NCBI GenBank assembly: GCA_028285265.1
Contig: JANQPX010000020.1
Location: forward strand, 62,001-126,000
DNA from: Geminicoccaceae bacterium
GTDB lineage: Bacteria > Pseudomonadota > Alphaproteobacteria > Geminicoccales > Geminicoccaceae
Direction of reading: 5' to 3'
DNA length: 64,000 bases
Every line of letters starts with the position of its first letter. The stretch's first letter is position 1. A program made the position numbers and the translations under genes. Positions 1-64,000 of the stretch are shown piece by piece. The notes under the pieces are model-generated. The model had not been told where the DNA came from. It did not search any database and saw only the letters and a program-made list of their open reading frames with translations.

Positions 1-62
1 TCACCATCTGCGACTAACTCCAATCTAATTCACAAACATGTATAGGCCATCCACACAGCCCC

Positions 63-1877
63 ATGAGTGACGTATTCTTTCCTATTGTTGGCTGCGGTGG
101 TGCGCGTATTGCGACCGTTCGCTGCGATTGCCTGAACGCTAAAGACTATCCCGCCGGTCGAGCATTAGTCCTTGCGCGAGATGAGCAGGAGATTGAGCGC
201 ATCCTTGCTGACGCGCGATCCGGTGAACCAACGGGTGCCGAAATTGCGAGACCGATTTGGGTCCGTTTCATGCCACAGCAATTCACGGGAAAAAGCTATG
301 GCTTGGCCTTAGCGCTGGCAGACAAACGGGCACGCTACCGCTCCAAGTTTACAACCCCAAATGACCGCATCTTTGCAACAGGCCTGATCATTGAGGACGG
401 TTTTGGTCGCGTTGGCCAGGTTGAAGCCTTTGAAGAAAAACTGAAGGCAATCGTCGACGATGCCATGCCAGGCAACATTGTGATATTGCCGCAAGAGAAT
501 GTCGACGCCGCCTCCGTTCGAGAACAAGGGTTACTTGATCGGCTCATATCTCTAGGCGTCATCTGCCGCGTGATTGCAAGGCTGGATGAGCTTGCAGACC
601 TCTACGCTTCATTGGAAGAGTCATCACGGATTAATGCCCCTCCAGATGGCACAACGGACGAGAGGCAACCAGTCTTTTCGGCGGCCGGACCTGCCAGCTC
701 AAGGGGTGGTGTTGAAGAGCTTGCTCTTCAACCCGAAAGCAGGCGGGGCTCGGCGCTGAGCCCACGCGGGCTCGCGATGTCTTTTGTTGTCATGTTATTG
801 ACAGGATTGACCGCCTTCGCTGCAGGCAATTGGTTTGGTGGCGCCAGTCTTGTGACATCCTATGCAGGCGAGACCGCGTCTACAGAGCAGGGTGGTGGCG
901 AAAATCTTTTGCAAAATCCCTCCTTCGAGCAAGGAGAGGGACAACAACCGGTTGGCTGGATCACCTTCTCTCGCGGCAAGCATGACCACGCCGATTATGT
1001 CAGATCCGGTGGCATTGATGGCTCACTGGTGTTGGAACACCGAAGCGAGAAGGCTTTCTATGTCGACACCCACCAAGTGCTAAATGTGCCAAAGGGGTAC
1101 TATGCATTCTCTGCCTGGGTGAGTTCGGAGGGCGACCGGAAAGCCCATCGTATGCGAGCGAGGGGCGATGATGCTGTCGAGATCGACATTCCAATCACTG
1201 CGCCACATAGTTTTCAGGAACTGAGCATCCATTGCATCGAAGTGACCGAAGGACGCCTGGCCGTCGGATTCTACATGGATGCTTTCAAGACAAGCTCAGC
1301 TGCCTACGACAAGGTCGAAGTTGTCGAGAGTTCCAGGGCTGCCGATGGTAGCGATTGTGCTGAAGCTGGCTCCACCGGCGATATATCGATGAAGGTCTTT
1401 GATGGCGAGAATCTCGTGGAAAACCCGTCCTTCGAGCGAAGTCACGATCAGAATCCGATAGGTTGGGGCACATTCTCACGTGGCAAGTATGACCATGCCG
1501 ACAGCGTCCAGCCAGGTGGAATCGATGGATCCTTCGCGCTGGAGCATGGCGGTGACGAGGCCTTTTACGTCGACACCTATCAAGTCCTTTGGGTTCCGAA
1601 TGGCTATTATGCCATGTCAGCCTGGATCAACACCGATAGCGTCGACAAGGTCAATCGGATGTATGCGCGAGGCGACCACGTCATTGAGCTGGACATTCCC
1701 AAAACGGCAGCCGGTGGATACCAGCAGCTTCAAATCCACTGTATCAAGGCGAGCGAAAAGAAGGTCGTGGTAGGCTTCTACACCGACACGCATCAGGCCA
1801 GCGTGGTGTCCTACGATAATGTTCAGCTTGTCCAACATGATCAAACAGCAGATGGAACCCGCTGCGCCGAGAGCTAG
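63..1877 (+). CDS. Membrane-anchored Lon (S16)-like domain protein with two lectin-like repeats
   Basis: 604 residues. Residues ~65-180 can be laid over the proteolytic domain of Lon: GKSYG sits where Lon has GPSAG (catalytic Ser, here S78), then FATG for MTG, GRVGQVEAFEEKL for the GGLKEKL block (catalytic Lys, here K126), and IVILPQENV for VLIPxEN. No AAA+ module is present. One hydrophobic segment (~239-257) follows, then two homologous ~150-residue domains (~280-435 and ~449-602) that open with NPSFE and resemble galactose-binding/CBM jelly rolls. The expected topology is Lon-like part in the cytoplasm, lectin-like repeats in the periplasm. No strong Shine-Dalgarno precedes this ATG, so the start is moderately certain. 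It converges on the ABC operon. The Lon relation is my own by-eye alignment; the substrate is unknown, and the domain could be an inactive S16 fold. Confidence 0.7.
   Translation: MSDVFFPIVGCGGARIATVRCDCLNAKDYPAGRALVLARDEQEIERILADARSGEPTGAEIARPIWVRFMPQQFTGKSYGLALALADKRARYRSKFTTPNDRIFATGLIIEDGFGRVGQVEAFEEKLKAIVDDAMPGNIVILPQENVDAASVREQGLLDRLISLGVICRVIARLDELADLYASLEESSRINAPPDGTTDERQPVFSAAGPASSRGGVEELALQPESRRGSALSPRGLAMSFVVMLLTGLTAFAAGNWFGGASLVTSYAGETASTEQGGGENLLQNPSFEQGEGQQPVGWITFSRGKHDHADYVRSGGIDGSLVLEHRSEKAFYVDTHQVLNVPKGYYAFSAWVSSEGDRKAHRMRARGDDAVEIDIPITAPHSFQELSIHCIEVTEGRLAVGFYMDAFKTSSAAYDKVEVVESSRAADGSDCAEAGSTGDISMKVFDGENLVENPSFERSHDQNPIGWGTFSRGKYDHADSVQPGGIDGSFALEHGGDEAFYVDTYQVLWVPNGYYAMSAWINTDSVDKVNRMYARGDHVIELDIPKTAAGGYQQLQIHCIKASEKKVVVGFYTDTHQASVVSYDNVQLVQHDQTADGTRCAES
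903..1868 (+). repeat. Internal duplication of a ~150-residue lectin-like domain
   Basis: The two halves of the C-terminal region share NLxxNPSFE, GWxTFSRGK, HAD, GGIDGS, AFYVDTxQVL, VPxGYYAxSAW and the IHCI block in the same order. This is a tandem duplication within the gene. The DNA copies have diverged, so the duplication is not recent. Confidence 0.85.
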
Positions 1878-1922
1878 CTAACCCGTCTTGGATCAATGGC
1901 TCTTTTCTTCGTGGCAAATCGA

Positions 1923-2744
1923 TCAAGACTCTCGGCGCAAATGTCTTGTGAGGCGTGCTTCCAAAAGATCCCAGCATCGTCGCAACACCTCGACGATCGC
2001 GAGATAGAGAAGGGCCGCCCAAATATAGACTTGAAAGTCGAAGGATCGTGAGAAAGCAAGCCGGGTTTCGCCCATCAGATCGAACACCGTGATGACGCTG
2101 GCGATCGCCGATCCTTTGAGCATCAGGATGATTTCATTACCGAGCGGGCGAAGCGCAATGATAGCTGCCTGCGGAAAAATGACCTTATAGAACATCACCG
2201 CATCGGAGATGCCTAACGCCCACGCTCCTTCACGCTGCCCTCGGGGGATGGATTGAATCGCGCCCCTGTAAATCTCGGCCTGATAGGCTGCAGTGTTGAG
2301 TGTGAACGCGAAGATTGCGCAGTAAATCGCTTCTCGGAAGAACCACCACAAGCCAAGATCTTCAAGCACTGGCCGGAATTGACCTGCGCCGTAGTAGAGG
2401 AGAAAGACTTGTGCAAGCAGCGGTGTGCCGCGAAAGAAATATACATAAGCATAGGCGAGCGCGCCAATCATTGCGTTCTCGCTCATACGTGCGGCTGCGA
2501 TCGGAATCGACAGTATTGCGCCTAGCAGAATCGACGTGCCGACGATGATCAACGTCGTACCAAGACCACCCAGCATTCTCGGGCCATAACGGCCGATGAA
2601 CTCCGGATCGTAGCTCGAAATGAAATTCCAAATGATCGCAAGCGCAATCCCGATCCAGATGCCAGTTAAGAGATAGCCGACAATCCGGAGCCTGGTCCAA
2701 CGCATCGTTTGGGGCGGCGGTGCTTCGTCGTCGATGGCTGCCAT
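1923..2744 (-). CDS. Polar amino-acid ABC transporter permease (HisM/ArtM type)
   Basis: 273-residue inner-membrane permease with about five membrane spans and a typical cytoplasmic coupling region (GAWALGISDAVMFYKVIFPQA). It is the second permease of a HAAT/PAAT importer for basic or other polar amino acids. Its ATG overlaps the TGA of the preceding permease (TGATG), so the two are translationally coupled and likely form a heterodimer. No ATPase gene follows; the next gene downstream is convergent. Family is clear; the substrate is inferred only from the binding protein. Confidence 0.9.
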   Translation of the reverse strand: MAAIDDEAPPPQTMRWTRLRIVGYLLTGIWIGIALAIIWNFISSYDPEFIGRYGPRMLGGLGTTLIIVGTSILLGAILSIPIAAARMSENAMIGALAYAYVYFFRGTPLLAQVFLLYYGAGQFRPVLEDLGLWWFFREAIYCAIFAFTLNTAAYQAEIYRGAIQSIPRGQREGAWALGISDAVMFYKVIFPQAAIIALRPLGNEIILMLKGSAIASVITVFDLMGETRLAFSRSFDFQVYIWAALLYLAIVEVLRRCWDLLEARLTRHLRRES

Positions 2745-3463
2745 CAGCGAATCTCACCACGTCGTGTCCAACGATCGACGCCGCCAAGTCCAACCGAGGA
2801 TATCATCGAAAGCACTAGATAGATCATGCAGGCGACGAAATAGAAGAAGAACGGCTCCTTTGTGCTGCCAACAGCGATGTTTGTCTTTCTCAAGAGATCA
2901 TCGAGCGCAATGACAGAGACGAGGGCGGTTTCCTTCAAAAGGATCAGCCAGAGGTTCGAAAGTCCGGGCAGAGCTAGGCGGATGAGTTGCGGCAGGATGA
3001 CTAAACGCATGGTCTGAAAGCGGCTCAAGCCAAGGGCGTGTCCAGCCTCATATTGTCCCGCCGGAATACCACGAAATGCGGATAAGAAGACTTCGCTAGA
3101 AAATGCCGAGAAGACGAGGCCAAGTGCGATGACGCCGGCAACGAAGCCCGAAACTTCGACGTAGACGTCGGTAAAGAGCCCTACGATCTGCTGAAGCAGG
3201 ATCTGACCGCCATAATATACAATGAAGAGCGTGAGGAGCTCAGGCACCCCGCGAAAGACCGTCGTATAGACGTTAGCGGCGAATTCGAGACTACGCTCGC
3301 CCGAGTTCTTGGCAAGTGCAATCAAGAACCCAAAGGCCAAGCCAACGGGTAAAGTTGTCAAGGCAAGCTTGATCGTGAGCCAGGTTCCAGTGGCGAGCTC
3401 GTCACCCCAACCTTCAGGGCCAAAAGCGAGAAGCTCAAAGAGTTCACCCATGAACAGTTCCAT
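2744..3463 (-). CDS. Polar amino-acid ABC transporter permease (HisQ/ArtQ type)
   Basis: 239-residue permease with the FRGVPELL motif typical of HisQ-family proteins and the coupling-loop sequence EAGHALGLSRFQTM. It lies 56 bases after the binding-protein gene and overlaps the second permease by one base. An alternative start at the fifth codon (MGELFELL) is equally possible. It forms the membrane channel with the neighbouring permease. Confidence 0.9.
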   Translation of the reverse strand: MELFMGELFELLAFGPEGWGDELATGTWLTIKLALTTLPVGLAFGFLIALAKNSGERSLEFAANVYTTVFRGVPELLTLFIVYYGGQILLQQIVGLFTDVYVEVSGFVAGVIALGLVFSAFSSEVFLSAFRGIPAGQYEAGHALGLSRFQTMRLVILPQLIRLALPGLSNLWLILLKETALVSVIALDDLLRKTNIAVGSTKEPFFFYFVACMIYLVLSMISSVGLGGVDRWTRRGEIR

Positions 3464-3519
3464 CTCTCAGAGATGTCGTGAAAGGGCCGGCGAGAGGCAC
3501 CGACCCTTCCCGCGAACCG

Positions 3520-4287
3520 CTAATAGGCTGAGAAGTCGAAATACTTGTCGTTGATCTCCTTATAGGTACCGTTGGCGAGGATGGCCTCAATTGCAGCATT
3601 GAACTTCTCGCGAAGCTCGTCTTCTCCCTTACGGATTGCAATGCCTGCTCCTTCGCCGAAGTAAGCGGGGTCATTGGGGAGAGCGGCCAGGACTTTGCAG
3701 CAGGCACCATCATCGGTCTCGAGCCATTCACTGAGAACGACAGCGTCGGCAACAACAGCATCGAGACGGCCCGAGACCAAATCAAGATTGGCCTCGTCTT
3801 GTGTCCCGTAGAGCTTAATGGAGGAATCACCATATTCACCTTCAAGAAAGGTGGCATGGGTCGTCGAGGACTGGGCACCAACCGTCTTGCCGGCCAGTGT
3901 CGTGGGATCAGCGGCAGACAGATCAGAATCCTTTGGCACGATCATCGCAGGCGGGGTCGAATAGTACTTGTTCGTGAAGTCGACTACCTCTTTCCTCTCT
4001 TCTGTGATCGACATGGAAGCGATGATGGCATCGTATTTATTGGCGATTAGAGCGGGAATGATGCCATCCCAATCCTGAGCGACGAATTCGCACTCAACCG
4101 CCATTTCTGCACAAAGTGCTTTGGCGATGTCGACGTCGAAGCCTTGAAGCTCGCCATTTGAATCGAAAAAATTGAAGGGTGGATAAGCGCCTTCTGTGCC
4201 AATGCGAACTTTGTCTTGACCGATGACCGGGCTCGACATCGCGGCTAGAGCTAGCACACCTGTGGCGACTTTGACGACGAAACGCAT
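3520..4287 (-). CDS. Periplasmic polar amino-acid-binding protein (ArgT/HisJ-like)
   Basis: 255 residues from the chosen ATG, which follows a good GGGAGGT ribosome site; the longer ORF-track start has none. An N-terminal signal peptide ends near AMSSPVIGQ. The mature part has the family pattern GTEGAYPPFNFFD, LQGFDVDIAKALC, DWDGIIPALIANKYDAI and SITEERKEVVDF seen in lysine/arginine/ornithine/histidine-binding proteins. First gene of the operon with the two permeases. Specificity for basic amino acids is inferred from similarity to ArgT/HisJ. Confidence 0.9.
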   Translation of the reverse strand: MRFVVKVATGVLALAAMSSPVIGQDKVRIGTEGAYPPFNFFDSNGELQGFDVDIAKALCAEMAVECEFVAQDWDGIIPALIANKYDAIIASMSITEERKEVVDFTNKYYSTPPAMIVPKDSDLSAADPTTLAGKTVGAQSSTTHATFLEGEYGDSSIKLYGTQDEANLDLVSGRLDAVVADAVVLSEWLETDDGACCKVLAALPNDPAYFGEGAGIAIRKGEDELREKFNAAIEAILANGTYKEINDKYFDFSAY

Positions 4288-4643
4288 GTTGACCTCCCAT
4301 TGGTCGTTGGCTCTGTTCGATTTGTCGGATGTTCTGACCATGGCTGCTTACCCTGCCATCGTCGAACAACTTAGTTCATGTCTCCGCAATTCGGTCGGGA
4401 ATGCAATACCGAAATTGAGAATTTCCCGATGGTGCTTCCCAAATGCTGAAGTTGCCGAGGAAAGACAGTTTGTGTCGGGCGTTGTCAGCTCGGTTATCCC
4501 ACATGACCAGCTACGTCTAGCTACATCCCTATAGTGAAACTCTCTTTTTAATCTCGCGTTTTCGACGGCTTGTCACTTTGTTTGCTCTTATGGGAAAGTG
4601 AGTGACGACTTTAATAGTTGTAAATTTGATTGGAGATCATTTG
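4288..4643. other. Divergent intergenic region
   Basis: About 356 bases between the divergently transcribed amino-acid-binding protein gene and the small lipoprotein gene. The right half is A+T-rich and should hold both promoters. I see no convincing operator, RNA gene or ORF. Confidence 0.4.
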
Positions 4644-5027
4644 ATGTATCGAGTTTCTCTTGCTGCTACCATGGCCATTGTCTTGACTGCTTGTGCAACG
4701 CCGCTTGAGCAGGCGATGCAAGATGGGTGGCGACAACTTAGCGGTGCGGAAGCCATTGACCTGCATGCACAGGGGTTGGTTGTCGAAGGGCCAACCTGGA
4801 CCGCCACCTGGACGACAGACGGCAAAAAGCATGTGAATTCGACACAAGGTGTCCGGGAACTTCGATGGGAAGCGCGGGATGGTCAATTCTGCCAGGAGCT
4901 TTATCGCAGTGATCAATGGGACTGCGGCGATCTCTCGATCATCGCCATTAAGGGTGATCTTTACCGGTCTTTCAATGCAAGTGGCTCGCTCAGAGACGAA
5001 GGTAAGATCGTGAAGAAAGGCCCCTAG
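4644..5027 (+). CDS. Small putative outer-membrane lipoprotein
   Basis: 127 residues from the ATG preceded by GGAGAT; the upstream start in the ORF track lacks a ribosome site and would bury the signal peptide. The signal MYRVSLAATMAIVLTAC ends in a lipobox (LTAC). The mature domain (WRQLSGAEAI, then a G-W-T beta pattern and two Cys in QFCQELYRSDQWDCG) resembles DUF995-type small beta proteins, but only weakly. It ends 9 bases before the convergent RND pump gene. Function unknown. Confidence 0.7.
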   Translation: MYRVSLAATMAIVLTACATPLEQAMQDGWRQLSGAEAIDLHAQGLVVEGPTWTATWTTDGKKHVNSTQGVRELRWEARDGQFCQELYRSDQWDCGDLSIIAIKGDLYRSFNASGSLRDEGKIVKKGP

Positions 5028-5036
5028 GTCTCTCAC

Positions 5037-8000
5037 TTAATTTGCCGGTCGTTGAGGAGCTGTCCTTCGAAACAAAGATCGAGACCACTCACGGATGCTC
5101 TGGAAGACCACATAGAGCACTGGAATGAAGAAGATCCCAACAAAGGTGGCGAATAGCATTCCTGCAACCACGACAAAGCCCACGGAGACCCGGCTCGCAG
5201 CCCCAGCACCGGTGGCAAACACCAATGGCATTACGCCGAGAATGAAAGAGAGTGCTGTCATCATGACGGCACGAAAACGGAGCCTCGCGGCCATCAACGC
5301 GGCGTCGGTGATTCCCGCCCCTTCGTCGCGTCTTGCCTTGGCAAACTCGACAATGAGGATTGCATTTTTGCTGGCAAGACCGATCAGCATGACGATGCCG
5401 ATCTGTGCGTAGAGATTGTTGTCGAGGAAAGGTAGCAGAGCGAGTGGCACGAGGGCGCCGAAGATGGCGATGACCACCGAACTCACAACAGAGAACGGTA
5501 GCATCCAACTCTCATATTGAGCGACCAAGAAAAGATAGGCGAAAATCAGGGCAAGGGCAAAAATGATCGCTACGAGACCAGCTGCTTCCAACTCTTGCGA
5601 TGACGTCCCTGTCCACTCGATACCAAACCCATCGGGGAGTGCCTCGGCAGCGACACTCTCGAGTGCGGCAATAGCCTCGCCGGTGCTTCGGCCATCCGCT
5701 GCAGATCCATTGATCCCGGCTGACTTGAGCTGATTATAGCGTGTGATCGACTGCGGCCCAAGAATTGGCTCGACGTCGATCAGGGTGCTCAGCGGTACCA
5801 TGTCGCCAGTGGCATTTCTCACGTGGATCCGGTCGATATCATCAATCGAGTTTCGCTGGTCAGCCTCGGCCTGAATGACGACGCGGTACACTTTGCCGAA
5901 GAGATTGAAGTCGTTGATGTAGAGTGAGCCGAGATTGGCCTGGAGAGTTCTAAAGATCTCAGAGATCTCCACGCCAAGCGTCTCCGCCTTGTCCCGATCC
6001 ACCTGTAGAAAAAGCTGCGGCACATTGGCTGAGTAGGTGCTGAAGATGTCCTTCAATGAGTCACTCTGATTTGCCGCAAAAATAAGACTTCGAACAGCTG
6101 CCGCTAATTCTTGGGGACTCTTGCTTTCGTAGTCTTGAAGTTGGGCCTCAATCCCACCGCCCGTTCCTAGTCCCATGATCGGGGGTAGGGGAAAACCAAA
6201 TGCGGTTGCTTCGGGAATCGCAGCAAGTTTTTGATTCACTTCCCCGAGAATCATGAACCATTGAAGCTCGAATGCTGTCCGTTCATCCCAAGGTGCTAGA
6301 ATGGGAATTATAAGCGCACTATTCGAAGCGGCTCCTGCGAGAATACTAAAGCCAGCAACTGAGATCACATCGGTAACGCCGTCGGTATCCAGCAGCATCT
6401 CGGTCACCTGATCAGCGACTTCCTCTGTTCGGCCAAGCGATGCGCCATCCGGCAGTTGAACATTAACGAAAAAGACCCCCTTATCCTCGAAAGGGATGAA
6501 ACCTGTCGGCGTCTTTTGAAATAGGTAGTAGGTGCCACCGGCGAAGGCGACAAGGATCAAAAGTGCCAATGGCATCAAACGGATGAGCTTTCCGACAACC
6601 CAGACATAGCCATCTCTGCAACGGTCGACCAACCAGGCAAACGCCCTAAGGGGGCCCCTTGGTTGGCCACTCTCTGGCTTCAACAAAATCGAGCAGAGGG
6701 CAGGAGCAAGGGTCAACGCATTGATTGAAGAGATGACAACAGCGACGCAAATCGTCAGAGCAAACTGCTTGTAGAGTTCGCCGGTAATACCAGGCATGAA
6801 CGTGACTGGTACGAAGACTGCGAGCAAAACCAACGTTGTCGCGATGACGGGCCCTGTCACTTCCCCCATTGCTTGACGCGTTGCATCGCGCGCACTCGCT
6901 CCAGTCTCAGACATGACCCGTTGCACGTTCTCGACCACAACGATTGAATCGTCGACCACAATCCCAATTGCAAGAATGACCGCGAAGAGGGTGATCATGT
7001 TGGCCGAGAAGCCGATGGCATAAAGTACGGCGAATGCACCAACCAACGAGACCGGAATCGCAATCGTGGGAATCAAGGTCGACCGCCAATCCGCGAGAAA
7101 CAGAAACGTCACGAGCACCACCAGGACAAAAGTGATGAAGAGCGTCTCGATCACTTCTTGTACGGAAGCGCGCACCGCACGGGTGGTATCGTAGAGAATC
7201 CCAAAGGTTACATCCGGCGGAAAACTCTTTGCCATCTCCTCCAATTCGGCATAAATCTGATCCGCGACGGCAAGAGCGTTTGCGCCGGGTGATTGATAAA
7301 TCGCGATCGAAGCGCCCGGGTTGTTGTTCAGTTTGGAAATCGCGCTGTAAGTCTGCGATCCCAATTCGATGCGGGCTATATCGCGAAGGCGAACAAAGGA
7401 GCCATCTGCCTCGGCGCGGATAACAATGTTCTCGAACTCGTCAACCGTGACCAGTCGCCCCTTGGCTTGTAGGGTATATTGGAATGTAGGTGTGTCCTCG
7501 AAAGGTGGCGCACCGAGCTGTCCGGCCGAAGCCTGAATGTTCTGGCTTTCGATCGCATTCGCCACATCGGACGTGGTAAGGCCGAGCGATGTCAGCCGCT
7601 CTGGGTCCATCCAAATACGCATGCCGTAGTCAAGCGCCCCGAATTGCGAGACGCTGCCAACCCCGTTGATACGAGACAGGCGATCTTGCATATAGATCGA
7701 GGCGTAGTTGCTTAAGAACAGTGCGTCTCGTGACCCTTCAGGTGAGCTCAAATTGATCACCAGCAACATGTTGGCCGACTGCTTTTGCGTCGTGATTCCC
7801 TGGTCGCGCACTTCCTGCGGCAGCTGCGCCGTGGCGATCGAGACGCGATTTTGCACGTTAACCGCCGCGATATCCGGGTCCGTCCCCACCTCAAAGGTTA
7901 CGGTGAGTTCGTAGCTGCCGCTGTTAGAACTGGTGGAGGACATATACAACATGCCATCGACACCGTTCACCTGCGCCTCAATCGGTGCAGCAACCGACTG

Positions 8001-8177
8001 TTCGACCACATTAGCGTTTGCGCCGGGATAACTTGTCGTCACTTGCACTTGCGGCGGCGTAATGTCGGGGAATTCGGCGACTGGAATCAGATTGATCGAA
8101 ATACCGCCAGCAAGCAGAAAGACGATCGATATCACCAGCGCAAATTTTGGCCTGTCGATGAAGAAACCAGAGAGCAT
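5037..8177 (-). CDS. RND efflux pump inner-membrane transporter (AcrB/HAE1 family)
   Basis: 1046 residues, the usual length for a proton-driven hydrophobe/amphiphile RND pump. Visible are the N-terminal [13 protein letters not shown] helix, the [17 protein letters not shown] porter region, the TM4 [13 protein letters not shown] motif with the paired Asp of the proton relay, and the second-half [15 protein letters not shown] motif. The start has a GGGAG site that overlaps the stop of the adaptor gene, 3 bases away. It works with the adaptor and an outer-membrane channel that is not encoded here. Substrate range cannot be read from sequence. Confidence 0.95.
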
Positions 8178-8180
8178 CGC

Positions 8181-9284
8181 CTAACTCCCTTCGACGACGG
8201 GGTTGACCGCCATCGCCGGACGCACTTTCTGCAGCCCCTGAACAATCACGCGCTCGCCTTCGGCTAGCCCGTTCTCGACAATCCAAACATTGTCGACCTG
8301 ATTCCCGACGCTGATTCGCTTGACTTCCACTTCATCGGCCTGGTTCACGACGAGAGCGAAATACCCTTGCTGGTCCTCTTGAACCGCGATTTGCGGAACA
8401 ACCAAGGCGGTTTCTACGGCTTTTTGCCTGACCACCACACTGACGAACTGACCAGGTAACAAGATCTGATCTGGATTGGGGAATACGGCACGCGCCTGAA
8501 CTGTATCGGTGCTTTGATTGACCTCCGTGCCAAGAAAGTCGAAAAAGCCGTCATGCTCGTAGCGGCTGTCGTCCGAGAGGGTTAGGTGGGGGGCCACTGG
8601 CGGGTTCTCGAGGTCAATGCCCTGGCGCCTGGCGTCTATCAGGCGCTTCTCACTGATCGCAATGGTCACATGGATAGGATCTATGCTGGTGACGGTGGCC
8701 AGAGGATCGCTCGTATCACTAACGAGACTCCCAACGCTATAGCCGGCTTCACCGATCCGTCCTGCAAGCGGGCTATAGATTTCGGTGTAACTGAGATCCA
8801 ACTCAGCCTCATCGAGCGCTGCTTTCGCCTTTAAGACGTTGGCATTGGCAGTTGCTTCCGCCGCCGACGCTGTGTCCAACTCTGCAGCGGACAATACGCC
8901 TCGGCCGACCAAGTCTTCCTTTCGCTTCAGTTCAGCCGCCGCTTCCTTAAGGGTCGCCTCCGCTCCCGCTACATCTGCTTTTCGCTGATCGACGATGACC
9001 TGATACGGCGCCTTTTCGAGGGTGAAAAGCAGATCACCTTTGTCGACTTCGCCTCCTTCCCGGAAATGTCGATCCTCGATGTAGCCACGAACTCTGGCCC
9101 GGAGGTCGACGCGATCAACGGCCTCTACACGGCCAACAAAGCTGAAGCTTGGCGTGACGTCTCGCGTTTCGATCGGCGCGACGATGACGCTGGGCTTAGC
9201 GGTCTGATCCTGGGCAAGACTTACCGACTGGCCCTGAAGCCAGATCAATGAAGAAAGACCGACAACCAAAAGGGCTCGGAGCAT
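8181..9284 (-). CDS. RND efflux periplasmic adaptor (AcrA-like membrane fusion protein)
   Basis: 367 residues with a signal peptide (cleavage near SLAQDQ), paired lipoyl half-motifs (VDLRARVRGYIEDRHFREGGEVDKGD and SPLAGRIGEAGYSVGSLV), a helical hairpin between them and a beta-barrel domain (LPGQFVSVVV). First gene of the two-gene operon; it bridges the RND pump to an outer-membrane channel. There is no lipobox, so the signal is probably of the Sec type. A large palindrome lies 50-76 bases upstream. Confidence 0.93.
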   Translation of the reverse strand: MLRALLVVGLSSLIWLQGQSVSLAQDQTAKPSVIVAPIETRDVTPSFSFVGRVEAVDRVDLRARVRGYIEDRHFREGGEVDKGDLLFTLEKAPYQVIVDQRKADVAGAEATLKEAAAELKRKEDLVGRGVLSAAELDTASAAEATANANVLKAKAALDEAELDLSYTEIYSPLAGRIGEAGYSVGSLVSDTSDPLATVTSIDPIHVTIAISEKRLIDARRQGIDLENPPVAPHLTLSDDSRYEHDGFFDFLGTEVNQSTDTVQARAVFPNPDQILLPGQFVSVVVRQKAVETALVVPQIAVQEDQQGYFALVVNQADEVEVKRISVGNQVDNVWIVENGLAEGERVIVQGLQKVRPAMAVNPVVEGS

Positions 9285-9801
9285 AGGAGAAGGCCTTTGA
9301 CTTGAGGGCAGACAACAGACGCCATCTTATCGTTTAATCTGGATGAATCGTCCAGGTTAATTAGCCATCTGAATGGGTTGCATTTCTGACGAGATCTCGA
9401 GGCCGCACGGAGGCACGCCAATTCATCGCCTCGGCAAAAATCGACTGCGTGAAGCAGGTCTGATTTCCGACATGTAGAGCGTGAGCTTTCCTCGGTCGAT
9501 CACTCGCACGTCGTGTCCCGATTGCAGCCCGGTGACCGAGACCGAGGGGGGGAGCCCATCCCCATTGCTGGCGTGTTGATCGACGGCTTCGCCTCCGGCC
9601 GTCGCGCTACCAATCTCTCATGACGTGTTACGACTTCGCCCATGGCATACGACAACGCCCCCAATCAAGACTTGCCATTTGCAACCGTTGCGCATCACCT
9701 TTGAGGTAACCAACGGTCTGACCGACGGTGGACTGATCAAGCAGCTGCGTTTCAGGGATCAGCGGGAGCGTCGTCGCCGCGGCAGGCAAAAGGAGATGGC
9801 T
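9285..9801. other. Divergent intergenic region, no supported gene
   Basis: About 517 bases between the RND operon and the hydratase-like gene. Apart from the palindrome at its left side I see no RNA gene or repeat. A stop-bounded minus-strand reading frame of about 65 codons (around 9430-9620) looks protein-like in composition but has no plausible start and no recognised domain. Confidence 0.4.
9334..9360. promoter_or_regulatory. Imperfect palindrome upstream of the RND operon, putative operator
   Basis: Arms TTAATCTGGA and TCCAGGTTAA are complementary at nine of ten positions and separated by 7 bases. The site lies 50-76 bases upstream of the adaptor ATG, where a TetR-type efflux repressor would bind. 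No regulator gene is adjacent, so the binding protein is unknown. Confidence 0.45.
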
Positions 9802-10593
9802 ATGCTGACCAAAGCAAAAGAAAGAGAGGCTGCGAGCTTGATTGCTCAACATTGGGAGGAGGGCAGCCAACTTCATACGCTTCCCGAGCTCCTCCGTCCG
9901 GCGAGTCGAAGGGAGGGTTACAGCATTCAGGCACATTTCGAAACAATGAGTGCACAGCCTCTTTTTGGTTGGAAGATCGCAGCGACGTCTGACGGCGGGC
10001 AACGTCATATCGGCGTAGATGGGCCGCTTGCTGGCCGGCTCCTAGCGGAACGCGTCATCGCCGCAGGCGACATCCCCTCCCTTCGTGGGAATCATATGAG
10101 GGTAGCTGAACCAGAATTTGCCTTTCGGATGGCAAAAAGCTTACCGCCGCAGACGTTACCCTATGAACGAGCCAAGGTCTTGACCGCAGTTGATACGCTA
10201 TTTCTCGGGATTGAACTTCCCGATTCGCGCTTTGTCGACTTTGCCAACGTCGGTGGTCCTCAGCTCATCGCCGACAATGCCTGTGCCCATCAATTTATCC
10301 TTGGCCAAGAAGCCGCCGAAGATTGGAGAGCATGCGATCTCAGTCGGCAGCATGTTTCAATAGCCGTTGCCGATGGCATCCGACATGAAGGGAGCGGTGG
10401 TGCCGTGCTAGGAGATCCGGTCGCCGCCCTTGTGTGGCTGGTCAACGAACTCCGTTCGCTCGACATAACACTGGAACGGGGCCACGTCGTTACCACAGGC
10501 ACCGCGACGATCCCTTTGCCGATCGAGCCGGGTCATCACATCACCGCCGATTTCGGCCACCTTGGCCAGATCCAACTTGAGATCGCCAGCTGA
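9802..10593 (+). CDS. 2-keto-4-pentenoate hydratase / FAH-fold family enzyme
   Basis: 263 residues from an ATG with an AGGAG site 6 bases upstream; the longer ORF-track start is in non-coding-like sequence. It shows the MhpD-like layout: REGYSIQAHF, GWKIAATSDGGQ, the PEFAF metal-binding region, GIELPDSRF, then GDPVAALVWL and a C-terminal TTGTATIPLPIEPG. Family members hydrate 2-hydroxypentadienoates in meta-cleavage pathways or decarboxylate related oxo acids with a divalent metal. No other meta-cleavage gene is next to it, so the substrate is open. Confidence 0.85.
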   Translation: MLTKAKEREAASLIAQHWEEGSQLHTLPELLRPASRREGYSIQAHFETMSAQPLFGWKIAATSDGGQRHIGVDGPLAGRLLAERVIAAGDIPSLRGNHMRVAEPEFAFRMAKSLPPQTLPYERAKVLTAVDTLFLGIELPDSRFVDFANVGGPQLIADNACAHQFILGQEAAEDWRACDLSRQHVSIAVADGIRHEGSGGAVLGDPVAALVWLVNELRSLDITLERGHVVTTGTATIPLPIEPGHHITADFGHLGQIQLEIAS

Positions 10594-10614
10594 ACCAGTT
10601 CTTGTCTGACGCCT

Positions 10615-11385
10615 CTAGATCACTGAAAAGCCGGCATCGATGAGCATGGTCGTGCCATTGACGAGGTCCGAGGCAGGTGAGGCGAGGTAGAGGACCATGT
10701 CGGCAACTTCAATCGGTTCACCAAAACGGCCGAGCGGCGTGCGATCCAGCATAGGCGCCGCTTTCTCTTGATCACCCCAGACTTCACGCCCAAGCGGGGT
10801 CATAATGATCGTCGGGCAGACGGCATTGACCTGTATGTTGAATTGAGCCCACTCGCATGTCATGTCTCGCGTCAGCGCATTTAGACCGGCTTTGGACGCT
10901 GAATAGGCGGCATGGCCATCAATGGCGATCACGCTAGCCTGCGACGAGATATTGATGATCTTTCCCGATCTTTGGGCAATCATCTTCGGAGCAAGGCCTT
11001 GCGCCATAAGAAAGGGGGCCCTGAGATTGATTGCCATCGTTCGTTCCCAGTTTTCGATGCTAGTCTCGAGAAGGGGTTCGATCGGTGCAATGCCAGCACA
11101 ATTCACAAGAATGTCGATTGCGTTAAAGGCTTCCAACGCTTTGATCGCGGCCTCGCGGGGACCTTCAACGGTCGAAAAATCCGCGGTTATGGTGACGCAT
11201 CGCCTGCCATGATTGCCAACGGTCTCAGCAACCTTGTCGAGTCCTTCTTGATCAAGGGCAATTGCCGCAATGTCAGCACCTGCATCGGCAAGCACGTCGC
11301 AGATTTCCGCCCCGATACCCTGCGACGCTCCTGTGACGCAGGCGCGCTTGCCCTGAATTGAAAAGCGATTCGTCCAAGCACTCAT
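10615..11385 (-). CDS. Short-chain dehydrogenase/reductase
   Basis: 256 residues. Start chosen at MSAWTN because GGGAGGT lies directly upstream. Classical SDR features: GASQGIG nucleotide site, NCAGIAPI, catalytic Ser in NISSQA, YSASK active site, and a C-terminal NGTTMLIDAGFSV. It resembles sugar-alcohol or sugar-acid dehydrogenases of the 2-deoxy-gluconate/threitol dehydrogenase type, but the substrate cannot be read. Convergent with the hydratase-like gene, about 20 bases apart. Confidence 0.9.
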   Translation of the reverse strand: MSAWTNRFSIQGKRACVTGASQGIGAEICDVLADAGADIAAIALDQEGLDKVAETVGNHGRRCVTITADFSTVEGPREAAIKALEAFNAIDILVNCAGIAPIEPLLETSIENWERTMAINLRAPFLMAQGLAPKMIAQRSGKIINISSQASVIAIDGHAAYSASKAGLNALTRDMTCEWAQFNIQVNAVCPTIIMTPLGREVWGDQEKAAPMLDRTPLGRFGEPIEVADMVLYLASPASDLVNGTTMLIDAGFSVI

Positions 11386-11720
11386 GGTCGCACCTCCCAT
11401 TTTTTACTCGTTAATTGCCTCTTCATCAAATCCGCCAGATGACCGATCGACAAGCGAAAAGGCCCCAAAGGATTAATGCTCCAGTATTGTTCTAATGAAC
11501 GTCTCTCGCCTGTTGATAGGTGGCAGAAAATGCAATAAGTGGCCTGTCGGTCGATGCTCAGTAGAAATTGATTTGCGATTTCATTGAAGGACGAATGTGT
11601 AGTGGCTTAAGTTGTGGACATCCGGTATCGATCTGGCGGTGATGAAGGGACTGAGCGTTATCGACGCTCTCGAGCCTGCAACAACCCGGTCAACGCGCTA
11701 AACATTGGAGATGCTGAGGC
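11386..11720. other. Divergent intergenic region with a short hairpin
   Basis: About 335 bases between the SDR and the first secreted protein gene. It holds one perfect 6-bp hairpin (GAGCGT, 5-base loop, ACGCTC at 11653-11669) roughly 50 bases upstream of the secreted protein start. No other feature was seen. Confidence 0.35.
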
Positions 11721-12284
11721 ATGATGGGTCCGATCAGAAATTGGGTGATGGTCTTATCGGTCAGCCTTATGCCAGGCTTAGTCCATGCTGATCCGCCATC
11801 GATCAAGGCGTTCTTAGGGAGCTGGGCGATCGCAGAAACGAGTACGCAGGTGGAGGTGCTTGCGCCGAATGCACTCAGTGTCGAGGTCGAAGCCGAGGCG
11901 GACGGTTTTCGCCTCTCCTGGCGTGATTTGGGAAAAAGCGGAAGTGGTGGCCTCGGAAGCGATGACATCGTAGCTCATTTCGTCCCTTCTGATCGGCTCG
12001 GGGTCTATGAATACCAACCGAGCTCAAGCTCTATACTAACGCGCATGTTTGCTTCTCCTGCTACCGGCAATCCGCTGGAGGGTGAAACCCTAATCTGGGC
12101 GCGAATCGATGGTCCGATGCTGGCTGTTTACAGCATGAAAATCGATGACAAGGGTGGCTTTGATCTCGACCACTATAGTTGGACCAAGACGGATACTGGA
12201 CTTCAGTTGACATTCGTCAAAAAGACGGAAGATCTCGGTTCAGGTGCACCGATTCAGGGCGAGCTTGTGTCAAAGGATGATTGA
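11721..12284 (+). CDS. Secreted beta-rich hypothetical protein, copy 1 of a tandem pair
   Basis: 187 residues with a Sec signal peptide (MVLSVSLMPGLVHA). The mature protein starts FLGSWAIAET and continues as alternating beta-type sequence with LIWARIDGPMLAVYSM and FDLDHYSW near the end, like a small lipocalin or calycin fold. The downstream gene has the same order (F-G-S-Y, W-x-R-L-V/I-x-x-x-L-x-x-Y-S, L-x-H-Y), so the two are likely tandem paralogues in one operon, 7 bases apart. No function recognised. Confidence 0.7.
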   Translation: MMGPIRNWVMVLSVSLMPGLVHADPPSIKAFLGSWAIAETSTQVEVLAPNALSVEVEAEADGFRLSWRDLGKSGSGGLGSDDIVAHFVPSDRLGVYEYQPSSSSILTRMFASPATGNPLEGETLIWARIDGPMLAVYSMKIDDKGGFDLDHYSWTKTDTGLQLTFVKKTEDLGSGAPIQGELVSKDD

Positions 12285-12291
12285 CGTGACG

Positions 12292-12906
12292 ATGTTTCCT
12301 ATGAGTAAGCCGGCTTTCCATGCTTGGGTCCAAAAAGGCCTGGCGCAACCTTTGGCTTTCCTCGCGATCTTAACGGTCCTGATCGTATTGAGTGGCGACT
12401 GGCGGCCTGCATTCGCCAACGACTTGTCCCCCTTCGTTGGAAGCTATGTCGGTCGGGCGACTGTTGAAGACGTTGACTCAGGGAAAGAACAGTTACGCGA
12501 TTTGGACATTGTCGTCATTCCTCATGGCGCGGAAGGGTTGCGCATTGATTGGACCACAGTTGGCCTGGTTGACGGAAGGCGTGATCTTCCGGGCGTCAAG
12601 AGATGGTCCCAAACAGCGTTGTTCGAACCAACAGATGACGGCGGCTACATGATCGAAGTTGGCGACGCTGACCTCTTCCGAGAGCGTGAGGCAACAGTAC
12701 CGATCAAAGGCGACCCTGTCCGCTGGACCCGTTTGGTCGGCGAAACACTCCATACATACTCGTTTGTGGTGCTTGAAGACGGCCGTTATGAACTGCAACA
12801 CTACCAGCGCATTCTGACGGACATCGGCATGGATATCCGCTTCGAGCGGGTTATCGATGGCAAGACTGTTCGTCGTGTTTCGGGTAGAACTGCCCGCGCG
12901 AGCTAA
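12292..12906 (+). CDS. Secreted beta-rich hypothetical protein, copy 2 of a tandem pair
   Basis: About 204 residues. An N-terminal hydrophobic stretch (AFLAILTVLIVLSGDW) ends in AFAND, a likely signal cleavage site. The mature domain FVGSYVGRATVED matches the opening of the upstream protein, and VRWTRLVGETLHTYSF plus YELQHYQRI match its end. Several starts are possible (12277, 12292, 12301); 12292 lies 11 bases after a GGATGA. Function unknown; a periplasmic binding or envelope role is a guess. Confidence 0.65.
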   Translation: MFPMSKPAFHAWVQKGLAQPLAFLAILTVLIVLSGDWRPAFANDLSPFVGSYVGRATVEDVDSGKEQLRDLDIVVIPHGAEGLRIDWTTVGLVDGRRDLPGVKRWSQTALFEPTDDGGYMIEVGDADLFREREATVPIKGDPVRWTRLVGETLHTYSFVVLEDGRYELQHYQRILTDIGMDIRFERVIDGKTVRRVSGRTARAS

Positions 12907-13042
12907 CCATCTCCGCCTGAGTCAATGTCAAGTGTTGCTTAACAGCGATCTGCTATTCCAAACCAACATGGGCTTCGCGCTCACATTTTGAGCGGCCAAT
13001 GCAATCTACGATCGCTCGAGAGCAGCCTGGCTTCGGTCGGCT

Positions 13043-14008
13043 CTATGACAGGTGATGTTCAACTTGCTCCCGCGTTGGCAGAGACGGAATTGCGCCTCGT
13101 GCGGTCGCTGTCAGCGCCCCTGCGACATTAGCAAATCGACAGGTCGCAGCGATTGCTTGATCATCATCGAGAAGTCTCGGATCCTCGCAGATACCTGCTA
13201 GAAGTCCGGCCACAAATGCATCACCTGATCCGGTCGTGTCCACGGCATCGACATCGATACTTGGAATAGCCTGCTCACCGCGTTCGGTCATCGCAATGCA
13301 GCCCGCCGCCCCGAGACTAAGGACGACCAATTTCAAGCCGTCTCGCCAAAAACTCCGGATTGCGTCTGCTGATCGTGAACCCGTCACAAAGTCGAGCTCA
13401 TCGTCGCTCAGCTTGACCACATCGGCGCGCGTCATGCCGTCAAGGATTCCTGCTCTGGCTTCATCAGCACTACGCCAAAGCGGCAGTCGGAGATTGACAT
13501 CATACGATATGAGCTTGCCGGCGGCCTTGGCTTGATCAGCGGCAAAAAGTGCGGTCTCGCGTGGTTGCTGCGCAGCAAGGCTGATCGAATCGTAATGAAA
13601 GATCGGTGCGCTTTCGATCTTCTCCCGATCAACCTCAGCAGGCGTAAACAGCATGTCAGCAGAGGGGTGTCGATAGAACATGAAATCACGTTCGCCATCT
13701 TTGGCAAGTGTGACAAATGCAAGGGCCGTTCGAGCACGATCCTCGATTCGGATCGCATCAACATCCACACCTTCCCGACTTAAGGTTTGGATGAGGAGAT
13801 GGCCAAATGGCTCGTCGCCGACTTTGCCGATAAAGGCGCTGTTCCTTCCGAGCTTGGCCAGGCCAACAGCGACATTGGCTGCAGCACCTCCAGGAACCGG
13901 CTTGAAGGTCGGTAAATCTGAGAAGGCGAGGCCGCTTTCGGTCGGGACGAAGTCCATCAACAAGTCACCGAAGCAAACAACGTCCAAGTTCCTATTAATC
14001 AACGTCAT
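13043..14008 (-). CDS. PfkB-family sugar kinase, fructokinase-like
   Basis: 321 residues. It has the N-terminal FGDLLMDFVP, the GGAAANVAVGLAKLG substrate motif, the RTALAFV region and the C-terminal signature DTTGSGDAFVAGLLAG with the catalytic Asp. Length and motif spacing fit fructokinase/2-keto-3-deoxygluconate kinase proteins that phosphorylate a sugar with ATP. It stands alone with no sugar transporter beside it, so the exact sugar is inferred. Confidence 0.88.
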   Translation of the reverse strand: MTLINRNLDVVCFGDLLMDFVPTESGLAFSDLPTFKPVPGGAAANVAVGLAKLGRNSAFIGKVGDEPFGHLLIQTLSREGVDVDAIRIEDRARTALAFVTLAKDGERDFMFYRHPSADMLFTPAEVDREKIESAPIFHYDSISLAAQQPRETALFAADQAKAAGKLISYDVNLRLPLWRSADEARAGILDGMTRADVVKLSDDELDFVTGSRSADAIRSFWRDGLKLVVLSLGAAGCIAMTERGEQAIPSIDVDAVDTTGSGDAFVAGLLAGICEDPRLLDDDQAIAATCRFANVAGALTATARGAIPSLPTREQVEHHLS

Positions 14009-14410
14009 CGCGCATCCTCACGTCTAGTCACCCCTCTGGTTCAACATCGGAGATTGGCTCTGTCTCAACAAGACATTCTGATCGATGAGATCATGGGTGA
14101 CGGTGGTCGGTTTCCGAATAAAGACTTCCGCCAAAAACTCAACCAGGCAATAGACCCTGCCCTGATCAGGCCAGGGGAAATGATGATGGCAAAAGATTTG
14201 AGGATCGCCTTTTTGGAGCAAGCGATCTTGCTTTCATTTTGATGGGCCTTGCAAAATCGTTCAGTTGGTTGGGATGCTGACGGCAACATCCTTGGTCATG
14301 ATAAGGGTCTTTAAGAGAGGGGCATGCTAGCTTGGACGAACGTTGTTGTTGAAGCGTTATCTTTGAACCTTGTTGAGGACTCTTTATATCAATCAATCTG
14401 GCAATCCACA
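14009..14410. other. Intergenic region without a supported gene
   Basis: About 402 bases between the sugar kinase and the end of the sensor kinase gene. Several short ORFs on both strands (for example 14166-14459 minus) have no ribosome site and no recognised domain. The sequence is more A+T-rich toward the sensor kinase end. No hairpin or RNA gene stands out. Confidence 0.4.
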
Positions 14411-15814
14411 TCACCTTCGACTGGAATTTGTGTCCAATGAGGAAGTCTTCGTGGGACAAGGAAGGGTCATTTCAAATCGGGCTCCATTGTTGGCCGCTAC
14501 CAACTCGACGGTGCCACCATGTCGTTCGGCGACTTCCCTGACAATTGCAAGGCCAAGCCCACAGCCGCTCGAACCATCCTCAGCGGCACGCTGAAACCGC
14601 TGAAAAATTCGCTCGGACTGCGCCTCAGGAACACCAGGGCCGTTGTCCGCAACGATGACCCGCGCGCAGTCCTTTCGGTACTCAACGCGTAAATCGACTC
14701 CCCCACCATGCGTGCAGCCATAGCGAAGGGCGTTGTCGATAAGATTATCTAAAGCTTCCGAGATCATCACGGCATCGCCTGCGATGGGCTTTCGCGCACC
14801 ATCGACTTCGAAGGAGATTGTAGTACCCCGGCGTAATGCGCCTGGTGCATGGACCTTCGCCACCTCGGCCGCAACCTCGCCCAGATCAGCGACGATTTCT
14901 TGCATCGCGGCTTTGCGTCCGCGTGCCTTCTCCATAGAAAGGAGTTGTTGGGTGAGACGGCTAGTGCGTCTTGCAGCCTCGGCGACATGAGCGACACGGT
15001 TTCTGAGTTCAGCTTCATTCGGGGCCGTCCCCGCAGCTTCAGCCTGCGCCTGTATGCCCGCTATAGGATTGCGTAGCTGATGGGCAGCGTTGGAAATGAA
15101 TGCATCCCGCTCAGCGAACGCGTTGGCGAGGCGTTGAAACAAAGCGTTCATCGCTTCCACAAGGCTACTAACTTCTGGAGGGACCGGTCGTTGGATTGGT
15201 CCCAAATCCTCAGGAGAGCGCTTTGAAACAGCTTCCCGCAAGCTGAGCAGCGGTTTGAGGCCAACATTGATACCAAACCAAACGATCGTTCCAGCCGACA
15301 GGATGAGAATCGCCATCATCGCCGCCGAGAGTCCAACCAACCGAAGGCTGTGTGCCTGACGCTGTCGCACAGTTTGCCAGACTTGAACAGTTATCCAACC
15401 GCCAAATTCTGGCTCCGAGATAAACTCGCGAAACATGAGCACGCGTACGGGATCGCCGTAATAGCGGCCGTCGTAGAACTGCGGTTGATTGGTAAGCGGA
15501 GCCGTCTCTTCGTCGATGGTCAATGGGCTGGTATAGCCCGTTACGAATCGACCATCTGGTCCGTTCACCCGATAGTATATCGGATCGCCAAGTGCATCGA
15601 CCAAGGAGTCTAGGAGTTCCTCTGCCAGCACATCCCCTTCGCTCAGCACCACATCTCGAGCGATCGTCATCGCTACAGCGTGCAGCGTTTTGTCGTAGAG
15701 TTGTTCGGCACGATCGATTGCGATCAGGTGACGGACAACGGTGGCGACGAGAGCAATCAGAAGAAGAGGTAAAATAATCAGAACAAAGAGGCGATTCCGA
15801 AGCGACAAAAGCAT
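14411..15814 (-). CDS. Sensor histidine kinase, TctE-like
   Basis: 467 residues. Two membrane segments (~9-28 and ~165-190) flank a ~135-residue periplasmic sensor of the 2CSK type, followed by a HAMP-like linker, the phospho-acceptor helix FISNAAHQLRNPIAG, the N box EALDNLIDNALRYG, and the G boxes DNGPGVP and GCGLGLAI. It is the second gene after the response regulator. Position opposite a tripartite tricarboxylate transporter matches TctE, which senses tricarboxylates, so it probably controls that transporter. The ligand is inferred from context. Confidence 0.9.
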   Translation of the reverse strand: MLLSLRNRLFVLIILPLLLIALVATVVRHLIAIDRAEQLYDKTLHAVAMTIARDVVLSEGDVLAEELLDSLVDALGDPIYYRVNGPDGRFVTGYTSPLTIDEETAPLTNQPQFYDGRYYGDPVRVLMFREFISEPEFGGWITVQVWQTVRQRQAHSLRLVGLSAAMMAILILSAGTIVWFGINVGLKPLLSLREAVSKRSPEDLGPIQRPVPPEVSSLVEAMNALFQRLANAFAERDAFISNAAHQLRNPIAGIQAQAEAAGTAPNEAELRNRVAHVAEAARRTSRLTQQLLSMEKARGRKAAMQEIVADLGEVAAEVAKVHAPGALRRGTTISFEVDGARKPIAGDAVMISEALDNLIDNALRYGCTHGGGVDLRVEYRKDCARVIVADNGPGVPEAQSERIFQRFQRAAEDGSSGCGLGLAIVREVAERHGGTVELVAANNGARFEMTLPCPTKTSSLDTNSSRR

Positions 15815-15827
15815 GGGTTACGATGCC

Positions 15828-16490
15828 TCATGAGTCCAACATATAGCCGAGCCCCCGCGCGGTTCTTATCTCGACACCTGATTGGGCGAGCTTTCGCCTA
15901 AGACGTGAAACGAGAAGCTCAACCGCATTCAACTCTACGTCAGCACCCATGCCATAGACGGCATCAACTATAACATCCTTCGAGGCAATTCGCCCTCTGT
16001 TTTTCAAAAGGAATTCGAATAGTGAGATCTCACGACGGTTGAGCGAAATTTCACCCTCAGGGCCAATGAGGCGTCGCGCCTCGCCATCGAAGCGAGCTCC
16101 ACCTACGACAATTTCTTTCGGGCGAAGATCGGCATTGCGGCGCCCCAGCGCGCGAATACGCGCCAAGAGCTCGGCCATGGCAAATGGCTTGATCAGATAA
16201 TCATCTGCGCCCGCGTCGAGGCCGGCTACACAATCTTCGGTCTCTCCTCGAGCAGTTAGCATCAAGACAGGTGTATGATCGGCACGGCGGCGCATCATAC
16301 GCACGATCTCGAAGCCATTCATGCCGGGAAGATTAACATCAACGATCGCTAGATCTGCACCGCTTGAGGATAGGAAGTCGTCGCCGGAAGGGCCGTCCTG
16401 CAACCAATCGACGCTATGCCCGATATCCGAGAGCGCTTTCTCAACCCCGCCCGCGAGCATTTCATTGTCTTCGATCAAGACGATTCGCAT
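15828..16490 (-). CDS. OmpR-family response regulator, TctD-like
   Basis: 220 residues from MRIVLIEDNE; this start has a strong GGAGGGAGG site, unlike the longer ORF. The receiver domain has acidic ED near the N-terminus, phospho-acceptor Asp in LAIVDVNLPGMNGF, Thr in LMLTARGE and Lys in YLIKPFAM. A winged-helix trans-activation domain follows (LNRREISLFEFLLKNRG, LVSRLRRKLAQSG, RTARGLGYML). It is transcribed with the sensor kinase (13-base gap) and divergently from the Tct transporter it probably activates. Confidence 0.92.
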   Translation of the reverse strand: MRIVLIEDNEMLAGGVEKALSDIGHSVDWLQDGPSGDDFLSSSGADLAIVDVNLPGMNGFEIVRMMRRRADHTPVLMLTARGETEDCVAGLDAGADDYLIKPFAMAELLARIRALGRRNADLRPKEIVVGGARFDGEARRLIGPEGEISLNRREISLFEFLLKNRGRIASKDVIVDAVYGMGADVELNAVELLVSRLRRKLAQSGVEIRTARGLGYMLDS

Positions 16491-16920
16491 GCGCCTCCCT
16501 CCTGCCAGTTCCCGACAGGTTCCTCCCAGGATGGCGCAGTCTCGTTGTTTAAGCAATGAGGACAATCATCCAGACCGACGTCCTCAAATGCGCTGCCCAT
16601 GGTTGATCAGCGAACCTTGGGAAACAGCTCAGATCTGCCACTTTTGAGGGGAGGTCATTCGTAGATGAGCCGCGCCATAATTTTGTCTTCAGCAATCGAC
16701 TTGACCGGCGAAAGACGTAAAAGCGTATGCGCCGGTGTGCACGGATTCGGAAGGTTGGTCAGAACGGAAGTTATGGCGATCCGCTGCAGCCCGCCTCCGA
16801 CAGTCCGAGGGCGGGGAGGCGTGTAGCCAAGATATCGCCAGAATACGTGTCTCGGCCGGCGGAATTCCTGTAATGCCGATCCAAGATCGATGATACGCCT
16901 CAGGTCACTAACATGATGAA

Positions 16921-16935
16921 ATACAATGGTTGTAT
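16921..16935. promoter_or_regulatory. Short perfect palindrome, possible operator
   Basis: ATACAA and TTGTAT flank a 3-base centre. Size and symmetry fit a GntR/FCD-type or similar site, but no GntR gene is adjacent and a match of this length can occur by chance. Confidence 0.25.
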
Positions 16936-17060
16936 GTTGGCCGAAAGATTTTCAATCAAGAGGAATTCTACGGCTTTTCAAAAGCGTGCCACCAGGATGC
17001 ATGTGCCGATTCGTCGATCTTAATAACGACACCTTTCAGTTGCCAATCAACGTTACTGAT

Positions 17061-17145
17061 AGGCGCCAATCTTGACAGGATTTGGACAGGTTAGGCGCGT
17101 ATGCTGTCGGCCAGGCTGGAAAATCCTAGCATCGTTTTGGCGCCT
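17061..17145. promoter_or_regulatory. Pair of inverted GGCGCC-centred 9-mers upstream of tctC-like gene
   Basis: AGGCGCCAA at 17061-17069 and its complement TTGGCGCCT at 17137-17145 are 77 bases centre to centre and end about 130 bases before the binding-protein gene. A TTGACA hexamer lies between them. They may be response-regulator or repressor sites that loop DNA; this is inference. Confidence 0.3.
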
Positions 17146-17273
17146 CATAGTGCCTCGTCGGGGCCGGGAGCCAAGGTGAATATGTTGGAACTTTGTGTGC
17201 AGAAGGCTAAGACAGTCTTCACAAAACTAGAGATAACCCCAAAAGACTAACGACCACAACGGAGATCAGGATC

Positions 17274-18371
17274 ATGAGGCTGAATGGATTGACACGCCGG
17301 ATGGCGATAGGCCTGGCCACAGGCGCTCTCGCGACGTTGGCGATACCAGCATCGGCGCAAGTTTCGTTTGAAGGTGAGACCATTGAATGGATTATTCCCT
17401 TCTCGGAGGGCGGCGGATCGGACAAGTGGGCGCGATTCTATGCGCCGCTGCTGTCGGAAGCACTGCCGGGTCAACCGGCCATTCAAGTCAAGAATATGCC
17501 GGGAGCTGGGTCCACCAAGGGAGCCAACTTCTTTGCCAGTCGAGCAAAACCTGATGGGATGACCATACTCGGCACCTCAGGGTCGACACAGTTTCCTTAT
17601 TTGCTGGGCGATCCGCGTGTAAAATTCGATTATGCGGATTGGAACGTCGTTCTCGCTTCGGCGACGGGCGGTGTCGCCTACCTGCCGAAAGACTTGGCTG
17701 ATCAATGGGCTGCAGATCCTCAATCGGTCATCGACAACACCAACTTCATCTACGGCAGTCAGGGCGCAACCCGTCTAGACCTGGTCCCGCTTCTCGCTTG
17801 GGAGCTTCTGGGCATGAAGGTCGATCCGGTTTTCGGCATCAAAGGCCGCGGTGACGGCAGGCTGATGTTCGAGCGTGGTGAAGCCAATATCGACTATCAG
17901 ACTTCCTCGGCCTTTTTGAGCAAGGTCACACCTTTGGTTGAGCAGGGCGCCGCCGTGCCGATCATGACCTGGGGCGCGCTTGATGAAGATGGCAATATCG
18001 TGCGTGATCCGACTTTCCCAGACGTGCCCAGCTTTAAGGAAGTCTACGAGCAGATTAAGGGAGAAGAGCCCTCAGGACCTGCTTGGGACGCTTGGAAGGC
18101 CTTCTTCATAGCTGGCTTCCCAGCGCAGAAGATGGTGTTCTTGCCCAAGGACACGCCAGCTGAAGTCGTTGCTGCATATGCCGCGGCGTTTAAGGCCGTG
18201 ACGGAAAGGCCAGACTTCGCTGAGATTTCCGCAAAGCAACTCGGCGTGTATCCGCAATCCACTGGTGAGGCTGCAGACAAGCGCCTGAAGCTTGGCACTG
18301 TTGTTGATCCGACAGCGACGGATTGGATCAAGAACTGGCTGAAGGAACGCTACGGCGTCGAACTCGGCTAA
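17274..18371 (+). CDS. Tripartite tricarboxylate transporter substrate-binding protein (TctC/Bug family)
   Basis: 365 residues with a signal peptide (TRRMAIGLATGALATLAIPASAQ). It has the Bug-family opening IEWIIPFSEGGGSDKWARFYAPLL and the GAGSTKGANFFASRAKPDG motif that caps the ligand carboxylate. It is somewhat longer than the usual ~320 residues, with insertions after the first lobe, so it may belong to a divergent branch. It precedes the membrane subunit gene by 110 bases that hold a hairpin. It captures a di- or tricarboxylate in the periplasm; the exact ligand is unknown. Confidence 0.88.
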   Translation: MRLNGLTRRMAIGLATGALATLAIPASAQVSFEGETIEWIIPFSEGGGSDKWARFYAPLLSEALPGQPAIQVKNMPGAGSTKGANFFASRAKPDGMTILGTSGSTQFPYLLGDPRVKFDYADWNVVLASATGGVAYLPKDLADQWAADPQSVIDNTNFIYGSQGATRLDLVPLLAWELLGMKVDPVFGIKGRGDGRLMFERGEANIDYQTSSAFLSKVTPLVEQGAAVPIMTWGALDEDGNIVRDPTFPDVPSFKEVYEQIKGEEPSGPAWDAWKAFFIAGFPAQKMVFLPKDTPAEVVAAYAAAFKAVTERPDFAEISAKQLGVYPQSTGEAADKRLKLGTVVDPTATDWIKNWLKERYGVELG

Positions 18372-18379
18372 GCGCTCAA

Positions 18380-18428
18380 GGATTCGATCGGGCGGCGGCC
18401 TGTTTCCTGGGTCGTCGCCTGTCGATCC
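18380..18428 (+). terminator. Intercistronic hairpin between binding protein and membrane subunit
   Basis: A bulged stem formed by GGATTCGATC/GTCGATCC and inner G+C-rich arms GGCGGCGGCC and GGGTCGTCGCC around a ~8-base loop. There is no U tract, so it is more likely an RNA-stabilising or attenuating hairpin that raises binding-protein output relative to the membrane gene. Confidence 0.45.
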
Positions 18429-18481
18429 CAAGATCGTCCTGAGTTTGTCCGTGCTCATAATCCGATCAATGTAGAACAGTC

Positions 18482-20503
18482 ATGGAAATTCTTTCCGTAG
18501 CATTGCCTGCGCTCAGCGAGGCTTTTGGCCTTATCCTTACGCCGACCTCGATCGGCTATCTTTGCCTCGGTGTTGTTCTCGGCCTGTCAGTGGGCGTGTT
18601 TCCGGGCCTCGGCGGTATTGCTGGCCTTTCAATGTTGTTGCCGTTCATTTACGGCATGGATCCGGTTTCTGGACTGTCCATGATGGTCGGCCTTGTTGCG
18701 GTCATTCCGACATCGGATACATTCGCCTCCGTCCTTCTTGGCATACCCGGCTCGTCGGCATCGCAGGCGACCGTACTGGACGGCTTCCCTCTCTCCAAAC
18801 AAGGGCAGGCCGCGAGAGCGCTTGCAGCTGCGTTTGTTTCGTCACTTTTTGGCGGGCTCTTCGGCGCCATTCTTTTGACGTTCTTTATTTTGATTGCTCG
18901 CCCCCTCGTCCTGGCTTTTGGTCTCCCAGAACTTCTGTTGCTGACCATCCTAGGCTTCGCCATGGTTGGCGTCTTGGCCGGTCGCAGTCTACTCAAGGGC
19001 CTGGTCACTGCCGGGCTTGGCATGATGGTGGGGGCGATAGGTGAAGCCCCAGCGCAAGGATCCTCGCGTCTGGACTTTGGTTCTTGGTATCTCCAGGACG
19101 GCTTTAGCCTTGTGGTGATCGGTCTCGGTATCTTTGCTATCCCGGAAATTATCTCACTGCTACGCCAGGACCGTGCAATTGCCGGTGAGGCGAAGCTTGG
19201 CGCTGGTTGGATGGATGGCATCCGCGACTGGTTCGCCAACATCTGGCTCTCGATACGCTGCTCAGCGATCGGTGTCATTGTCGGTGTCATTCCAGGCCTC
19301 GGTGGTTCTGTGGTCGACTGGATCTCCTACGGCCACACCGTTCAAACTGCCCGCGACCGCTCAAACTTTGGCAAGGGTGACATTCGAGGCGTGATCGGCC
19401 CGGAAAGTTCCAACAATGCTAAAGAGGGCGGTGGACTCGTGCCGACGCTGTTGTTCGGCATACCGGGATCCGGCTCCATGGCGGTGTTCATCGGCGGCAT
19501 GATTCTGCTTGGCTACGAGGCCGGGCCGCAGCTGGTACAGAACGATCTTCCGATCACCTATACGATCGTTTGGTCGCTCGCCCTTGCCAATGTTCTTGGA
19601 GCAGGCCTTTGCATCGTTCTGTCACCCAGCATCGCTCGGCTGACGACGATTCGGTTCGCACTCCTCGCCCCATTCTTGTTCATGATGATCTCATTCGCCG
19701 CCTTCCAATCAAAACAGACGCTTTGGGATCTGGCGGCACTCGTCGCAATCGGCATGCTGGGCATTCTCCTTCGCCGCTTTGAATGGCCAAGGCCTGCCTT
19801 CTTGATTGGCTTCGTGCTGGCGAGCCAAGCAGAAGTCTACACCTATCAAGCCACCCAGATCGCATCTTCGCGCTTTGGACGCAGCTTTACGGAGGGCTTG
19901 GCCTATGTGTTCTCACCAACTGCAATCATCCTAATCATCATCATTGCAGCCTCCGTCTGGCTCGGCGCTCGTCAATCCAAATCGCTTCATGATGATGAGC
20001 CAGTTGCGACCTTCGGCGGCAAGCGTGCACCGATGACCTTTGCAGCCTGTATTGCGGCTTTCCTGGCAATCGCTTTTATCGATGCAGCAAGCCTCTCGGT
20101 CATGATCGACAAGGTCTTTCCGATGACCGTTGCAGGATTGTCGCTGATCGGTGCCCTTATCCTTCTATGGCAAATGTCGACACGCTCCGAGAGGGATGTG
20201 CTCTTTGCCGATGGTGAGCATCGAGGCGAGGATGCGACCGCAACCATCGGTCTTTGGCCGACCCTCGGATGGTTTGCATCGCTCCTGATTTTAACGGCTT
20301 TGTTCGGCTTTATCATCGCTATCACCGTCTTCTTCCTGGCCTTCTTGACACAGCGCGCGCGCGTGAGCTTGCAGCAATCCCTCATCCTTACAGCGGCAGG
20401 GGTCGGCGTGCTCCTGATCATGGCTCACCTCCTGAACCGAGACTTCCCGCCGGGCCTTCTCCAAGAATTCATCGAATTGCCGTGGCCATTTGGAGGGATC
20501 TAA
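18482..20503 (+). CDS. Fused TctA-TctB membrane subunit of a tripartite tricarboxylate transporter
   Basis: 673 residues. The first ~500 are TctA: GVFPGLGGIAGLSMLLPF, IPTSDTFASVLLGIPGS, and the second-half repeat GVIPGLGGSVVDWISYG plus PESSNNAKEGGGLVPTLLFGIPGSG. The last ~150 residues (from about FAACIAAFLAIAF onward) contain four hydrophobic segments and resemble the small subunit TctB, which is normally a separate ~150-residue protein; no separate tctB is present. It is the channel for symport of a carboxylate captured by the upstream binding protein. Confidence 0.9.
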   Translation: MEILSVALPALSEAFGLILTPTSIGYLCLGVVLGLSVGVFPGLGGIAGLSMLLPFIYGMDPVSGLSMMVGLVAVIPTSDTFASVLLGIPGSSASQATVLDGFPLSKQGQAARALAAAFVSSLFGGLFGAILLTFFILIARPLVLAFGLPELLLLTILGFAMVGVLAGRSLLKGLVTAGLGMMVGAIGEAPAQGSSRLDFGSWYLQDGFSLVVIGLGIFAIPEIISLLRQDRAIAGEAKLGAGWMDGIRDWFANIWLSIRCSAIGVIVGVIPGLGGSVVDWISYGHTVQTARDRSNFGKGDIRGVIGPESSNNAKEGGGLVPTLLFGIPGSGSMAVFIGGMILLGYEAGPQLVQNDLPITYTIVWSLALANVLGAGLCIVLSPSIARLTTIRFALLAPFLFMMISFAAFQSKQTLWDLAALVAIGMLGILLRRFEWPRPAFLIGFVLASQAEVYTYQATQIASSRFGRSFTEGLAYVFSPTAIILIIIIAASVWLGARQSKSLHDDEPVATFGGKRAPMTFAACIAAFLAIAFIDAASLSVMIDKVFPMTVAGLSLIGALILLWQMSTRSERDVLFADGEHRGEDATATIGLWPTLGWFASLLILTALFGFIIAITVFFLAFLTQRARVSLQQSLILTAAGVGVLLIMAHLLNRDFPPGLLQEFIELPWPFGGI

Positions 20504-20504
20504 C

Positions 20505-21605
20505 GTGACACAAACCGCTATTCCCTTCCTGTTCATGCGGGGGGGCACGTCTCGAGGACCCTATTTCCTGCGTGACGATCTTCCCGATGATCAGGAAACT
20601 CTTGCCGAGGTATTAATGACAGCTGTCGGGGCTGGACACCCGAACAATATCGATGGCCTTGGCGGCGGCGTAGCAGTCACAACAAAAGTGGCGATGTTGT
20701 CCCGATCTGATCACGACTGGGCGGATGTCGACTATTTCTTTGCCCAGGTTGCCGTCGATCAACGCTTGGTCGATTTTAAACCGTCTTGTGGCAATATCCT
20801 CTCCGGTGTTGGCCCAGCTGCCATTGAGATGGGCTTGATCGAGCCCTTAGATCCAGAAACGACGGTGCGCATTCGGGCGGTCAACACAGGGGCTTTGATA
20901 GAGGCGGCCATTCAGACACCCAACGGCGTCCTTCGTTATGACGGCAAGACCGCGATCGCAGGAGTCATGGGAACGGCAGCTCCGATAGGCCTCAATTTCA
21001 TGGACACCGTCGGCTCATCGACCGGCTCTTTACTACCAACCGGTCATCTTCAAGAGACCATTAATGGTGTTGACGTTACCTGCATGGACGTCGCGATGCC
21101 GATCGTGATCGCGAAAGCGAGTGATTTCGGGCTGACAGGGCACGAGACGACGGCCGAACTCGACGCCAATACTGATTTCTATGCACGCATCGAACAGATC
21201 CGGATCGAAGCGGGCCGGCGCATGGGTATGGGAGATGTAACCAAGTCAGTAGTCCCAAAGTTTGCTATTCTTAGTCCGCCAAGAGGCCTCGGAACCATCA
21301 CGGCACGCTACTTCATGCCCTGGAGTTGCCATCCGTCGATGGCCGTAACCGGCGCACAATGTCTCGCATCATGCGTCTTGGCGCCAGGAACCGTTGCCGA
21401 TGATCTTGTGGATCCGCCCAAAGGCGATCCAATCGTGGTTTCGATTGAACACCCGTCAGGCGAGATCGAGGTTGTCGTCGACGCCGACTTAGAGGCCGAT
21501 AACTTTGCACTGCGTTCAGCGGGCCTCATTCGCACCGCCCGTTTGCTTGCCCGGGGCGAGATCATGGTTCCGGCTAGCGTTTGGAAAGGAAACAACGGCC
21601 GATAG
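20505..21605 (+). CDS. PrpF/GalD-family isomerase (4-oxalomesaconate tautomerase or methylaconitate isomerase type)
   Basis: 366 residues from a GTG that has GGAGGG 7 bases upstream and follows the transporter stop by one base. Family landmarks: FMRGGTSRGPYFL near the N-terminus, HPNNIDGLGGG, SCGNILSGVGPAAIE (active-site Cys region), NTGALIEA and HPSMAVTGA near the C-terminus. The fold is that of diaminopimelate epimerase, catalysing proton-shift isomerisation of an unsaturated carboxylate. Being coupled to a carboxylate transporter, it probably acts on the imported compound. Choice between PrpF and GalD activity cannot be made here. Confidence 0.88.
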   Translation: MTQTAIPFLFMRGGTSRGPYFLRDDLPDDQETLAEVLMTAVGAGHPNNIDGLGGGVAVTTKVAMLSRSDHDWADVDYFFAQVAVDQRLVDFKPSCGNILSGVGPAAIEMGLIEPLDPETTVRIRAVNTGALIEAAIQTPNGVLRYDGKTAIAGVMGTAAPIGLNFMDTVGSSTGSLLPTGHLQETINGVDVTCMDVAMPIVIAKASDFGLTGHETTAELDANTDFYARIEQIRIEAGRRMGMGDVTKSVVPKFAILSPPRGLGTITARYFMPWSCHPSMAVTGAQCLASCVLAPGTVADDLVDPPKGDPIVVSIEHPSGEIEVVVDADLEADNFALRSAGLIRTARLLARGEIMVPASVWKGNNGR

Positions 21606-21647
21606 CTCTTGTTCCGGAAGGAACATGGCGTCATGGAATAGCTCTCC

Positions 21648-21812
21648 ATGCTCTCGTGTAACGACGCTAAGGTCGTCAATCGGCAAGCGGAGAAAGGGCA
21701 TCTGGACTGTCTTGTTATGCCGCGAGGGGAATTTGCAAAAAAAAAACCGCTGACAGACAAGGATCTCCTGTCGATCCGTCCACCTTCTGAACACAAGGGG
21801 CCAAGGAGCTAA
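21648..21812 (+). CDS. Possible small ORF (54 aa), weakly SAF-domain-like
   Basis: ATG to TAA frame too short for the ORF track. Its middle and end (LDCLVMPRGEFAKKKP then LTDKDLLSIRPPS) look like real coding sequence and faintly recall the C-terminal SAF segment of sialic-acid-synthase-type proteins. It contains a run of ten A in DNA (three Lys codons). No good ribosome site precedes it. It may be a remnant of a decayed gene between the PrpF-like and dehydrogenase genes, or not a gene. Confidence 0.3.
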   Translation: MLSCNDAKVVNRQAEKGHLDCLVMPRGEFAKKKPLTDKDLLSIRPPSEHKGPRS

Positions 21813-21876
21813 AACGCATGGTTGGTCCTGTGAGCAGAACCTCCGCTTCAGCGACGCAAATCGATGATCCCATCGG

Positions 21877-21987
21877 ATGGTTGGCGCCCATGGCAACTTC
21901 AATCTATCGGCAGAGCAAGCTTCGAACTATGACGTATCGCCAGTCAATCGCCGCCCGCCCTATACGTTCATGGGAGTTCAACATTGA
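21877..21987 (+). CDS. Possible small ORF (36 aa) coupled to the dehydrogenase start
   Basis: A 36-codon frame ending NYDVSPVNRRPPYTFMGVQH. Its TGA overlaps the TTG start of the next gene (TTGA), the geometry of translational coupling. In the same frame just upstream a TGA interrupts further protein-like sequence (NLRFSDANR), so it could be the tail of a disrupted gene. No domain recognised; may be chance. Confidence 0.3.
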   Translation: MVGAHGNFNLSAEQASNYDVSPVNRRPPYTFMGVQH

Positions 21988-22964
21988 AAGTCCATATCCT
22001 TGACGACTGGTTTGATACGCTTCGAGGCCTAGAATGCTTTGGACGTCTTTCCGGTCACGATGTCACCATCTGGAATGATCACGTTGAGGATATCGAAACC
22101 CTCGCATCGCGCCTAACCGACGCCGAAGCACTGGTCCTTTTCCGAGAGCGTACGCCTGTCCAGGGTGACCTACTGGAGCGTCTGCCCAAGCTGAAGCTTA
22201 TCAGTCAGCGCAGCGTCTACCCCCATGTTGACGTGCCAGCCTGTACCAACCACCGTGTCCTGCTCTGTTCAAATATGCACAGCGACACCCCATCAGTCGC
22301 AACAGCGGAGCTCACGTTCGCGCTGATCCTTTCAGCAGCCCGACAGCTACCTCAACAGATGGCGTCGATCAAAGCAGGAAAATGGCAGGCAGGCGTCGGA
22401 CAGACGCTGGCGGGACGAACGCTTGGTCTCTACGGCTACGGCCGCATTGCTAAAGCCGTCGCTGGTTATGCCAAGGCATTTGACATGACCGTGACATGGT
22501 GGGGGTCGGAGGACGGACGTCGGCGGGCAGTTGAGGACGGAGAGCATGTCTGCGCCAGCCGAAATGAGTTTTTCAAGGAAGCTGACGTCGTTAGCATTCA
22601 TGTACGAATGAAGCCCGAGACGCGAGGCATCATTACCGCTTCCGATCTCCTGACGATGAAACCCTCTGGCACATTCGTCAACACCTCTCGATCGCGCCTG
22701 GTGGAACCAGGTGCCTTAGAAAAAGCCTTGCAGGCGGGTAGGCCAGGCACCATCGCGATTGACGTCTTCGATGTGGAACCACTGACCGATCCCAATGACC
22801 CGATCGTTCATCATCCGGCCGTAATCGCCACGCCGCATATCGGTTTTGTCACCGAGGACGAGCTCGATCAGCAATTCGCTGACATATTTGACCAGATTAA
22901 CGCCTACGCGTCTGGCAAGCCGATCAATATGATCAACCCAGAGGCATGGCCTAACCGAGATTAG
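21984..22964 (+). CDS. D-2-hydroxyacid dehydrogenase, phosphoglycerate dehydrogenase-like
   Basis: 326 residues from a TTG with GGGAG 10 bases upstream. Rossmann motif GLYGYGRIAKAV, catalytic Arg in NTSRSRLVEP, Glu in DVFDVEPL and His in TPHIGF are all in the usual order. The family reduces 2-oxoacids or oxidises D-2-hydroxyacids with NAD(P). As the last gene of the Tct-PrpF group it probably processes the isomerised product. Substrate not determined. Confidence 0.88.
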   Translation: MKVHILDDWFDTLRGLECFGRLSGHDVTIWNDHVEDIETLASRLTDAEALVLFRERTPVQGDLLERLPKLKLISQRSVYPHVDVPACTNHRVLLCSNMHSDTPSVATAELTFALILSAARQLPQQMASIKAGKWQAGVGQTLAGRTLGLYGYGRIAKAVAGYAKAFDMTVTWWGSEDGRRRAVEDGEHVCASRNEFFKEADVVSIHVRMKPETRGIITASDLLTMKPSGTFVNTSRSRLVEPGALEKALQAGRPGTIAIDVFDVEPLTDPNDPIVHHPAVIATPHIGFVTEDELDQQFADIFDQINAYASGKPINMINPEAWPNRD

Positions 22965-23031
22965 AGGTTGTCGCGTCTCGTTCGCGTATGATGATGCAAG
23001 GAGGCGGTTCGCGGAGACGAACGTTGTTTTG

Positions 23032-23051
23032 CGCTTGATGATAATCAAGCG
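23032..23051. terminator. Perfect hairpin between convergent genes
   Basis: CGCTTGAT and ATCAAGCG pair perfectly over 8 bp around a GATA loop, between the dehydrogenase stop and the receiver-protein stop. There is no U tract on either strand, so bidirectional termination is plausible but not certain. Confidence 0.5.
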
Positions 23052-23054
23052 TCG

Positions 23055-23417
23055 TCAGGTCGAGTAGGTTTCGATCCGCGAAAGTAGATCCTCGAAGTCG
23101 ACTGGCTTAGTCATGAATTCGTCGGCGCCAACACTCATACCCCGTTCAACAGCTTGTTGAAAGGCGAGGGCTGAAAGAAACAAGAAAGGCGTCGGACTAT
23201 GGTTCGGCAGTTCCTGAAGCTTTTGTTTGAGTTGGAAACCATCCATGCGCGGCATACCGACGTCCGATATAATTAGATCGGGATTTTCTGCCATGATGGT
23301 GCTTAGACCATCGACACCGTCGCCAGCTTCGAGCGCCTGGTGCCCTGCATCTTCAAGCTCTTCGACGATGAGTTGCCGCAGTTCCTCTTCATCTTCGACA
23401 ACCACGATCTTTGCCAT
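23055..23417 (-). CDS. Stand-alone response-regulator receiver protein (CheY-like)
   Basis: 120 residues, a single receiver domain with no output domain: acidic pocket VEDEEE, phospho-acceptor Asp in LIISDVGMPRMDGFQ, Ser in FLSAL at the usual Thr/Ser position and Lys in EFMTKPVDF. Such proteins act as phospho-relay intermediates or bind a partner such as a motor or kinase. No kinase gene is adjacent. Start at MAKIVVVEDE is chosen for fit to the fold. Confidence 0.88.
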   Translation of the reverse strand: MAKIVVVEDEEELRQLIVEELEDAGHQALEAGDGVDGLSTIMAENPDLIISDVGMPRMDGFQLKQKLQELPNHSPTPFLFLSALAFQQAVERGMSVGADEFMTKPVDFEDLLSRIETYST

Positions 23418-23513
23418 GCCACACAACGCCTTTTTGAGAAGAAGGCAACTCGTTCCGACGATGTTTAATCCTAAAGAAGAGACGTTAAGAAATCCTTAGT
23501 CCGATCAGAAAAT

Positions 23514-24461
23514 CTAGGCTGACCGCTGCCACGTCTGTCCCTCTTTCAATGGCGAAAGTGCGCCGATATGTTCAGGGGACAGCCCGCAGCAGCCACCGAC
23601 AACCTGAGCGCCAGCTGCAACCCACTCTTCAGCGTAGATCCGAAGCCGGTCCGGTGGGATCACCCCTTCAAATTGCCAATTCGGCATCTGGAAATAGCCC
23701 GAATCAGGGTAGGCCATCAGTGGTCCGTGATAGGCACGCTTGAGGATCGAGAGGGCATCAGTGAGATCGTTAGACGAGGTATGCATAATGCCCGCAGCAT
23801 CAATGTCATAATCTTCCAAGACTTGGACGATATCTACAAACGGTATCTTGGCCTCGCGCGTAAAGCTGAGAATTGTCCCATCAGCGCCGCGCCTAGCAGA
23901 GAATCCCGCCCAGACCGGGAGGCCGGTGGACTTTGCTGCTTCAAACGCTGGGACCATTCGATCGGGATGATACATCATCTCGAGCAGGATAAAGTCGCAA
24001 CCTTCCTCTTTGAGCAACTTGGCATGCCTCTCGAGCGAGTCGGCAATAACCCCTTGATCGGGGCAAAGCTCCGGATCAGAGCGATCGGTACCACTGATCA
24101 CAGGAATAATGTGCGACAAGGACCCTGCAAGAACGATGTCGGACTTCCCGCTTGCGCGGCGAGCCTTGTCGGCTGTTTGAACGGCAGCTCGGTTGATCTC
24201 TTCAAACCGATCACCGTACCCGGCGTAGTCGAGCATCAGCGGCGAAGAGGCAAAGGTGTTGGCGGTAATGATGTCCGCACCAGCAGCGATATAATCAAGG
24301 TGAACGCTCTCCAGTACAGCGAGATTGTCGAGCGTCGACGGACCACACCAAGCCTTGCTATCCATTGCAATGCCGCGCCGTTCAAGCTCAGTGCCAGTCC
24401 CACCGTCTAGGACGATAATGCCACCATCATCGAGCCGTTTTTTTATGGATGCGTAGGTCAA
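23514..24461 (-). CDS. Homocysteine S-methyltransferase-fold protein with altered zinc site
   Basis: About 315 residues from a TTG (LTYASIKKRL); the longer ORF-track start lies in A+T-rich promoter-like DNA. The barrel opens GGIIVLDGGTGTELERRG and ends with the paired zinc cysteines QVVGGCCGLSPEHI, as in BHMT/MmuM enzymes that methylate homocysteine. The earlier zinc Cys, normally in a GxNC motif, is replaced: the strand reads AAGIMHTSSNDL. His may substitute, or the protein uses a different substrate. It is monocistronic. Confidence 0.8.
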   Translation of the reverse strand: MTYASIKKRLDDGGIIVLDGGTGTELERRGIAMDSKAWCGPSTLDNLAVLESVHLDYIAAGADIITANTFASSPLMLDYAGYGDRFEEINRAAVQTADKARRASGKSDIVLAGSLSHIIPVISGTDRSDPELCPDQGVIADSLERHAKLLKEEGCDFILLEMMYHPDRMVPAFEAAKSTGLPVWAGFSARRGADGTILSFTREAKIPFVDIVQVLEDYDIDAAGIMHTSSNDLTDALSILKRAYHGPLMAYPDSGYFQMPNWQFEGVIPPDRLRIYAEEWVAAGAQVVGGCCGLSPEHIGALSPLKEGQTWQRSA

Positions 24462-24681
24462 AGGTTGTGTCCGGCTAAAGAATAGGCTTACTGCACATTT
24501 TGTAAGCAGGCGCCCCTTTACCGCAATTAATGTACAAGCAAAAAAGCTTTGATTGATCGTAAATGCAAAAAAGCAAAAATTTGAAATTGTGATCCCGGTC
24601 ACCTTCTGTTCAGGAACCAACTGCTAGGTTGCACATGTAAACAAGGTAAATCGGAAGCAACAAGGCTCGGAGGCGACGAAG

Positions 24682-24870
24682 ATGAGCGTCGGGCAGAGCA
24701 AAAAAACATGTATTCGAGGTGATCGCGTCGACAATCTCTATGACCGTGAGGTCGCAGAGAAGGCTGAGGTCAACCTTCTGACCCATTTAGCCAAACAGGG
24801 CTTTAGCAGCTTTTCCTTGGCGTGGTTGATGGTTGATCGCCAGTGGCAGATTGTGGCATTTGCGGAGTAA
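24682..24870 (+). CDS. Small hypothetical protein (62 aa)
   Basis: Has a good ribosome site (GGAGG 8 bases before ATG) and lies between divergent and co-directional neighbours. The sequence has no signal, membrane segment or recognised domain. It could be a genuine small gene or a leader-region ORF ahead of the aldo/keto reductase, 119 bases downstream. Confidence 0.4.
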   Translation: MSVGQSKKTCIRGDRVDNLYDREVAEKAEVNLLTHLAKQGFSSFSLAWLMVDRQWQIVAFAE

Positions 24871-24989
24871 GCGACCGTTTCCGACCGAACGAAGCTGTTC
24901 GGCACCGATCTGCGAAGGTTTCGGCGAACTCTCACTCGCTTTGATCAGCGCTTTTGCTAGACTGCGGTCTTCAACGCGGATGAGAGGCC

Positions 24990-26186
24990 ATGTCGATGCT
25001 GAATCGCAGATCCTTCCTAGGTACAGGAGCGGCCGCCGGGCTTGGCGCAACTGCAGGCAACGCCGTCGCTAAGGTTCCCCCTTCTATCCATCGACATGTG
25101 ACACTTGGAAAAACGGGACTCAATGTCTCGGAGATCGGCTTTGGATCTGCAAGTTCGCAGGATGCAGCGCTCGTTCGCCACGCTCTGGACCGCGGTGTCA
25201 CCTTTTTCGACACGGCGGAGAGCTATCGTTTTGGCTGGTCTGAAGAAGCCATGGGTGAGGGCCTCAAAGGCGTCCGCGATCAGGTCATCCTCTCATCAAA
25301 GACAAAGGCAGGGGCTGCCGACAGCGAAGCCGAGATGATGGAGGCCCTGGAAGGGAGCCTTCGGCGCCTGCAGACCGATTACCTCGACATCTATTTTAAT
25401 CACGCTGTCAATAGTGTGGATCGTATGCAAAATGAGGCCTGGGCTCGGTTCACTGAACGTGCTGCAGCGCAAGGAAAGATCCGCTTTCGAGGCATGTCCG
25501 GCCATGGCAGCCGTCTAGCTCAATGCCTTGATTATGCGATCGACAACGATTTGGTTGATGTCGTTCTCTGCGCCTATAGTTTTGGTGAGGATCCAGATCT
25601 TTACGCCAAGCTCCGACACACCTTCCACTTTGTTGCTATTCAATCCGATTTGCCGCCTGTGTTGGACAAGGCACGGGCCAAAAACATTGGTGTGATTGCG
25701 ATGAAGACGCTGATGGGCGCAAGGCTGAACGACATGCGTCCCTTCGAGGAAGGTGGAAGAACCTACGCACAGGCCGCCCTCCGATGGGTGCTTTCTAGTC
25801 CGAGAGTCGATGCTGCGCTCATCTCGATGACCAGCCTTGATACAATCGATGAATATGTCGGAGCTTCTGGTCAGGAAGAGGAGCGAGCAGAGGATATTGA
25901 TCTTCTCGGTCGTTATGCTGCGCTGCAGTCCGCACGCTATTGCCGTCACGGTTGCAACAAATGCGAAGGCGCTTGTCCAGAAGGTGTCGCGATCGCCGAG
26001 GTCCTGAGAACACGAATGTATGACGTCGACTACAGGAATCCGGCACTCGCAGTTGAGGACTACGCGAAGTTAGGGGGCGGTGCCCAAGCCTGCCTTACCT
26101 GTGAGCACCAGGCGTGTACCAACTCTTGTCCCTTTGGCATCCCAGTTCCCGAATTCACGACCGACGCCGCAAGGCGCCTCGGCTGA
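24990..26186 (+). CDS. Tat-exported aldo/keto reductase with C-terminal 4Fe-4S ferredoxin-like domain
   Basis: 398 residues. The N-terminus NRRSFLGTGAAAGLG is a twin-arginine signal. The TIM-barrel AKR domain includes VSEIGFGSASS, FDTAESYRFG and LSSKTKA. The last ~90 residues have two cysteine clusters, CRHGCNKCEGACP and CLTCEHQACTNSCP, typical of the ferredoxin-like tail found in one AKR branch. Folding with its iron-sulfur cluster before export explains the Tat signal. It sits 11 bases before a four-span membrane protein that might be its membrane partner. Substrate unknown. Confidence 0.85.
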   Translation: MSMLNRRSFLGTGAAAGLGATAGNAVAKVPPSIHRHVTLGKTGLNVSEIGFGSASSQDAALVRHALDRGVTFFDTAESYRFGWSEEAMGEGLKGVRDQVILSSKTKAGAADSEAEMMEALEGSLRRLQTDYLDIYFNHAVNSVDRMQNEAWARFTERAAAQGKIRFRGMSGHGSRLAQCLDYAIDNDLVDVVLCAYSFGEDPDLYAKLRHTFHFVAIQSDLPPVLDKARAKNIGVIAMKTLMGARLNDMRPFEEGGRTYAQAALRWVLSSPRVDAALISMTSLDTIDEYVGASGQEEERAEDIDLLGRYAALQSARYCRHGCNKCEGACPEGVAIAEVLRTRMYDVDYRNPALAVEDYAKLGGGAQACLTCEHQACTNSCPFGIPVPEFTTDAARRLG

Positions 26187-26197
26187 GACCATTCACC

Positions 26198-26599
26198 ATG
26201 AGTCGTTTCTTCGCCCATTGGCTGATCATCCTCGCGGTGTGGACGCTGGTGATCAAGTTCATCTTTCCAGTGGCATATGATGCAACTTACGGGCATGCCA
26301 TCGGCACCCACATCTACTGGGACTTCTGGTGGGTCGCACATCTTTGGCTCGCTTGGGCGTTCCTAAGCCGGCCCGGTTATACTTATCACCTGGCGCTCGG
26401 TATTTCCGTGGTGGAGATCGCCATCATTGTCACCAAGTTCTACATCTTTTTCCAGGAACCGGATTGGACAATTTGGCAAACCAACTGGTTCATCAACAAG
26501 GTTTTTGTGCTAGCCTGCTTTGTCCTGATCTTGGCTTATCTCGTCATCAAACGGCCTAGCTTTGCAAGGCAAAGGGACAGGCTGCCACTGCCAAGCTAA
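26198..26599 (+). CDS. Small integral membrane protein, about four spans
   Basis: 133 residues from an ATG 11 bases after the reductase stop. Hydrophobic segments at ~7-25, ~44-58, ~64-87 and ~98-120 with many aromatic residues (YWDFWWVAHLWLAWAF). Several conserved-looking His and Trp residues would suit haem or quinone contact, but no motif proves it. Likely co-transcribed with the Tat reductase. No family recognised. Confidence 0.75.
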   Translation: MSRFFAHWLIILAVWTLVIKFIFPVAYDATYGHAIGTHIYWDFWWVAHLWLAWAFLSRPGYTYHLALGISVVEIAIIVTKFYIFFQEPDWTIWQTNWFINKVFVLACFVLILAYLVIKRPSFARQRDRLPLPS

Positions 26600-26807
26600 A
26601 GCCAAACATCCTCCGATCCTATTGAGGAATGCCGACCATTTGGTCCTGGGCTTCTCATTTGTTATCACTCTGCCGCTCGCTGACAGGTGATCTCCACGCG
26701 AGCGTTTTTGTCTGGAGTTTGGCAGGCCGGATCAGTACCCATTGTCCCTTCGTCCGCAGTATCGGATCAAGCGATACGGCTGAAGTCAATCAAAGCTGGA
26801 GCGTCAC

Positions 26808-28445
26808 ATGAAAGGGGCTGAACTGTTCGTCCGCTGTTTGGAAAATGAGGGTGTCGAGTACATCTTCGGCGTGCCGGGCGAAGAGAACATCGATGTTATG
26901 GATGCGCTCATCGGCAGCTCGATTACATTCGTTACCACGCGTCACGAACAGGGGGCCGCGTTTATTGCCGACGTTTATGGTCGCCTTACCGGACGAGCCG
27001 GTGTTTGCCTTTCGACTCTAGGCCCCGGTGCCACGAATTTGGTGACCGGCGTTGCCGATGCCAATATGGATCGAGCTCCCGTGGTCGCGATCGCTGGCCA
27101 GGGCGCCACCACGCGGATGCACAAAGAAAGCCATCAGATTCTGGACTTGGTAAATCTCTTCGAGCCGATCTCCAAATACGCAACGCAAATCCGCGAACCA
27201 GAAATCATCCCAGAAATCGTGAGAAAAGCCTTTAAGACTGCCGAAACAGAAAAACCTGGCTGCAGCTTTTTGGACTTTCCAGAAAATATTGCCGGCGCTG
27301 CTCTCGCGTCGAATAGCACGCCGTTGAAAGTTCAGTCACCGACACCTCCGACGGCACCCGAAGAAAAATGTGCGCAGGTCGCCGAACTCATTTCAGCGGC
27401 AACATCGCCGGTGATCATGGCCGGCAATGGTGTCATCCGCGGCAAGGCTTCCCATTTGCTGGTCGACTTCGCAGAGAAGCTGAACGTCCCAGTGGCGACA
27501 ACATTTATGGCGAAGGGAGCCATCCCCTTCAGCCATGACTTGTCGCTTGGCGCGATTGGCCTTCAGGCCCACGATTATGTCGCATTTGGCTTCGACAAAG
27601 CCGATCTCGTTATCTGCGTTGGTGTTGACATGGTCGAGTACCATCCCCGGCTATGGAACCCCGATCGTGACAAGCGAATCGTCCACATCGATGAGAATGC
27701 AGCGGAGGTTGATGCTCACTATATTCTTGAGGCTGGCGTCATGGGTGAGATCGGCGACAGTCTTACCCGCATTGCCGCGAAGGCGAGGCGGCGCGCCGAT
27801 GCCCCCTTGCACAAGCTCCACGACGTTATCGAGCGCGAAATCGGCGAATTTCAGGATGACACAGCCTTTCCAGTAAAGCCGCAAAAGATCATCTGGGACC
27901 TCAGACAGGCATTGGCGCCGGAGGATATCGTCATTTCTGATGTGGGCGCCCATAAGATGTGGATGGCGCGCATGTATCAAGCCGAGGCACCCAATACCTG
28001 CATTATCTCCAACGGATTCGCGTCCATGGGCATCGCTCTTCCGGGAGCGATTGCCGCGAAGCTCGCCTATCCCGATCGACATGCCGTCGCCGTCTGCGGT
28101 GACGCCGGCTTTATGATGAACAACCAAGAGATTGAGACCGCCATGCGATTGGGGCTCGACCTCGTGGTCCTGATCTTCGATGACAGCAAATATGGCCTGA
28201 TCGAATGGCATCAGAATCGCCATTTCGGCCGCGCCACTGGCATTGAGTTCACCAATCCTGACTTTGTAAAGTTCGCTGAGAGCTTTGGCGCCAAGGGCTA
28301 TCGGGTTGAGCAAACACAAGACCTGCTGCCGACTTTGCAGACAGCTCTCGGCGACGGTACGGTTTCGATTGTCGATTGTCCCGTCGACTACAGTGAGAAT
28401 ATGAAACTCACGGAGAAGCTCGGCAATCTCGTTTCGCCGATTTAG
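26808..28445 (+). CDS. Acetolactate synthase large subunit, AlsS-like (ThDP enzyme)
   Basis: 545 residues with the three ThDP-enzyme domains. The catalytic Glu is in TTRHEQGAAFIADVYGRLTG, FAD/substrate region QGATTRMHKESHQ, and the cofactor-binding motif GDAGFMMNNQEIETA. The closest match I can judge is catabolic AlsS-type acetolactate synthase, which joins two pyruvates. No regulatory small subunit follows, which also fits AlsS. Another 2-oxoacid-ligating ThDP enzyme is possible. RBS is weak; start set by family N-terminus MKGAELFVRCLE. Confidence 0.82.
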   Translation: MKGAELFVRCLENEGVEYIFGVPGEENIDVMDALIGSSITFVTTRHEQGAAFIADVYGRLTGRAGVCLSTLGPGATNLVTGVADANMDRAPVVAIAGQGATTRMHKESHQILDLVNLFEPISKYATQIREPEIIPEIVRKAFKTAETEKPGCSFLDFPENIAGAALASNSTPLKVQSPTPPTAPEEKCAQVAELISAATSPVIMAGNGVIRGKASHLLVDFAEKLNVPVATTFMAKGAIPFSHDLSLGAIGLQAHDYVAFGFDKADLVICVGVDMVEYHPRLWNPDRDKRIVHIDENAAEVDAHYILEAGVMGEIGDSLTRIAAKARRRADAPLHKLHDVIEREIGEFQDDTAFPVKPQKIIWDLRQALAPEDIVISDVGAHKMWMARMYQAEAPNTCIISNGFASMGIALPGAIAAKLAYPDRHAVAVCGDAGFMMNNQEIETAMRLGLDLVVLIFDDSKYGLIEWHQNRHFGRATGIEFTNPDFVKFAESFGAKGYRVEQTQDLLPTLQTALGDGTVSIVDCPVDYSENMKLTEKLGNLVSPI

Positions 28446-28476
28446 CATCGGCTCAGGGGTGCAGGCTGCCCGCTGC

Positions 28477-28884
28477 TCAGTTTTTCACAATCTCAACAGG
28501 GCGCGGGCGCCCATTTCCATCAATGGCGACCATCGTGAAACGGCCTTCTGTGACTTTGAAGTCAGCGCCAACCCTGCCACGTTCAACATAGGCCTCGACC
28601 TCGACGGTCATCGACGTACGACCAATCCCGGTCACTTTCGCGTAGCAACTCACAACGTCGCCAACAAAAACCGGAGCATGAAAAGACATACCGTCAAGCG
28701 CCACCGTTGCGACGCGACCTTCTGCGCGTTTCGCCGCCATGATTCCAGCGGCGAGATCCATTTGCGCTAAGACCCAACCACCAAAGATATCGCCGCTCGG
28801 GTTGGTATCCGCCGGCATCGCGAGCGTGCGAATGGCCAGATCCCCGCGACTATCGTGGTCCATTTTATCTACATCTTGCGTCAT
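28477..28884 (-). CDS. Acyl-CoA thioesterase, hotdog fold (YciA-like)
   Basis: 135 residues with the YciA signature PADTNPSGDIFGGWVLAQMDLAAG, where Asp and Gly-Gly-Trp form the active site, followed by FHAPVFVGDVVSCYA and the beta strand RTSMTVEVEA. It hydrolyses acyl-CoA to free acid and CoA in the cytosol. Convergent with the acetolactate-synthase gene and divergent from parE. Confidence 0.9.
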   Translation of the reverse strand: MTQDVDKMDHDSRGDLAIRTLAMPADTNPSGDIFGGWVLAQMDLAAGIMAAKRAEGRVATVALDGMSFHAPVFVGDVVSCYAKVTGIGRTSMTVEVEAYVERGRVGADFKVTEGRFTMVAIDGNGRPRPVEIVKN

Positions 28885-28957
28885 TTCGCAAAAACCCTAC
28901 TGTATATTGCGATCTTTCGCGAACGATCCTCTTGTGTTGAGCCGAAAGCCAGGGCAT

Positions 28958-30946
28958 ATGAGCGGGATGCACGATCTCTTTCAAGATGAGTCTGGGCCGA
29001 CATCGTCCAATATCGACTATTCGGCCAAGGATATTGAGGTCCTGGAGGGGCTAGAGCCCGTCAGGCGTAGACCCGGTATGTTTATCGGCGGTACCGATGA
29101 GCGTGCCCTCCATCACCTCGTCGCCGAGCTGCTCGATAATGCCATGGACGAAGCAGTGGCAGGCCATGCCGATTGGATTGAGCTCAGGCTCGATGCCGAG
29201 GGTGGTGTCACCGTGAAAGACAACGGGCGCGGTATTCCGACGGACCCTCATCCCAAGTTTCCGGGCAAGTCCGCACTTGAGGTGATTCTGACGACGCTCC
29301 ACTCGGGCGGCAAGTTCTCCAATAAGGCTTATCAAACCGCTGGCGGCCTGCACGGCGTGGGTGTCTCGGTTGTCAACGCATTGTCTGAGGAGCTCGTGGT
29401 TGAAGTTGCCCGCAACAAGACGCTCTGGCGACAGCTCTATGTCCGAGGCAAGCCTGAAACAAAGCTGACTGAAGTTGGCAGTGCCGCCAATCGGCGGGGT
29501 ACGCTCGTGACCTTTAAGCCCGATTCGGAGATCTTTGGCCCAGCAGCAAAGTTCAAGCCTTCCATCCTACATCGCATGGCTAGGAGCAAGGCGTATCTTT
29601 TCCGCGGGGTTGAAATCCGCTGGCACTGCGATCCAACCCTTCTGGATAAAGAAACCGGGATTCCCGAGAAAGAAGTCTTTCATTTCCCGAAGGGGCTTGA
29701 AGATTTCCTGCATGCGACGCTGAAGGAGCGCGTCTGCGTTACAGAGGTCGCATTTAGTGGGCAGGCCGCCCTCGAAAACGGGAAGAGCCGCATCGAATGG
29801 GCAATCGCCTGGCCTGAGGACGAGGAACCCTATAGCGGCTTTTATTGTAATACGGTGCCAACTCCTCAGGGCGGTTCACACGAACAAGCCTTGCGCGCGG
29901 CAATGATCCGGGCCCTTCGGTCATTCGGCGAACTTACCGGGCAAAATTCAAAGAAAATGGGGCAGGTCACAGCGGACGATCTTTTGTCCAGCGCTTGTGT
30001 GCTCCTTTCCATGTTCATCCCCGACCCGCAGTTTCAAGGCCAGACGAAAGACAAACTCCTCGCCCCAGAAGCCGGTAAGCTGGCCGAGCAGGTCTTGAAA
30101 GACCGGTTCGACCACTGGCTATCGGCGCATCCCGATGCCGGACGTCAACTCCTCGACTATGTAATCAATCGGGCAGATGAGCGACTTGCTCGACGGAAAG
30201 CACGAGATGTTGCGCGAAAGACAGCCACCCGAAAGCTCCGTTTGCCCGGAAAGCTAGCTGACTGCTCGGCGGCCGGACGAGAGGGCACCGAGATTTTCTT
30301 AGTTGAAGGTGACAGTGCAGGTGGCTCGGCCAAGCAGGCACGTGATCGGGAGACTCAAGCCATCTTGCCGCTGCGTGGCAAGATCCTCAATGCAGCAAGT
30401 GCGACCGCCGATAAACTCAGAAGTAACAAGGAACTGTCTGATCTCCTGACGGCACTCGGCTGCGGTACAGGGCGACACTATAAGGACGATGATCTGCGCT
30501 ACGACAAGGTGGTGATCATGACGGACGCCGATGTCGATGGCGCCCATATCGCCGCGCTTCTCATGACTTATTTCTATCGTGAAATGAAAGGATTGATTGA
30601 CAATGGCCATCTCTACCTCGCACAGCCGCCACTCTTCCGAGTGAGCGCTGGCGCCGAGGTGCACTATGCCAAAGATGAAGCGCATCGCGACCAGATTATC
30701 GAGACCAAGTTCAAGAACAGAAAAGTTGAGGTCGGTCGCTTTAAGGGTCTCGGGGAGATGTCGGCGAAGCAGCTGAAAGAAACGACGATGGATCCAAAAA
30801 CCCGGGTCTTGGAACAGATTATGATTGATCCAGAAACGGGTCGGCTGGTCACGCAGCTTGTTGACGAACTCATGGGCCGAAAACCTGAGCTACGCTTAGC
30901 CTTCATCCAAAACAACGCTGAGTTGGTGAAAGATCTGGATGTCTAA
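28958..30946 (+). CDS. parE: DNA topoisomerase IV subunit B
   Basis: 662 residues from ATG at MSGMHDLFQD; the ORF-track extension overlaps the thioesterase and is not needed. GHKL ATPase motifs: LLDNAMDEAVAGHA, DNGRGIPTD, GGLHGVGVSVVNALS; TOPRIM motifs: EIFLVEGDSAGGSAKQARDR and MTDADVDGAHIAALL; C-terminal GLGEMSAKQLKETTMDP. The 662-residue length without the GyrB insert favours ParE over GyrB. It pairs with ParC (elsewhere) to decatenate chromosomes. A lipoprotein gene overlaps its 3' end by 8 bases. Confidence 0.93.
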   Translation: MSGMHDLFQDESGPTSSNIDYSAKDIEVLEGLEPVRRRPGMFIGGTDERALHHLVAELLDNAMDEAVAGHADWIELRLDAEGGVTVKDNGRGIPTDPHPKFPGKSALEVILTTLHSGGKFSNKAYQTAGGLHGVGVSVVNALSEELVVEVARNKTLWRQLYVRGKPETKLTEVGSAANRRGTLVTFKPDSEIFGPAAKFKPSILHRMARSKAYLFRGVEIRWHCDPTLLDKETGIPEKEVFHFPKGLEDFLHATLKERVCVTEVAFSGQAALENGKSRIEWAIAWPEDEEPYSGFYCNTVPTPQGGSHEQALRAAMIRALRSFGELTGQNSKKMGQVTADDLLSSACVLLSMFIPDPQFQGQTKDKLLAPEAGKLAEQVLKDRFDHWLSAHPDAGRQLLDYVINRADERLARRKARDVARKTATRKLRLPGKLADCSAAGREGTEIFLVEGDSAGGSAKQARDRETQAILPLRGKILNAASATADKLRSNKELSDLLTALGCGTGRHYKDDDLRYDKVVIMTDADVDGAHIAALLMTYFYREMKGLIDNGHLYLAQPPLFRVSAGAEVHYAKDEAHRDQIIETKFKNRKVEVGRFKGLGEMSAKQLKETTMDPKTRVLEQIMIDPETGRLVTQLVDELMGRKPELRLAFIQNNAELVKDLDV

Positions 30947-31460
30947 GAGGGCAGCAGTCATCGCCTTACTCTTAGCAGTCGGGGCGTGTGACGACCAAGT
31001 GCAGGTCGAAAAAGCCAACAGCTTCCATACGGACGTGCGAGCGATCGTCACCCAGGCCCGGGGAGCTGGTGATATCTTGCTCGTCATCGAGGGCGCAAGC
31101 ACCGTTGGCTCTCTGGAAGCCGTACAACGCGCTGTGCGCGACGCGATGCAAGGACGCCCCGGCAGCATCAATCCTCGCTATGCCCTTAACAATGCCGACG
31201 CAGGTCAAACAACATCAACTGTTCATGTCGTCTTGAACGGTCCGAAGGCAATCACTGGACCAGATATTTGTCGCGGCGAGGGAGCAGGGTCGAACCAGGA
31301 TAACGAAACCCGCGTTGCGCTTGCCTTCTGTCAGAGTGAGCGTGCCCTTTCGTCGATCAAAGGGAAGGCTCCGAAAGCAACGGGGCCAAATGATCCCAAG
31401 TTTGTTGAGCTCCTGCAGACAACCGCGAGGGAACTTTTTCCTGCGCCCGACCGAGACTGA
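30939..31460 (+). CDS. Putative lipoprotein overlapping parE
   Basis: 173 residues. Signal MSKRAAVIALLLAVGAC ends in a lipobox (AVGAC), so the mature protein starts at Cys17. The rest is soluble, with two further Cys (ICRGEG, AFCQSE). No domain recognised. It starts inside the last codons of parE and so is probably co-transcribed with it; a functional link to topology is not implied by sequence. Confidence 0.7.
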   Translation: MSKRAAVIALLLAVGACDDQVQVEKANSFHTDVRAIVTQARGAGDILLVIEGASTVGSLEAVQRAVRDAMQGRPGSINPRYALNNADAGQTTSTVHVVLNGPKAITGPDICRGEGAGSNQDNETRVALAFCQSERALSSIKGKAPKATGPNDPKFVELLQTTARELFPAPDRD

Positions 31461-31473
31461 GCTTAAGTCTCGG
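31451..31473 (+). terminator. Hairpin over the lipoprotein stop codon
   Basis: CCGAGACT and AGTCTCGG pair perfectly over 8 bp with a 7-base loop that includes the TGA stop. No U tract follows, so it may be a factor-dependent terminator or a 3'-end stabiliser for the parE transcript. Confidence 0.45.
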
Positions 31474-31822
31474 ATCCTAACACCGATTGGCTTCCGAAGA
31501 GGTTACCGTGCTCTGAAGGGCCACGGTCAATGGGGATAGATCGTGTCTCGGGAACCTGATGAGTGACCTGCACGAGCGAGACCAAGCGCTCTACCAACCA
31601 AGGCCTACCGGCCGCTAGCACCGAGTGCATTCCACTCGGCTCTATAGCGGTTCCAAGACAGTCAAGGCGTTGAGCGCCATCTGTTGCCGCATCATTGGTT
31701 CCGGCTCATGCCATCGCGCCGGCCCTTTGCCATCAGAGTTTTGTCCATTAGGCTGATGGCCAGCTAACAATCTGAGAGCTATGTGCCGCCAAATGGGCAA
31801 TCGACAAAGGGGATATCAATCA
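31461..31822. other. Intergenic region upstream of choX
   Basis: About 362 bases. It holds the tail of the hairpin above, a second hairpin (CCGAGTG, 5-base loop, CACTCGG at 31621-31639), and a minus-strand patch (about 31541-31611) that resembles a decayed tRNA D-arm and T-arm. The choX promoter must lie in its right part; no clear hexamers. Confidence 0.35.
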
Positions 31823-32767
31823 ATGAGCGCTTCGATGAAGGCAAGTGTTTGGGCATTCGGTTTGACACTGGTTGCTGGTTCAGCCATGGCGGCAGATCCA
31901 GAAGCTTGCGGAACCGTTCGTCTGTCCGATGTGGGATGGACCGATATTACAGCAACAACGGCAGCGACCTCCGTTGTGCTGGCAGGGCTCGGATACGAGA
32001 CGGAGGTCGAAGTTCTCTCGGTTCCGGTAACCTACACGAGCCTTAAGAACAACGACATCGACCTATTCCTCGGCAACTGGATGCCAACCATGGAAGCGGA
32101 CATCCGCCCCTATCTTGACGATGGGTCGGTCGAACAAGTTGGGGTCAATCTCGAAGGAGCCAAATACACCCTCGCCGTGCCGACATATCTCGCTGACAAG
32201 GGCCTCAAGGACTTTGCCGATATTGCGAGTTTTAAGGATGAGTTAGATGGCGAGATCTATGGCATAGAACCGGGCAATGATGGCAATCGGCTCATCCTCG
32301 ACATGATTGAAAATGACACATTCGGACTAAGCGGCTTCGAATTGGTCGAGTCATCAGAACAGGGCATGCTCAGTCAAGTCAGCAGAGCCACGGCCAATGA
32401 GGACGCGATCGTTTTCCTCGGTTGGGAACCCCATCCGATGAACGCCAATTTCGACCTAACCTATTTGTCGGGCGGCGACGACATTTTTGGTCCAGACTAT
32501 GGTGGTGCCACGGTCTACACCAATGCCCGTGCCGGCTACACAGAAGAGTGCCCCAATGTCGGTGCACTCCTCGATAATCTCGTCTTCACGCTCGCCATGG
32601 AGAATGAGATTATGGGCGCAATCCTCAATGATGGCGAGGAGCCGGAAGACGCAGCTACCGCTTGGCTCAAGGCCAATCCAGACACCTTGGATGCTTGGCT
32701 TGCCAGCGTAACCACATTGGGCGGCGATGAGGGCCTTGCAGCAGTCAAATCGCATCTCGGGCTGTAG
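31823..32767 (+). CDS. choX: Choline-binding periplasmic protein ChoX
   Basis: 314 residues with a signal ending SAMAAD. The mature sequence closely matches ChoX as I know it: VRLSDVGWTDITATTAATSVVL, VPVTYTSLKNNDIDLFLGNWMPTM, NLEGAKYTLAVPTY, GIEPGNDGNRLI and FLGWEPHPMN with the aromatic residues that cage the quaternary ammonium. It delivers choline (possibly acetylcholine or betaine) to ChoWV. Start chosen at MSASMK after an AGGGGA; the longer ORF start is unlikely. Confidence 0.93.
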   Translation: MSASMKASVWAFGLTLVAGSAMAADPEACGTVRLSDVGWTDITATTAATSVVLAGLGYETEVEVLSVPVTYTSLKNNDIDLFLGNWMPTMEADIRPYLDDGSVEQVGVNLEGAKYTLAVPTYLADKGLKDFADIASFKDELDGEIYGIEPGNDGNRLILDMIENDTFGLSGFELVESSEQGMLSQVSRATANEDAIVFLGWEPHPMNANFDLTYLSGGDDIFGPDYGGATVYTNARAGYTEECPNVGALLDNLVFTLAMENEIMGAILNDGEEPEDAATAWLKANPDTLDAWLASVTTLGGDEGLAAVKSHLGL

Positions 32768-32824
32768 TCCGACCCGATTTGATGTTGCCGAAGCTCGGGG
32801 TCTGTGTGGAGGAGAGCGGCGTCG

Positions 32825-33673
32825 ATGGACTGGCTAACCGACAATAAGCTGCCGCTCGGCAAGCTCATTAAGGTCGCTGTGGACTGGCTGAATACCAATG
32901 CGGCCTGGCTTTTTGACGCCGTCTCTTCTTCCCTGGGCTTCGTCATCGATGGCCTCATCGACGCCATGCAGTGGTGCCCTCCGCTCGCTTTGGTGGTCCT
33001 TTTCGTCGGCTTGAGCTTTTGGCTTCACCGATCTTGGAAGCTCTCAGCCTTTGTCGCAGCCGCTCTCCTTCTCATCATCAATCTCGGCTATTGGGAGGAG
33101 ACGGTTGAAACGCTCGCGCTGGTTGTCTTTGCAGCGCTGGTCTGCATGTTGATTGGTGTGCCGCTTGGTATCGCAGCGGCTCATCGGCCTTGGCTTTATG
33201 CAGGCCTCCGCCCCATCCTCGACTTGATGCAAACCATTCCAACCTTTGTCTATCTCATTCCGACATTGATTTTGTTCGGACTTGGGGTCGTGCCAGGATT
33301 GATCTCTACGGTGATCTTCGCGATTCCAGCCCCGATAAGGCTAACCCATCTCGGCATCTCCAGTGTTCCCAAGCCTCTTCTTGAGGCAGGGGAAGCCTTC
33401 GGTGCCACGCGATGGCAACAGCTTTGGAAAGTCGAACTACCCCATGCACTACCGACCATTATGGCGGGCCTAACCCAGTGCATCATGTTGTCATTATCGA
33501 TGGTCGTGATTGCAGCCCTTGTCGGTGCAGGTGGCTTAGGCAAACCTGTCGTCAGGGCACTCAACTCTGTGAATATCGCACAAGGTTTCGAGGCCGGTCT
33601 CTCGATCGTTTTGGTGGCCATTCTACTTGACCGGCTATGCCGGCGGCCTAACCACTCGACGGATGGATCATAG
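32825..33673 (+). CDS. choW: Choline ABC transporter permease ChoW
   Basis: 282 residues from an ATG after GGAGGAGAG. It has the OpuAB/ProW-like layout: an N-terminal extension with MDWLTDNKLPLGKLI, first spans around LALVVLFVGLSFWL, the core GVPLGIAAAH, LDLMQTIPTFVYLIP and the coupling motif EAGEAFGATRWQQLWKVELPHALP. Part of choXWV; forms a homodimeric channel. Confidence 0.93.
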   Translation: MDWLTDNKLPLGKLIKVAVDWLNTNAAWLFDAVSSSLGFVIDGLIDAMQWCPPLALVVLFVGLSFWLHRSWKLSAFVAAALLLIINLGYWEETVETLALVVFAALVCMLIGVPLGIAAAHRPWLYAGLRPILDLMQTIPTFVYLIPTLILFGLGVVPGLISTVIFAIPAPIRLTHLGISSVPKPLLEAGEAFGATRWQQLWKVELPHALPTIMAGLTQCIMLSLSMVVIAALVGAGGLGKPVVRALNSVNIAQGFEAGLSIVLVAILLDRLCRRPNHSTDGS

Positions 33674-33675
33674 CG

Positions 33676-34866
33676 GTGGCTGAGGTTCGGTTCGATGCCG
33701 TTGACATCATCTTTGGATCGACCCCCAAAGAGGCCCTAGCGCTTCTCGATAAAGGGGCTAGTCGAGACGAGATTCTTGAGAAGACGGGCCATGTGCTCGG
33801 CGTTGCTGGAGCGAACTTGGCCATCGACCGTGGCGAGATTTGTGTCCTGATGGGTCTTTCGGGATCTGGCAAATCGACACTTCTCCGCTCGGTCAACGGT
33901 CTCAACAAGGTCACGCGCGGCAGAACCCTTGTGCGAGACGATGGCGAAGAAATCGATGTCAGCCGTTGCAATGCTGGATCACTTCGTCACCTGCGCACCC
34001 GTCGGATCGCGATGGTCTTCCAACAGTTCGCGTTGCTACCTTGGCGAACCGTGCGAGAAAATGTTGGATTTGGCCTAGAGATCCGAGGCATGTCGAGAAA
34101 CCAACGAGATGAGATCATCAATAACACATTACGAACTGTAGGGCTTGAGCAGTGGTCGAACAAATATGCCCACGAACTCTCCGGCGGCATGCAACAAAGG
34201 GTTGGGCTCGCTCGTGCCTTTGCGACCGACGCCGATATTCTCCTGATGGACGAGCCTTTTTCCGCTCTCGATCCGCTGATCCGTTCCCGCCTACAAGATG
34301 AACTTCTGGAACTGCAGACCAAGCTTCAAAAGACAATCATTTTTGTTAGCCATGACCTCGATGAAGCAATGAAAATTGGCAACCGTATTGCGATCATGGA
34401 AGACGGTCGAATTGTCCAGGCGGGTGCCCCAGAAGCCATCGTGCTCAATCCAATCAACGAGTATGTCGCTGACTTTGTCGCCCATATGAACCCGTTGAAT
34501 GTCCTGCGTGGTGCTTCGGTGATGACCACGGTGTCAGCACTGCCTCAGGAAGCTGGCTATATCTATCTGGACGCTGCAGGCAAAGCACGCCTCAGTCTCA
34601 AGGATGGAATTCCGTCTGAGACAGCTGTCGTCGGCGGGCGTTCAGTGCCCGTCTTAGCCTGGACGCCTGACACACCGGGGGAAGATCGTTTAAAGGGTAA
34701 GATCGCTTCCGCCCCTTCAACGATTACATTGCGTACTGCCTTAGAACTTCGCCATCAAACCGGCTATCCAGTCTTACTCTTGGAGGATGGCCGTTTAGCT
34801 GGAGTGATCGGCGACGATGAGATCTATCAGGGCATCCTTCGTCAAACGACGATCCGAGCCAGCTAA
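33676..34866 (+). CDS. choV: Choline ABC transporter ATPase ChoV
   Basis: 396 residues from a GTG just after the choW stop. Walker A GLSGSGKST, Q-loop FQQFALLPW, signature LSGGMQQRVG, Walker B ILLMDEPFSALDP and switch FVSHDLDEA. The C-terminal ~110 residues are a CBS-like regulatory region, as in ProV/OpuAA-type ATPases where it senses ionic strength. It completes the choXWV importer. Confidence 0.93.
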   Translation: MAEVRFDAVDIIFGSTPKEALALLDKGASRDEILEKTGHVLGVAGANLAIDRGEICVLMGLSGSGKSTLLRSVNGLNKVTRGRTLVRDDGEEIDVSRCNAGSLRHLRTRRIAMVFQQFALLPWRTVRENVGFGLEIRGMSRNQRDEIINNTLRTVGLEQWSNKYAHELSGGMQQRVGLARAFATDADILLMDEPFSALDPLIRSRLQDELLELQTKLQKTIIFVSHDLDEAMKIGNRIAIMEDGRIVQAGAPEAIVLNPINEYVADFVAHMNPLNVLRGASVMTTVSALPQEAGYIYLDAAGKARLSLKDGIPSETAVVGGRSVPVLAWTPDTPGEDRLKGKIASAPSTITLRTALELRHQTGYPVLLLEDGRLAGVIGDDEIYQGILRQTTIRAS

Positions 34867-34889
34867 CGTCGCTTGTCTTGGCCTACCGG

Positions 34890-35342
34890 TCACTCGGCAT
34901 CCTTCAGCAACCGATCTAATCCTGCCTCGAATCCCTCAAAGGCCGACGCCAACCTGGTTTCGATGTCCTTTTGGTAGTTCATCGCAAGTGGCAAGAGCTT
35001 TGCCATCAGCTCTTCGCCCCGGGAGGTCAAAGCAAGGCACACAAGGCGACGATCCTCTTCGTTCACCTTCTTTTCGATATAACCAGCTTGCTCCAGACGC
35101 GCTGCCGCCCGGCTCACCTCATACTTTTCCATCGCCACAGATGCTTCAATGTCGCGTACCGAAACATTTCCGGAATGGACGAGATGGGCCAAGACCCGCC
35201 ACTCTGGAATGGAAAGACCGAACTCTTGGCGATAATGCCGAGCCAGCCCCTCGCTCAAACGCTTCGCGGCGACCGATAGCCGGTAGGGCGTGAAGCGCTC
35301 AAGATCGAAAGCAGGAAGGTCACTCTTGCGTTTATTGCTCAT
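34890..35342 (-). CDS. MarR-family repressor of the homogentisate operon
   Basis: 150 residues from ATG MSNKRKSDLP, which has GAGGGA upstream; the ATG 30 bases earlier sits 2 bases from the operator and has no ribosome site. A winged helix is visible: LSIPEWRVLAHLVHSG, VSVRDIEASVAMEKYEVSRAAARLEQAGYIEK and the wing NEEDRRLVCLALTSRGEEL. Divergent from hmgA across a perfect inverted repeat, so it likely represses hmgA and itself, released by a pathway intermediate. The ligand is inferred. Confidence 0.9.
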   Translation of the reverse strand: MSNKRKSDLPAFDLERFTPYRLSVAAKRLSEGLARHYRQEFGLSIPEWRVLAHLVHSGNVSVRDIEASVAMEKYEVSRAAARLEQAGYIEKKVNEEDRRLVCLALTSRGEELMAKLLPLAMNYQKDIETRLASAFEGFEAGLDRLLKDAE

Positions 35343-35373
35343 CCGTCCCTCGACATCAGCCTGCAAGGTCATA

Positions 35374-35410
35374 GCATTTGCTACAAATATCTTGACATTG
35401 TAGCAAATGC
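35374..35410. promoter_or_regulatory. Perfect 13-bp inverted repeat, MarR operator
   Basis: Arms GCATTTGCTACAA and TTGTAGCAAATGC separated by 11 bases, with arm centres 24 bp apart. A TTGACA -35-like hexamer for the hmgA direction lies in the spacer and right arm edge, so a bound repressor would block RNA polymerase. On the minus strand TACAAT could be the -10 box of the regulator. Sequence shows the repeat; repression is inference. Confidence 0.8.
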
Positions 35411-35461
35411 AACGAATCCTTCCGAATATCCAATCCGGATATGCCTGGAGGAGAGGGCGGC

Positions 35462-36823
35462 ATGACGGAACAACAGCTTCCGATCAGCAAAGCAGCACAC
35501 GCTGAGATGACATCAGTAGACGACGGTTATATGCCAGGTTTCGGCAATGACTTCGAAACTGAAGCCATGCCGGGCGCCTTACCGCGCGGAATGAACTCGC
35601 CGCAGAAGTGCAATTACGGCCTCTACGGCGAGCAGCTTTCTGGCACCGCGTTTACGGCGCCAAGCCATCAGAACGAGCGCACGTGGTGCTATCGCATTCG
35701 ACCATCAGTTCAACACTCAGGACGCTATCGCAAGATCGATTTGCCTTATTGGCGATCAGCGCCCGATATCGATCCGGATGTGATCTCACTCGGCCAGTAC
35801 CGATGGGATCCGGTGCCGCATACAACTGAAGCGCTGACTTGGCTCTCGGGCATGCGTACCATGACGACGGCTGGTGACGTGAATACGCAAACCGGAATGG
35901 CTGCCCATATCTATCTGGTGACCGCGGATATGAAAGACGCCTATTTCTATTCCGCGGACAGTGAGCTGCTGATCGTTCCTCAAGAAGGCTGTCTACGCTT
36001 TCGGACGGAACTCGGCATCATCGACGTAGCACCACAAGAGATTGCGTTGATGCCTCGAGGACTCGTCTATACGGTCGAGGTCGTCGAGGGACCTGCACGC
36101 GGTTTTGTTTGCGAGAATTACGGCCAAAAATTCGAACTGCCAGGCCGTGGACCGATCGGTGCCAATTGCATGGCGAACAGGCGAGACTTTAAGACACCGA
36201 TCGCCGCCTTCGAAGACCGTGAAGCTGCGTCGACAGTGACGGTCAAATGGTGCGGACAATTTCACGTTTGCGAACTCAACCATTCCCCGCTCGATGTTGT
36301 TGCTTGGCACGGCAACTATGCGCCCTTTAAATATGATTTGAAGAACTATTGCCCCATCGGCGCCATCCTCTTTGATCATCCAGACCCTTCGATCTTCACC
36401 GTGCTCACAGCGCCGTCCGGTGTGCCCGGTACAGCCAACATCGATTTTGTACTTTTCCGAGAACGTTGGATGGTCATGGAGGACACATTCCGTCCGCCTT
36501 GGTATCACAAGAATGTCATGTCCGAACTGATGGGCAATATCTACGGCCAATACGATGCCAAGCCCCAGGGTTTCGTTCCGGGCGGCATGAGCCTCCACAA
36601 CATGATGCTGCCGCATGGGCCGGATCGAGAAGCATTTGAAAAGGCGTCGAATGCAAAGCTGGAACCGAACAAGCTCGACAACACGATGTCGTTCATGTTC
36701 GAGACCCGCTTCCCCCAACACCTGACGGCATTTGCCGCCAAAGAGGCCCCACTTCAGGACGACTATATCGACTGCTGGACAAGCCTAGAGAAGAAGTTTG
36801 ATGGAACACCGGGGTTGAAATGA
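35462..36823 (+). CDS. hmgA: Homogentisate 1,2-dioxygenase
   Basis: 453 residues from [10 protein letters not shown] after GGAGGAGAGGG. Family sequence throughout: [58 protein letters not shown], the Fe ligands in [14 protein letters not shown] (His, Glu) and the second His in [12 protein letters not shown]. It opens the ring of homogentisate to maleylacetoacetate using Fe(II) and O2. First gene of the operon; its stop overlaps the fahA start (ATGA). Confidence 0.96.
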
Positions 36824-38073
36824 CTGTAATCAAAAGTTGGGTACCGTCGGCACGTGGCGCCACTGATTTTCCTATTCAGAACCTGCCCTACGGCGTTTTC
36901 GATGATGGTAAGGGGCCGCGCACGGGAGTGGCCATAGGCGACATGATCCTCGATGTTGGTGCCGTCGATCACGGCCTTGATCCAGCGATGTTCCGCGCGC
37001 CATCTTGGAATGCGATCATGTCGGCTGGTCCGACGGTCTGGTCAGCCCTACGGCGCAAACTGACGGAGCTTCTTTCGAATGAAGCCTGTCGAGCCAGTGT
37101 CGAACCACATCTCATACCAATGGCCAACACAACGCTGCTCTTGCCGTTTGAGGTCGCTGAATACACGGATTTTTATGCAGGCAAGAACCATGCCTTCAAT
37201 GTCGGTAGTATTGTGCGCGGCCCTGAGAATGCATTGCCACCAAACTGGCTTTCAATCCCGATCGGCTATAATGGTCGTGCATCATCAGTCGTCGTTTCGG
37301 GGACTCCAGTGCGCAGACCTTGGGGGCAATTGAAGGGGCCTGATGATGCGCTCCCTCGATTTGCACCTTCAGCACGCTTTGATTTCGAGCTCGAAATGGG
37401 CGCCATCATAGGCCAAGCGTCTGACGGCATGGTGTCGGTCGCCGAGGCTGATCAAATGATCTTCGGCTATGTTCTCCTCAACGACTGGTCTGCGCGCGAC
37501 ATACAGGCCTGGGAGTATCAGCCGCTCGGGCCTTTTCAAGCGAAGGCAACCGCGACCACACTTTCACCGTGGATCATTTCGCGCGAAGCGTTGAACCCCT
37601 TTCGGGTCGCAACGCCGGAACGCGAGCGGCCGCTGCTGCCATATCTCAACGAGCCAACTCCGATGCTCTATGACATTGAGCTGGAGGTCGCGCTTGCGCC
37701 AGATGGCAAACCTGAGACAGTTATCACGCGCACTAATTACCGCGAGATGTATTACGCCGCCGCCCAACAGCTTGCCCACCACACGACGAGCGGCTGTCCC
37801 ATGCGTGTTGGCGACCTCTTGGGATCAGGTACGATCTCCGGGTCAACGCGAGAAAGTCGAGGCTCTCTGTTGGAGCTCTCCTGGGGAGGCCGTGAACCAC
37901 TCACACTCCAGAATGGAGAGGAGCGCCGTTTCCTCGATGATGGCGATAGCGTCGTGATGCGAGGTGCTGCTAAGGGCGAGGGCTATCGCATAGGCTTTGG
38001 CGAATGCGTTGGGACAGTGTTGCCGGCGATCGAACTACCCGACTGGGCAAAGGAACAGGGACAAAAACCATGA
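36820..38073 (+). CDS. fahA: Fumarylacetoacetase
   Basis: 417 residues. N-terminal SH3-like domain ([23 protein letters not shown]), then the FAH barrel with [32 protein letters not shown], metal ligands in [12 protein letters not shown] and [19 protein letters not shown], and [17 protein letters not shown]. Hydrolyses fumarylacetoacetate to fumarate and acetoacetate. Coupled to hmgA and to the next gene by ATGA overlaps. Confidence 0.95.
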
Positions 38074-39020
38074 GCAAAGCATTCGCATCGCAAGGCGATC
38101 TGACAGAGAAGACCGTCAGTTTTACCGAGGTCGGTGAGGGCCTTTATGCATTTACCGCAGAGGGTGATCCCAACTCCGGTGTCATCGTTGGTGATGATAG
38201 CGTCATGGTGGTCGAGGCTCAGGCGACGCCGCGCTTAGCACGAAAGGTCATCGAGTGCATTCGCGAGGTGACGGACAAGCCAATCACGCATCTTGCACTG
38301 ACCCACTATCACGCCGTGCGTGTGCTCGGCGCCTCGGCCTTTGGGGCTGATCAAGTCATCATGTCCGAGAAGGCACGTTCCATGGTGGTCGAGCGCGGCC
38401 AAGAGGATTGGGACAGCGAGTTCGACCGATTCCCGCGCTTGTTTCAGGGGCATGATGAGATTCCCGGTCTCACCTGGCCGACGACGACCTTTCATGGCCG
38501 CATGAGCCTGTACCTCGGCAATCGCCGAGTCGACCTGATGCAGCTTGGTCGCGCGCACACCGCCGGAGATATCGTCATTTATGTGCCGGACCAGAACGTT
38601 ATGTTCACCGGTGATATCGTCGAGTATCGCTCAGCATGCTACTGCGGCGATGGGCATTTCCACGATTGGCCAAGCACCCTCGAAGCCATTCGCAGGTGGG
38701 ATTTGGATGCCATCGCGCCAGGCCGTGGCGACGCACTCATTGGCAAGGACATGGTCAATGCCGCTTTGGACTCGAGTGCAGCGTTCGTGACGGATACTTA
38801 CCGTTCAGTTGCTAAAGTCGCGCTTCGCGGCGGTTCGCTGAAAGAAGCCATGGCAGCTTGCCGGGACGTCTGCGATCCAAAATTTAGAGACTATGCCATC
38901 TACGAGCATTGCCTCCCGTTTAATGTCGCACGCGCCTTTGATGAGGCACGTGACATTGATACGCCGCGGATTTGGACGGCGGAGCGGGACAAGCAGATGT
39001 GGGCATCGCTTCAGAGCTGA
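38070..39020 (+). CDS. MBL-fold protein of the homogentisate operon with degenerate zinc motif
   Basis: 316 residues; ATG overlaps the fahA TGA (ATGA). Metallo-beta-lactamase fold: GVIVGDDSVMVVEAQATP, then LTHYHAVRVLGASAFG where HxHxDH is expected, so the first two His are kept but Asp and His are Val and Arg. Downstream His (GRAHTAGD) and Asp (FTGD) are present. Site 1 zinc could still bind; site 2 looks impaired. Role in the pathway unknown: a hydrolase for an intermediate or ester is possible. Confidence 0.85.
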   Translation: MSKAFASQGDLTEKTVSFTEVGEGLYAFTAEGDPNSGVIVGDDSVMVVEAQATPRLARKVIECIREVTDKPITHLALTHYHAVRVLGASAFGADQVIMSEKARSMVVERGQEDWDSEFDRFPRLFQGHDEIPGLTWPTTTFHGRMSLYLGNRRVDLMQLGRAHTAGDIVIYVPDQNVMFTGDIVEYRSACYCGDGHFHDWPSTLEAIRRWDLDAIAPGRGDALIGKDMVNAALDSSAAFVTDTYRSVAKVALRGGSLKEAMAACRDVCDPKFRDYAIYEHCLPFNVARAFDEARDIDTPRIWTAERDKQMWASLQS

Positions 39021-39046
39021 GCAAAGGCTCGGGCAGAGGGGGCGGG

Positions 39047-40672
39047 ATGACAATGGATGAACGTTATAGCCTGGCCTTTCGGCTTTATCCCTATCAACGT
39101 TCTGCCGATCAGGACGCGAACGCGCCAGTGCATCATCCCGTGGTCGTCATGGGCGGGGGGCCAATCGGCGTCGCTACGGCGCTTGATCTCGGGCTACAGG
39201 GTATTCCCGTCGTTCTTCTTGATGATCACGAGGGTGTCGGCGCCGGCAGCCGCGCCATCTGCTTTGCTAAGCGTGCCCTCGAGATTGCCGACCGTTACGG
39301 GTGTGCCACGCCGATGATCGAAAAGGGCGTGGTATGGAATCTCGGCAAAGTGTTCCACGAGGATCGCAAAGTCTACGAGTTCAACCTTCTGCCCGAAGGC
39401 GGGCATAGATTTCCAGCGTTCATTAACCTTCAACAGCCATATTTCGAAAAATTCCTGGTCGAACGTGTACGCGAGGCACAGGCTGCAGGTGCCCCCATCG
39501 AGCTTCGCGGAAAGCACCGCGTCGATGCTGTGGAGGTCAATGATGATGGCGCTGTCTTGGACGTTGCAACACCCGAAGGCCAATACGCAATCAGGGCAGA
39601 TTGGCTGATTGGTTGCGACGGTGCCTCGTCGCCACTTCGTGGAATGCTCGGCTTAGATTTTGAAGGCCGTGTGTTCAAGGACAGCTTTCTTATCGCCGAT
39701 ATCAAGATGACAGCCGATTTTCCGACTGAGCGCTGGTTCTGGTTTGAACCACCCTTCAAGTCTGGAGCCTCGACATTGTTGCACAAACAGCCCGATGATG
39801 TTTGGCGGGTCGATTTCCAGATCGGCTGGGACGTCGACCGCAAGGAGGAGATGAAAGAAGAGAATATCCGCTCGCGCCTCGATCAGATGCTGGGGTCCAA
39901 TGTCGACTATGAGCTCGTCTGGTCTTCCATTTATACGTTTCAGTGCCGCCGCATGACCAAATTCCGACATGGCCGTGTCATCTTTGCCGGCGATAGCGCG
40001 CATCAAGTCTCTCCTTTTGGGGCACGCGGCTGTAACTCTGGCATACAGGATGTCGACAACCTCGGTTGGAAGCTTGGCATGGTCATTCGAGGCCAAGCCC
40101 CGGAACGCCTTCTCGACAGCTACGACGACGAACGTATTCATGCAGCCGACGAAAACATTCTAAACTCGACTCGCGCAACGGATTTTATTACGCCGAAATC
40201 GACGATCAGCCACATCTTTCGGAATGCCGTACTCGATCTTGCCAAAGATCATGCTTTTGCGAGGCCATTGGTGAATTCAGGCCGACTATCTCTACCCTGT
40301 GTCTATGACGGGACCGTTTTGAATGGACCTGATATGCTGCCCGGCGGACCAGCCCGCACACGTGTTGGCAGTCCTTGTCCGGACGCACCGCTAGCCAATG
40401 GTTTTCTGCTCTCGCAGCTCGGAAATGACTTCGTTCTACTGGCGATCTGCACCGATGCTCCTCCCTTACTTGAAGAGCAAGCTATTAAGGCGAGAACGAT
40501 TTTTGTTTCCCGGTCCGATGACATCTCAGGTGCCTTCGCCGAGCGATACTTGGGAGACGCATCAACCGCCATCTATCTGATACGCCCAGATCAACATGTT
40601 GTCGCGCGCTGGCCCAGTTATTCTGAGGAAGACGTCCGTTTGGCGCTGCGCCGAGCGACTGCGCAGGAGTAA
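39047..40672 (+). CDS. FAD-dependent aromatic monooxygenase (MhpA/PHBH-like)
   Basis: 541 residues. Dinucleotide motif VVVMGGGPIGVATALDLGLQG, RAICFAKRALEI, DG motif IGCDGASSPLRGMLG, and the second FAD motif GRVIFAGDSAHQVSPFGARGCNSGIQDVDNLGWKL. A C-terminal thioredoxin-like tail follows as in MhpA. It hydroxylates a phenolic ring with NAD(P)H and O2. In this operon, which lacks 4-hydroxyphenylpyruvate dioxygenase, it may make homogentisate from a hydroxyphenylacetate; that is inference. Confidence 0.88.
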   Translation: MTMDERYSLAFRLYPYQRSADQDANAPVHHPVVVMGGGPIGVATALDLGLQGIPVVLLDDHEGVGAGSRAICFAKRALEIADRYGCATPMIEKGVVWNLGKVFHEDRKVYEFNLLPEGGHRFPAFINLQQPYFEKFLVERVREAQAAGAPIELRGKHRVDAVEVNDDGAVLDVATPEGQYAIRADWLIGCDGASSPLRGMLGLDFEGRVFKDSFLIADIKMTADFPTERWFWFEPPFKSGASTLLHKQPDDVWRVDFQIGWDVDRKEEMKEENIRSRLDQMLGSNVDYELVWSSIYTFQCRRMTKFRHGRVIFAGDSAHQVSPFGARGCNSGIQDVDNLGWKLGMVIRGQAPERLLDSYDDERIHAADENILNSTRATDFITPKSTISHIFRNAVLDLAKDHAFARPLVNSGRLSLPCVYDGTVLNGPDMLPGGPARTRVGSPCPDAPLANGFLLSQLGNDFVLLAICTDAPPLLEEQAIKARTIFVSRSDDISGAFAERYLGDASTAIYLIRPDQHVVARWPSYSEEDVRLALRRATAQE

Positions 40673-40675
40673 GCC

Positions 40676-40915
40676 TTGAGCGATCTGATCACCGAGCCAA
40701 ACATACAAGATCCGGACAGCTTTTATGCAGAGTTGATTGCCACACATGAAGGTTTGTCTGAAGCCGAGAGCACAGCCCTAAATGCGCGCCTCATCCTGCT
40801 TCTCGCCAACCACATCGGCGATCGATCGGTGCTAAAAGAGGCGCTTGCAGCCGCTAAAAGACGTGCGACAAGCGAGGACGGCGAGAGCAAACCGCCGACC
40901 GCACCGACTTCTTGA
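40676..40915 (+). CDS. DUF2783-like small protein
   Basis: 79 residues from a TTG 3 bases after the monooxygenase stop. Sequence DPDSFYAELIATHEGLSEAESTALNARLILLLANHIGD fits, from memory, the DUF2783 family, small acidic helical proteins encoded beside aromatic monooxygenases. No catalytic motif; it may be an accessory or stability factor for the monooxygenase. Last gene of the homogentisate operon. Confidence 0.75.
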   Translation: MSDLITEPNIQDPDSFYAELIATHEGLSEAESTALNARLILLLANHIGDRSVLKEALAAAKRRATSEDGESKPPTAPTS

Positions 40916-41195
40916 CCTTGGCAACCAGGAACCACGCCATCACAGCTGACGTCATGGCAATGTGGGACGACGCGGCGAACCTCCCGCAACACCCCGTTGA
41001 TCCACTCAATCCTTAACTGATAGAGCGACTTGAAAGACGAGAATGATTTTCGAGTCCTCCAAGAGCTGAACCTTCATTGATCTCCTCCAAGTCCCATCAA
41101 TATGACGGCTTTGAGAGGGCGGCTCGTAAACAGCACGCACTTATCACGCTCAGGCCATAACATTGCCTGCAGACAGAAAATGGGGAGACACCGTC

Positions 41196-42014
41196 ATGAC
41201 TGATCTGCCTATCGTCGGCGCTGCCATGATGATCGAAGACATCGAGATGCATCGTGACTGGCTCTTGGAAAGGCCACGTGATCTTGAGATCCAAGATTTT
41301 TGCAAGGCCGGTGTGCTTGACAGTGATTCGTCCGCCCTCACCAAACGCGCAAAAGCTCTCCTTGATGGTCATGCTGGCCGACTCGGCATCCATGGACCGT
41401 TTTGGGGCTTCAGCATTGCCAGCCAAGACCCAGACATTCGTGCCGTCGTGATCAAACGCCTGAACCAAGGATTAGACATTTGCGAAGCGCTGAGCGCGAC
41501 GCAAATGGTTATTCACAGTCCCTATACGACCTGGGACTATAACAATCTCGACAACAATCACGGAGCTCGTGATCGAGTTGTTGAGGCTTGCCACCTTGCG
41601 CTTCAAGGCATCGTACGTCGTGCCGAGGATCAAGGTGTCAGGCTAGTCATTGAGAATATTGAAGATGTCGATCCCAATGATCGAGTGCGCCTCGCGTCGA
41701 GCTTTTCCTCAGATGCAATTGGCGTGTCGATCGATACAGGTCACGCGCTTTACGCTCATGGATCAAACTGTGCGCCGCCGGTTGATTACTACGTAGCAGC
41801 TGCCGGCAATCTTCTGCACCATGTACATCTCCAGGATGCCGACGGATACGCCGATCGACATTGGTGCCTTGGTGAGGGATCCATGCTTTGGACGCCTTTT
41901 TTTGCGGCGGTCAGTGACGTAACGAGCAATCCTCGCCTCATCATCGAGATCAAAGACAAGAGCAAGATTAAGGCATCGTGCGCCTATCTCGCATCGCAAG
42001 GCTTGGCTCAGTAG
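41196..42014 (+). CDS. Sugar phosphate isomerase/epimerase family TIM-barrel protein
   Basis: 272 residues from an ATG preceded by GGGGAGA. Xylose-isomerase-like (AP endonuclease 2) fold: RLGIHGPFWGF, ATQMVIHSPYTTWDY, VRLVIENIEDVDP with the metal-binding Glu, GVSIDTGHALYAHG with Asp and His, HHVHLQDADGYADRHWCLGEG and RLIIEIKD. Members interconvert sugar or sugar-acid epimers with a divalent metal. It sits alone about 280 bases after the homogentisate operon. Substrate unknown. Confidence 0.85.
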   Translation: MTDLPIVGAAMMIEDIEMHRDWLLERPRDLEIQDFCKAGVLDSDSSALTKRAKALLDGHAGRLGIHGPFWGFSIASQDPDIRAVVIKRLNQGLDICEALSATQMVIHSPYTTWDYNNLDNNHGARDRVVEACHLALQGIVRRAEDQGVRLVIENIEDVDPNDRVRLASSFSSDAIGVSIDTGHALYAHGSNCAPPVDYYVAAAGNLLHHVHLQDADGYADRHWCLGEGSMLWTPFFAAVSDVTSNPRLIIEIKDKSKIKASCAYLASQGLAQ

Positions 42015-42062
42015 ACAGGCATCAGACGCGCTTACAACGCTAGCGTTGCTACCTCCGATGAA

Positions 42063-43259
42063 CTAGCGCCGGGCCTTACAGAAGGCGTCTGGCTGCAAAT
42101 CGGTATCGATGAACGCATCGAAGGCTTCATAGAACTGCTTGATCATTAGCGGCGTTTCAATCAGCAGTTCGTGACCAGCGCCCTCAAGCTCAAGTCGGCA
42201 GCATTCCGAATTGTCCCGATCACAAAATGCAGCCTGGCCCACGTTGCTTACCGTACGGTCTTCGCTACCACCAACGATCAAGAGTGGTGTTTCAAGTTTT
42301 GACCTGTTGGCGTCAATCCAATCTGTCGCCTCGTAAGTCGCCCGCAACCACCCACTGGTCGGTCCGCCCAGACCCAAGCTCGGTTCGGCCGGTCGGCTAT
42401 TGACAATCCAACATTCGATTTCGGCAACCTTAGTGGCATCGTGACTAAAGTGTTCCGTGGTGTCGCGATCAATGAGGGCATCGGCAGCCGCATCGCCTGC
42501 GATCGAACAGACATCTGCATCGTCTTCAAATTCGCTTTGCCATAGGCAAGCGCTTAGTGGATTGAGGCCCGTGCAAATGGATGGTCTTACAGCGACTTTG
42601 GCGCGGTTGCCGGTTCGGATCAAAGTATTGTCGACGCTTGCAGGTAACCTGATGAGAGGAGCAGAAAAAACAGCCTTGTCGAAGTCGCCGGGATTGCGGA
42701 GGAGATATGTCGTACCAATGGCCCCCCCCATGGAATGCGCCAATAAGATTCTTGGCACGCCTCGGACCTCATCGAGCTTGACGATTTCGCGCAAGAAGAA
42801 CTCAGCGTCAGACAGATAGGTTGCGTAGCTATCGATATGTCCTTTTTCGGGCTCATCCGGAAGCAAGCGTTCTGACAAACCTTGCCCCCGCCAATCGAGG
42901 GTCCAGACCTCGAAATTCCGATCAAGCAGGGCCTGGTAAGCATAGATATTCTTCTCGATAAACTCGGTCCGGCCTTGAAAGAAGACAACGACCCCCGCTC
43001 GACGTTTCGGATTTGGCGCCGGCCAAAAGGCATAGCGTAACGTGGCACCGTCCGGAACGACGAAAGTCTCCAACTTGGCGGGGACGGGCCAAACCTTATC
43101 ATGCGTTTCAACGAATGATTCAAAGCTTAGCCTGGAACCGTCATAACGCGGTTCTACGTCATAAAGAGCCGAATCGGAAAAGGGCGAGCAACCTAAAAGC
43201 AACACCAGCGTTGCAAGCATTACAGTAAGTCTCGTTGACATTGATAATCCCAGCCGCAT
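42063..43259 (-). CDS. Lipoprotein alpha/beta hydrolase, lysophospholipase-like
   Basis: About 398 residues. Signal with lipobox (LVLLLGCSP) suggests envelope anchoring. Alpha/beta-hydrolase features: VVFFQGRTEFIEKN oxyanion region, WTLDWRGQGLSERL, nucleophile elbow LLAHSMGGAIGTTYL, and catalytic His in LEGAGHELLIET with Asp in VGGSEDRTV. This is the PldB/monoglyceride-lipase branch. An alternative start 18 bases downstream is possible. It likely hydrolyses lysophospholipids or other lipids at the envelope. Confidence 0.85.
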   Translation of the reverse strand: MRLGLSMSTRLTVMLATLVLLLGCSPFSDSALYDVEPRYDGSRLSFESFVETHDKVWPVPAKLETFVVPDGATLRYAFWPAPNPKRRAGVVVFFQGRTEFIEKNIYAYQALLDRNFEVWTLDWRGQGLSERLLPDEPEKGHIDSYATYLSDAEFFLREIVKLDEVRGVPRILLAHSMGGAIGTTYLLRNPGDFDKAVFSAPLIRLPASVDNTLIRTGNRAKVAVRPSICTGLNPLSACLWQSEFEDDADVCSIAGDAAADALIDRDTTEHFSHDATKVAEIECWIVNSRPAEPSLGLGGPTSGWLRATYEATDWIDANRSKLETPLLIVGGSEDRTVSNVGQAAFCDRDNSECCRLELEGAGHELLIETPLMIKQFYEAFDAFIDTDLQPDAFCKARR

Positions 43260-43534
43260 CACGTTCCCCAGCACGTCGCTTGATGTGCCGATCGTCTAGA
43301 CAGTGTCGTTTGCTGCGAAAGCTAATCACTTCGCTGGCGACATCTGAGACGGTCATGCGTTGCAGATCAAGCTGATCCAGCAACATCGGACGCGAAAAGT
43401 CTAGCAATGCGGTCGTGACAACTCACTTCGATTCCCACAACCCGTGAATCGACGATAGCCCACGACCGAATGGGCCTTAGGAACAACCGACGATGCATGC
43501 CATCCCTGAATTGAAGCGGATAGCGAGCTCGACC

Positions 43535-44938
43535 TCAGCCAAGGGCAAACGGGTCCTGCACCTCGGAGTCAGCCGGCTGACGTCGTGCTCCATGGCGCGC
43601 CTTCATCGAACGCCAAACCGGCAAAAGATCTTCGGCCAACACGTCTGCCCAATCCGGCCAGGACATGTCAATGGCGTCGCGTGCCTTCCTTGCGATCTGC
43701 AAACGCTCATCTGGTCTACGGAGAAGCTCGGCAATCGTCTCAACATAACTCGGGAGCGAGCCATCTCGCGTCACAATGCCGTCAATTCCAGGCGTCTCGA
43801 TCAGCTGGCTTGTCGTCGCGCCACCGGTCACAATGACAGGCAGCCCCGAAGCTTTGGCCTCAATAACGACGTTACAGACGATCTCTGACTCCGATGGAAA
43901 GACGAACAGATCCGAGCTTGCCATAAGCTTGGCGAGATCGCGTTGCGCGAGATTACCGGTAAGCGTGCCCCTTTCCCCCAGCATTTCAGCGATCGTTTTC
44001 TGTTCGGCGCCTTTGCCGGCAATGACGAGCTGGAGCTCGACACCTTGATCCAGTAGCTGTCGTGCCGCTCTTGCTGTTGTCAGAACACGTTTGCTTTCAT
44101 CGACTCGACCGGCGAACAGAAGCACAGGACAATGGATTGGGATGCCGAAGCGTTCTTGAAGCCAGCGTCTGTCGCGCTTTTCTGGGGTGAACAGGGTTTT
44201 ATCGATCCCTCGCCGAAGATACGAAATATGTGGAACGGGCAATGAGGCTCGCAGATGCCGCTCGTCTTCAGGATCAGAAATCAGGATATGGTCACTTGCC
44301 GCCAGGATCCGATCGCGCGCCCGGGTAAGATTACGAGCGCTCCTATCGGGAAGGCCAACCCCGTCAATAAGCCATCGGCTCAACATGCTGGGACCGATCA
44401 GCCGCTCGATAATCTCGCCCGTATAGACTTTGGCAAATTTGGCAGCATCGGTGTGCAAGGAGCTTACCAAGGGACGACCATGGGTCTTGGCGATGACGCT
44501 AGCGGTCTTGGCAAAGGCAAAGGAACTGGTTGCATGAAAAACATCATGCTCCAAAAGTTGTCTTGCCAAGTGCGGATTATAGGACGCGAGGTCGGTATCG
44601 CCGCCACCGTTTCGAAGCCAAGGGAGACTGGCTGTTCCAAATGCCGGAGGCACCGTGCGCAAACGGACATTAGGCGATAGCTGCGTCTCAGAGATACCAT
44701 CACCGAGATAATAAACGGTGAGGTCCAGGTCATTCGGAAAGTGAGTTGCGGCGTCCGCGAATCGTTCCCAAGCTTTGACATGGCCGCCGGATCCCGGATG
44801 ACGAATCAAATCAACAAGAGCGGCGACACTGACCTTCATACGATCACTCGATCCTCTCCTAACCCTCGGAGAGGGCTTTCTCGCCAGGTTCTTGCGACGT
44901 TCAGCTCTGGCATCGACGATCTCGTCTGACTTCGACAT
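43535..44938 (-). CDS. Glycosyltransferase family 4 protein
   Basis: 467 residues, GT-B fold. The N-terminal acceptor half begins MKVSVAALVDLIRHPGSGGHVKAW after a 33-residue basic leader; the C-terminal half has VLLFAGRVDESKRVLT, IAGKGAEQ and the nucleotide-sugar motif VFPSESEIVCNVVIEAKASGLPVIVTGGA with its conserved Glu. Start has GGAG 7 bases upstream and lies 3 bases after the preceding gene. It likely transfers a sugar to an envelope lipid or glycan. Last gene of a three-gene operon. Confidence 0.88.
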   Translation of the reverse strand: MSKSDEIVDARAERRKNLARKPSPRVRRGSSDRMKVSVAALVDLIRHPGSGGHVKAWERFADAATHFPNDLDLTVYYLGDGISETQLSPNVRLRTVPPAFGTASLPWLRNGGGDTDLASYNPHLARQLLEHDVFHATSSFAFAKTASVIAKTHGRPLVSSLHTDAAKFAKVYTGEIIERLIGPSMLSRWLIDGVGLPDRSARNLTRARDRILAASDHILISDPEDERHLRASLPVPHISYLRRGIDKTLFTPEKRDRRWLQERFGIPIHCPVLLFAGRVDESKRVLTTARAARQLLDQGVELQLVIAGKGAEQKTIAEMLGERGTLTGNLAQRDLAKLMASSDLFVFPSESEIVCNVVIEAKASGLPVIVTGGATTSQLIETPGIDGIVTRDGSLPSYVETIAELLRRPDERLQIARKARDAIDMSWPDWADVLAEDLLPVWRSMKARHGARRQPADSEVQDPFALG

Positions 44939-44941
44939 CGA

Positions 44942-46033
44942 TCAACTCCGACTGATTGAGGATTGTGGTAGGATGCGCCGCATCAAGCCGGAGGAGCTTC
45001 GGTTTGATGCTTTCGGCCGCCAGAACCGCCGGCCCTCATCGTGCTGCCACATCAAAAGCGCGGGTAGATTTGGCAAGGTTTCACGCAGGCGGCTGGCTAG
45101 TGACAAGGCAAGCATCATGTCAGCAGGCAACCCGATAAGAGCTCCCAGGGCGACATAGGCACCTTCCTGCAATCCGAGGCCCGCGGGAACGACAAAGGAT
45201 AGACCTCGCACGGCGCCTATAAGCGCACGAAGCATCAGCGCTTCGGTGAACCCGATGTTCAGACCGAGCAGATAAGCAGTCAGCATAACTTCACTGACCA
45301 GCCATACTTGGATGAACAGCCGAATCGCGAGGGAACGGGTGAGGGCGCCTGGACGCCGGTAAATGGCAAGCACCATCGAATCGAAATGCTTAGCGTCAGC
45401 AATCGTTGCGTGTTGCGCAGAGCTGGGCAGGATGCGCCCGCCGAAGCGAGCGAGGGTGGACACCCCACAAAAGACTTGGATCGCAACAAAGCCACCAATC
45501 CCGATGGCCAATAAAGCGGCACCGATGAGCCCTGCTCTTAGAAGGGTATCCTCCAGTGTCAGCCATGAGAGAAGCAGCAAACCAACCGTTCCCCAAATCA
45601 AGGTCGCGATGGCCTGAACGGTTTTGTCGACCAATGTGGCGGCAGCAGCGTCGGCAATTGAACGGCCTGACAGGACAAGGACGCGCGCTTTGACAACTTC
45701 GCCCCCAATCGTCCCGACCGGCAGCAGCGTGTTCACAGCCATTCCAATCCAGGATGCGCGTAATGCAATCCAAAAAGCCGGAATCCGATCGCGCGGGAAA
45801 AGTCCGCGCCAGGCCTCGGAGGCTGCAACGATCTCTGGCGGCGCGAGCAAAATGATCAAAAGAAGACCAAAACCAGCGCTGGAAAGGATGGTCAGGACCT
45901 GTCCAACCCCTGACCAGAGGACAAGGCCAATGACGACGCCTAGCCCCGACAGCAAGCCGATTGCAGGCAACACATGGCGCATGATCGTCAGCATCATTGC
46001 ATTCAGGTGGTCGATGCGTTTTTGGGAAGCCAT
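44942..46033 (-). CDS. UPF0104 / lysylphosphatidylglycerol synthase-type transmembrane protein
   Basis: 363 residues with about eight membrane spans. It has the family motif LLPVGTIGGEVVKARVLVLSG and TLVDKTVQAI, plus FVVPAGLGLQEGAYVALG near the end. This is the flippase-like membrane half of MprF/AglD/HpnL proteins, without the synthase domain. Start chosen at MASQKRID because its ATG overlaps the upstream TGA (TGATG). With the glycosyltransferase it may make or flip a glycolipid. A hopanoid link (HpnL) is possible but unsupported by neighbours. Confidence 0.82.
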   Translation of the reverse strand: MASQKRIDHLNAMMLTIMRHVLPAIGLLSGLGVVIGLVLWSGVGQVLTILSSAGFGLLLIILLAPPEIVAASEAWRGLFPRDRIPAFWIALRASWIGMAVNTLLPVGTIGGEVVKARVLVLSGRSIADAAAATLVDKTVQAIATLIWGTVGLLLLSWLTLEDTLLRAGLIGAALLAIGIGGFVAIQVFCGVSTLARFGGRILPSSAQHATIADAKHFDSMVLAIYRRPGALTRSLAIRLFIQVWLVSEVMLTAYLLGLNIGFTEALMLRALIGAVRGLSFVVPAGLGLQEGAYVALGALIGLPADMMLALSLASRLRETLPNLPALLMWQHDEGRRFWRPKASNRSSSGLMRRILPQSSISRS

Positions 46034-46752
46034 CAGTCCTGCGCCACACCAGCAGGGTTTGTCGGACGACCCTTCGCGCTCATTGTCCAATGAGCGCCGA
46101 TATCGACATTCTGTCGAATAATGACGATGTCACCACTTGGGTGGCGGATCTTCGACTTGAGCCAGATACCGGTATGGTCGTCGAACCAAATCACTTGGTC
46201 TCGCTCTCCTGAGACGACAAATTTTTGGGAGTCAGTCCAGTGATCATCTATACGCAGTCGCTCAGCACCTGCATCGGTCACGGAAACAGCGATGATATGG
46301 CCATCGACGCGGTCAAACAGTTCCGTTCTACCGATGAGCCTTCGATGCCATGGATCTGTTGGAATCGCACGCTGCGAGACGTCTCTTCTATCGCCTTCTG
46401 TATCGATCCTGATCGACAGGTTTTCACCGACCCCAGCCCGCAAGAACGATCGCTTACCATTGTCGTCGGTACGACCGGTAAATCGTATCAGATGGTCATC
46501 TTGCCAGACCTCGATGTAAACAGCGCTTCGTCGATGCAGGGCGACCAAGAGCATGCGAACTTCCACGTCGACAGTCCGCTCGATAATCGTTTGCCCGTTA
46601 TGGCAACGTATCTTGAGCCTCTCATGACCGATGGTCCCGAAAAGATCATGTTCAATGCGATAGGTCATATCGCCTGGCTGTATATCGCAAGCAGCCGAGG
46701 GAGATGACCATGCGAGAAGAGTGCCGAAAAAAATGAGGCAACAGCGCAACAT
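46033..46752 (-). CDS. Secreted DUF6134-like protein
   Basis: 239 residues, signal peptide ending SPSAAC or just after. The mature part is all-beta in pattern: MTYRIEHDLFGTIGHERLKI, SAVYIEVWQDDHLIRFTGRTDDNGKR and IDDHWTDSQKFVV. This matches my recollection of the DUF6134 family of secreted proteins of unknown role. First gene of the operon with the UPF0104 protein and glycosyltransferase, suggesting an envelope lipid or glycan function. Confidence 0.75.
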   Translation of the reverse strand: MLRCCLIFFGTLLAWSSPSAACDIQPGDMTYRIEHDLFGTIGHERLKIRCHNGQTIIERTVDVEVRMLLVALHRRSAVYIEVWQDDHLIRFTGRTDDNGKRSFLRAGVGENLSIRIDTEGDRRDVSQRAIPTDPWHRRLIGRTELFDRVDGHIIAVSVTDAGAERLRIDDHWTDSQKFVVSGERDQVIWFDDHTGIWLKSKIRHPSGDIVIIRQNVDIGAHWTMSAKGRPTNPAGVAQD

Positions 46753-46933
46753 AACCGTCCCTCGCTTCGGTATTGGATGCTATAGAGAAGTTAGAGTCGG
46801 CTGCTCGTGGAAGAAGTGACGATTGATACAGATTGCTGCGAAGCTCACCAACGATCTGTCACGCGTCCTTGAGGTCTTCGTGAGCCAAACCGCGACTTGA
46901 AAAATTGCTTTGCGACGTATCGATTTTCGCACG

Positions 46934-46972
46934 ATCAGATCATAACATGCGGGTCTTCTGTACTGATCTGAT
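46934..46972. promoter_or_regulatory. Perfect 9-bp inverted repeat upstream of the coiled-coil gene
   Basis: ATCAGATCA and TGATCTGAT are perfect complements with 21 bases between (30 bp centre to centre, about three helical turns), 54-92 bases upstream of the start. A good candidate operator or looping site; a 10-bp palindrome GCCGATCGGC lies just downstream. Confidence 0.45.
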
Positions 46973-47025
46973 ACGAAGGCCGATCGGCTGAAAGACGGCC
47001 TAATAAACCAAGGAGCTGATGAGGG

Positions 47026-50000
47026 ATGGAACGTCTTTGGTCAATGCCGCGAAGCGCCCTTGGCGCGCTTGCCCTGCTACTGATGCTTAATGTTCTGGCG
47101 TGGGCGATCATTGCCTATAGCGGTAGCAACCATGCCAACGATGCCCAAACATGGTCGCACGAGAAGACACGATTCCTAGGCGAACTTGATCAACGCCAGA
47201 GCACGATTGCCGCGCTGGAAGGTCAGCTAGATGAGCAAAAGAAGGCTGGGGAAGACCTAGAATCCGTCCGCCTACAACTGGCTTCGGAAGCCCACAATGC
47301 TGCCGCCCAAAGTGTTACGCTAGCAGAACAACTTTCTGGTTATCGAGAGAGAATTAATCTCGCCCGTTCCGAACTCAGTGGCAAAACGGCTACGCTGGCA
47401 GCACGAGAGCGCGAGATCGCCAAAGCGGCTGATCAACTCACGCTTTTGAGCGATGCTAGCGATCTCGAAGCCTCGATCGAGCAGCATCGCGCACAGGCTG
47501 AAGCAGAACTCCAAGAGTACCGCCAGCGCATCAATCTTGCTCGATCAGAGCTAAGTGGCAAAACCGCGACAATCGCTATACGTGAGCGAAAGCTCGCAGA
47601 AATTGCCGAGGAACTGTCGTTTGTCGATGAAGCCGTCGACCTAGAAGCCACCATTGCTGCTGAGCGGCAAGCCATGGATGCGCGCCGCGCGCAGGCTATG
47701 GACGAACTCCAAGACTACCGTGAGCGTATCAACCTTGCTCGATCAGAGCTAAGTGGCAAAACCGCGACAATCGCTGTACGTGAGCGAAAGCTTGCAGAGA
47801 TTGCCGAGGAACTGTCGTTTGTCGATGAAGCCGTCGACCTAGAGTCTGCCATTGCTGCTGAGCGGCAAGCCATCGATGAACGGCGCAGCAAAGCTACTGC
47901 CGAACTCAAGAACTATCGTCATCGCATCAATCTTGCGCGCTCAGAGCTGAGTGGCAAAACAGCGACGCTCGCCGCGCGCGAACGTGAGCTTGCAGGTGCC
48001 GATCAGCAACTGGAAGAAATGAACAGCGCAATCTCGGCTGCGGATCGTGAAATCCAGCGTCGGGATCAAGCTTTGGCCGAGAGGGCAGAGGCAGACACTG
48101 AGCTAGCTGCGGTCCAAGAGAAGCTCGCAGCGGCTAGAAATGAGCAAGCAACAACGCTTGCGATTTTGGGCACGCTCGCCAACAAAATCGGGCGGCAGCG
48201 TGACCGCGCCGACCAGGATCAAGAAACCCTCATGACGCTTCGGTCGGGAATCCAAACCACAGAAGGTCGTTTGAGCGAACGTGAGGCAGAGCTGGGCAGT
48301 GCTGAACAGCGTCTGTCCGCGCTCAGAAAGGAGATCGGCACAACAGAGAGCCAGCTGGCAACATTGCAAAAAGATAGCGAGGCAACAGCATCGAGCCTCG
48401 CATTGCGAAAGCAAGAACTGAGTAATCTGGAGACCAATCTAAGCGACCTTCGGCGACAGCAAACTGAAACGCAGACTTTGGTTGCGAGCCTCGCGCAGGA
48501 GCGTGATGCTGAGGAAGCTGCACGAGGCGATCTCGAAGGCCTGCGCAAAGAACTTGCGGATGTGTCCGCATCGCTTGAAACTGGGAAAAAGGACCTCGCT
48601 GAGACACAAGCAAGCTTTCGTGCTGCTGATACAGCGCTCAAGCAGACAGAAAAGACGCTCTCGCAAAAGAGAAAAGAAGCCAAGGAGCTCAATCAAGAGA
48701 TCAAAAAAGGCGAAGATCGCCTGATAGAACTCGATCAATCAACATCAGCCATCGAAACTCGTGCCGAGAAAGCGAAGCAACGCCTGACCACGGACGGGCA
48801 TCAGATTGCCGAAGGTCAAAAGAAGATCGCTGCTTTGCGACGCGAAGAGGAAAAAGCCCGGGTCATGATCACCGGCCTTAAGGCGCGCCTTGCCGAGCAG
48901 CGTCAGATGGAGACTGACATCGATAGGCTTCATGCTGACGCTGAACAAGCAAAGACCGACCTCGACGAGCAACGCCGTCTTCTTGATGAACAAAAGGCAC
49001 AAGGTGCGAAAGTCGAGACGAGACTAACGCAACTGATGGACGAACGCTCAGCGCTTGAACGGCAAGTCAAAGCCTTGTCGTCTGATCTTTCCGTAAAGGA
49101 AGCAATTGCGCAAACTCTCGACGACGTCGAAACGCGTTTGGCCGAGAAAGAGGGCGAGCTGTCAGGCTTAACTAATCGGCAGGCCGGCATGCTTGGCCTT
49201 CTCGGCAGCCTCGATGCAAAAATCGAGAAACAGCGCGATCTTGCTCAAGACTATTCCGTAACTGAGGAACAATTGGCGTCGCTTCAGTCGAATCTTAGCG
49301 ATACGACGGCATCGCTCAAGCGACGGGAATCCGAGCTCGAATCAGTCGAGACACGATTCGAGACGCTAATCGACAGGATTTCCGATGCTGAGACAAAACT
49401 CGCCAAGCTCGAGACGGAGCGCTCGAGCGAGGAGTCGGCGCTGGCAGCACGCCGTTCTGATATCAGCGAGTCGGAAAGCGAGCTTCAAACGCTAACCGAA
49501 CAGCTAGAAGCCAAACGCGCTGCAGTCGCCGATGCCGAAGCACGCTTTCGAAAGATCCAAGCCAAGGTAGGTGACGCGGGTAGCGCAGAAGTGGAACTTG
49601 CAACGGTCACGTCATCGCTCGATGCCGCTCGGGCAGACCTCTTGGCCAAAGAGGAGAACATTGAGCAGGCGGAAAGCCGCCTTGCCGCCTTGGATGCCGA
49701 CATCAAGACAGTCAACGAGACCGAGGCAGCAGCAACACGACGTCTAGCAGAACTTGATTCCAAGATTGATACGGCACGTCAGGCCGTTGACGGTCTTGAG
49801 GATAGGAAAGGAACCCTGACAACCGAGGTCGAGGCTCTTCAACGAGCTCTTCAAGAGCGAAAAGCCGACCTTGTCACCACTGAGCAAGCTTTGACCTCAG
49901 CCGATGATGCCAAGGCCAAAGCAGCGACGGAACTCGAGCAGCTTCGCACCGAGCTCGAAGGAAGCCGATCGGCGCTTGAGTTGACGCGTCAAGGCAACAA

Positions 50001-50631
50001 CGATGTGGCTAATGAGGCCGAGGCCCTCGCCTCATCCGTTTCCGATCTAACCCAAAAAGCACGGGAGGCAGAAGAACAAAGAGATGCTGCCTCCGTCGAA
50101 CTCGAAGCGGTTCAGTTGGAGGTGGAGAAAGCCAAAGTGGATCTTGCCGCAAGAGAGTCGGCATTGCTTGAAACCCGCGCCGAACTTGCCGAATTGCAAC
50201 GCCAGAAGGAGCAGCTTCCAGGAGACATCTCAACGAACACAACGCCTTCCGGTGTCGATCCGTTATTGGCGGTCCAGCCGGTACAAACGGAACATGGTCT
50301 GCGCATCGCTCATTTGTTGTTCAATCACGGCAGTGCAGAGCTGTCACCGGGCGCCGAGCGAAAAATTCGCGAGGCGGCAACGTGGATCAAGCAAAACCAG
50401 GCGCAAAAGGTTCGCCTGATTGGATATGCTGACGCGACGGGCTCTCGTGAAGCGAATGTGCGACTCTCAGAAGCCAGGGCTGATCAGACAGCAGCGCTGT
50501 TGGGACGCCTTGGTATTGTTCGTGATATCATCGAAATCGAGGCGGTTGGGGAGGATGTTCTGATCGAAGCGACAGGAAATCGTGTGTCAGAACCCTTAAA
50601 CCGTTCGGTTGGTGTTTTCGTGGATCAGTGA
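47026..50631 (+). CDS. Giant membrane-anchored coiled-coil protein with C-terminal OmpA domain
   Basis: 1201 residues. One N-terminal membrane anchor (~10-31, ALGALALLLMLNVLAWAIIAY), then about 1000 residues of almost unbroken heptad-rich, charged helix, then an OmpA-like peptidoglycan-binding domain (~1085-1201: LLFNHGSAELSPGAERKI, GYADATGSREANVRLSEARAD). Topology: inner-membrane anchor, periplasmic helix, cell-wall contact. Near the N-terminus a ~66-residue block is repeated (RINLARSELSGKTAT four times). The helix is far longer than the periplasm is wide, so it must fold back or bundle. It is monocistronic. Role in cell shape, division or wall tethering is inference. Confidence 0.88.
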   Translation: MERLWSMPRSALGALALLLMLNVLAWAIIAYSGSNHANDAQTWSHEKTRFLGELDQRQSTIAALEGQLDEQKKAGEDLESVRLQLASEAHNAAAQSVTLAEQLSGYRERINLARSELSGKTATLAAREREIAKAADQLTLLSDASDLEASIEQHRAQAEAELQEYRQRINLARSELSGKTATIAIRERKLAEIAEELSFVDEAVDLEATIAAERQAMDARRAQAMDELQDYRERINLARSELSGKTATIAVRERKLAEIAEELSFVDEAVDLESAIAAERQAIDERRSKATAELKNYRHRINLARSELSGKTATLAARERELAGADQQLEEMNSAISAADREIQRRDQALAERAEADTELAAVQEKLAAARNEQATTLAILGTLANKIGRQRDRADQDQETLMTLRSGIQTTEGRLSEREAELGSAEQRLSALRKEIGTTESQLATLQKDSEATASSLALRKQELSNLETNLSDLRRQQTETQTLVASLAQERDAEEAARGDLEGLRKELADVSASLETGKKDLAETQASFRAADTALKQTEKTLSQKRKEAKELNQEIKKGEDRLIELDQSTSAIETRAEKAKQRLTTDGHQIAEGQKKIAALRREEEKARVMITGLKARLAEQRQMETDIDRLHADAEQAKTDLDEQRRLLDEQKAQGAKVETRLTQLMDERSALERQVKALSSDLSVKEAIAQTLDDVETRLAEKEGELSGLTNRQAGMLGLLGSLDAKIEKQRDLAQDYSVTEEQLASLQSNLSDTTASLKRRESELESVETRFETLIDRISDAETKLAKLETERSSEESALAARRSDISESESELQTLTEQLEAKRAAVADAEARFRKIQAKVGDAGSAEVELATVTSSLDAARADLLAKEENIEQAESRLAALDADIKTVNETEAAATRRLAELDSKIDTARQAVDGLEDRKGTLTTEVEALQRALQERKADLVTTEQALTSADDAKAKAATELEQLRTELEGSRSALELTRQGNNDVANEAEALASSVSDLTQKAREAEEQRDAASVELEAVQLEVEKAKVDLAARESALLETRAELAELQRQKEQLPGDISTNTTPSGVDPLLAVQPVQTEHGLRIAHLLFNHGSAELSPGAERKIREAATWIKQNQAQKVRLIGYADATGSREANVRLSEARADQTAALLGRLGIVRDIIEIEAVGEDVLIEATGNRVSEPLNRSVGVFVDQ
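47341..47985 (+). repeat. Tandem in-frame repeats within the coiled-coil gene
   Basis: Four copies of a block starting Y-R-x-R-I-N-L-A-R-S-E-L-S-G-K-T-A-T, at spacings of 59, 66 and 66 codons. Copies two and three are nearly identical in DNA for about 150 bases, which points to recent duplication or gene conversion. The repeat encodes helix (LAEIAEELSFVDEAVDLE). Confidence 0.9.
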
Positions 50632-50742
50632 GGTTTAGCCGTCGGACTGGTTGCCCTTCGGCCGATCCACTTGTTTGCGTCGAGCAAATGGAAGCCCCTA
50701 TAGATGCCGAGGGAGTTGCTCTAGGATCCTGGGAGATCACCT

Positions 50743-51513
50743 ATGCTGACCAACCAGCAGGTTAGTGAATATCGCGACAAGGGCTTTGTTGTCCCTGACT
50801 ATCGTTTATCTGAGTCGACACTGCAGCGCATTCGCGCCGACCACGATCGCCTACTCGCCAAACATCCTGAATTCAGAGACAACTGTTCAGCACTACTGCA
50901 TTATGATCTCAGTTTTTTGAACTATGCGCGCGATCCAGCCATTCTGGATATGGCAGAACAACTCATCGGGCCCGACATCTGCCTTTGGAACATGAGCTTC
51001 TTTGCCAAGCCAGCCGTGAATGGCAAGAAGACTCCTTACCATCAAGATGGCGAGTATTGGCCGATCCAACCTCTTGCGACATGCACGGTGTGGATCGCTA
51101 TTGACGCTGCAACAACGGAAAATGGCTGTCTTCGTTACATTCCAGGCTCGCACAAAACCCAAGAGCTCTTAGCACACGAGGTTAAGGATGATCCGGGTTA
51201 CACGCTCAATCGAGAATTGGCCCCGTCCGAGTATGATGAAAGCCTAGCTGAGGATCTCATTCTGCCTGCGGGAGGCATGGCTTTCCATGACGTCTACATC
51301 GCACATGGTTCTGAAGAAAATCGATCGCCCAACTCACGTCGCGGTATGACCCTGCGATTGATGCCGACGACATCGGTCTATGATCGAGACCTAGCCGCCA
51401 ATCGCCATGCCGAGCGCGGAGGCCTTGATATGTCACACCATTCGATATTCCTTCTCCGTGGGCGCGACGCGTCGGACCGGAATGATTTTACGATCCGCCC
51501 GGCATGGAGCTGA
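50743..51513 (+). CDS. Phytanoyl-CoA dioxygenase (PhyH) family protein
   Basis: 256 residues. Double-stranded beta-helix Fe(II)/2-oxoglutarate oxygenase: the HxD pair is in TPYHQDGEYWPI, the distal His in IAHGSEENRSPNSRRG with a following Arg for 2-oxoglutarate. Opening TNQQVSEYRDKGFVVPDY is typical of PhyH proteins. Substrate unknown; members hydroxylate fatty-acyl chains, small metabolites or osmolytes. Start is ATG at MLTNQQ, preceded by GGGAGAT. Confidence 0.87.
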   Translation: MLTNQQVSEYRDKGFVVPDYRLSESTLQRIRADHDRLLAKHPEFRDNCSALLHYDLSFLNYARDPAILDMAEQLIGPDICLWNMSFFAKPAVNGKKTPYHQDGEYWPIQPLATCTVWIAIDAATTENGCLRYIPGSHKTQELLAHEVKDDPGYTLNRELAPSEYDESLAEDLILPAGGMAFHDVYIAHGSEENRSPNSRRGMTLRLMPTTSVYDRDLAANRHAERGGLDMSHHSIFLLRGRDASDRNDFTIRPAWS

Positions 51514-52115
51514 AAAGTCGAAACGATGCTGAGCACCTCTCTCACCAAAACGAGAAGGCCCTAATGCTAAGACGACAGGCAATATCATCGGGCCTGCTAA
51601 CATCGAAAAGGCAGCCTGCATGGAGTCACCCCCGTCATTCGCGGATGGCCGGAGCGCTTTCAGTGTCGATAGATACAAAATCGGTTGATGTGCAGACCGA
51701 TTCTCACCAAGCGTCGCATGCATTGAAGGCGTCTTGGTAAACCTCAATTCAGTCCTTTCTTGAAAATCGTTCTGTTATGATCGCGTCAGGCGTTACTCCT
51801 TGAAAAAGAAACCGGGAACAGGCCCTTTGGAAAATGCGATGCTTCTAAAACACGTTGTAGAGCGGCAAAACTGACACAGGTTTCACCGCGGCACGCGTTG
51901 TGAACAATTGCGACAATACATCCACGCTCGGAAGCACAACAAAGATAGGTCGTTGCTAGACTTGCAAAGCGTGTCATCTCAGACCTGTCACGACACCTTT
52001 GATCCTGCGGACAATCTGCGATGCTTGGATCTTTGCTTTATCATTGAAGGGAATTGCCGGCCCCCAAAGACGCTTGAACATCCACGAACTCCTAAGCTTA
52101 GAATGGGGCGACGAT
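51514..52115. other. Intergenic region without a supported gene
   Basis: About 602 bases between the PhyH-type gene and the FMN oxidase. Short ORFs on both strands have no ribosome site or recognised domain. A TATGAT hexamer near 51776 could be a -10 box but lacks a matching -35. Nothing else seen. Confidence 0.4.
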
Positions 52116-53252
52116 ATGGCCGCCGATCAACGCATGATGCGAAAATATCCGATGATCGACGATCTCATACCTGTAGCTCGTCGAAGAGTGCCTCGTTACG
52201 CCTTTGATTATTTGGAACATGGTGCAGGGCGTGAGCGGCTCATCCAGAGCAACAAAATTGCCTTCGATAATGTGCGGATTACACCGCGATACATGCGCTC
52301 ATTGGATGGCCTGAGCCTCTCCACGAATCTGTTTGGAGAGTGCTATGATCTACCCATCGCAATCGCACCCGTAGGCATGGGCAGCTTGATCTGGCCAGGC
52401 GCTGAAATGATCAATGCCAGGTCTGCCGCAAAGAACAATATTCCGATGACACTGAGCACTGTCGCTTGCGCAACCATCGAGGCTATGGCGGTAGCGACGG
52501 AGGGAAGGCTTTGGTATCAACTCTATTCGCCACGAGACGAGACCATTCGTTGGGATCTTCTTCAAAGGGCAAAGGCTGCGGGCATCGACGTCGTCATCTT
52601 AACTGTTGACGTACCCGTGCCGCCACGACGGGAGCGCACCATCAGGAGTGGGCTTTCAGTGGTGCCGAAAATCACGCCGGGCAATGTCATGCGCGCCGCT
52701 CTTCATCCTTTTTGGTCGTGCCAAGTTCTTCGTTGTGGCATCCCGCAATTTCAGAACTTTACGCCCTACATCCCAAATGGAGCTTCCTTTCAAGAGACTG
52801 CAAACTTTGTCCGAGGCCAATTCGGACGATCGATCACCCTTGACGAGGTCAAAGCGATCCGGGACCGCTGGCAAGGCCGCTTGATTATCAAGGGGATCTT
52901 GCACCCAGAAGATGCTGAAGCTGTTGTCAGCCTTGGTGCAGACGGTGTTCTGATCTCCAATCATGGTGGTCGCGGCAGCGATGCTTCACCACCGAGCATC
53001 GAGGCCCTTCCTGCCATTGCACAGGCTGTTGGCAAAGACGCTGCCATACTTCTGGACAGTGGAATCCGTAGCGGCCTCGACGTGCTTCGAGCATGCTCGC
53101 TTGGCGCAGACTTCGTCTTGCTTGGCCGACCATTCTTTTATGGCATCGCTGCGCTCGGACGGCATGGAGCCAATCATGTCATCAATATACTTCGAGACGA
53201 GCTCACGCATGCCATGCGTCAACACGGATTTCTCAGTCCAACCCGCGGATGA
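52116..53252 (+). CDS. FMN-dependent alpha-hydroxyacid oxidase/dehydrogenase (LldD/glycolate oxidase family)
   Basis: 378 residues from ATG MAADQRMM; the 39-codon extension in the track looks non-coding. Family pattern: PRYAFDYLEHGAGRE, IAIAPVGMGSLIWPGAE, TLSTVACATIE, YQLYSPRDE, VILTVDVPVPPRRERTIRSG, KGILHPEDAE and the catalytic His in LISNHGGRGSDASPPS with LLDSGIRSGLDVLRA. It oxidises an L-2-hydroxyacid such as lactate, mandelate or glycolate to a 2-oxoacid. It could supply or use intermediates of the adjacent Liv/Tm-1 locus. Confidence 0.9.
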   Translation: MAADQRMMRKYPMIDDLIPVARRRVPRYAFDYLEHGAGRERLIQSNKIAFDNVRITPRYMRSLDGLSLSTNLFGECYDLPIAIAPVGMGSLIWPGAEMINARSAAKNNIPMTLSTVACATIEAMAVATEGRLWYQLYSPRDETIRWDLLQRAKAAGIDVVILTVDVPVPPRRERTIRSGLSVVPKITPGNVMRAALHPFWSCQVLRCGIPQFQNFTPYIPNGASFQETANFVRGQFGRSITLDEVKAIRDRWQGRLIIKGILHPEDAEAVVSLGADGVLISNHGGRGSDASPPSIEALPAIAQAVGKDAAILLDSGIRSGLDVLRACSLGADFVLLGRPFFYGIAALGRHGANHVINILRDELTHAMRQHGFLSPTRG

Positions 53253-53406
53253 CGAGATTGCGTTGTTGTTAAGCCGATGATCTCACATGGCCGATGGTTG
53301 AAAAAGAGACTGTGCGTCATGCTCGTTGGACGCTGAGGCACCCGCCGCAACCACACCCCCTCTACTCTGATCATCAGTGATGCGTTTCTAAGTCAAAAGA
53401 TGCGCC

Positions 53407-53430
53407 GAAGCGTCATTTGCCCGACGCTTC
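53407..53430 (+). promoter_or_regulatory. Perfect hairpin in the leader of the Liv-type binding-protein gene
   Basis: GAAGCGTC and GACGCTTC pair over 8 bp around an 8-base loop, 66-89 bases before the ATG. It could be an operator, a leader hairpin or a terminator of the upstream oxidase gene; no U tract follows. Confidence 0.4.
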
Positions 53431-53495
53431 AATTAGGAAGGCTGGTCAATCCCGGCGAGACCGTGATGAAGAGACCGCAAACAGGGAGGTCATCG

Positions 53496-54749
53496 ATGAC
53501 ATTCAAGCTTCTAACAACCACAGCCATTGCTGTGGCCATGCTAGCCACAGGAGCTCAGGCCCAGGAGAAATTAAAGATCGGCGTTACCGCAACGCTCGAA
53601 GGGACCTACACGGTTCTAGGCGAAGACGGCATGCGCGGCTTCAATGTAGCCCTCAAGGAGCGTGGGGGCGTTGTTGGCGGCAAGGAAGTTGAGGTGATCG
53701 TAGGGTCTACTGACGCGAGCCCCGACAGCGCGGTCCGCGCTGCCAGAAAACTGGTCGAACAGGATGAGGTTGACGTCCTGATCGCTCCGCTCTCCGGTTC
53801 CGAAGGTATCGCCATTCGCGACTATGCCAAGACCCAACCGGACATGACCTTCATCAACGCATCTTCCGGCGCCCAGGAAACCACCTACGTCAACCCGTCG
53901 GAAAACTTCTTCCGTTTTAATCTCGACGGCGCCCAGTGGCAGGCTGGCCTTGGCGAATACATCTATAATGAAAAAGGTTACCGTACGATCGCAACGGTCG
54001 GTGAGGACTACTCCTTTATCTATACGCAAGTATTTGGTTTGGCGTTAGAATTCTGCAATCTTGGTGGCGAGATTACCGAGCGTTTCTGGGTTCCCCTGGG
54101 TACGAAAGACTTCGCATCCGTGATCGCAGCACTTCCCGATGACGTAGATGCCATTTACCTGGGCTTAGGTGGCGGCGATGCGGTCAACTTCCTCAACCAA
54201 TATCAACAGGCCGGCGGCGAAGCAGCCCTCATCGGCGGAAGTATCATGGTTGACCAGACCGTCCTCTCTTCCAAAGGCAGCGCCAAGGAAGCATTGGTTG
54301 GCACCGTCGCCGCCAGCGGTCAGGGCGACACATGGGAAGACGAGGGTTGGCAAGGTTTTGTTAAGGCCTACCAGGATGCCTTCCCACCGGAAGAGCGTTT
54401 CCCAGGCCCTTCCTTGCTGGCCACCAGCTACTACAATGCTGCCAGCGCGGTTTTCAATGCGCTCGACGAGGTTGGAGGCGACCTCTCCGGTGGCCATGAT
54501 CAGTTCCGGGAAGTCCTAGCCAACATGCAGCTTGACGCGCCAAATGGTACGATCACCCTCGACGAGAATCGCCAGGCGATAGGCACCAACTTCGTGACTG
54601 AGGTGGTGGAAGACGAGGAAGGCAATCTCGTCTCCAAGGTCGTCAAGGTGGTCGAGAACGTCAATCAGACCCTTGGCATGGACCCAGAGAAGTTTGCCAC
54701 CATTGGCCTTCCGGCTCGTGAGGTGCCGGAGTGTAAAGTTTTCGAGTAA
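53496..54749 (+). CDS. Branched-chain amino-acid-type ABC substrate-binding protein
   Basis: 417 residues from an ATG with GGGAGGT upstream (the longer ORF start is rejected). Signal ends TGAQAQEK. The mature protein is a Peripla_BP_6/LivJ-type receptor: IGVTATLEGTYTVLGEDGMRGFNVALKERGG, SPDSAVRAARKLVEQDEVDVLIAP, FINASSGAQETTY and FRFNLDGAQWQAGLGEYI. Followed by a hairpin, then the Fe-ADH and Liv genes; it is the receptor of that importer. Ligand unknown; members also bind aromatic acids, amides and urea. Confidence 0.9.
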   Translation: MTFKLLTTTAIAVAMLATGAQAQEKLKIGVTATLEGTYTVLGEDGMRGFNVALKERGGVVGGKEVEVIVGSTDASPDSAVRAARKLVEQDEVDVLIAPLSGSEGIAIRDYAKTQPDMTFINASSGAQETTYVNPSENFFRFNLDGAQWQAGLGEYIYNEKGYRTIATVGEDYSFIYTQVFGLALEFCNLGGEITERFWVPLGTKDFASVIAALPDDVDAIYLGLGGGDAVNFLNQYQQAGGEAALIGGSIMVDQTVLSSKGSAKEALVGTVAASGQGDTWEDEGWQGFVKAYQDAFPPEERFPGPSLLATSYYNAASAVFNALDEVGGDLSGGHDQFREVLANMQLDAPNGTITLDENRQAIGTNFVTEVVEDEEGNLVSKVVKVVENVNQTLGMDPEKFATIGLPAREVPECKVFE

Positions 54750-54771
54750 AGCGTTTCACACGTCATGGACC

Positions 54772-54796
54772 GGGCGGTCTTTCGATAGGACCGCCC
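54772..54796 (+). terminator. Hairpin terminator/attenuator after the binding-protein gene
   Basis: GGGCGGTC and GACCGCCC pair perfectly over 8 bp around a 9-base loop, 22 bases after the stop. Only a partial T-rich stretch follows (GTCTTTATGG), so it may trim or stabilise the transcript so that the binding protein is made in excess. Confidence 0.65.
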
Positions 54797-54849
54797 AGTT
54801 CGACTGTCTTTATGGTGAGTTAACACGCCTATCGGGATAAAGGGTCGGT

Positions 54850-55983
54850 ATGGCGCTGATCAATTATCTAACTCGCATACATTTTGCTGATGGCATCCTC
54901 GAAGACGCACTTCGTGTCGAGGTCGAGGATCTGTCGATCAAGCGGCCACTCCTCGTTACCGACAAAGGGCTGTCCGTCTCCGGCCTGGTGGAACGCGCAC
55001 TTTCTGCTCTCCCCAGCGCCACGATTGCTACGCTCTTTGACGAAACACCATCCAATCCTACCGAATCGTCAGCCTTGCTCGGAGCTGATCTCTATCGAGG
55101 TGAACAATGCGATGGCCTGATTGGGTTCGGTGGCGGTTCATCACTTGATCTCGCGAAAGCAATCGGCATTCTGGTGTCCCACGGTGGGCCGCTTGCCGAT
55201 TTTGCAGCAATCGAAGGCGGTGTTGCACGTATTAAGGATATCGTCCCGCCGATGATCGCCATTCCTACCACAGCAGGAACGGGATCAGAGGTCGGTCGTG
55301 GTGCGGTCATCACCTTGAAAGACGGGCGAAAACTGGGGTTGCTCAGCCCATTTCTCGTCCCGAAGGTCGCCATCTGCGACCCTACGCTGACCCTGGGTTT
55401 ATCGGCACAACTCACTGCAGGAACGGGTATGGACGCGTTGACACACTGCATTGAGACCTACATAGCCACAGCCTATAACCCCCCAGCAGATGGCATTGCG
55501 TTGGACGGTCTGAGACGAGCAGCGGCGAACATCGAGCGAGCTGTCGAAAAAGGAGATGATTTGATCGCTCGGCGCGAAATGATGGCCGCCGCGATGAACG
55601 GGGCACTTGCCTTCCAAAAAGGCCTGGGTGGCGTCCATGCTATGAGTCACGGCCTGGGCGCGCAAACCTCCTATCAGCTTCATCACGGCACGTTGAACGC
55701 TGTGCTTCTACCTCACATGCTGGTGTTTAATGCGCCGGCTGTAAACCATCGCTATGCCGATCTCAAAGAAGCGATGGGGATGCCGCAAGCAGCAGATCTG
55801 CCCGCAGCAATCGCTGCGCTTAGCGAACGGATCGGTCTTCCAAGCAGCCTGAGCGCCATGGGTGTCGACGCTAGCGCCATTGAGCTTGCGGCCCCTCTTG
55901 CTGAGAAAGACCATACCAACGGCACCAATCCGCGACGTGCCACGGCATCGGACTATCGCCGCTTGATGACTGAAGCACTCTGA
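54850..55983 (+). CDS. Iron-containing alcohol dehydrogenase
   Basis: 377 residues of the group III Fe-ADH family. NAD-binding GFGGGSSLDLAKAIG, AIPTTAGTGSEVGRGAVIT, and metal ligands in GMDALTHCIETYIA and HAMSHGLGAQTSYQLHHGTLNA. Members include maleylacetate reductase, lactaldehyde reductase and hydroxybutyrate dehydrogenases. Located inside the Liv-type locus, so it probably acts on the imported compound or a breakdown product. A shared transcript with the binding-protein gene is likely. Confidence 0.9.
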   Translation: MALINYLTRIHFADGILEDALRVEVEDLSIKRPLLVTDKGLSVSGLVERALSALPSATIATLFDETPSNPTESSALLGADLYRGEQCDGLIGFGGGSSLDLAKAIGILVSHGGPLADFAAIEGGVARIKDIVPPMIAIPTTAGTGSEVGRGAVITLKDGRKLGLLSPFLVPKVAICDPTLTLGLSAQLTAGTGMDALTHCIETYIATAYNPPADGIALDGLRRAAANIERAVEKGDDLIARREMMAAAMNGALAFQKGLGGVHAMSHGLGAQTSYQLHHGTLNAVLLPHMLVFNAPAVNHRYADLKEAMGMPQAADLPAAIAALSERIGLPSSLSAMGVDASAIELAAPLAEKDHTNGTNPRRATASDYRRLMTEAL

Positions 55984-56117
55984 AAACGTCCTAGGGCCAT
56001 ACCCCAGAGTCTCATTCTGTTACATTTGGACTTGCCAAACCGCAGCCGGCTGTTTGATGCTGTCGCGTGGCGATATTGAACAGTAACGCATGAAAGAACG
56101 AATCAGGGAGCGACGTC

Positions 56118-56951
56118 ATGAGTAGCGCCGTCGCGGTCTACCATGGTCGGTTCGGTCGGGCGACCCTCTACAATCTGAACCATGACATGGCTACGCATGC
56201 GCACCGTGAGGGCCATCTGACCTTTTTCGTCCAGGGCCTACCATCAGCGATGACGGTAAAAGGTCGCCGTTTCGCGCTTGATGGTGGCTCCGCTGTCGCC
56301 GTGAATCCCTGGGAACCGCACGACTTTCGAGCAGGGGATCCAGACGCGGGTAGTCTGTTTTTGGTGCTTTACATTAAGCCAATCTGGTTTCTCGAGACTG
56401 CGCGTAATGCCCAAAGCGGACTCCGATTCGGACGCACTGAAATTGATATGTCAGACCAGATCCGGCGATCGGTCAACATGGTCACATCCTTGCTCCTTGA
56501 GGGCGAGGAGACCGATCTTTTTGACGGTTATCTCTATGAATTGACGCAGAAATGTTTTGACCAATCTTGGCAATGGACGCCAGATGTTACGATCAATCAA
56601 TCCTATGTTTTGCCGTTCACGGACTTCCGCGTCAGGAAGTCGATGCGCCTCATGTCAGAGCGACTTGGTGAGGACCTGGAGCTCGATGATGTCGCACGCG
56701 ATGCCGGTTTGTCGCGTCCACATTTCTACAAGCTCTTCCGAAAGCAAACCGGCCTTACACCAAACCTTTTTTTAAACACGCTCCGCATGGAGCGAGCGAT
56801 TGATAGTCTAACCGGCACCGAGAAGTCGGTAACCGATATCGGCTTCGATCTCGGCTTTTCCTCCCAAGCAAGCTTCACCCGCTTTTTCACATCAAATGTC
56901 GGCATCGCGCCGTCTGACTATCGCCGCGTGGCGCATCTGGCATTGCGCTAG
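56118..56951 (+). CDS. AraC-family transcriptional regulator
   Basis: 277 residues. N-terminal cupin sensor (HDMATHAHREGHLTFFVQG, VAVNPWEPHDF) and a C-terminal double helix-turn-helix (LELDDVARDAGLSRPHFYKLFRKQTGLTPNLFLNTLRMERAIDSL, VTDIGFDLGFSSQASFTRFFTSNVGIAPSDYR). GGGAG precedes the ATG. It sits between the Fe-ADH and the permease genes and likely activates the locus when its ligand is bound. Target sites not identified. Confidence 0.92.
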   Translation: MSSAVAVYHGRFGRATLYNLNHDMATHAHREGHLTFFVQGLPSAMTVKGRRFALDGGSAVAVNPWEPHDFRAGDPDAGSLFLVLYIKPIWFLETARNAQSGLRFGRTEIDMSDQIRRSVNMVTSLLLEGEETDLFDGYLYELTQKCFDQSWQWTPDVTINQSYVLPFTDFRVRKSMRLMSERLGEDLELDDVARDAGLSRPHFYKLFRKQTGLTPNLFLNTLRMERAIDSLTGTEKSVTDIGFDLGFSSQASFTRFFTSNVGIAPSDYRRVAHLALR

Positions 56952-57125
56952 GCATCGGTCGGTCGTTGATCGCCGATCGTCTCCCGCCTGATCTAGACGC
57001 CATTTGAAGAGCGATCGGCAAGCGATGAGACTGAGGGATATGAGGGCGATGCCATCCTCCGGGTAAGGTTTGTGCGAAGCTGGTCGCGGTCGCACAGCAG
57101 CTCGCAGGGAAGTGTACAGAGACGG

Positions 57126-58181
57126 ATGATCGATCAGACGCGATATGGCGTTGACGGCAGTGACGGACCGATCAAGCGTTTCGTCCACCATCGGCCGTTT
57201 TGGTCGCTCATCATTTTTCTAGCCGTCATTCTTCTTCTTTGGGCAATTTTCGCTGTTTGGCCAAAAGGGCTCGTCGAGGTCGTCGGCCGCAAAAAGATCT
57301 TCCTAAACGCGCTCTTTAACGGCATTACGCTTGGCGGTCTTTACTTCCTGGTCGCGAGCGGGTTCACGCTGATCTTTGGACTGATGAGAAATGTCAACCT
57401 TGCTCACGGCTCGCTCTATCTGCTCGGTGGCTACATCGGCTATGAGGTCGCAAATGCCACGGGATGGTGGTTCCTAAGCTTCATCGTTGCCTTCATCGTT
57501 ATCGGATTCATCGGAATCCTGCTGCAAATCCTGGTTTTTCGACGTATGGAAGGCCAGGACCTTCGCCAGACCCTGGTCACAATAGGCATTTCAATTGTTG
57601 TCGCCGACTTGATGCTTTGGATTTGGGGCGGGGACTTCTATCAGATCCTGCCTCCAGAGTGGCTGAACGGCCCGATGGTCCTACCGTTCATTACCGCGGT
57701 AAAGTCAAACGGTGATGCCGTTTACCTCAAATACCCGATTGTCCGCCTTATCATCCTCCTGGCTGCCATCATTATCGGCATCGCGATGTGGTTGACCTTA
57801 AACCGGACGCGGATCGGCATGCTGATCCGAGCGGGTGTAGACGATCGCGAAATGCTTTCGGCGACAGGTATGCCAATCCAGCTCGTCTTCGTTGGCGTCT
57901 TTGCCTTTGGTGCAGGGCTAGCGGGCATTGCTGGCGTCGTCGGCGGCACCTTCCAATCGCTTGCACCTGGTGAGGACATAAGATTTCTCCTTGCGTCGCT
58001 CGTGGTTGTGATTGTCGGCGGTATGGGCTCCATCCCAGGAGCAGCCTTGGGTGCACTTTTAATCGGTCTCGCTGAACAGTTTGGTTCGGTCTATGCGCCA
58101 ACATATGCGGTTGTGCTGACCTTCCTCATCATGGTCCTTGTGCTGGCATTTCGCCCGCAAGGCTTGCTTGGGAGGCGCTAG
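57126..58181 (+). CDS. Branched-chain amino-acid-type ABC permease (LivH-like)
   Basis: 351 residues. After a ~35-residue cytoplasmic head and an extra N-terminal span (FWSLIIFLAVILLLWAIFAVW) come the LivH motifs NALFNGITLGGLYFLVASGFTLIFGLMRNVNLAHGS and the coupling motif AGVDDREMLSATGMP, ending FRPQGLLGRR. Start at MIDQTRYG; a 5'-extended frame exists without better signal. Followed 3 bases later by LivM. Confidence 0.9.
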   Translation: MIDQTRYGVDGSDGPIKRFVHHRPFWSLIIFLAVILLLWAIFAVWPKGLVEVVGRKKIFLNALFNGITLGGLYFLVASGFTLIFGLMRNVNLAHGSLYLLGGYIGYEVANATGWWFLSFIVAFIVIGFIGILLQILVFRRMEGQDLRQTLVTIGISIVVADLMLWIWGGDFYQILPPEWLNGPMVLPFITAVKSNGDAVYLKYPIVRLIILLAAIIIGIAMWLTLNRTRIGMLIRAGVDDREMLSATGMPIQLVFVGVFAFGAGLAGIAGVVGGTFQSLAPGEDIRFLLASLVVVIVGGMGSIPGAALGALLIGLAEQFGSVYAPTYAVVLTFLIMVLVLAFRPQGLLGRR

Positions 58182-58184
58182 ACC

Positions 58185-59279
58185 TTGGCGATCGCACGCA
58201 ACCAGGTACAAGACGATAACGGAACAATGGTGGGAGCGTCATTCTGGTACGAAAGGATTCCAGTTACCTATTGGATTGTCGCCTTCATCCTGATCATCAT
58301 GCCGTTGATCGCTAGCAACTTCGTGCTGTTTCAGATCTTTGGCTGGGCTTTCATTCTCGGCATGATCGCGCTCAGTCTGATGTTCCTCGCTGGCTATGGC
58401 GGCATGGTCAGCCTTGCGCAAATGACGGTTGCGGGCTGCGCAGGCTATATGATTGCGATTTTTGGCGATAGCGGGATCGACGCGATCAGCCTGAATTGGC
58501 CATGGTGGATCACGATCCCTCTTGCGCTGATCATCGCGGTGATTTTCGGCACGTTGTGTGGAGCCCTCGCTGTGCGCACTGAAGGCATCTACACAATCAT
58601 GATTACCCTCGCGATCGCCGCTGCGTTTTTCTATTTCACTCGCCAAAACTACACGGTGTTCAATGGATTCGCCGGCTTCAACGGTGTCCTGCCACCAGAA
58701 CTGTTCGGGGTAAATTGGCGTGGTGCCACAGCCTTTTACTACCTGGCACTCTTTTGGGCAGCAGCCAGTTACTTCGCGGTGCTTTATGTGGCCCGTTCGC
58801 CCTTTGGCCTCGCGCTGCAAGGTATCCGCGATAATCCGAGACGTATGGCGGCACTCGGTTTTAATGTTACAGCCCATCGCATTGCTGCCTACAGCTTTGC
58901 GGCGCTCATTGCTGCGGTAGGCGGTATTCTGCTTGTCTGGAGCAACGCACAGATCTCGCCCGGCACAGCTGGGATAGGTCCGGTGATCGACATCCTGGTC
59001 ATCGCTGTCGTTGGTGGAATCGGCCGCCCGATTGGCCCCTTTGTCGGCGCGTTGCTCTACGTTCTCCTTAGGACGTTTGCCATCGATGTTCTTGTCAGCG
59101 TCGGGTTGCCTCCCGAACGCTTTCAACTTCTTATCGGTTTAGGGTTTCTCGTGATCGTTTTTTGGTCACCCGACGGCCTTCTTGGGCTCTGGGACCGATG
59201 GCGCGCTCGATCGCAACGCAATCGCGACGCACATATCAGACGGTCAGCAGGCCGTGATATTGCAGGAGACACCGATTGA
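58185..59279 (+). CDS. Branched-chain amino-acid-type ABC permease (LivM-like)
   Basis: 364 residues from a TTG with GGAGG 9 bases upstream. LivM motifs: FLAGYGGMVSLAQMTVAGCAGY, ALAVRTEGIYTIMITLAIAAAF, the coupling loop ALQGIRDNPRRMAALGFNV and GGIGRPIGPFVGALLY; ends WSPDGLLGLWDR. Partner of the LivH-like protein. Its TGA overlaps the LivG TTG (TTGA). Confidence 0.9.
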   Translation: MAIARNQVQDDNGTMVGASFWYERIPVTYWIVAFILIIMPLIASNFVLFQIFGWAFILGMIALSLMFLAGYGGMVSLAQMTVAGCAGYMIAIFGDSGIDAISLNWPWWITIPLALIIAVIFGTLCGALAVRTEGIYTIMITLAIAAAFFYFTRQNYTVFNGFAGFNGVLPPELFGVNWRGATAFYYLALFWAAASYFAVLYVARSPFGLALQGIRDNPRRMAALGFNVTAHRIAAYSFAALIAAVGGILLVWSNAQISPGTAGIGPVIDILVIAVVGGIGRPIGPFVGALLYVLLRTFAIDVLVSVGLPPERFQLLIGLGFLVIVFWSPDGLLGLWDRWRARSQRNRDAHIRRSAGRDIAGDTD

Positions 59280-60079
59280 GCACGGCAGCCACCAATGGCC
59301 CATCCGTCGCTGATCGTTTGTCGGCGGCAGGCACAGCAAATGCTCTTGAACTGCGAGGCGTCACGCGGATGTTTGGCGCCCTCGCTGCGCTTTCTGACAT
59401 AACGCTCAGTATTCGCCCGGGCGAACGCCGGGGCGTGCTTGGTTCCAATGGTGCTGGCAAAACGACGCTCTTTAACTGCATCACCGGCGACTTCCTTGCG
59501 ACGTCCGGCACGATCCGATTTTTCGGCGAGGATGTAACGGCATTTCCTGCCTATGAGCGCATCCGCCGCGGGCTTCGGCGCACCTATCAAATCTCTCTTC
59601 TCTTCGCTGGGCTTTCGGTACTCGACAATGTTTACCTCGCCTGCCGTGGTGTCTCACGAAATCGTTTTTCACTTCTTCGTCCACGTCGAAACGATGCGCT
59701 GATGAGCTCCGCCGAAGATCTTGTTGCCGCGGTCCATCTGAGTGACGTCAAGGACGACAAAGTCGCCACGCTTGCGCATGGGCAGCAACGGCAACTTGAG
59801 ATCGCCCTTGCTCTAGCTGGCGCACCTCGCTTTATCCTGTTCGACGAGCCAGCCGCCGGATTGTCTCCCACAGAGCGTAGCGAGTTGGTCGAAATTTTGA
59901 CGTCGCTTCCATCTCACATGGGCTACATCATTATTGAGCACGATATGGATGTTGCCCTTCGCGTCGTCGACTACGTATCGATGATGCACAACGGCCGCAT
60001 TTTCAAAGAAGGAACCCCTCAGGAAATCGAGAACGACCCCGAGGTCCAAGAGCTTTACCTCGGAGGCGCTCATGCCTAG
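59276..60079 (+). CDS. ABC transporter ATPase (LivG-like)
   Basis: 267 residues from a TTG overlapping the LivM stop, with AGGAG 8 bases upstream. Walker [10 protein letters not shown], a LivG-style signature [17 protein letters not shown], Walker [14 protein letters not shown] and switch [10 protein letters not shown]. One of two ATPases energising the importer. Confidence 0.92.
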
Positions 60080-62285
60080 AGCCGGCGGCGCACAAGGCCG
60101 AACTGCGACGCTGGCCATTCGCGGTCTCAACGTCTATTACGGCGCGTCGCACGCTCTGCAAGGTGTTGACCTTACTCTGGAACAAGGCGTTCTGTCGGTC
60201 GTAGGCCGAAACGGCATGGGCAAAACTACGCTTTGTAAAACCATCATGGGTCTGGTTCCGGCCTCCAGTGGATCGATCACCTTCGGCGGCCAAAATCTCA
60301 TCGGGAAGACACCTGCAGAGATTGCACGTCTTGGTATCGGCTATGTGCCGCAAGGGCGACGTCTCTGGCCGTCACTCACCGTCGATGAGCATTTGCGCAT
60401 GGTTGCGACGGAGGGAACTTGGTCTGTCGATCGAATCTACGCGACCTTCCCGCGTCTTGCCGAGCGTCGCAGCAATGGTGGCGGTCAGCTATCCGGTGGC
60501 GAGCAGCAAATGCTGGCGATTGGCAGGGCGCTTTTGCAGAATCCAACGCTCCTGGTCATGGACGAACCGACTGAAGGCCTCGCCCCTGTAATCGTCGCAC
60601 AGGTTGAGGACATGCTCGTCCGGCTCGCTGACGAGGGCGATATCGAAGTCCTGGTCATCGAGCAAAACATCGGCGTTGCCACAGAGATCGCCGCACAGAC
60701 TGCCATTATGGTCAATGGCCGTATCAGTCGTGTGATGGAAAGCCGGGTGTTGGCCAACGATCGCGACCTTCAGCAGCGCCTCCTTGGAGTCGGTCGCCAT
60801 GCCCATGATGATACGCCGACTTCGGAAGCCAGCAGCTCTGCAGAGGATGCTCAAGACCAGGGCGTCGGTCGCCGTGGACCGAACAAGATCTACCTCTCCA
60901 ACCCAACTTTGCCGACCCGTTGGACACCGCCTGTACCAGTCGCAAAGATCGAGGCCGCCGCCAGAACATCGTCATCAAATGGCAGATCCACCACAGCGGG
61001 TACGAACCTAGCGCCGATCTCGACCACATCAAGAGCACTTGACGGCGCCGTCCTGGTTGCCGGAACCCTCGATACTAAGGGCGTCGAACTTCGGTTCATT
61101 CGTGATCTGCTGAAGGACGCCGGTGTCCGCACCCGGCTCGTCGATCTCTCCACGACAGGCACGCCATCGAGTGCCGAGATCCCCCCAATGCAAGTCGCAG
61201 CCCATCACAAGCATGGTGCCAATGCTGTGTTCACTGAGGATCGCGGCCGCTCAGTTGCAGCCATGACCGAGGCCTTCGAGGCATGGATGCGTCATCAAAG
61301 CGGGATAGCTGGCATCATCGGTGCAGGTGGATCCGGTGGAACGGCCATGGTGACTCCAGCGATGCGCGTGCTGCCGGTTGGCGTGCCAAAGGTGATGATT
61401 TCGACAGTAGCATCAGGTGACGTCAGGCAATATGTCGGCGCTGCCGACATCATGATGCTGCATTCGGTCGCCGACGTGCAGGGCTTGAATTCGATAACCA
61501 GAGAGGTCCTCACCAACGGCGCCAATGCCATTACAGGCATGGTTCGACGTCGTCGCTATCAGCAACAGGCGACAGAAGGGTCGGTCGATAACGGCGCGCC
61601 CGCGGTTGGCCTCACGATGTTCGGTGTTACCACGGCTTGTGTGCAGCAGGTCACAAGAGCGCTTCAACCTGACTACGATTGTCTCGTTTTCCATGCCACG
61701 GGCATCGGTGGGCAATCCATGGAAAAGCTGGTGGACAGCGGGCTGCTCACTGGCGTGCTCGACATCACCACAACCGAAGTCTGCGACATGATGATGGGGG
61801 GCGTATTTCCGGCGACAGAAGATCGCTTTGGCGCAATCATTCGAACGTCTATGCCGTATGTGGGCGCTTGCGGCGCCTTGGATATGGTGAACTTTGCCGC
61901 CCCAGATACCGTGCCGGAACACTACCGTGGCCGCACCTTGTATGAGCACAATCCGCAGATCACGCTGATGCGAACGACGCCTGACGAGAATAGAGAGATG
62001 GGTCGGTGGATTGGCGAACGATTGAACGCGATGGATGCACCGGTGCGCTTCTTCCTTCCCGAAGGTGGCGTCTCAGCACTCGATGCGCCAGGCCAAGCGT
62101 TTCACGACCCAGAAGCCGACAACGCGCTATTCACGGCACTTGAGGGAACCGTACGACAAACGTCCAACCGGCAACTCATCCGTCTTCCCGACAATATCAA
62201 TGACCCATCTTTTGCCGCCGCTCTTGTGGATGCATTCACGTCACTTCACGGCCACCTCCCGCAGCAACGAATGATGAGACACTGA
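60072..62285 (+). CDS. Fusion of a LivF-type ABC ATPase with a Tm-1/UPF0261 domain
   Basis: 737 residues; ATG overlaps the LivG stop by 8 bases. Residues ~1-240 are a complete LivF ATPase: Walker [13 protein letters not shown]-loop [12 protein letters not shown], signature [15 protein letters not shown], Walker [14 protein letters not shown], switch VLVIEQN. A Ser/Thr-rich linker (~240-325) leads to a Tm-1-like UPF0261 domain (~325-737: [69 protein letters not shown]). The tail is likely an enzyme acting on the imported compound. No frameshift or stop separates the parts. Confidence 0.92.
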
Positions 62286-62288
62286 CCT

Positions 62289-63125
62289 ATGCCACGTTTC
62301 CAGCGCAGCCAGCTTCTTGAACAATATCGTGACATGATCGAACGCGGTGAACCAATCATCGGCGGTGGTGCCGGCACAGGTCTCTCCGCCAAATGCGAGG
62401 AGGCGGGCGGCATCGATCTGATCGTTATTTATAATTCAGGCCGTTACCGTATGGCCGGTCGCGGATCCCTTGCAGGACTCTTGGCTTACGGTAATGCCAA
62501 TGAGATCGTCCTCGACATGGCCAGGGAAGTCCTTCCAGTTGTGCAAAGGACCCCAGTTCTAGCAGGGGTCAACGGCACCGACCCGTTCATGATTCAAGAT
62601 CACTTCCTACAGCAACTTAAAGATATCGGATTCGCAGGCGTACAGAACTTCCCCACGGTTGGTCTCATTGATGGCACGTTTCGCGCCAATCTTGAGGAGA
62701 CTGGCATGGGATTTGGCCTCGAAGTCGATATGATCCGCGCTGCCCATGCGCTCGATATGCTAACCACCCCTTATGTCTTCTCTGAGGACGATGCCCGCGC
62801 AATGGCAGCTGCAGGCGCCGACATCATCGTACCGCATATGGGTCTGACCACCGGCGGCTCGATTGGCGCCGACACGGCGCTCAAGCTCGAAGACTGTCCA
62901 GCCCTGATCGATTCGTTCGCTGCCGCGGCGAAATCGGTGCGCCAGGATATCATCGTTCTTTGTCACGGCGGACCGATCAGCATGCCGGATGATGCGCGCT
63001 ACATCCTGGACAACACCGAGCACTGCAATGGCTTCTACGGCGCTTCCTCAATGGAACGCCTGCCAACCGAAGTTGCGCTCACCGAACAGACGAAAGCGTT
63101 CAAACGCATCGGCGAAGGCCGATAG
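62289..63125 (+). CDS. Phosphoenolpyruvate hydrolase-family TIM-barrel protein (Tm-1 C-terminal type)
   Basis: 278 residues, 3 bases after the fusion gene. Opening [35 protein letters not shown], then [44 protein letters not shown] and [12 protein letters not shown]. This is the PF09370 family, a TIM barrel often next to or fused with UPF0261; in tomato Tm-1 the two are one protein. Here they are encoded side by side, so they likely form one enzyme system. The reaction is unproven. Confidence 0.9.
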
Positions 63126-63166
63126 AATAGAGGCGGGTCCACCTTGGACCTCGGGAGGTATCAAAA

Positions 63167-64000
63167 ATGTCGGGCCAGTTGATCGGCAATCTCATTCTTT
63201 GGTTGATCGCGGCGGTCATCGTCATCGCGATCATCTACTGGGTCATGAACTGGCTTTATCGCCGGTCGACCAAGGAAGTGGCGTTTGTGCGGACCGGATT
63301 TCTCGGCGAGAAAGTTGTGATCGACGGTGGCGCATTTGTCTGGCCGATAATTCACGACATCACGCCGGTCAACATGAACACGTTGCAGCTTGAGGTGATC
63401 CGCGAGAAGGATGACGCTCTCATCACTAAGGATCGCATGCGAGTCGACGTCGAGGCCGAATTCTATGTGCGCGTTGCCCAAAACCGCGAGGCTGTTTCAA
63501 TCGCTGCTGCGACGCTGGGTCGACGCACGCTCGAGCAAGAACGACTTCATGCGTTGCTAGCGGGTAAGTTCGTTTCTGCCCTGCGCTCGACCGCTGCCGT
63601 GATGACTATTGAGGAGATACATGAACAACGAAGTGACTACGTCGAGCGTGTGAAGGCAGCAGCGCAAACCGGGCTCTCGCAGAACGGGCTCGAGCTCGAG
63701 TCCGTCGCTATTACCGACATCGATCAAACAGATCTCGAATACTTTAACCCTTCAAATCGCTTTGATGCTGAAGGTCTGACCAAACTCATTGAAGACATCG
63801 AGGGAAGACGAAAGCTTCGCAACGATATCGAGCAGGACTCGATGATTAAGATCCGCTCGAGAAATCTTGAAGCGGAAAAGCAAGCGCTCGCCATTGAACG
63901 AGAGAGCGAGACGGCACGTTTGGATCAGGAGCGTGAGGTAGAATTCCGACGGGCAGCGCAGCGCGCCGAACTCGCTCGTGAACGAGCAGAGCGGGAGACC
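63167..64000 (+). CDS. Flotillin/SPFH-domain membrane protein (partial, runs off the window)
   Basis: Open to the right edge (278 codons visible), so absent from the ORF track. ATG follows GGGAGG by 8 bases. N-terminal membrane helix (LILWLIAAVIVIAIIYWVM), then YRRSTKEVAFVRTGFLGEKVVIDGGAFVWPIIHDITPVNMNTL and the SPFH domain (EIHEQRSDYVERVKAAAQTGL, LESVAITDIDQTDLEYFNPSNRFDAEG), then the start of the charged coiled coil. Flotillin/YqiK-type scaffold of membrane microdomains. 41 bases after the preceding gene; probably a separate unit. Confidence 0.9.
   Translation, partial: MSGQLIGNLILWLIAAVIVIAIIYWVMNWLYRRSTKEVAFVRTGFLGEKVVIDGGAFVWPIIHDITPVNMNTLQLEVIREKDDALITKDRMRVDVEAEFYVRVAQNREAVSIAAATLGRRTLEQERLHALLAGKFVSALRSTAAVMTIEEIHEQRSDYVERVKAAAQTGLSQNGLELESVAITDIDQTDLEYFNPSNRFDAEGLTKLIEDIEGRRKLRNDIEQDSMIKIRSRNLEAEKQALAIERESETARLDQEREVEFRRAAQRAELARERAERET

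Follow-up and report, generated by a model that had tools for sequence, protein, structure and literature searches.

A protein joining a diverged Lon-like domain, a predicted membrane helix and two carbohydrate-binding-like repeats in a Geminicoccaceae genome

The question raised by this locus is whether a single bacterial protein joins a Lon-type domain, devoid of the AAA+ module, through the membrane to duplicated carbohydrate-binding-like domains, and whether its inner part could cleave a target, as was proposed in a previous reading of the sequence alone (hereafter, the sequence-only reading). The window, that is, the whole stretch of 64,000 nucleotides that was analysed, corresponds to positions 62001-126000 of contig 61 of the host assembly, which has a size of 8.5 Mb in 81 contigs, with 98% completeness and 7% contamination. 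The other genomes listed for the family are of 2-6 Mb, and part of the host assembly may be foreign. The features under study are detailed in Table 1.

Table 1. Position of the features within the window, and basis for each of them. Residue numbers refer to the 604-aa protein and Lon numbering to that of E. coli Lon.
Feature	Position	Strand	Basis
Gene B (P0003), 3' end	1..28	+	Flank from host genome
P0001, 604-aa protein	63..1877	+	ORF; paralogue with common start and purifying selection
Diverged Lon-like (Lon_C / S16-type) domain, residues 1-185	63..617	+	hhalign with decoys and leave-one-out
S78, register of Lon S679; kept in paralogue	294..296	+	Superfamily alignment
T106, register of Lon T704; kept in paralogue	378..380	+	Superfamily alignment
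K126, register of Lon K722; Cys in paralogue	438..440	+	Superfamily alignment
Predicted single membrane helix, residues 236-256	768..830	+	Hydropathy, flanking charges
Carbohydrate-binding-like repeat 1; C391 inside, C432 just after	903..1325	+	Internal repeat, weak PDB matches
Carbohydrate-binding-like repeat 2; C560 inside, C601 just after	1407..1847	+	Internal repeat, profile, cysteines

Coding status, architecture and genomic context

The ORF of the 604-aa protein is intact and starts with ATG. This start codon is backed by a paralogue located on contig 34 of the same genome (L030:9001-9549, 182 aa, 54% identical to residues 1-182), which begins with the same residues, MSDV. Comparison of both sequences yielded NG86 values of 0.39 for dN and 3.4 for dS (near-saturated), and 61, 44 and 120 differences at codon positions 1, 2 and 3, respectively, the third position accounting for 120 of 225. 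The low dN and the third-position excess indicate that both the 604-aa ORF and its paralogue are constrained coding sequences. The ORF is thus confirmed as real and the anatomy described in the sequence-only reading holds, with a Lon-like domain, a linker, a membrane helix and two beta-sandwich-like repeats, in this order. The lack of an AAA+ module, also claimed there, was borne out, as no Pfam match to such a module was obtained in the 604-aa protein and about 50 residues separate the Lon-like domain from the helix.

The presence of one membrane helix, as previously claimed, agreed with the hydropathy computed for this region, with a mean Kyte-Doolittle value of 1.96 at residues 237-255. Of the 30 residues on its N side four are K/R, compared with none of the 30 on its C side, and an N-in/C-out topology is predicted by the positive-inside rule.

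Repeats 1 and 2 are 56% identical, with 46, 26 and 87 differences at codon positions 1, 2 and 3, respectively. Each repeat has one pair of cysteines (C391/C432 and C560/C601), 41 residues apart in both cases and all beyond the helix, which would fit disulfides outside the cytoplasm. The repeat profile was searched against 177,635 PDB sequences, and the top two matches were both stretches of glycoside hydrolases, the C-terminal stretch of the GH31 alpha-glucosidase 5x7o (E=0.005) and 2xom, a 152-residue chain from a GH53 galactanase (E=0.097); for one of them the alignment took in almost the full repeat, its N-terminal NPxFE included. No match of the repeats to a Pfam CBM family was obtained. 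The duplicated, carbohydrate-binding-like domains noticed in the sequence-only reading are supported by the identity between repeats and by these matches to solved relatives, all of them weak; their carbohydrate binding is putative.

The gene is the third in an operon-like run of three co-directional genes, the first two of which, designated A and B, are placed upstream, outside the window except for the 3' end of gene B. Gene A (L029:8461-9480) encodes 339 aa with a TTG start, its true start being uncertain, and gene B encodes either 193 aa from the first ATG (L029:9447-10028) or 183 aa from the ATGA overlap (9477-10028) that joins both genes; 34 nt separate gene B from the 604-aa gene. Genes A and B showed no Pfam, NCBIfam or PADLOC family match and no significant PHROG match. 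No paralogue of them was found in the host genome, so neither accompanies the stand-alone Lon-like paralogue. The C-terminus of the gene A product (ARAYYLSHGISKRRFYRLLREA) resembles a helix-turn-helix by eye. The identification of gene A as a sigma factor was unsupported, with an hhalign score of 13.6, lower than its own best shuffles, in what was a weak test based on five ECF sigma factors of the host. Downstream, on the opposite strand, genes for amino-acid-type ABC transporter permeases and a binding protein are followed by an RND pump; they were assigned by reading of their sequences and, for the RND gene, additionally by a separate search.

The N-terminal Lon-like domain and its catalytic positions

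Residues 1-185 did not show any match above threshold in Pfam, NCBIfam or PDB sequence searches. The curated Lon_C model (PF05362, MEROPS S16) did not match the 604-aa protein in Pfam searches up to E=5, nor is the protein among the four Lon_C matches of the host genome. Sub-threshold matches to the PADLOC families CRISPR-Lon and CARF-Lon were obtained on residues 69-129, at non-significant E values of 0.06-0.07; both families are S16 domains, as expected for this family and this place in the protein, and no other Lon family produced an HMM match to it, however weak.

A profile of the Lon-like superfamily was built with the Lon_C matches from the host genome and 60 genomes of the phylum, together with divergent relatives, which were sorted by sequence into four families: the LonA, LonB-like, RadA-like and ComM-like groups. 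The N-terminal domain of the 604-aa protein and the paralogue were used as a two-sequence alignment for the hhalign query. Against LonA alone, the P value was 0.005 and the probability 7%, and against the four-family profile the score was 37.2, with P=3.7e-5, a probability of 71% and residues 8-185 alignable. The latter profile was built only after the LonA-only result had been seen, and the score is to be judged by shuffles, window decoys and leave-one-out analysis. The maximum was 21.8 for 300 column shuffles and 20.7 for 92 window decoys, the reversed alignment scored 17.6, and scores of 33.3-35.4 were maintained whichever of the four families was dropped. The pair of lectin-like repeats and the two upstream proteins scored 12-13 against the same profile. 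Pairs drawn from the four known families scored 61-120 against the other three, which makes the N-terminal domain, with its 37, an outlier of the superfamily. Profile comparison identifies residues 1-185 as a diverged Lon-like domain, with a superfamily relationship far above that of the decoys. The Lon-like block proposed in the sequence-only reading was thus recovered by the profile-profile comparison of residues 1-185 that had been suggested along with it, but not with the length of about 115 residues assigned to it, since the domain reaches over residues 1-185.

Structure models were not usable. Those obtained with AlphaFold for the N-terminal domain (two-row alignment) and for repeat 1 had pLDDT values of 53.5 and 53.8, respectively, both too poor, the first one for any analysis of catalytic geometry. 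Foldseek searches of both models against the PDB gave no match at E<=0.001, and no recognisable Lon or CBM structure among the top 50 listed. In the N-terminal domain, most of residues 1-101 had a pLDDT under 50, so little can be read from the failure of its search, and neither the AlphaFold nor the Foldseek output was counted as evidence in any direction. In this poor model, the secondary-structure elements follow by eye the same order as in Lon_C, which does not constitute a test.

With respect to the catalytic positions, the serine and lysine pointed out previously, S78 and K126, do fall in the register of the Lon dyad, and E125 aligns on Lon E721, the Glu of the E721-K722 pair. In the merged alignment, the S679, T704 and K722 positions are occupied by Ser, Thr and Lys in both LonA and LonB; RadA sequences have Phe at the T704 position and Arg at the K722 position, and ComM sequences have Leu/Ile and Ala/Thr/Leu, respectively. 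Lon D676 and the GG at 717-718, which precedes the Lys helix, have no counterpart in the 604-aa protein. Its Ser motif, PQQFTGKSYG, with the core GKSYG, fits neither that of LonA (PKDGPSA) nor that of LonB ((E/D)GDSA(S/T)) (PMC2605481), in agreement with the earlier remark that the surroundings of the Ser differ from those of Lon. The protein was filed with the ATPase-free Lon-like proteins having a sensor, outside S16, because the subfamily Ser motif and the curated Lon_C model were both tested and neither matched.

Identity to the paralogue is 73% over residues 1-95 and 33% over residues 96-182, the half that bears the Lys, and the Lys is not singled out by conservation between the two copies. 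Conservation of Ser and Lys among homologues, on which the proposed dyad had been made to depend, was therefore found for the Ser and not for the Lys (Cys) in the only relative detected. With Ser, Thr and Lys, the 604-aa protein could be active, whereas the paralogue, with Ser, Thr and Cys, is probably inactive by the same Ser-Lys dyad. Protease activity of the 604-aa protein is plausible but hypothetical.

Distribution and proposed function

The paralogue is a stand-alone protein, without membrane helix or repeats. It is flanked by genes for two related proteins (L030:3952-5790 and L030:11704-13299), both with a substrate-binding-protein-like front part; the first has a C-terminal OmpA domain and the second is alike by eye.

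Apart from the host genome, no relatives of the N-terminal domain were found in 192 related genomes. The 385 class genomes searched gave none that was credible; their matches at E 0.007-0.1 covered short, scattered stretches and were treated as chance. Likewise, apart from the host, relatives of the full-length protein were not found in 32 genomes of the family, nor were relatives of the repeats in the 385 class genomes. Neither plasmids nor phages nor viral contigs yielded relatives of the N-terminal domain; viral contigs yielded none of the full 604-aa protein or of the repeats, and the searched plasmid, phage and viral contig sets none of genes A and B. A first scan of GTDB genome contigs retrieved nothing. 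In a second scan, poorly conserved residues were masked with X to steer the octamers used, and four loci (L069-L072) were obtained; they were rejected, as they encode acyl-CoA ligase/carrier proteins that have the octamer KAIVDDAM in common with the query. These loci had come through the tblastn check with E values of about 1e-5, which calls for caution with pattern-selected matches. Pattern-based scans require a common short peptide and diverged relatives can escape them, so relatives in other genomes may have been missed. The same architecture, which according to the sequence-only reading was to be looked for elsewhere, was found in none of the other genomes searched, and the case is weakened by its dependence on one genome and one paralogue only.

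Our main reading, to which we assign a probability of about 40%, is that of a single-pass inner-membrane receptor with a cytoplasmic Lon-like output. The two beta-sandwich-like repeats, presumably stabilised by disulfides and located either in the periplasm or on the cell surface, would recognise a ligand, with a glycan as the most probable candidate, and binding or clustering would be relayed through the single helix to the Lon-like domain, which would work without an ATPase of its own. The likeliest output would be a limited, clustering-dependent cleavage of a partner protein by the S78/K126 dyad, favoured here by analogy with CalpL and YlbL, and genes A and B, the co-directional pair upstream, would encode the first candidate targets. 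A more complete scheme, in which an outside glycan switches on the ATP-independent Ser-Lys cleavage of an operon-encoded regulator and thereby alters expression, is unlikely.

By analogy with other Lon-like domains, a scaffold role is about as likely as clustering-dependent cleavage. The domain would no longer be a protease but an oligomerising or binding scaffold like those of RadA and ComM, the protein signalling or anchoring by protein contact. Consistent with this, the paralogue retains the fold yet has Cys for Lys, conservation is concentrated in the first 95 residues and not around the Lys, and the Ser motif and the GG region are unlike those of all the proteases compared; however, the 604-aa protein keeps the equivalents of Ser, Thr and Lys, together with the Glu next to the latter, which RadA and ComM do not. 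Given the Lys to Cys replacement in the only relative, the poor conservation of the Lys half and the uncertain model, cleavage of a target by the inner part, as formulated in the sequence-only reading, is considered hypothetical.

Uncertainty also affects the ligand. It is quite possible, although somewhat short of even odds, that the repeats bind a protein, a lipid or a metal and that the protein is an envelope-stress or contact sensor, since the matches to carbohydrate enzymes are weak (best E=0.005), beta-sandwich folds serve many ligands and the repeat model is poor; against it, glycoside hydrolase stretches ranked at the top among all the PDB sequences searched, one over nearly the whole repeat and its NPxFE start. 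Much less probable is a superficial resemblance to Lon, the N-terminal domain being another alpha/beta fold. The lack of above-threshold matches in HMM libraries and PDB sequences and of Lon structures among the listed Foldseek matches would agree with it, but the Foldseek search was hardly informative at such pLDDT values, and a true relationship is favoured by the score of 37, which exceeds the decoy maximum of 21.8 and survives the removal of any one family, as well as by the whole-length register.

Comparison with known systems

In size, the repeats are similar to ancillary domains of glycoside hydrolases (GH31 5x7o and GH53 2xom), to which they show a weak similarity and, in the case of 2xom, the same NPxFE start; in contrast to them, they are found as two near copies, each with a Cys pair, on a membrane helix and a Lon-like domain. 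RadA/Sms and ComM also have diverged Lon-like domains, which form part of the same superfamily profile but have no equivalents of Thr and Lys and mostly none of Ser, while the 604-aa protein has all three. The Lon-like domains of RadA/Sms and ComM are joined to ATPase modules. LonA and LonB have an AAA+ module in the same chain, unlike the 604-aa protein.

YlbL of Bacillus subtilis consists of a TM segment, a PDZ and a Lon_C domain, that is, an S16 protein without AAA+, with one membrane helix and a putative Ser-Lys dyad (S234, K279), and acts on YneA, a membrane protein mostly outside the cell (PMC6051672). The 604-aa protein similarly combines one membrane helix, a Lon-like domain with a putative Ser-Lys dyad, no ATPase and an extra binding domain, but its Lon-like domain lies on the N-terminal side of the helix, with a predicted cytoplasmic location, and carbohydrate-binding-like repeats are present, whereas YlbL has an N-terminal helix and a PDZ. 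In CalpL, a Lon-SAVED protein of type III CRISPR systems, the ligand oligomerises and activates the Lon domain, which cleaves the anti-sigma partner CalpT (PMC11417357). Like CalpL and the CARF / 2 TM / Lon proteins of PADLOC, the 604-aa protein has a Lon domain without AAA+ fused to a putative ligand-sensing domain. CalpL and CARF-Lon have SAVED or CARF domains for cyclic oligoadenylate, whereas the sensor of the 604-aa protein is predicted to be extracytoplasmic and no SAVED or CARF match was obtained in its C-terminal region with Pfam or PADLOC. CalpL is accompanied by an anti-sigma factor and by a sigma factor of the ECF type, while genes A and B are not recognisable as such; since gene A cannot be recognised as a sigma factor, the CalpL/T/S gene content is unmatched.

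ATPase-free Lon-type effectors are thus already known in CRISPR signalling (CalpL) and in the clearing of a membrane-bound cell-division inhibitor (YlbL). If the main reading is true, a Lon-type domain, through its link to an extracytoplasmic binding domain, would have been co-opted as the output module of a surface receptor, the sensor being the new element. Since this Lon-like domain is below threshold in all the family and PDB libraries searched, others may hide among hypothetical proteins. Should its inner domain have retained proteolytic activity, the 604-aa protein would represent a new kind of receptor-protease.
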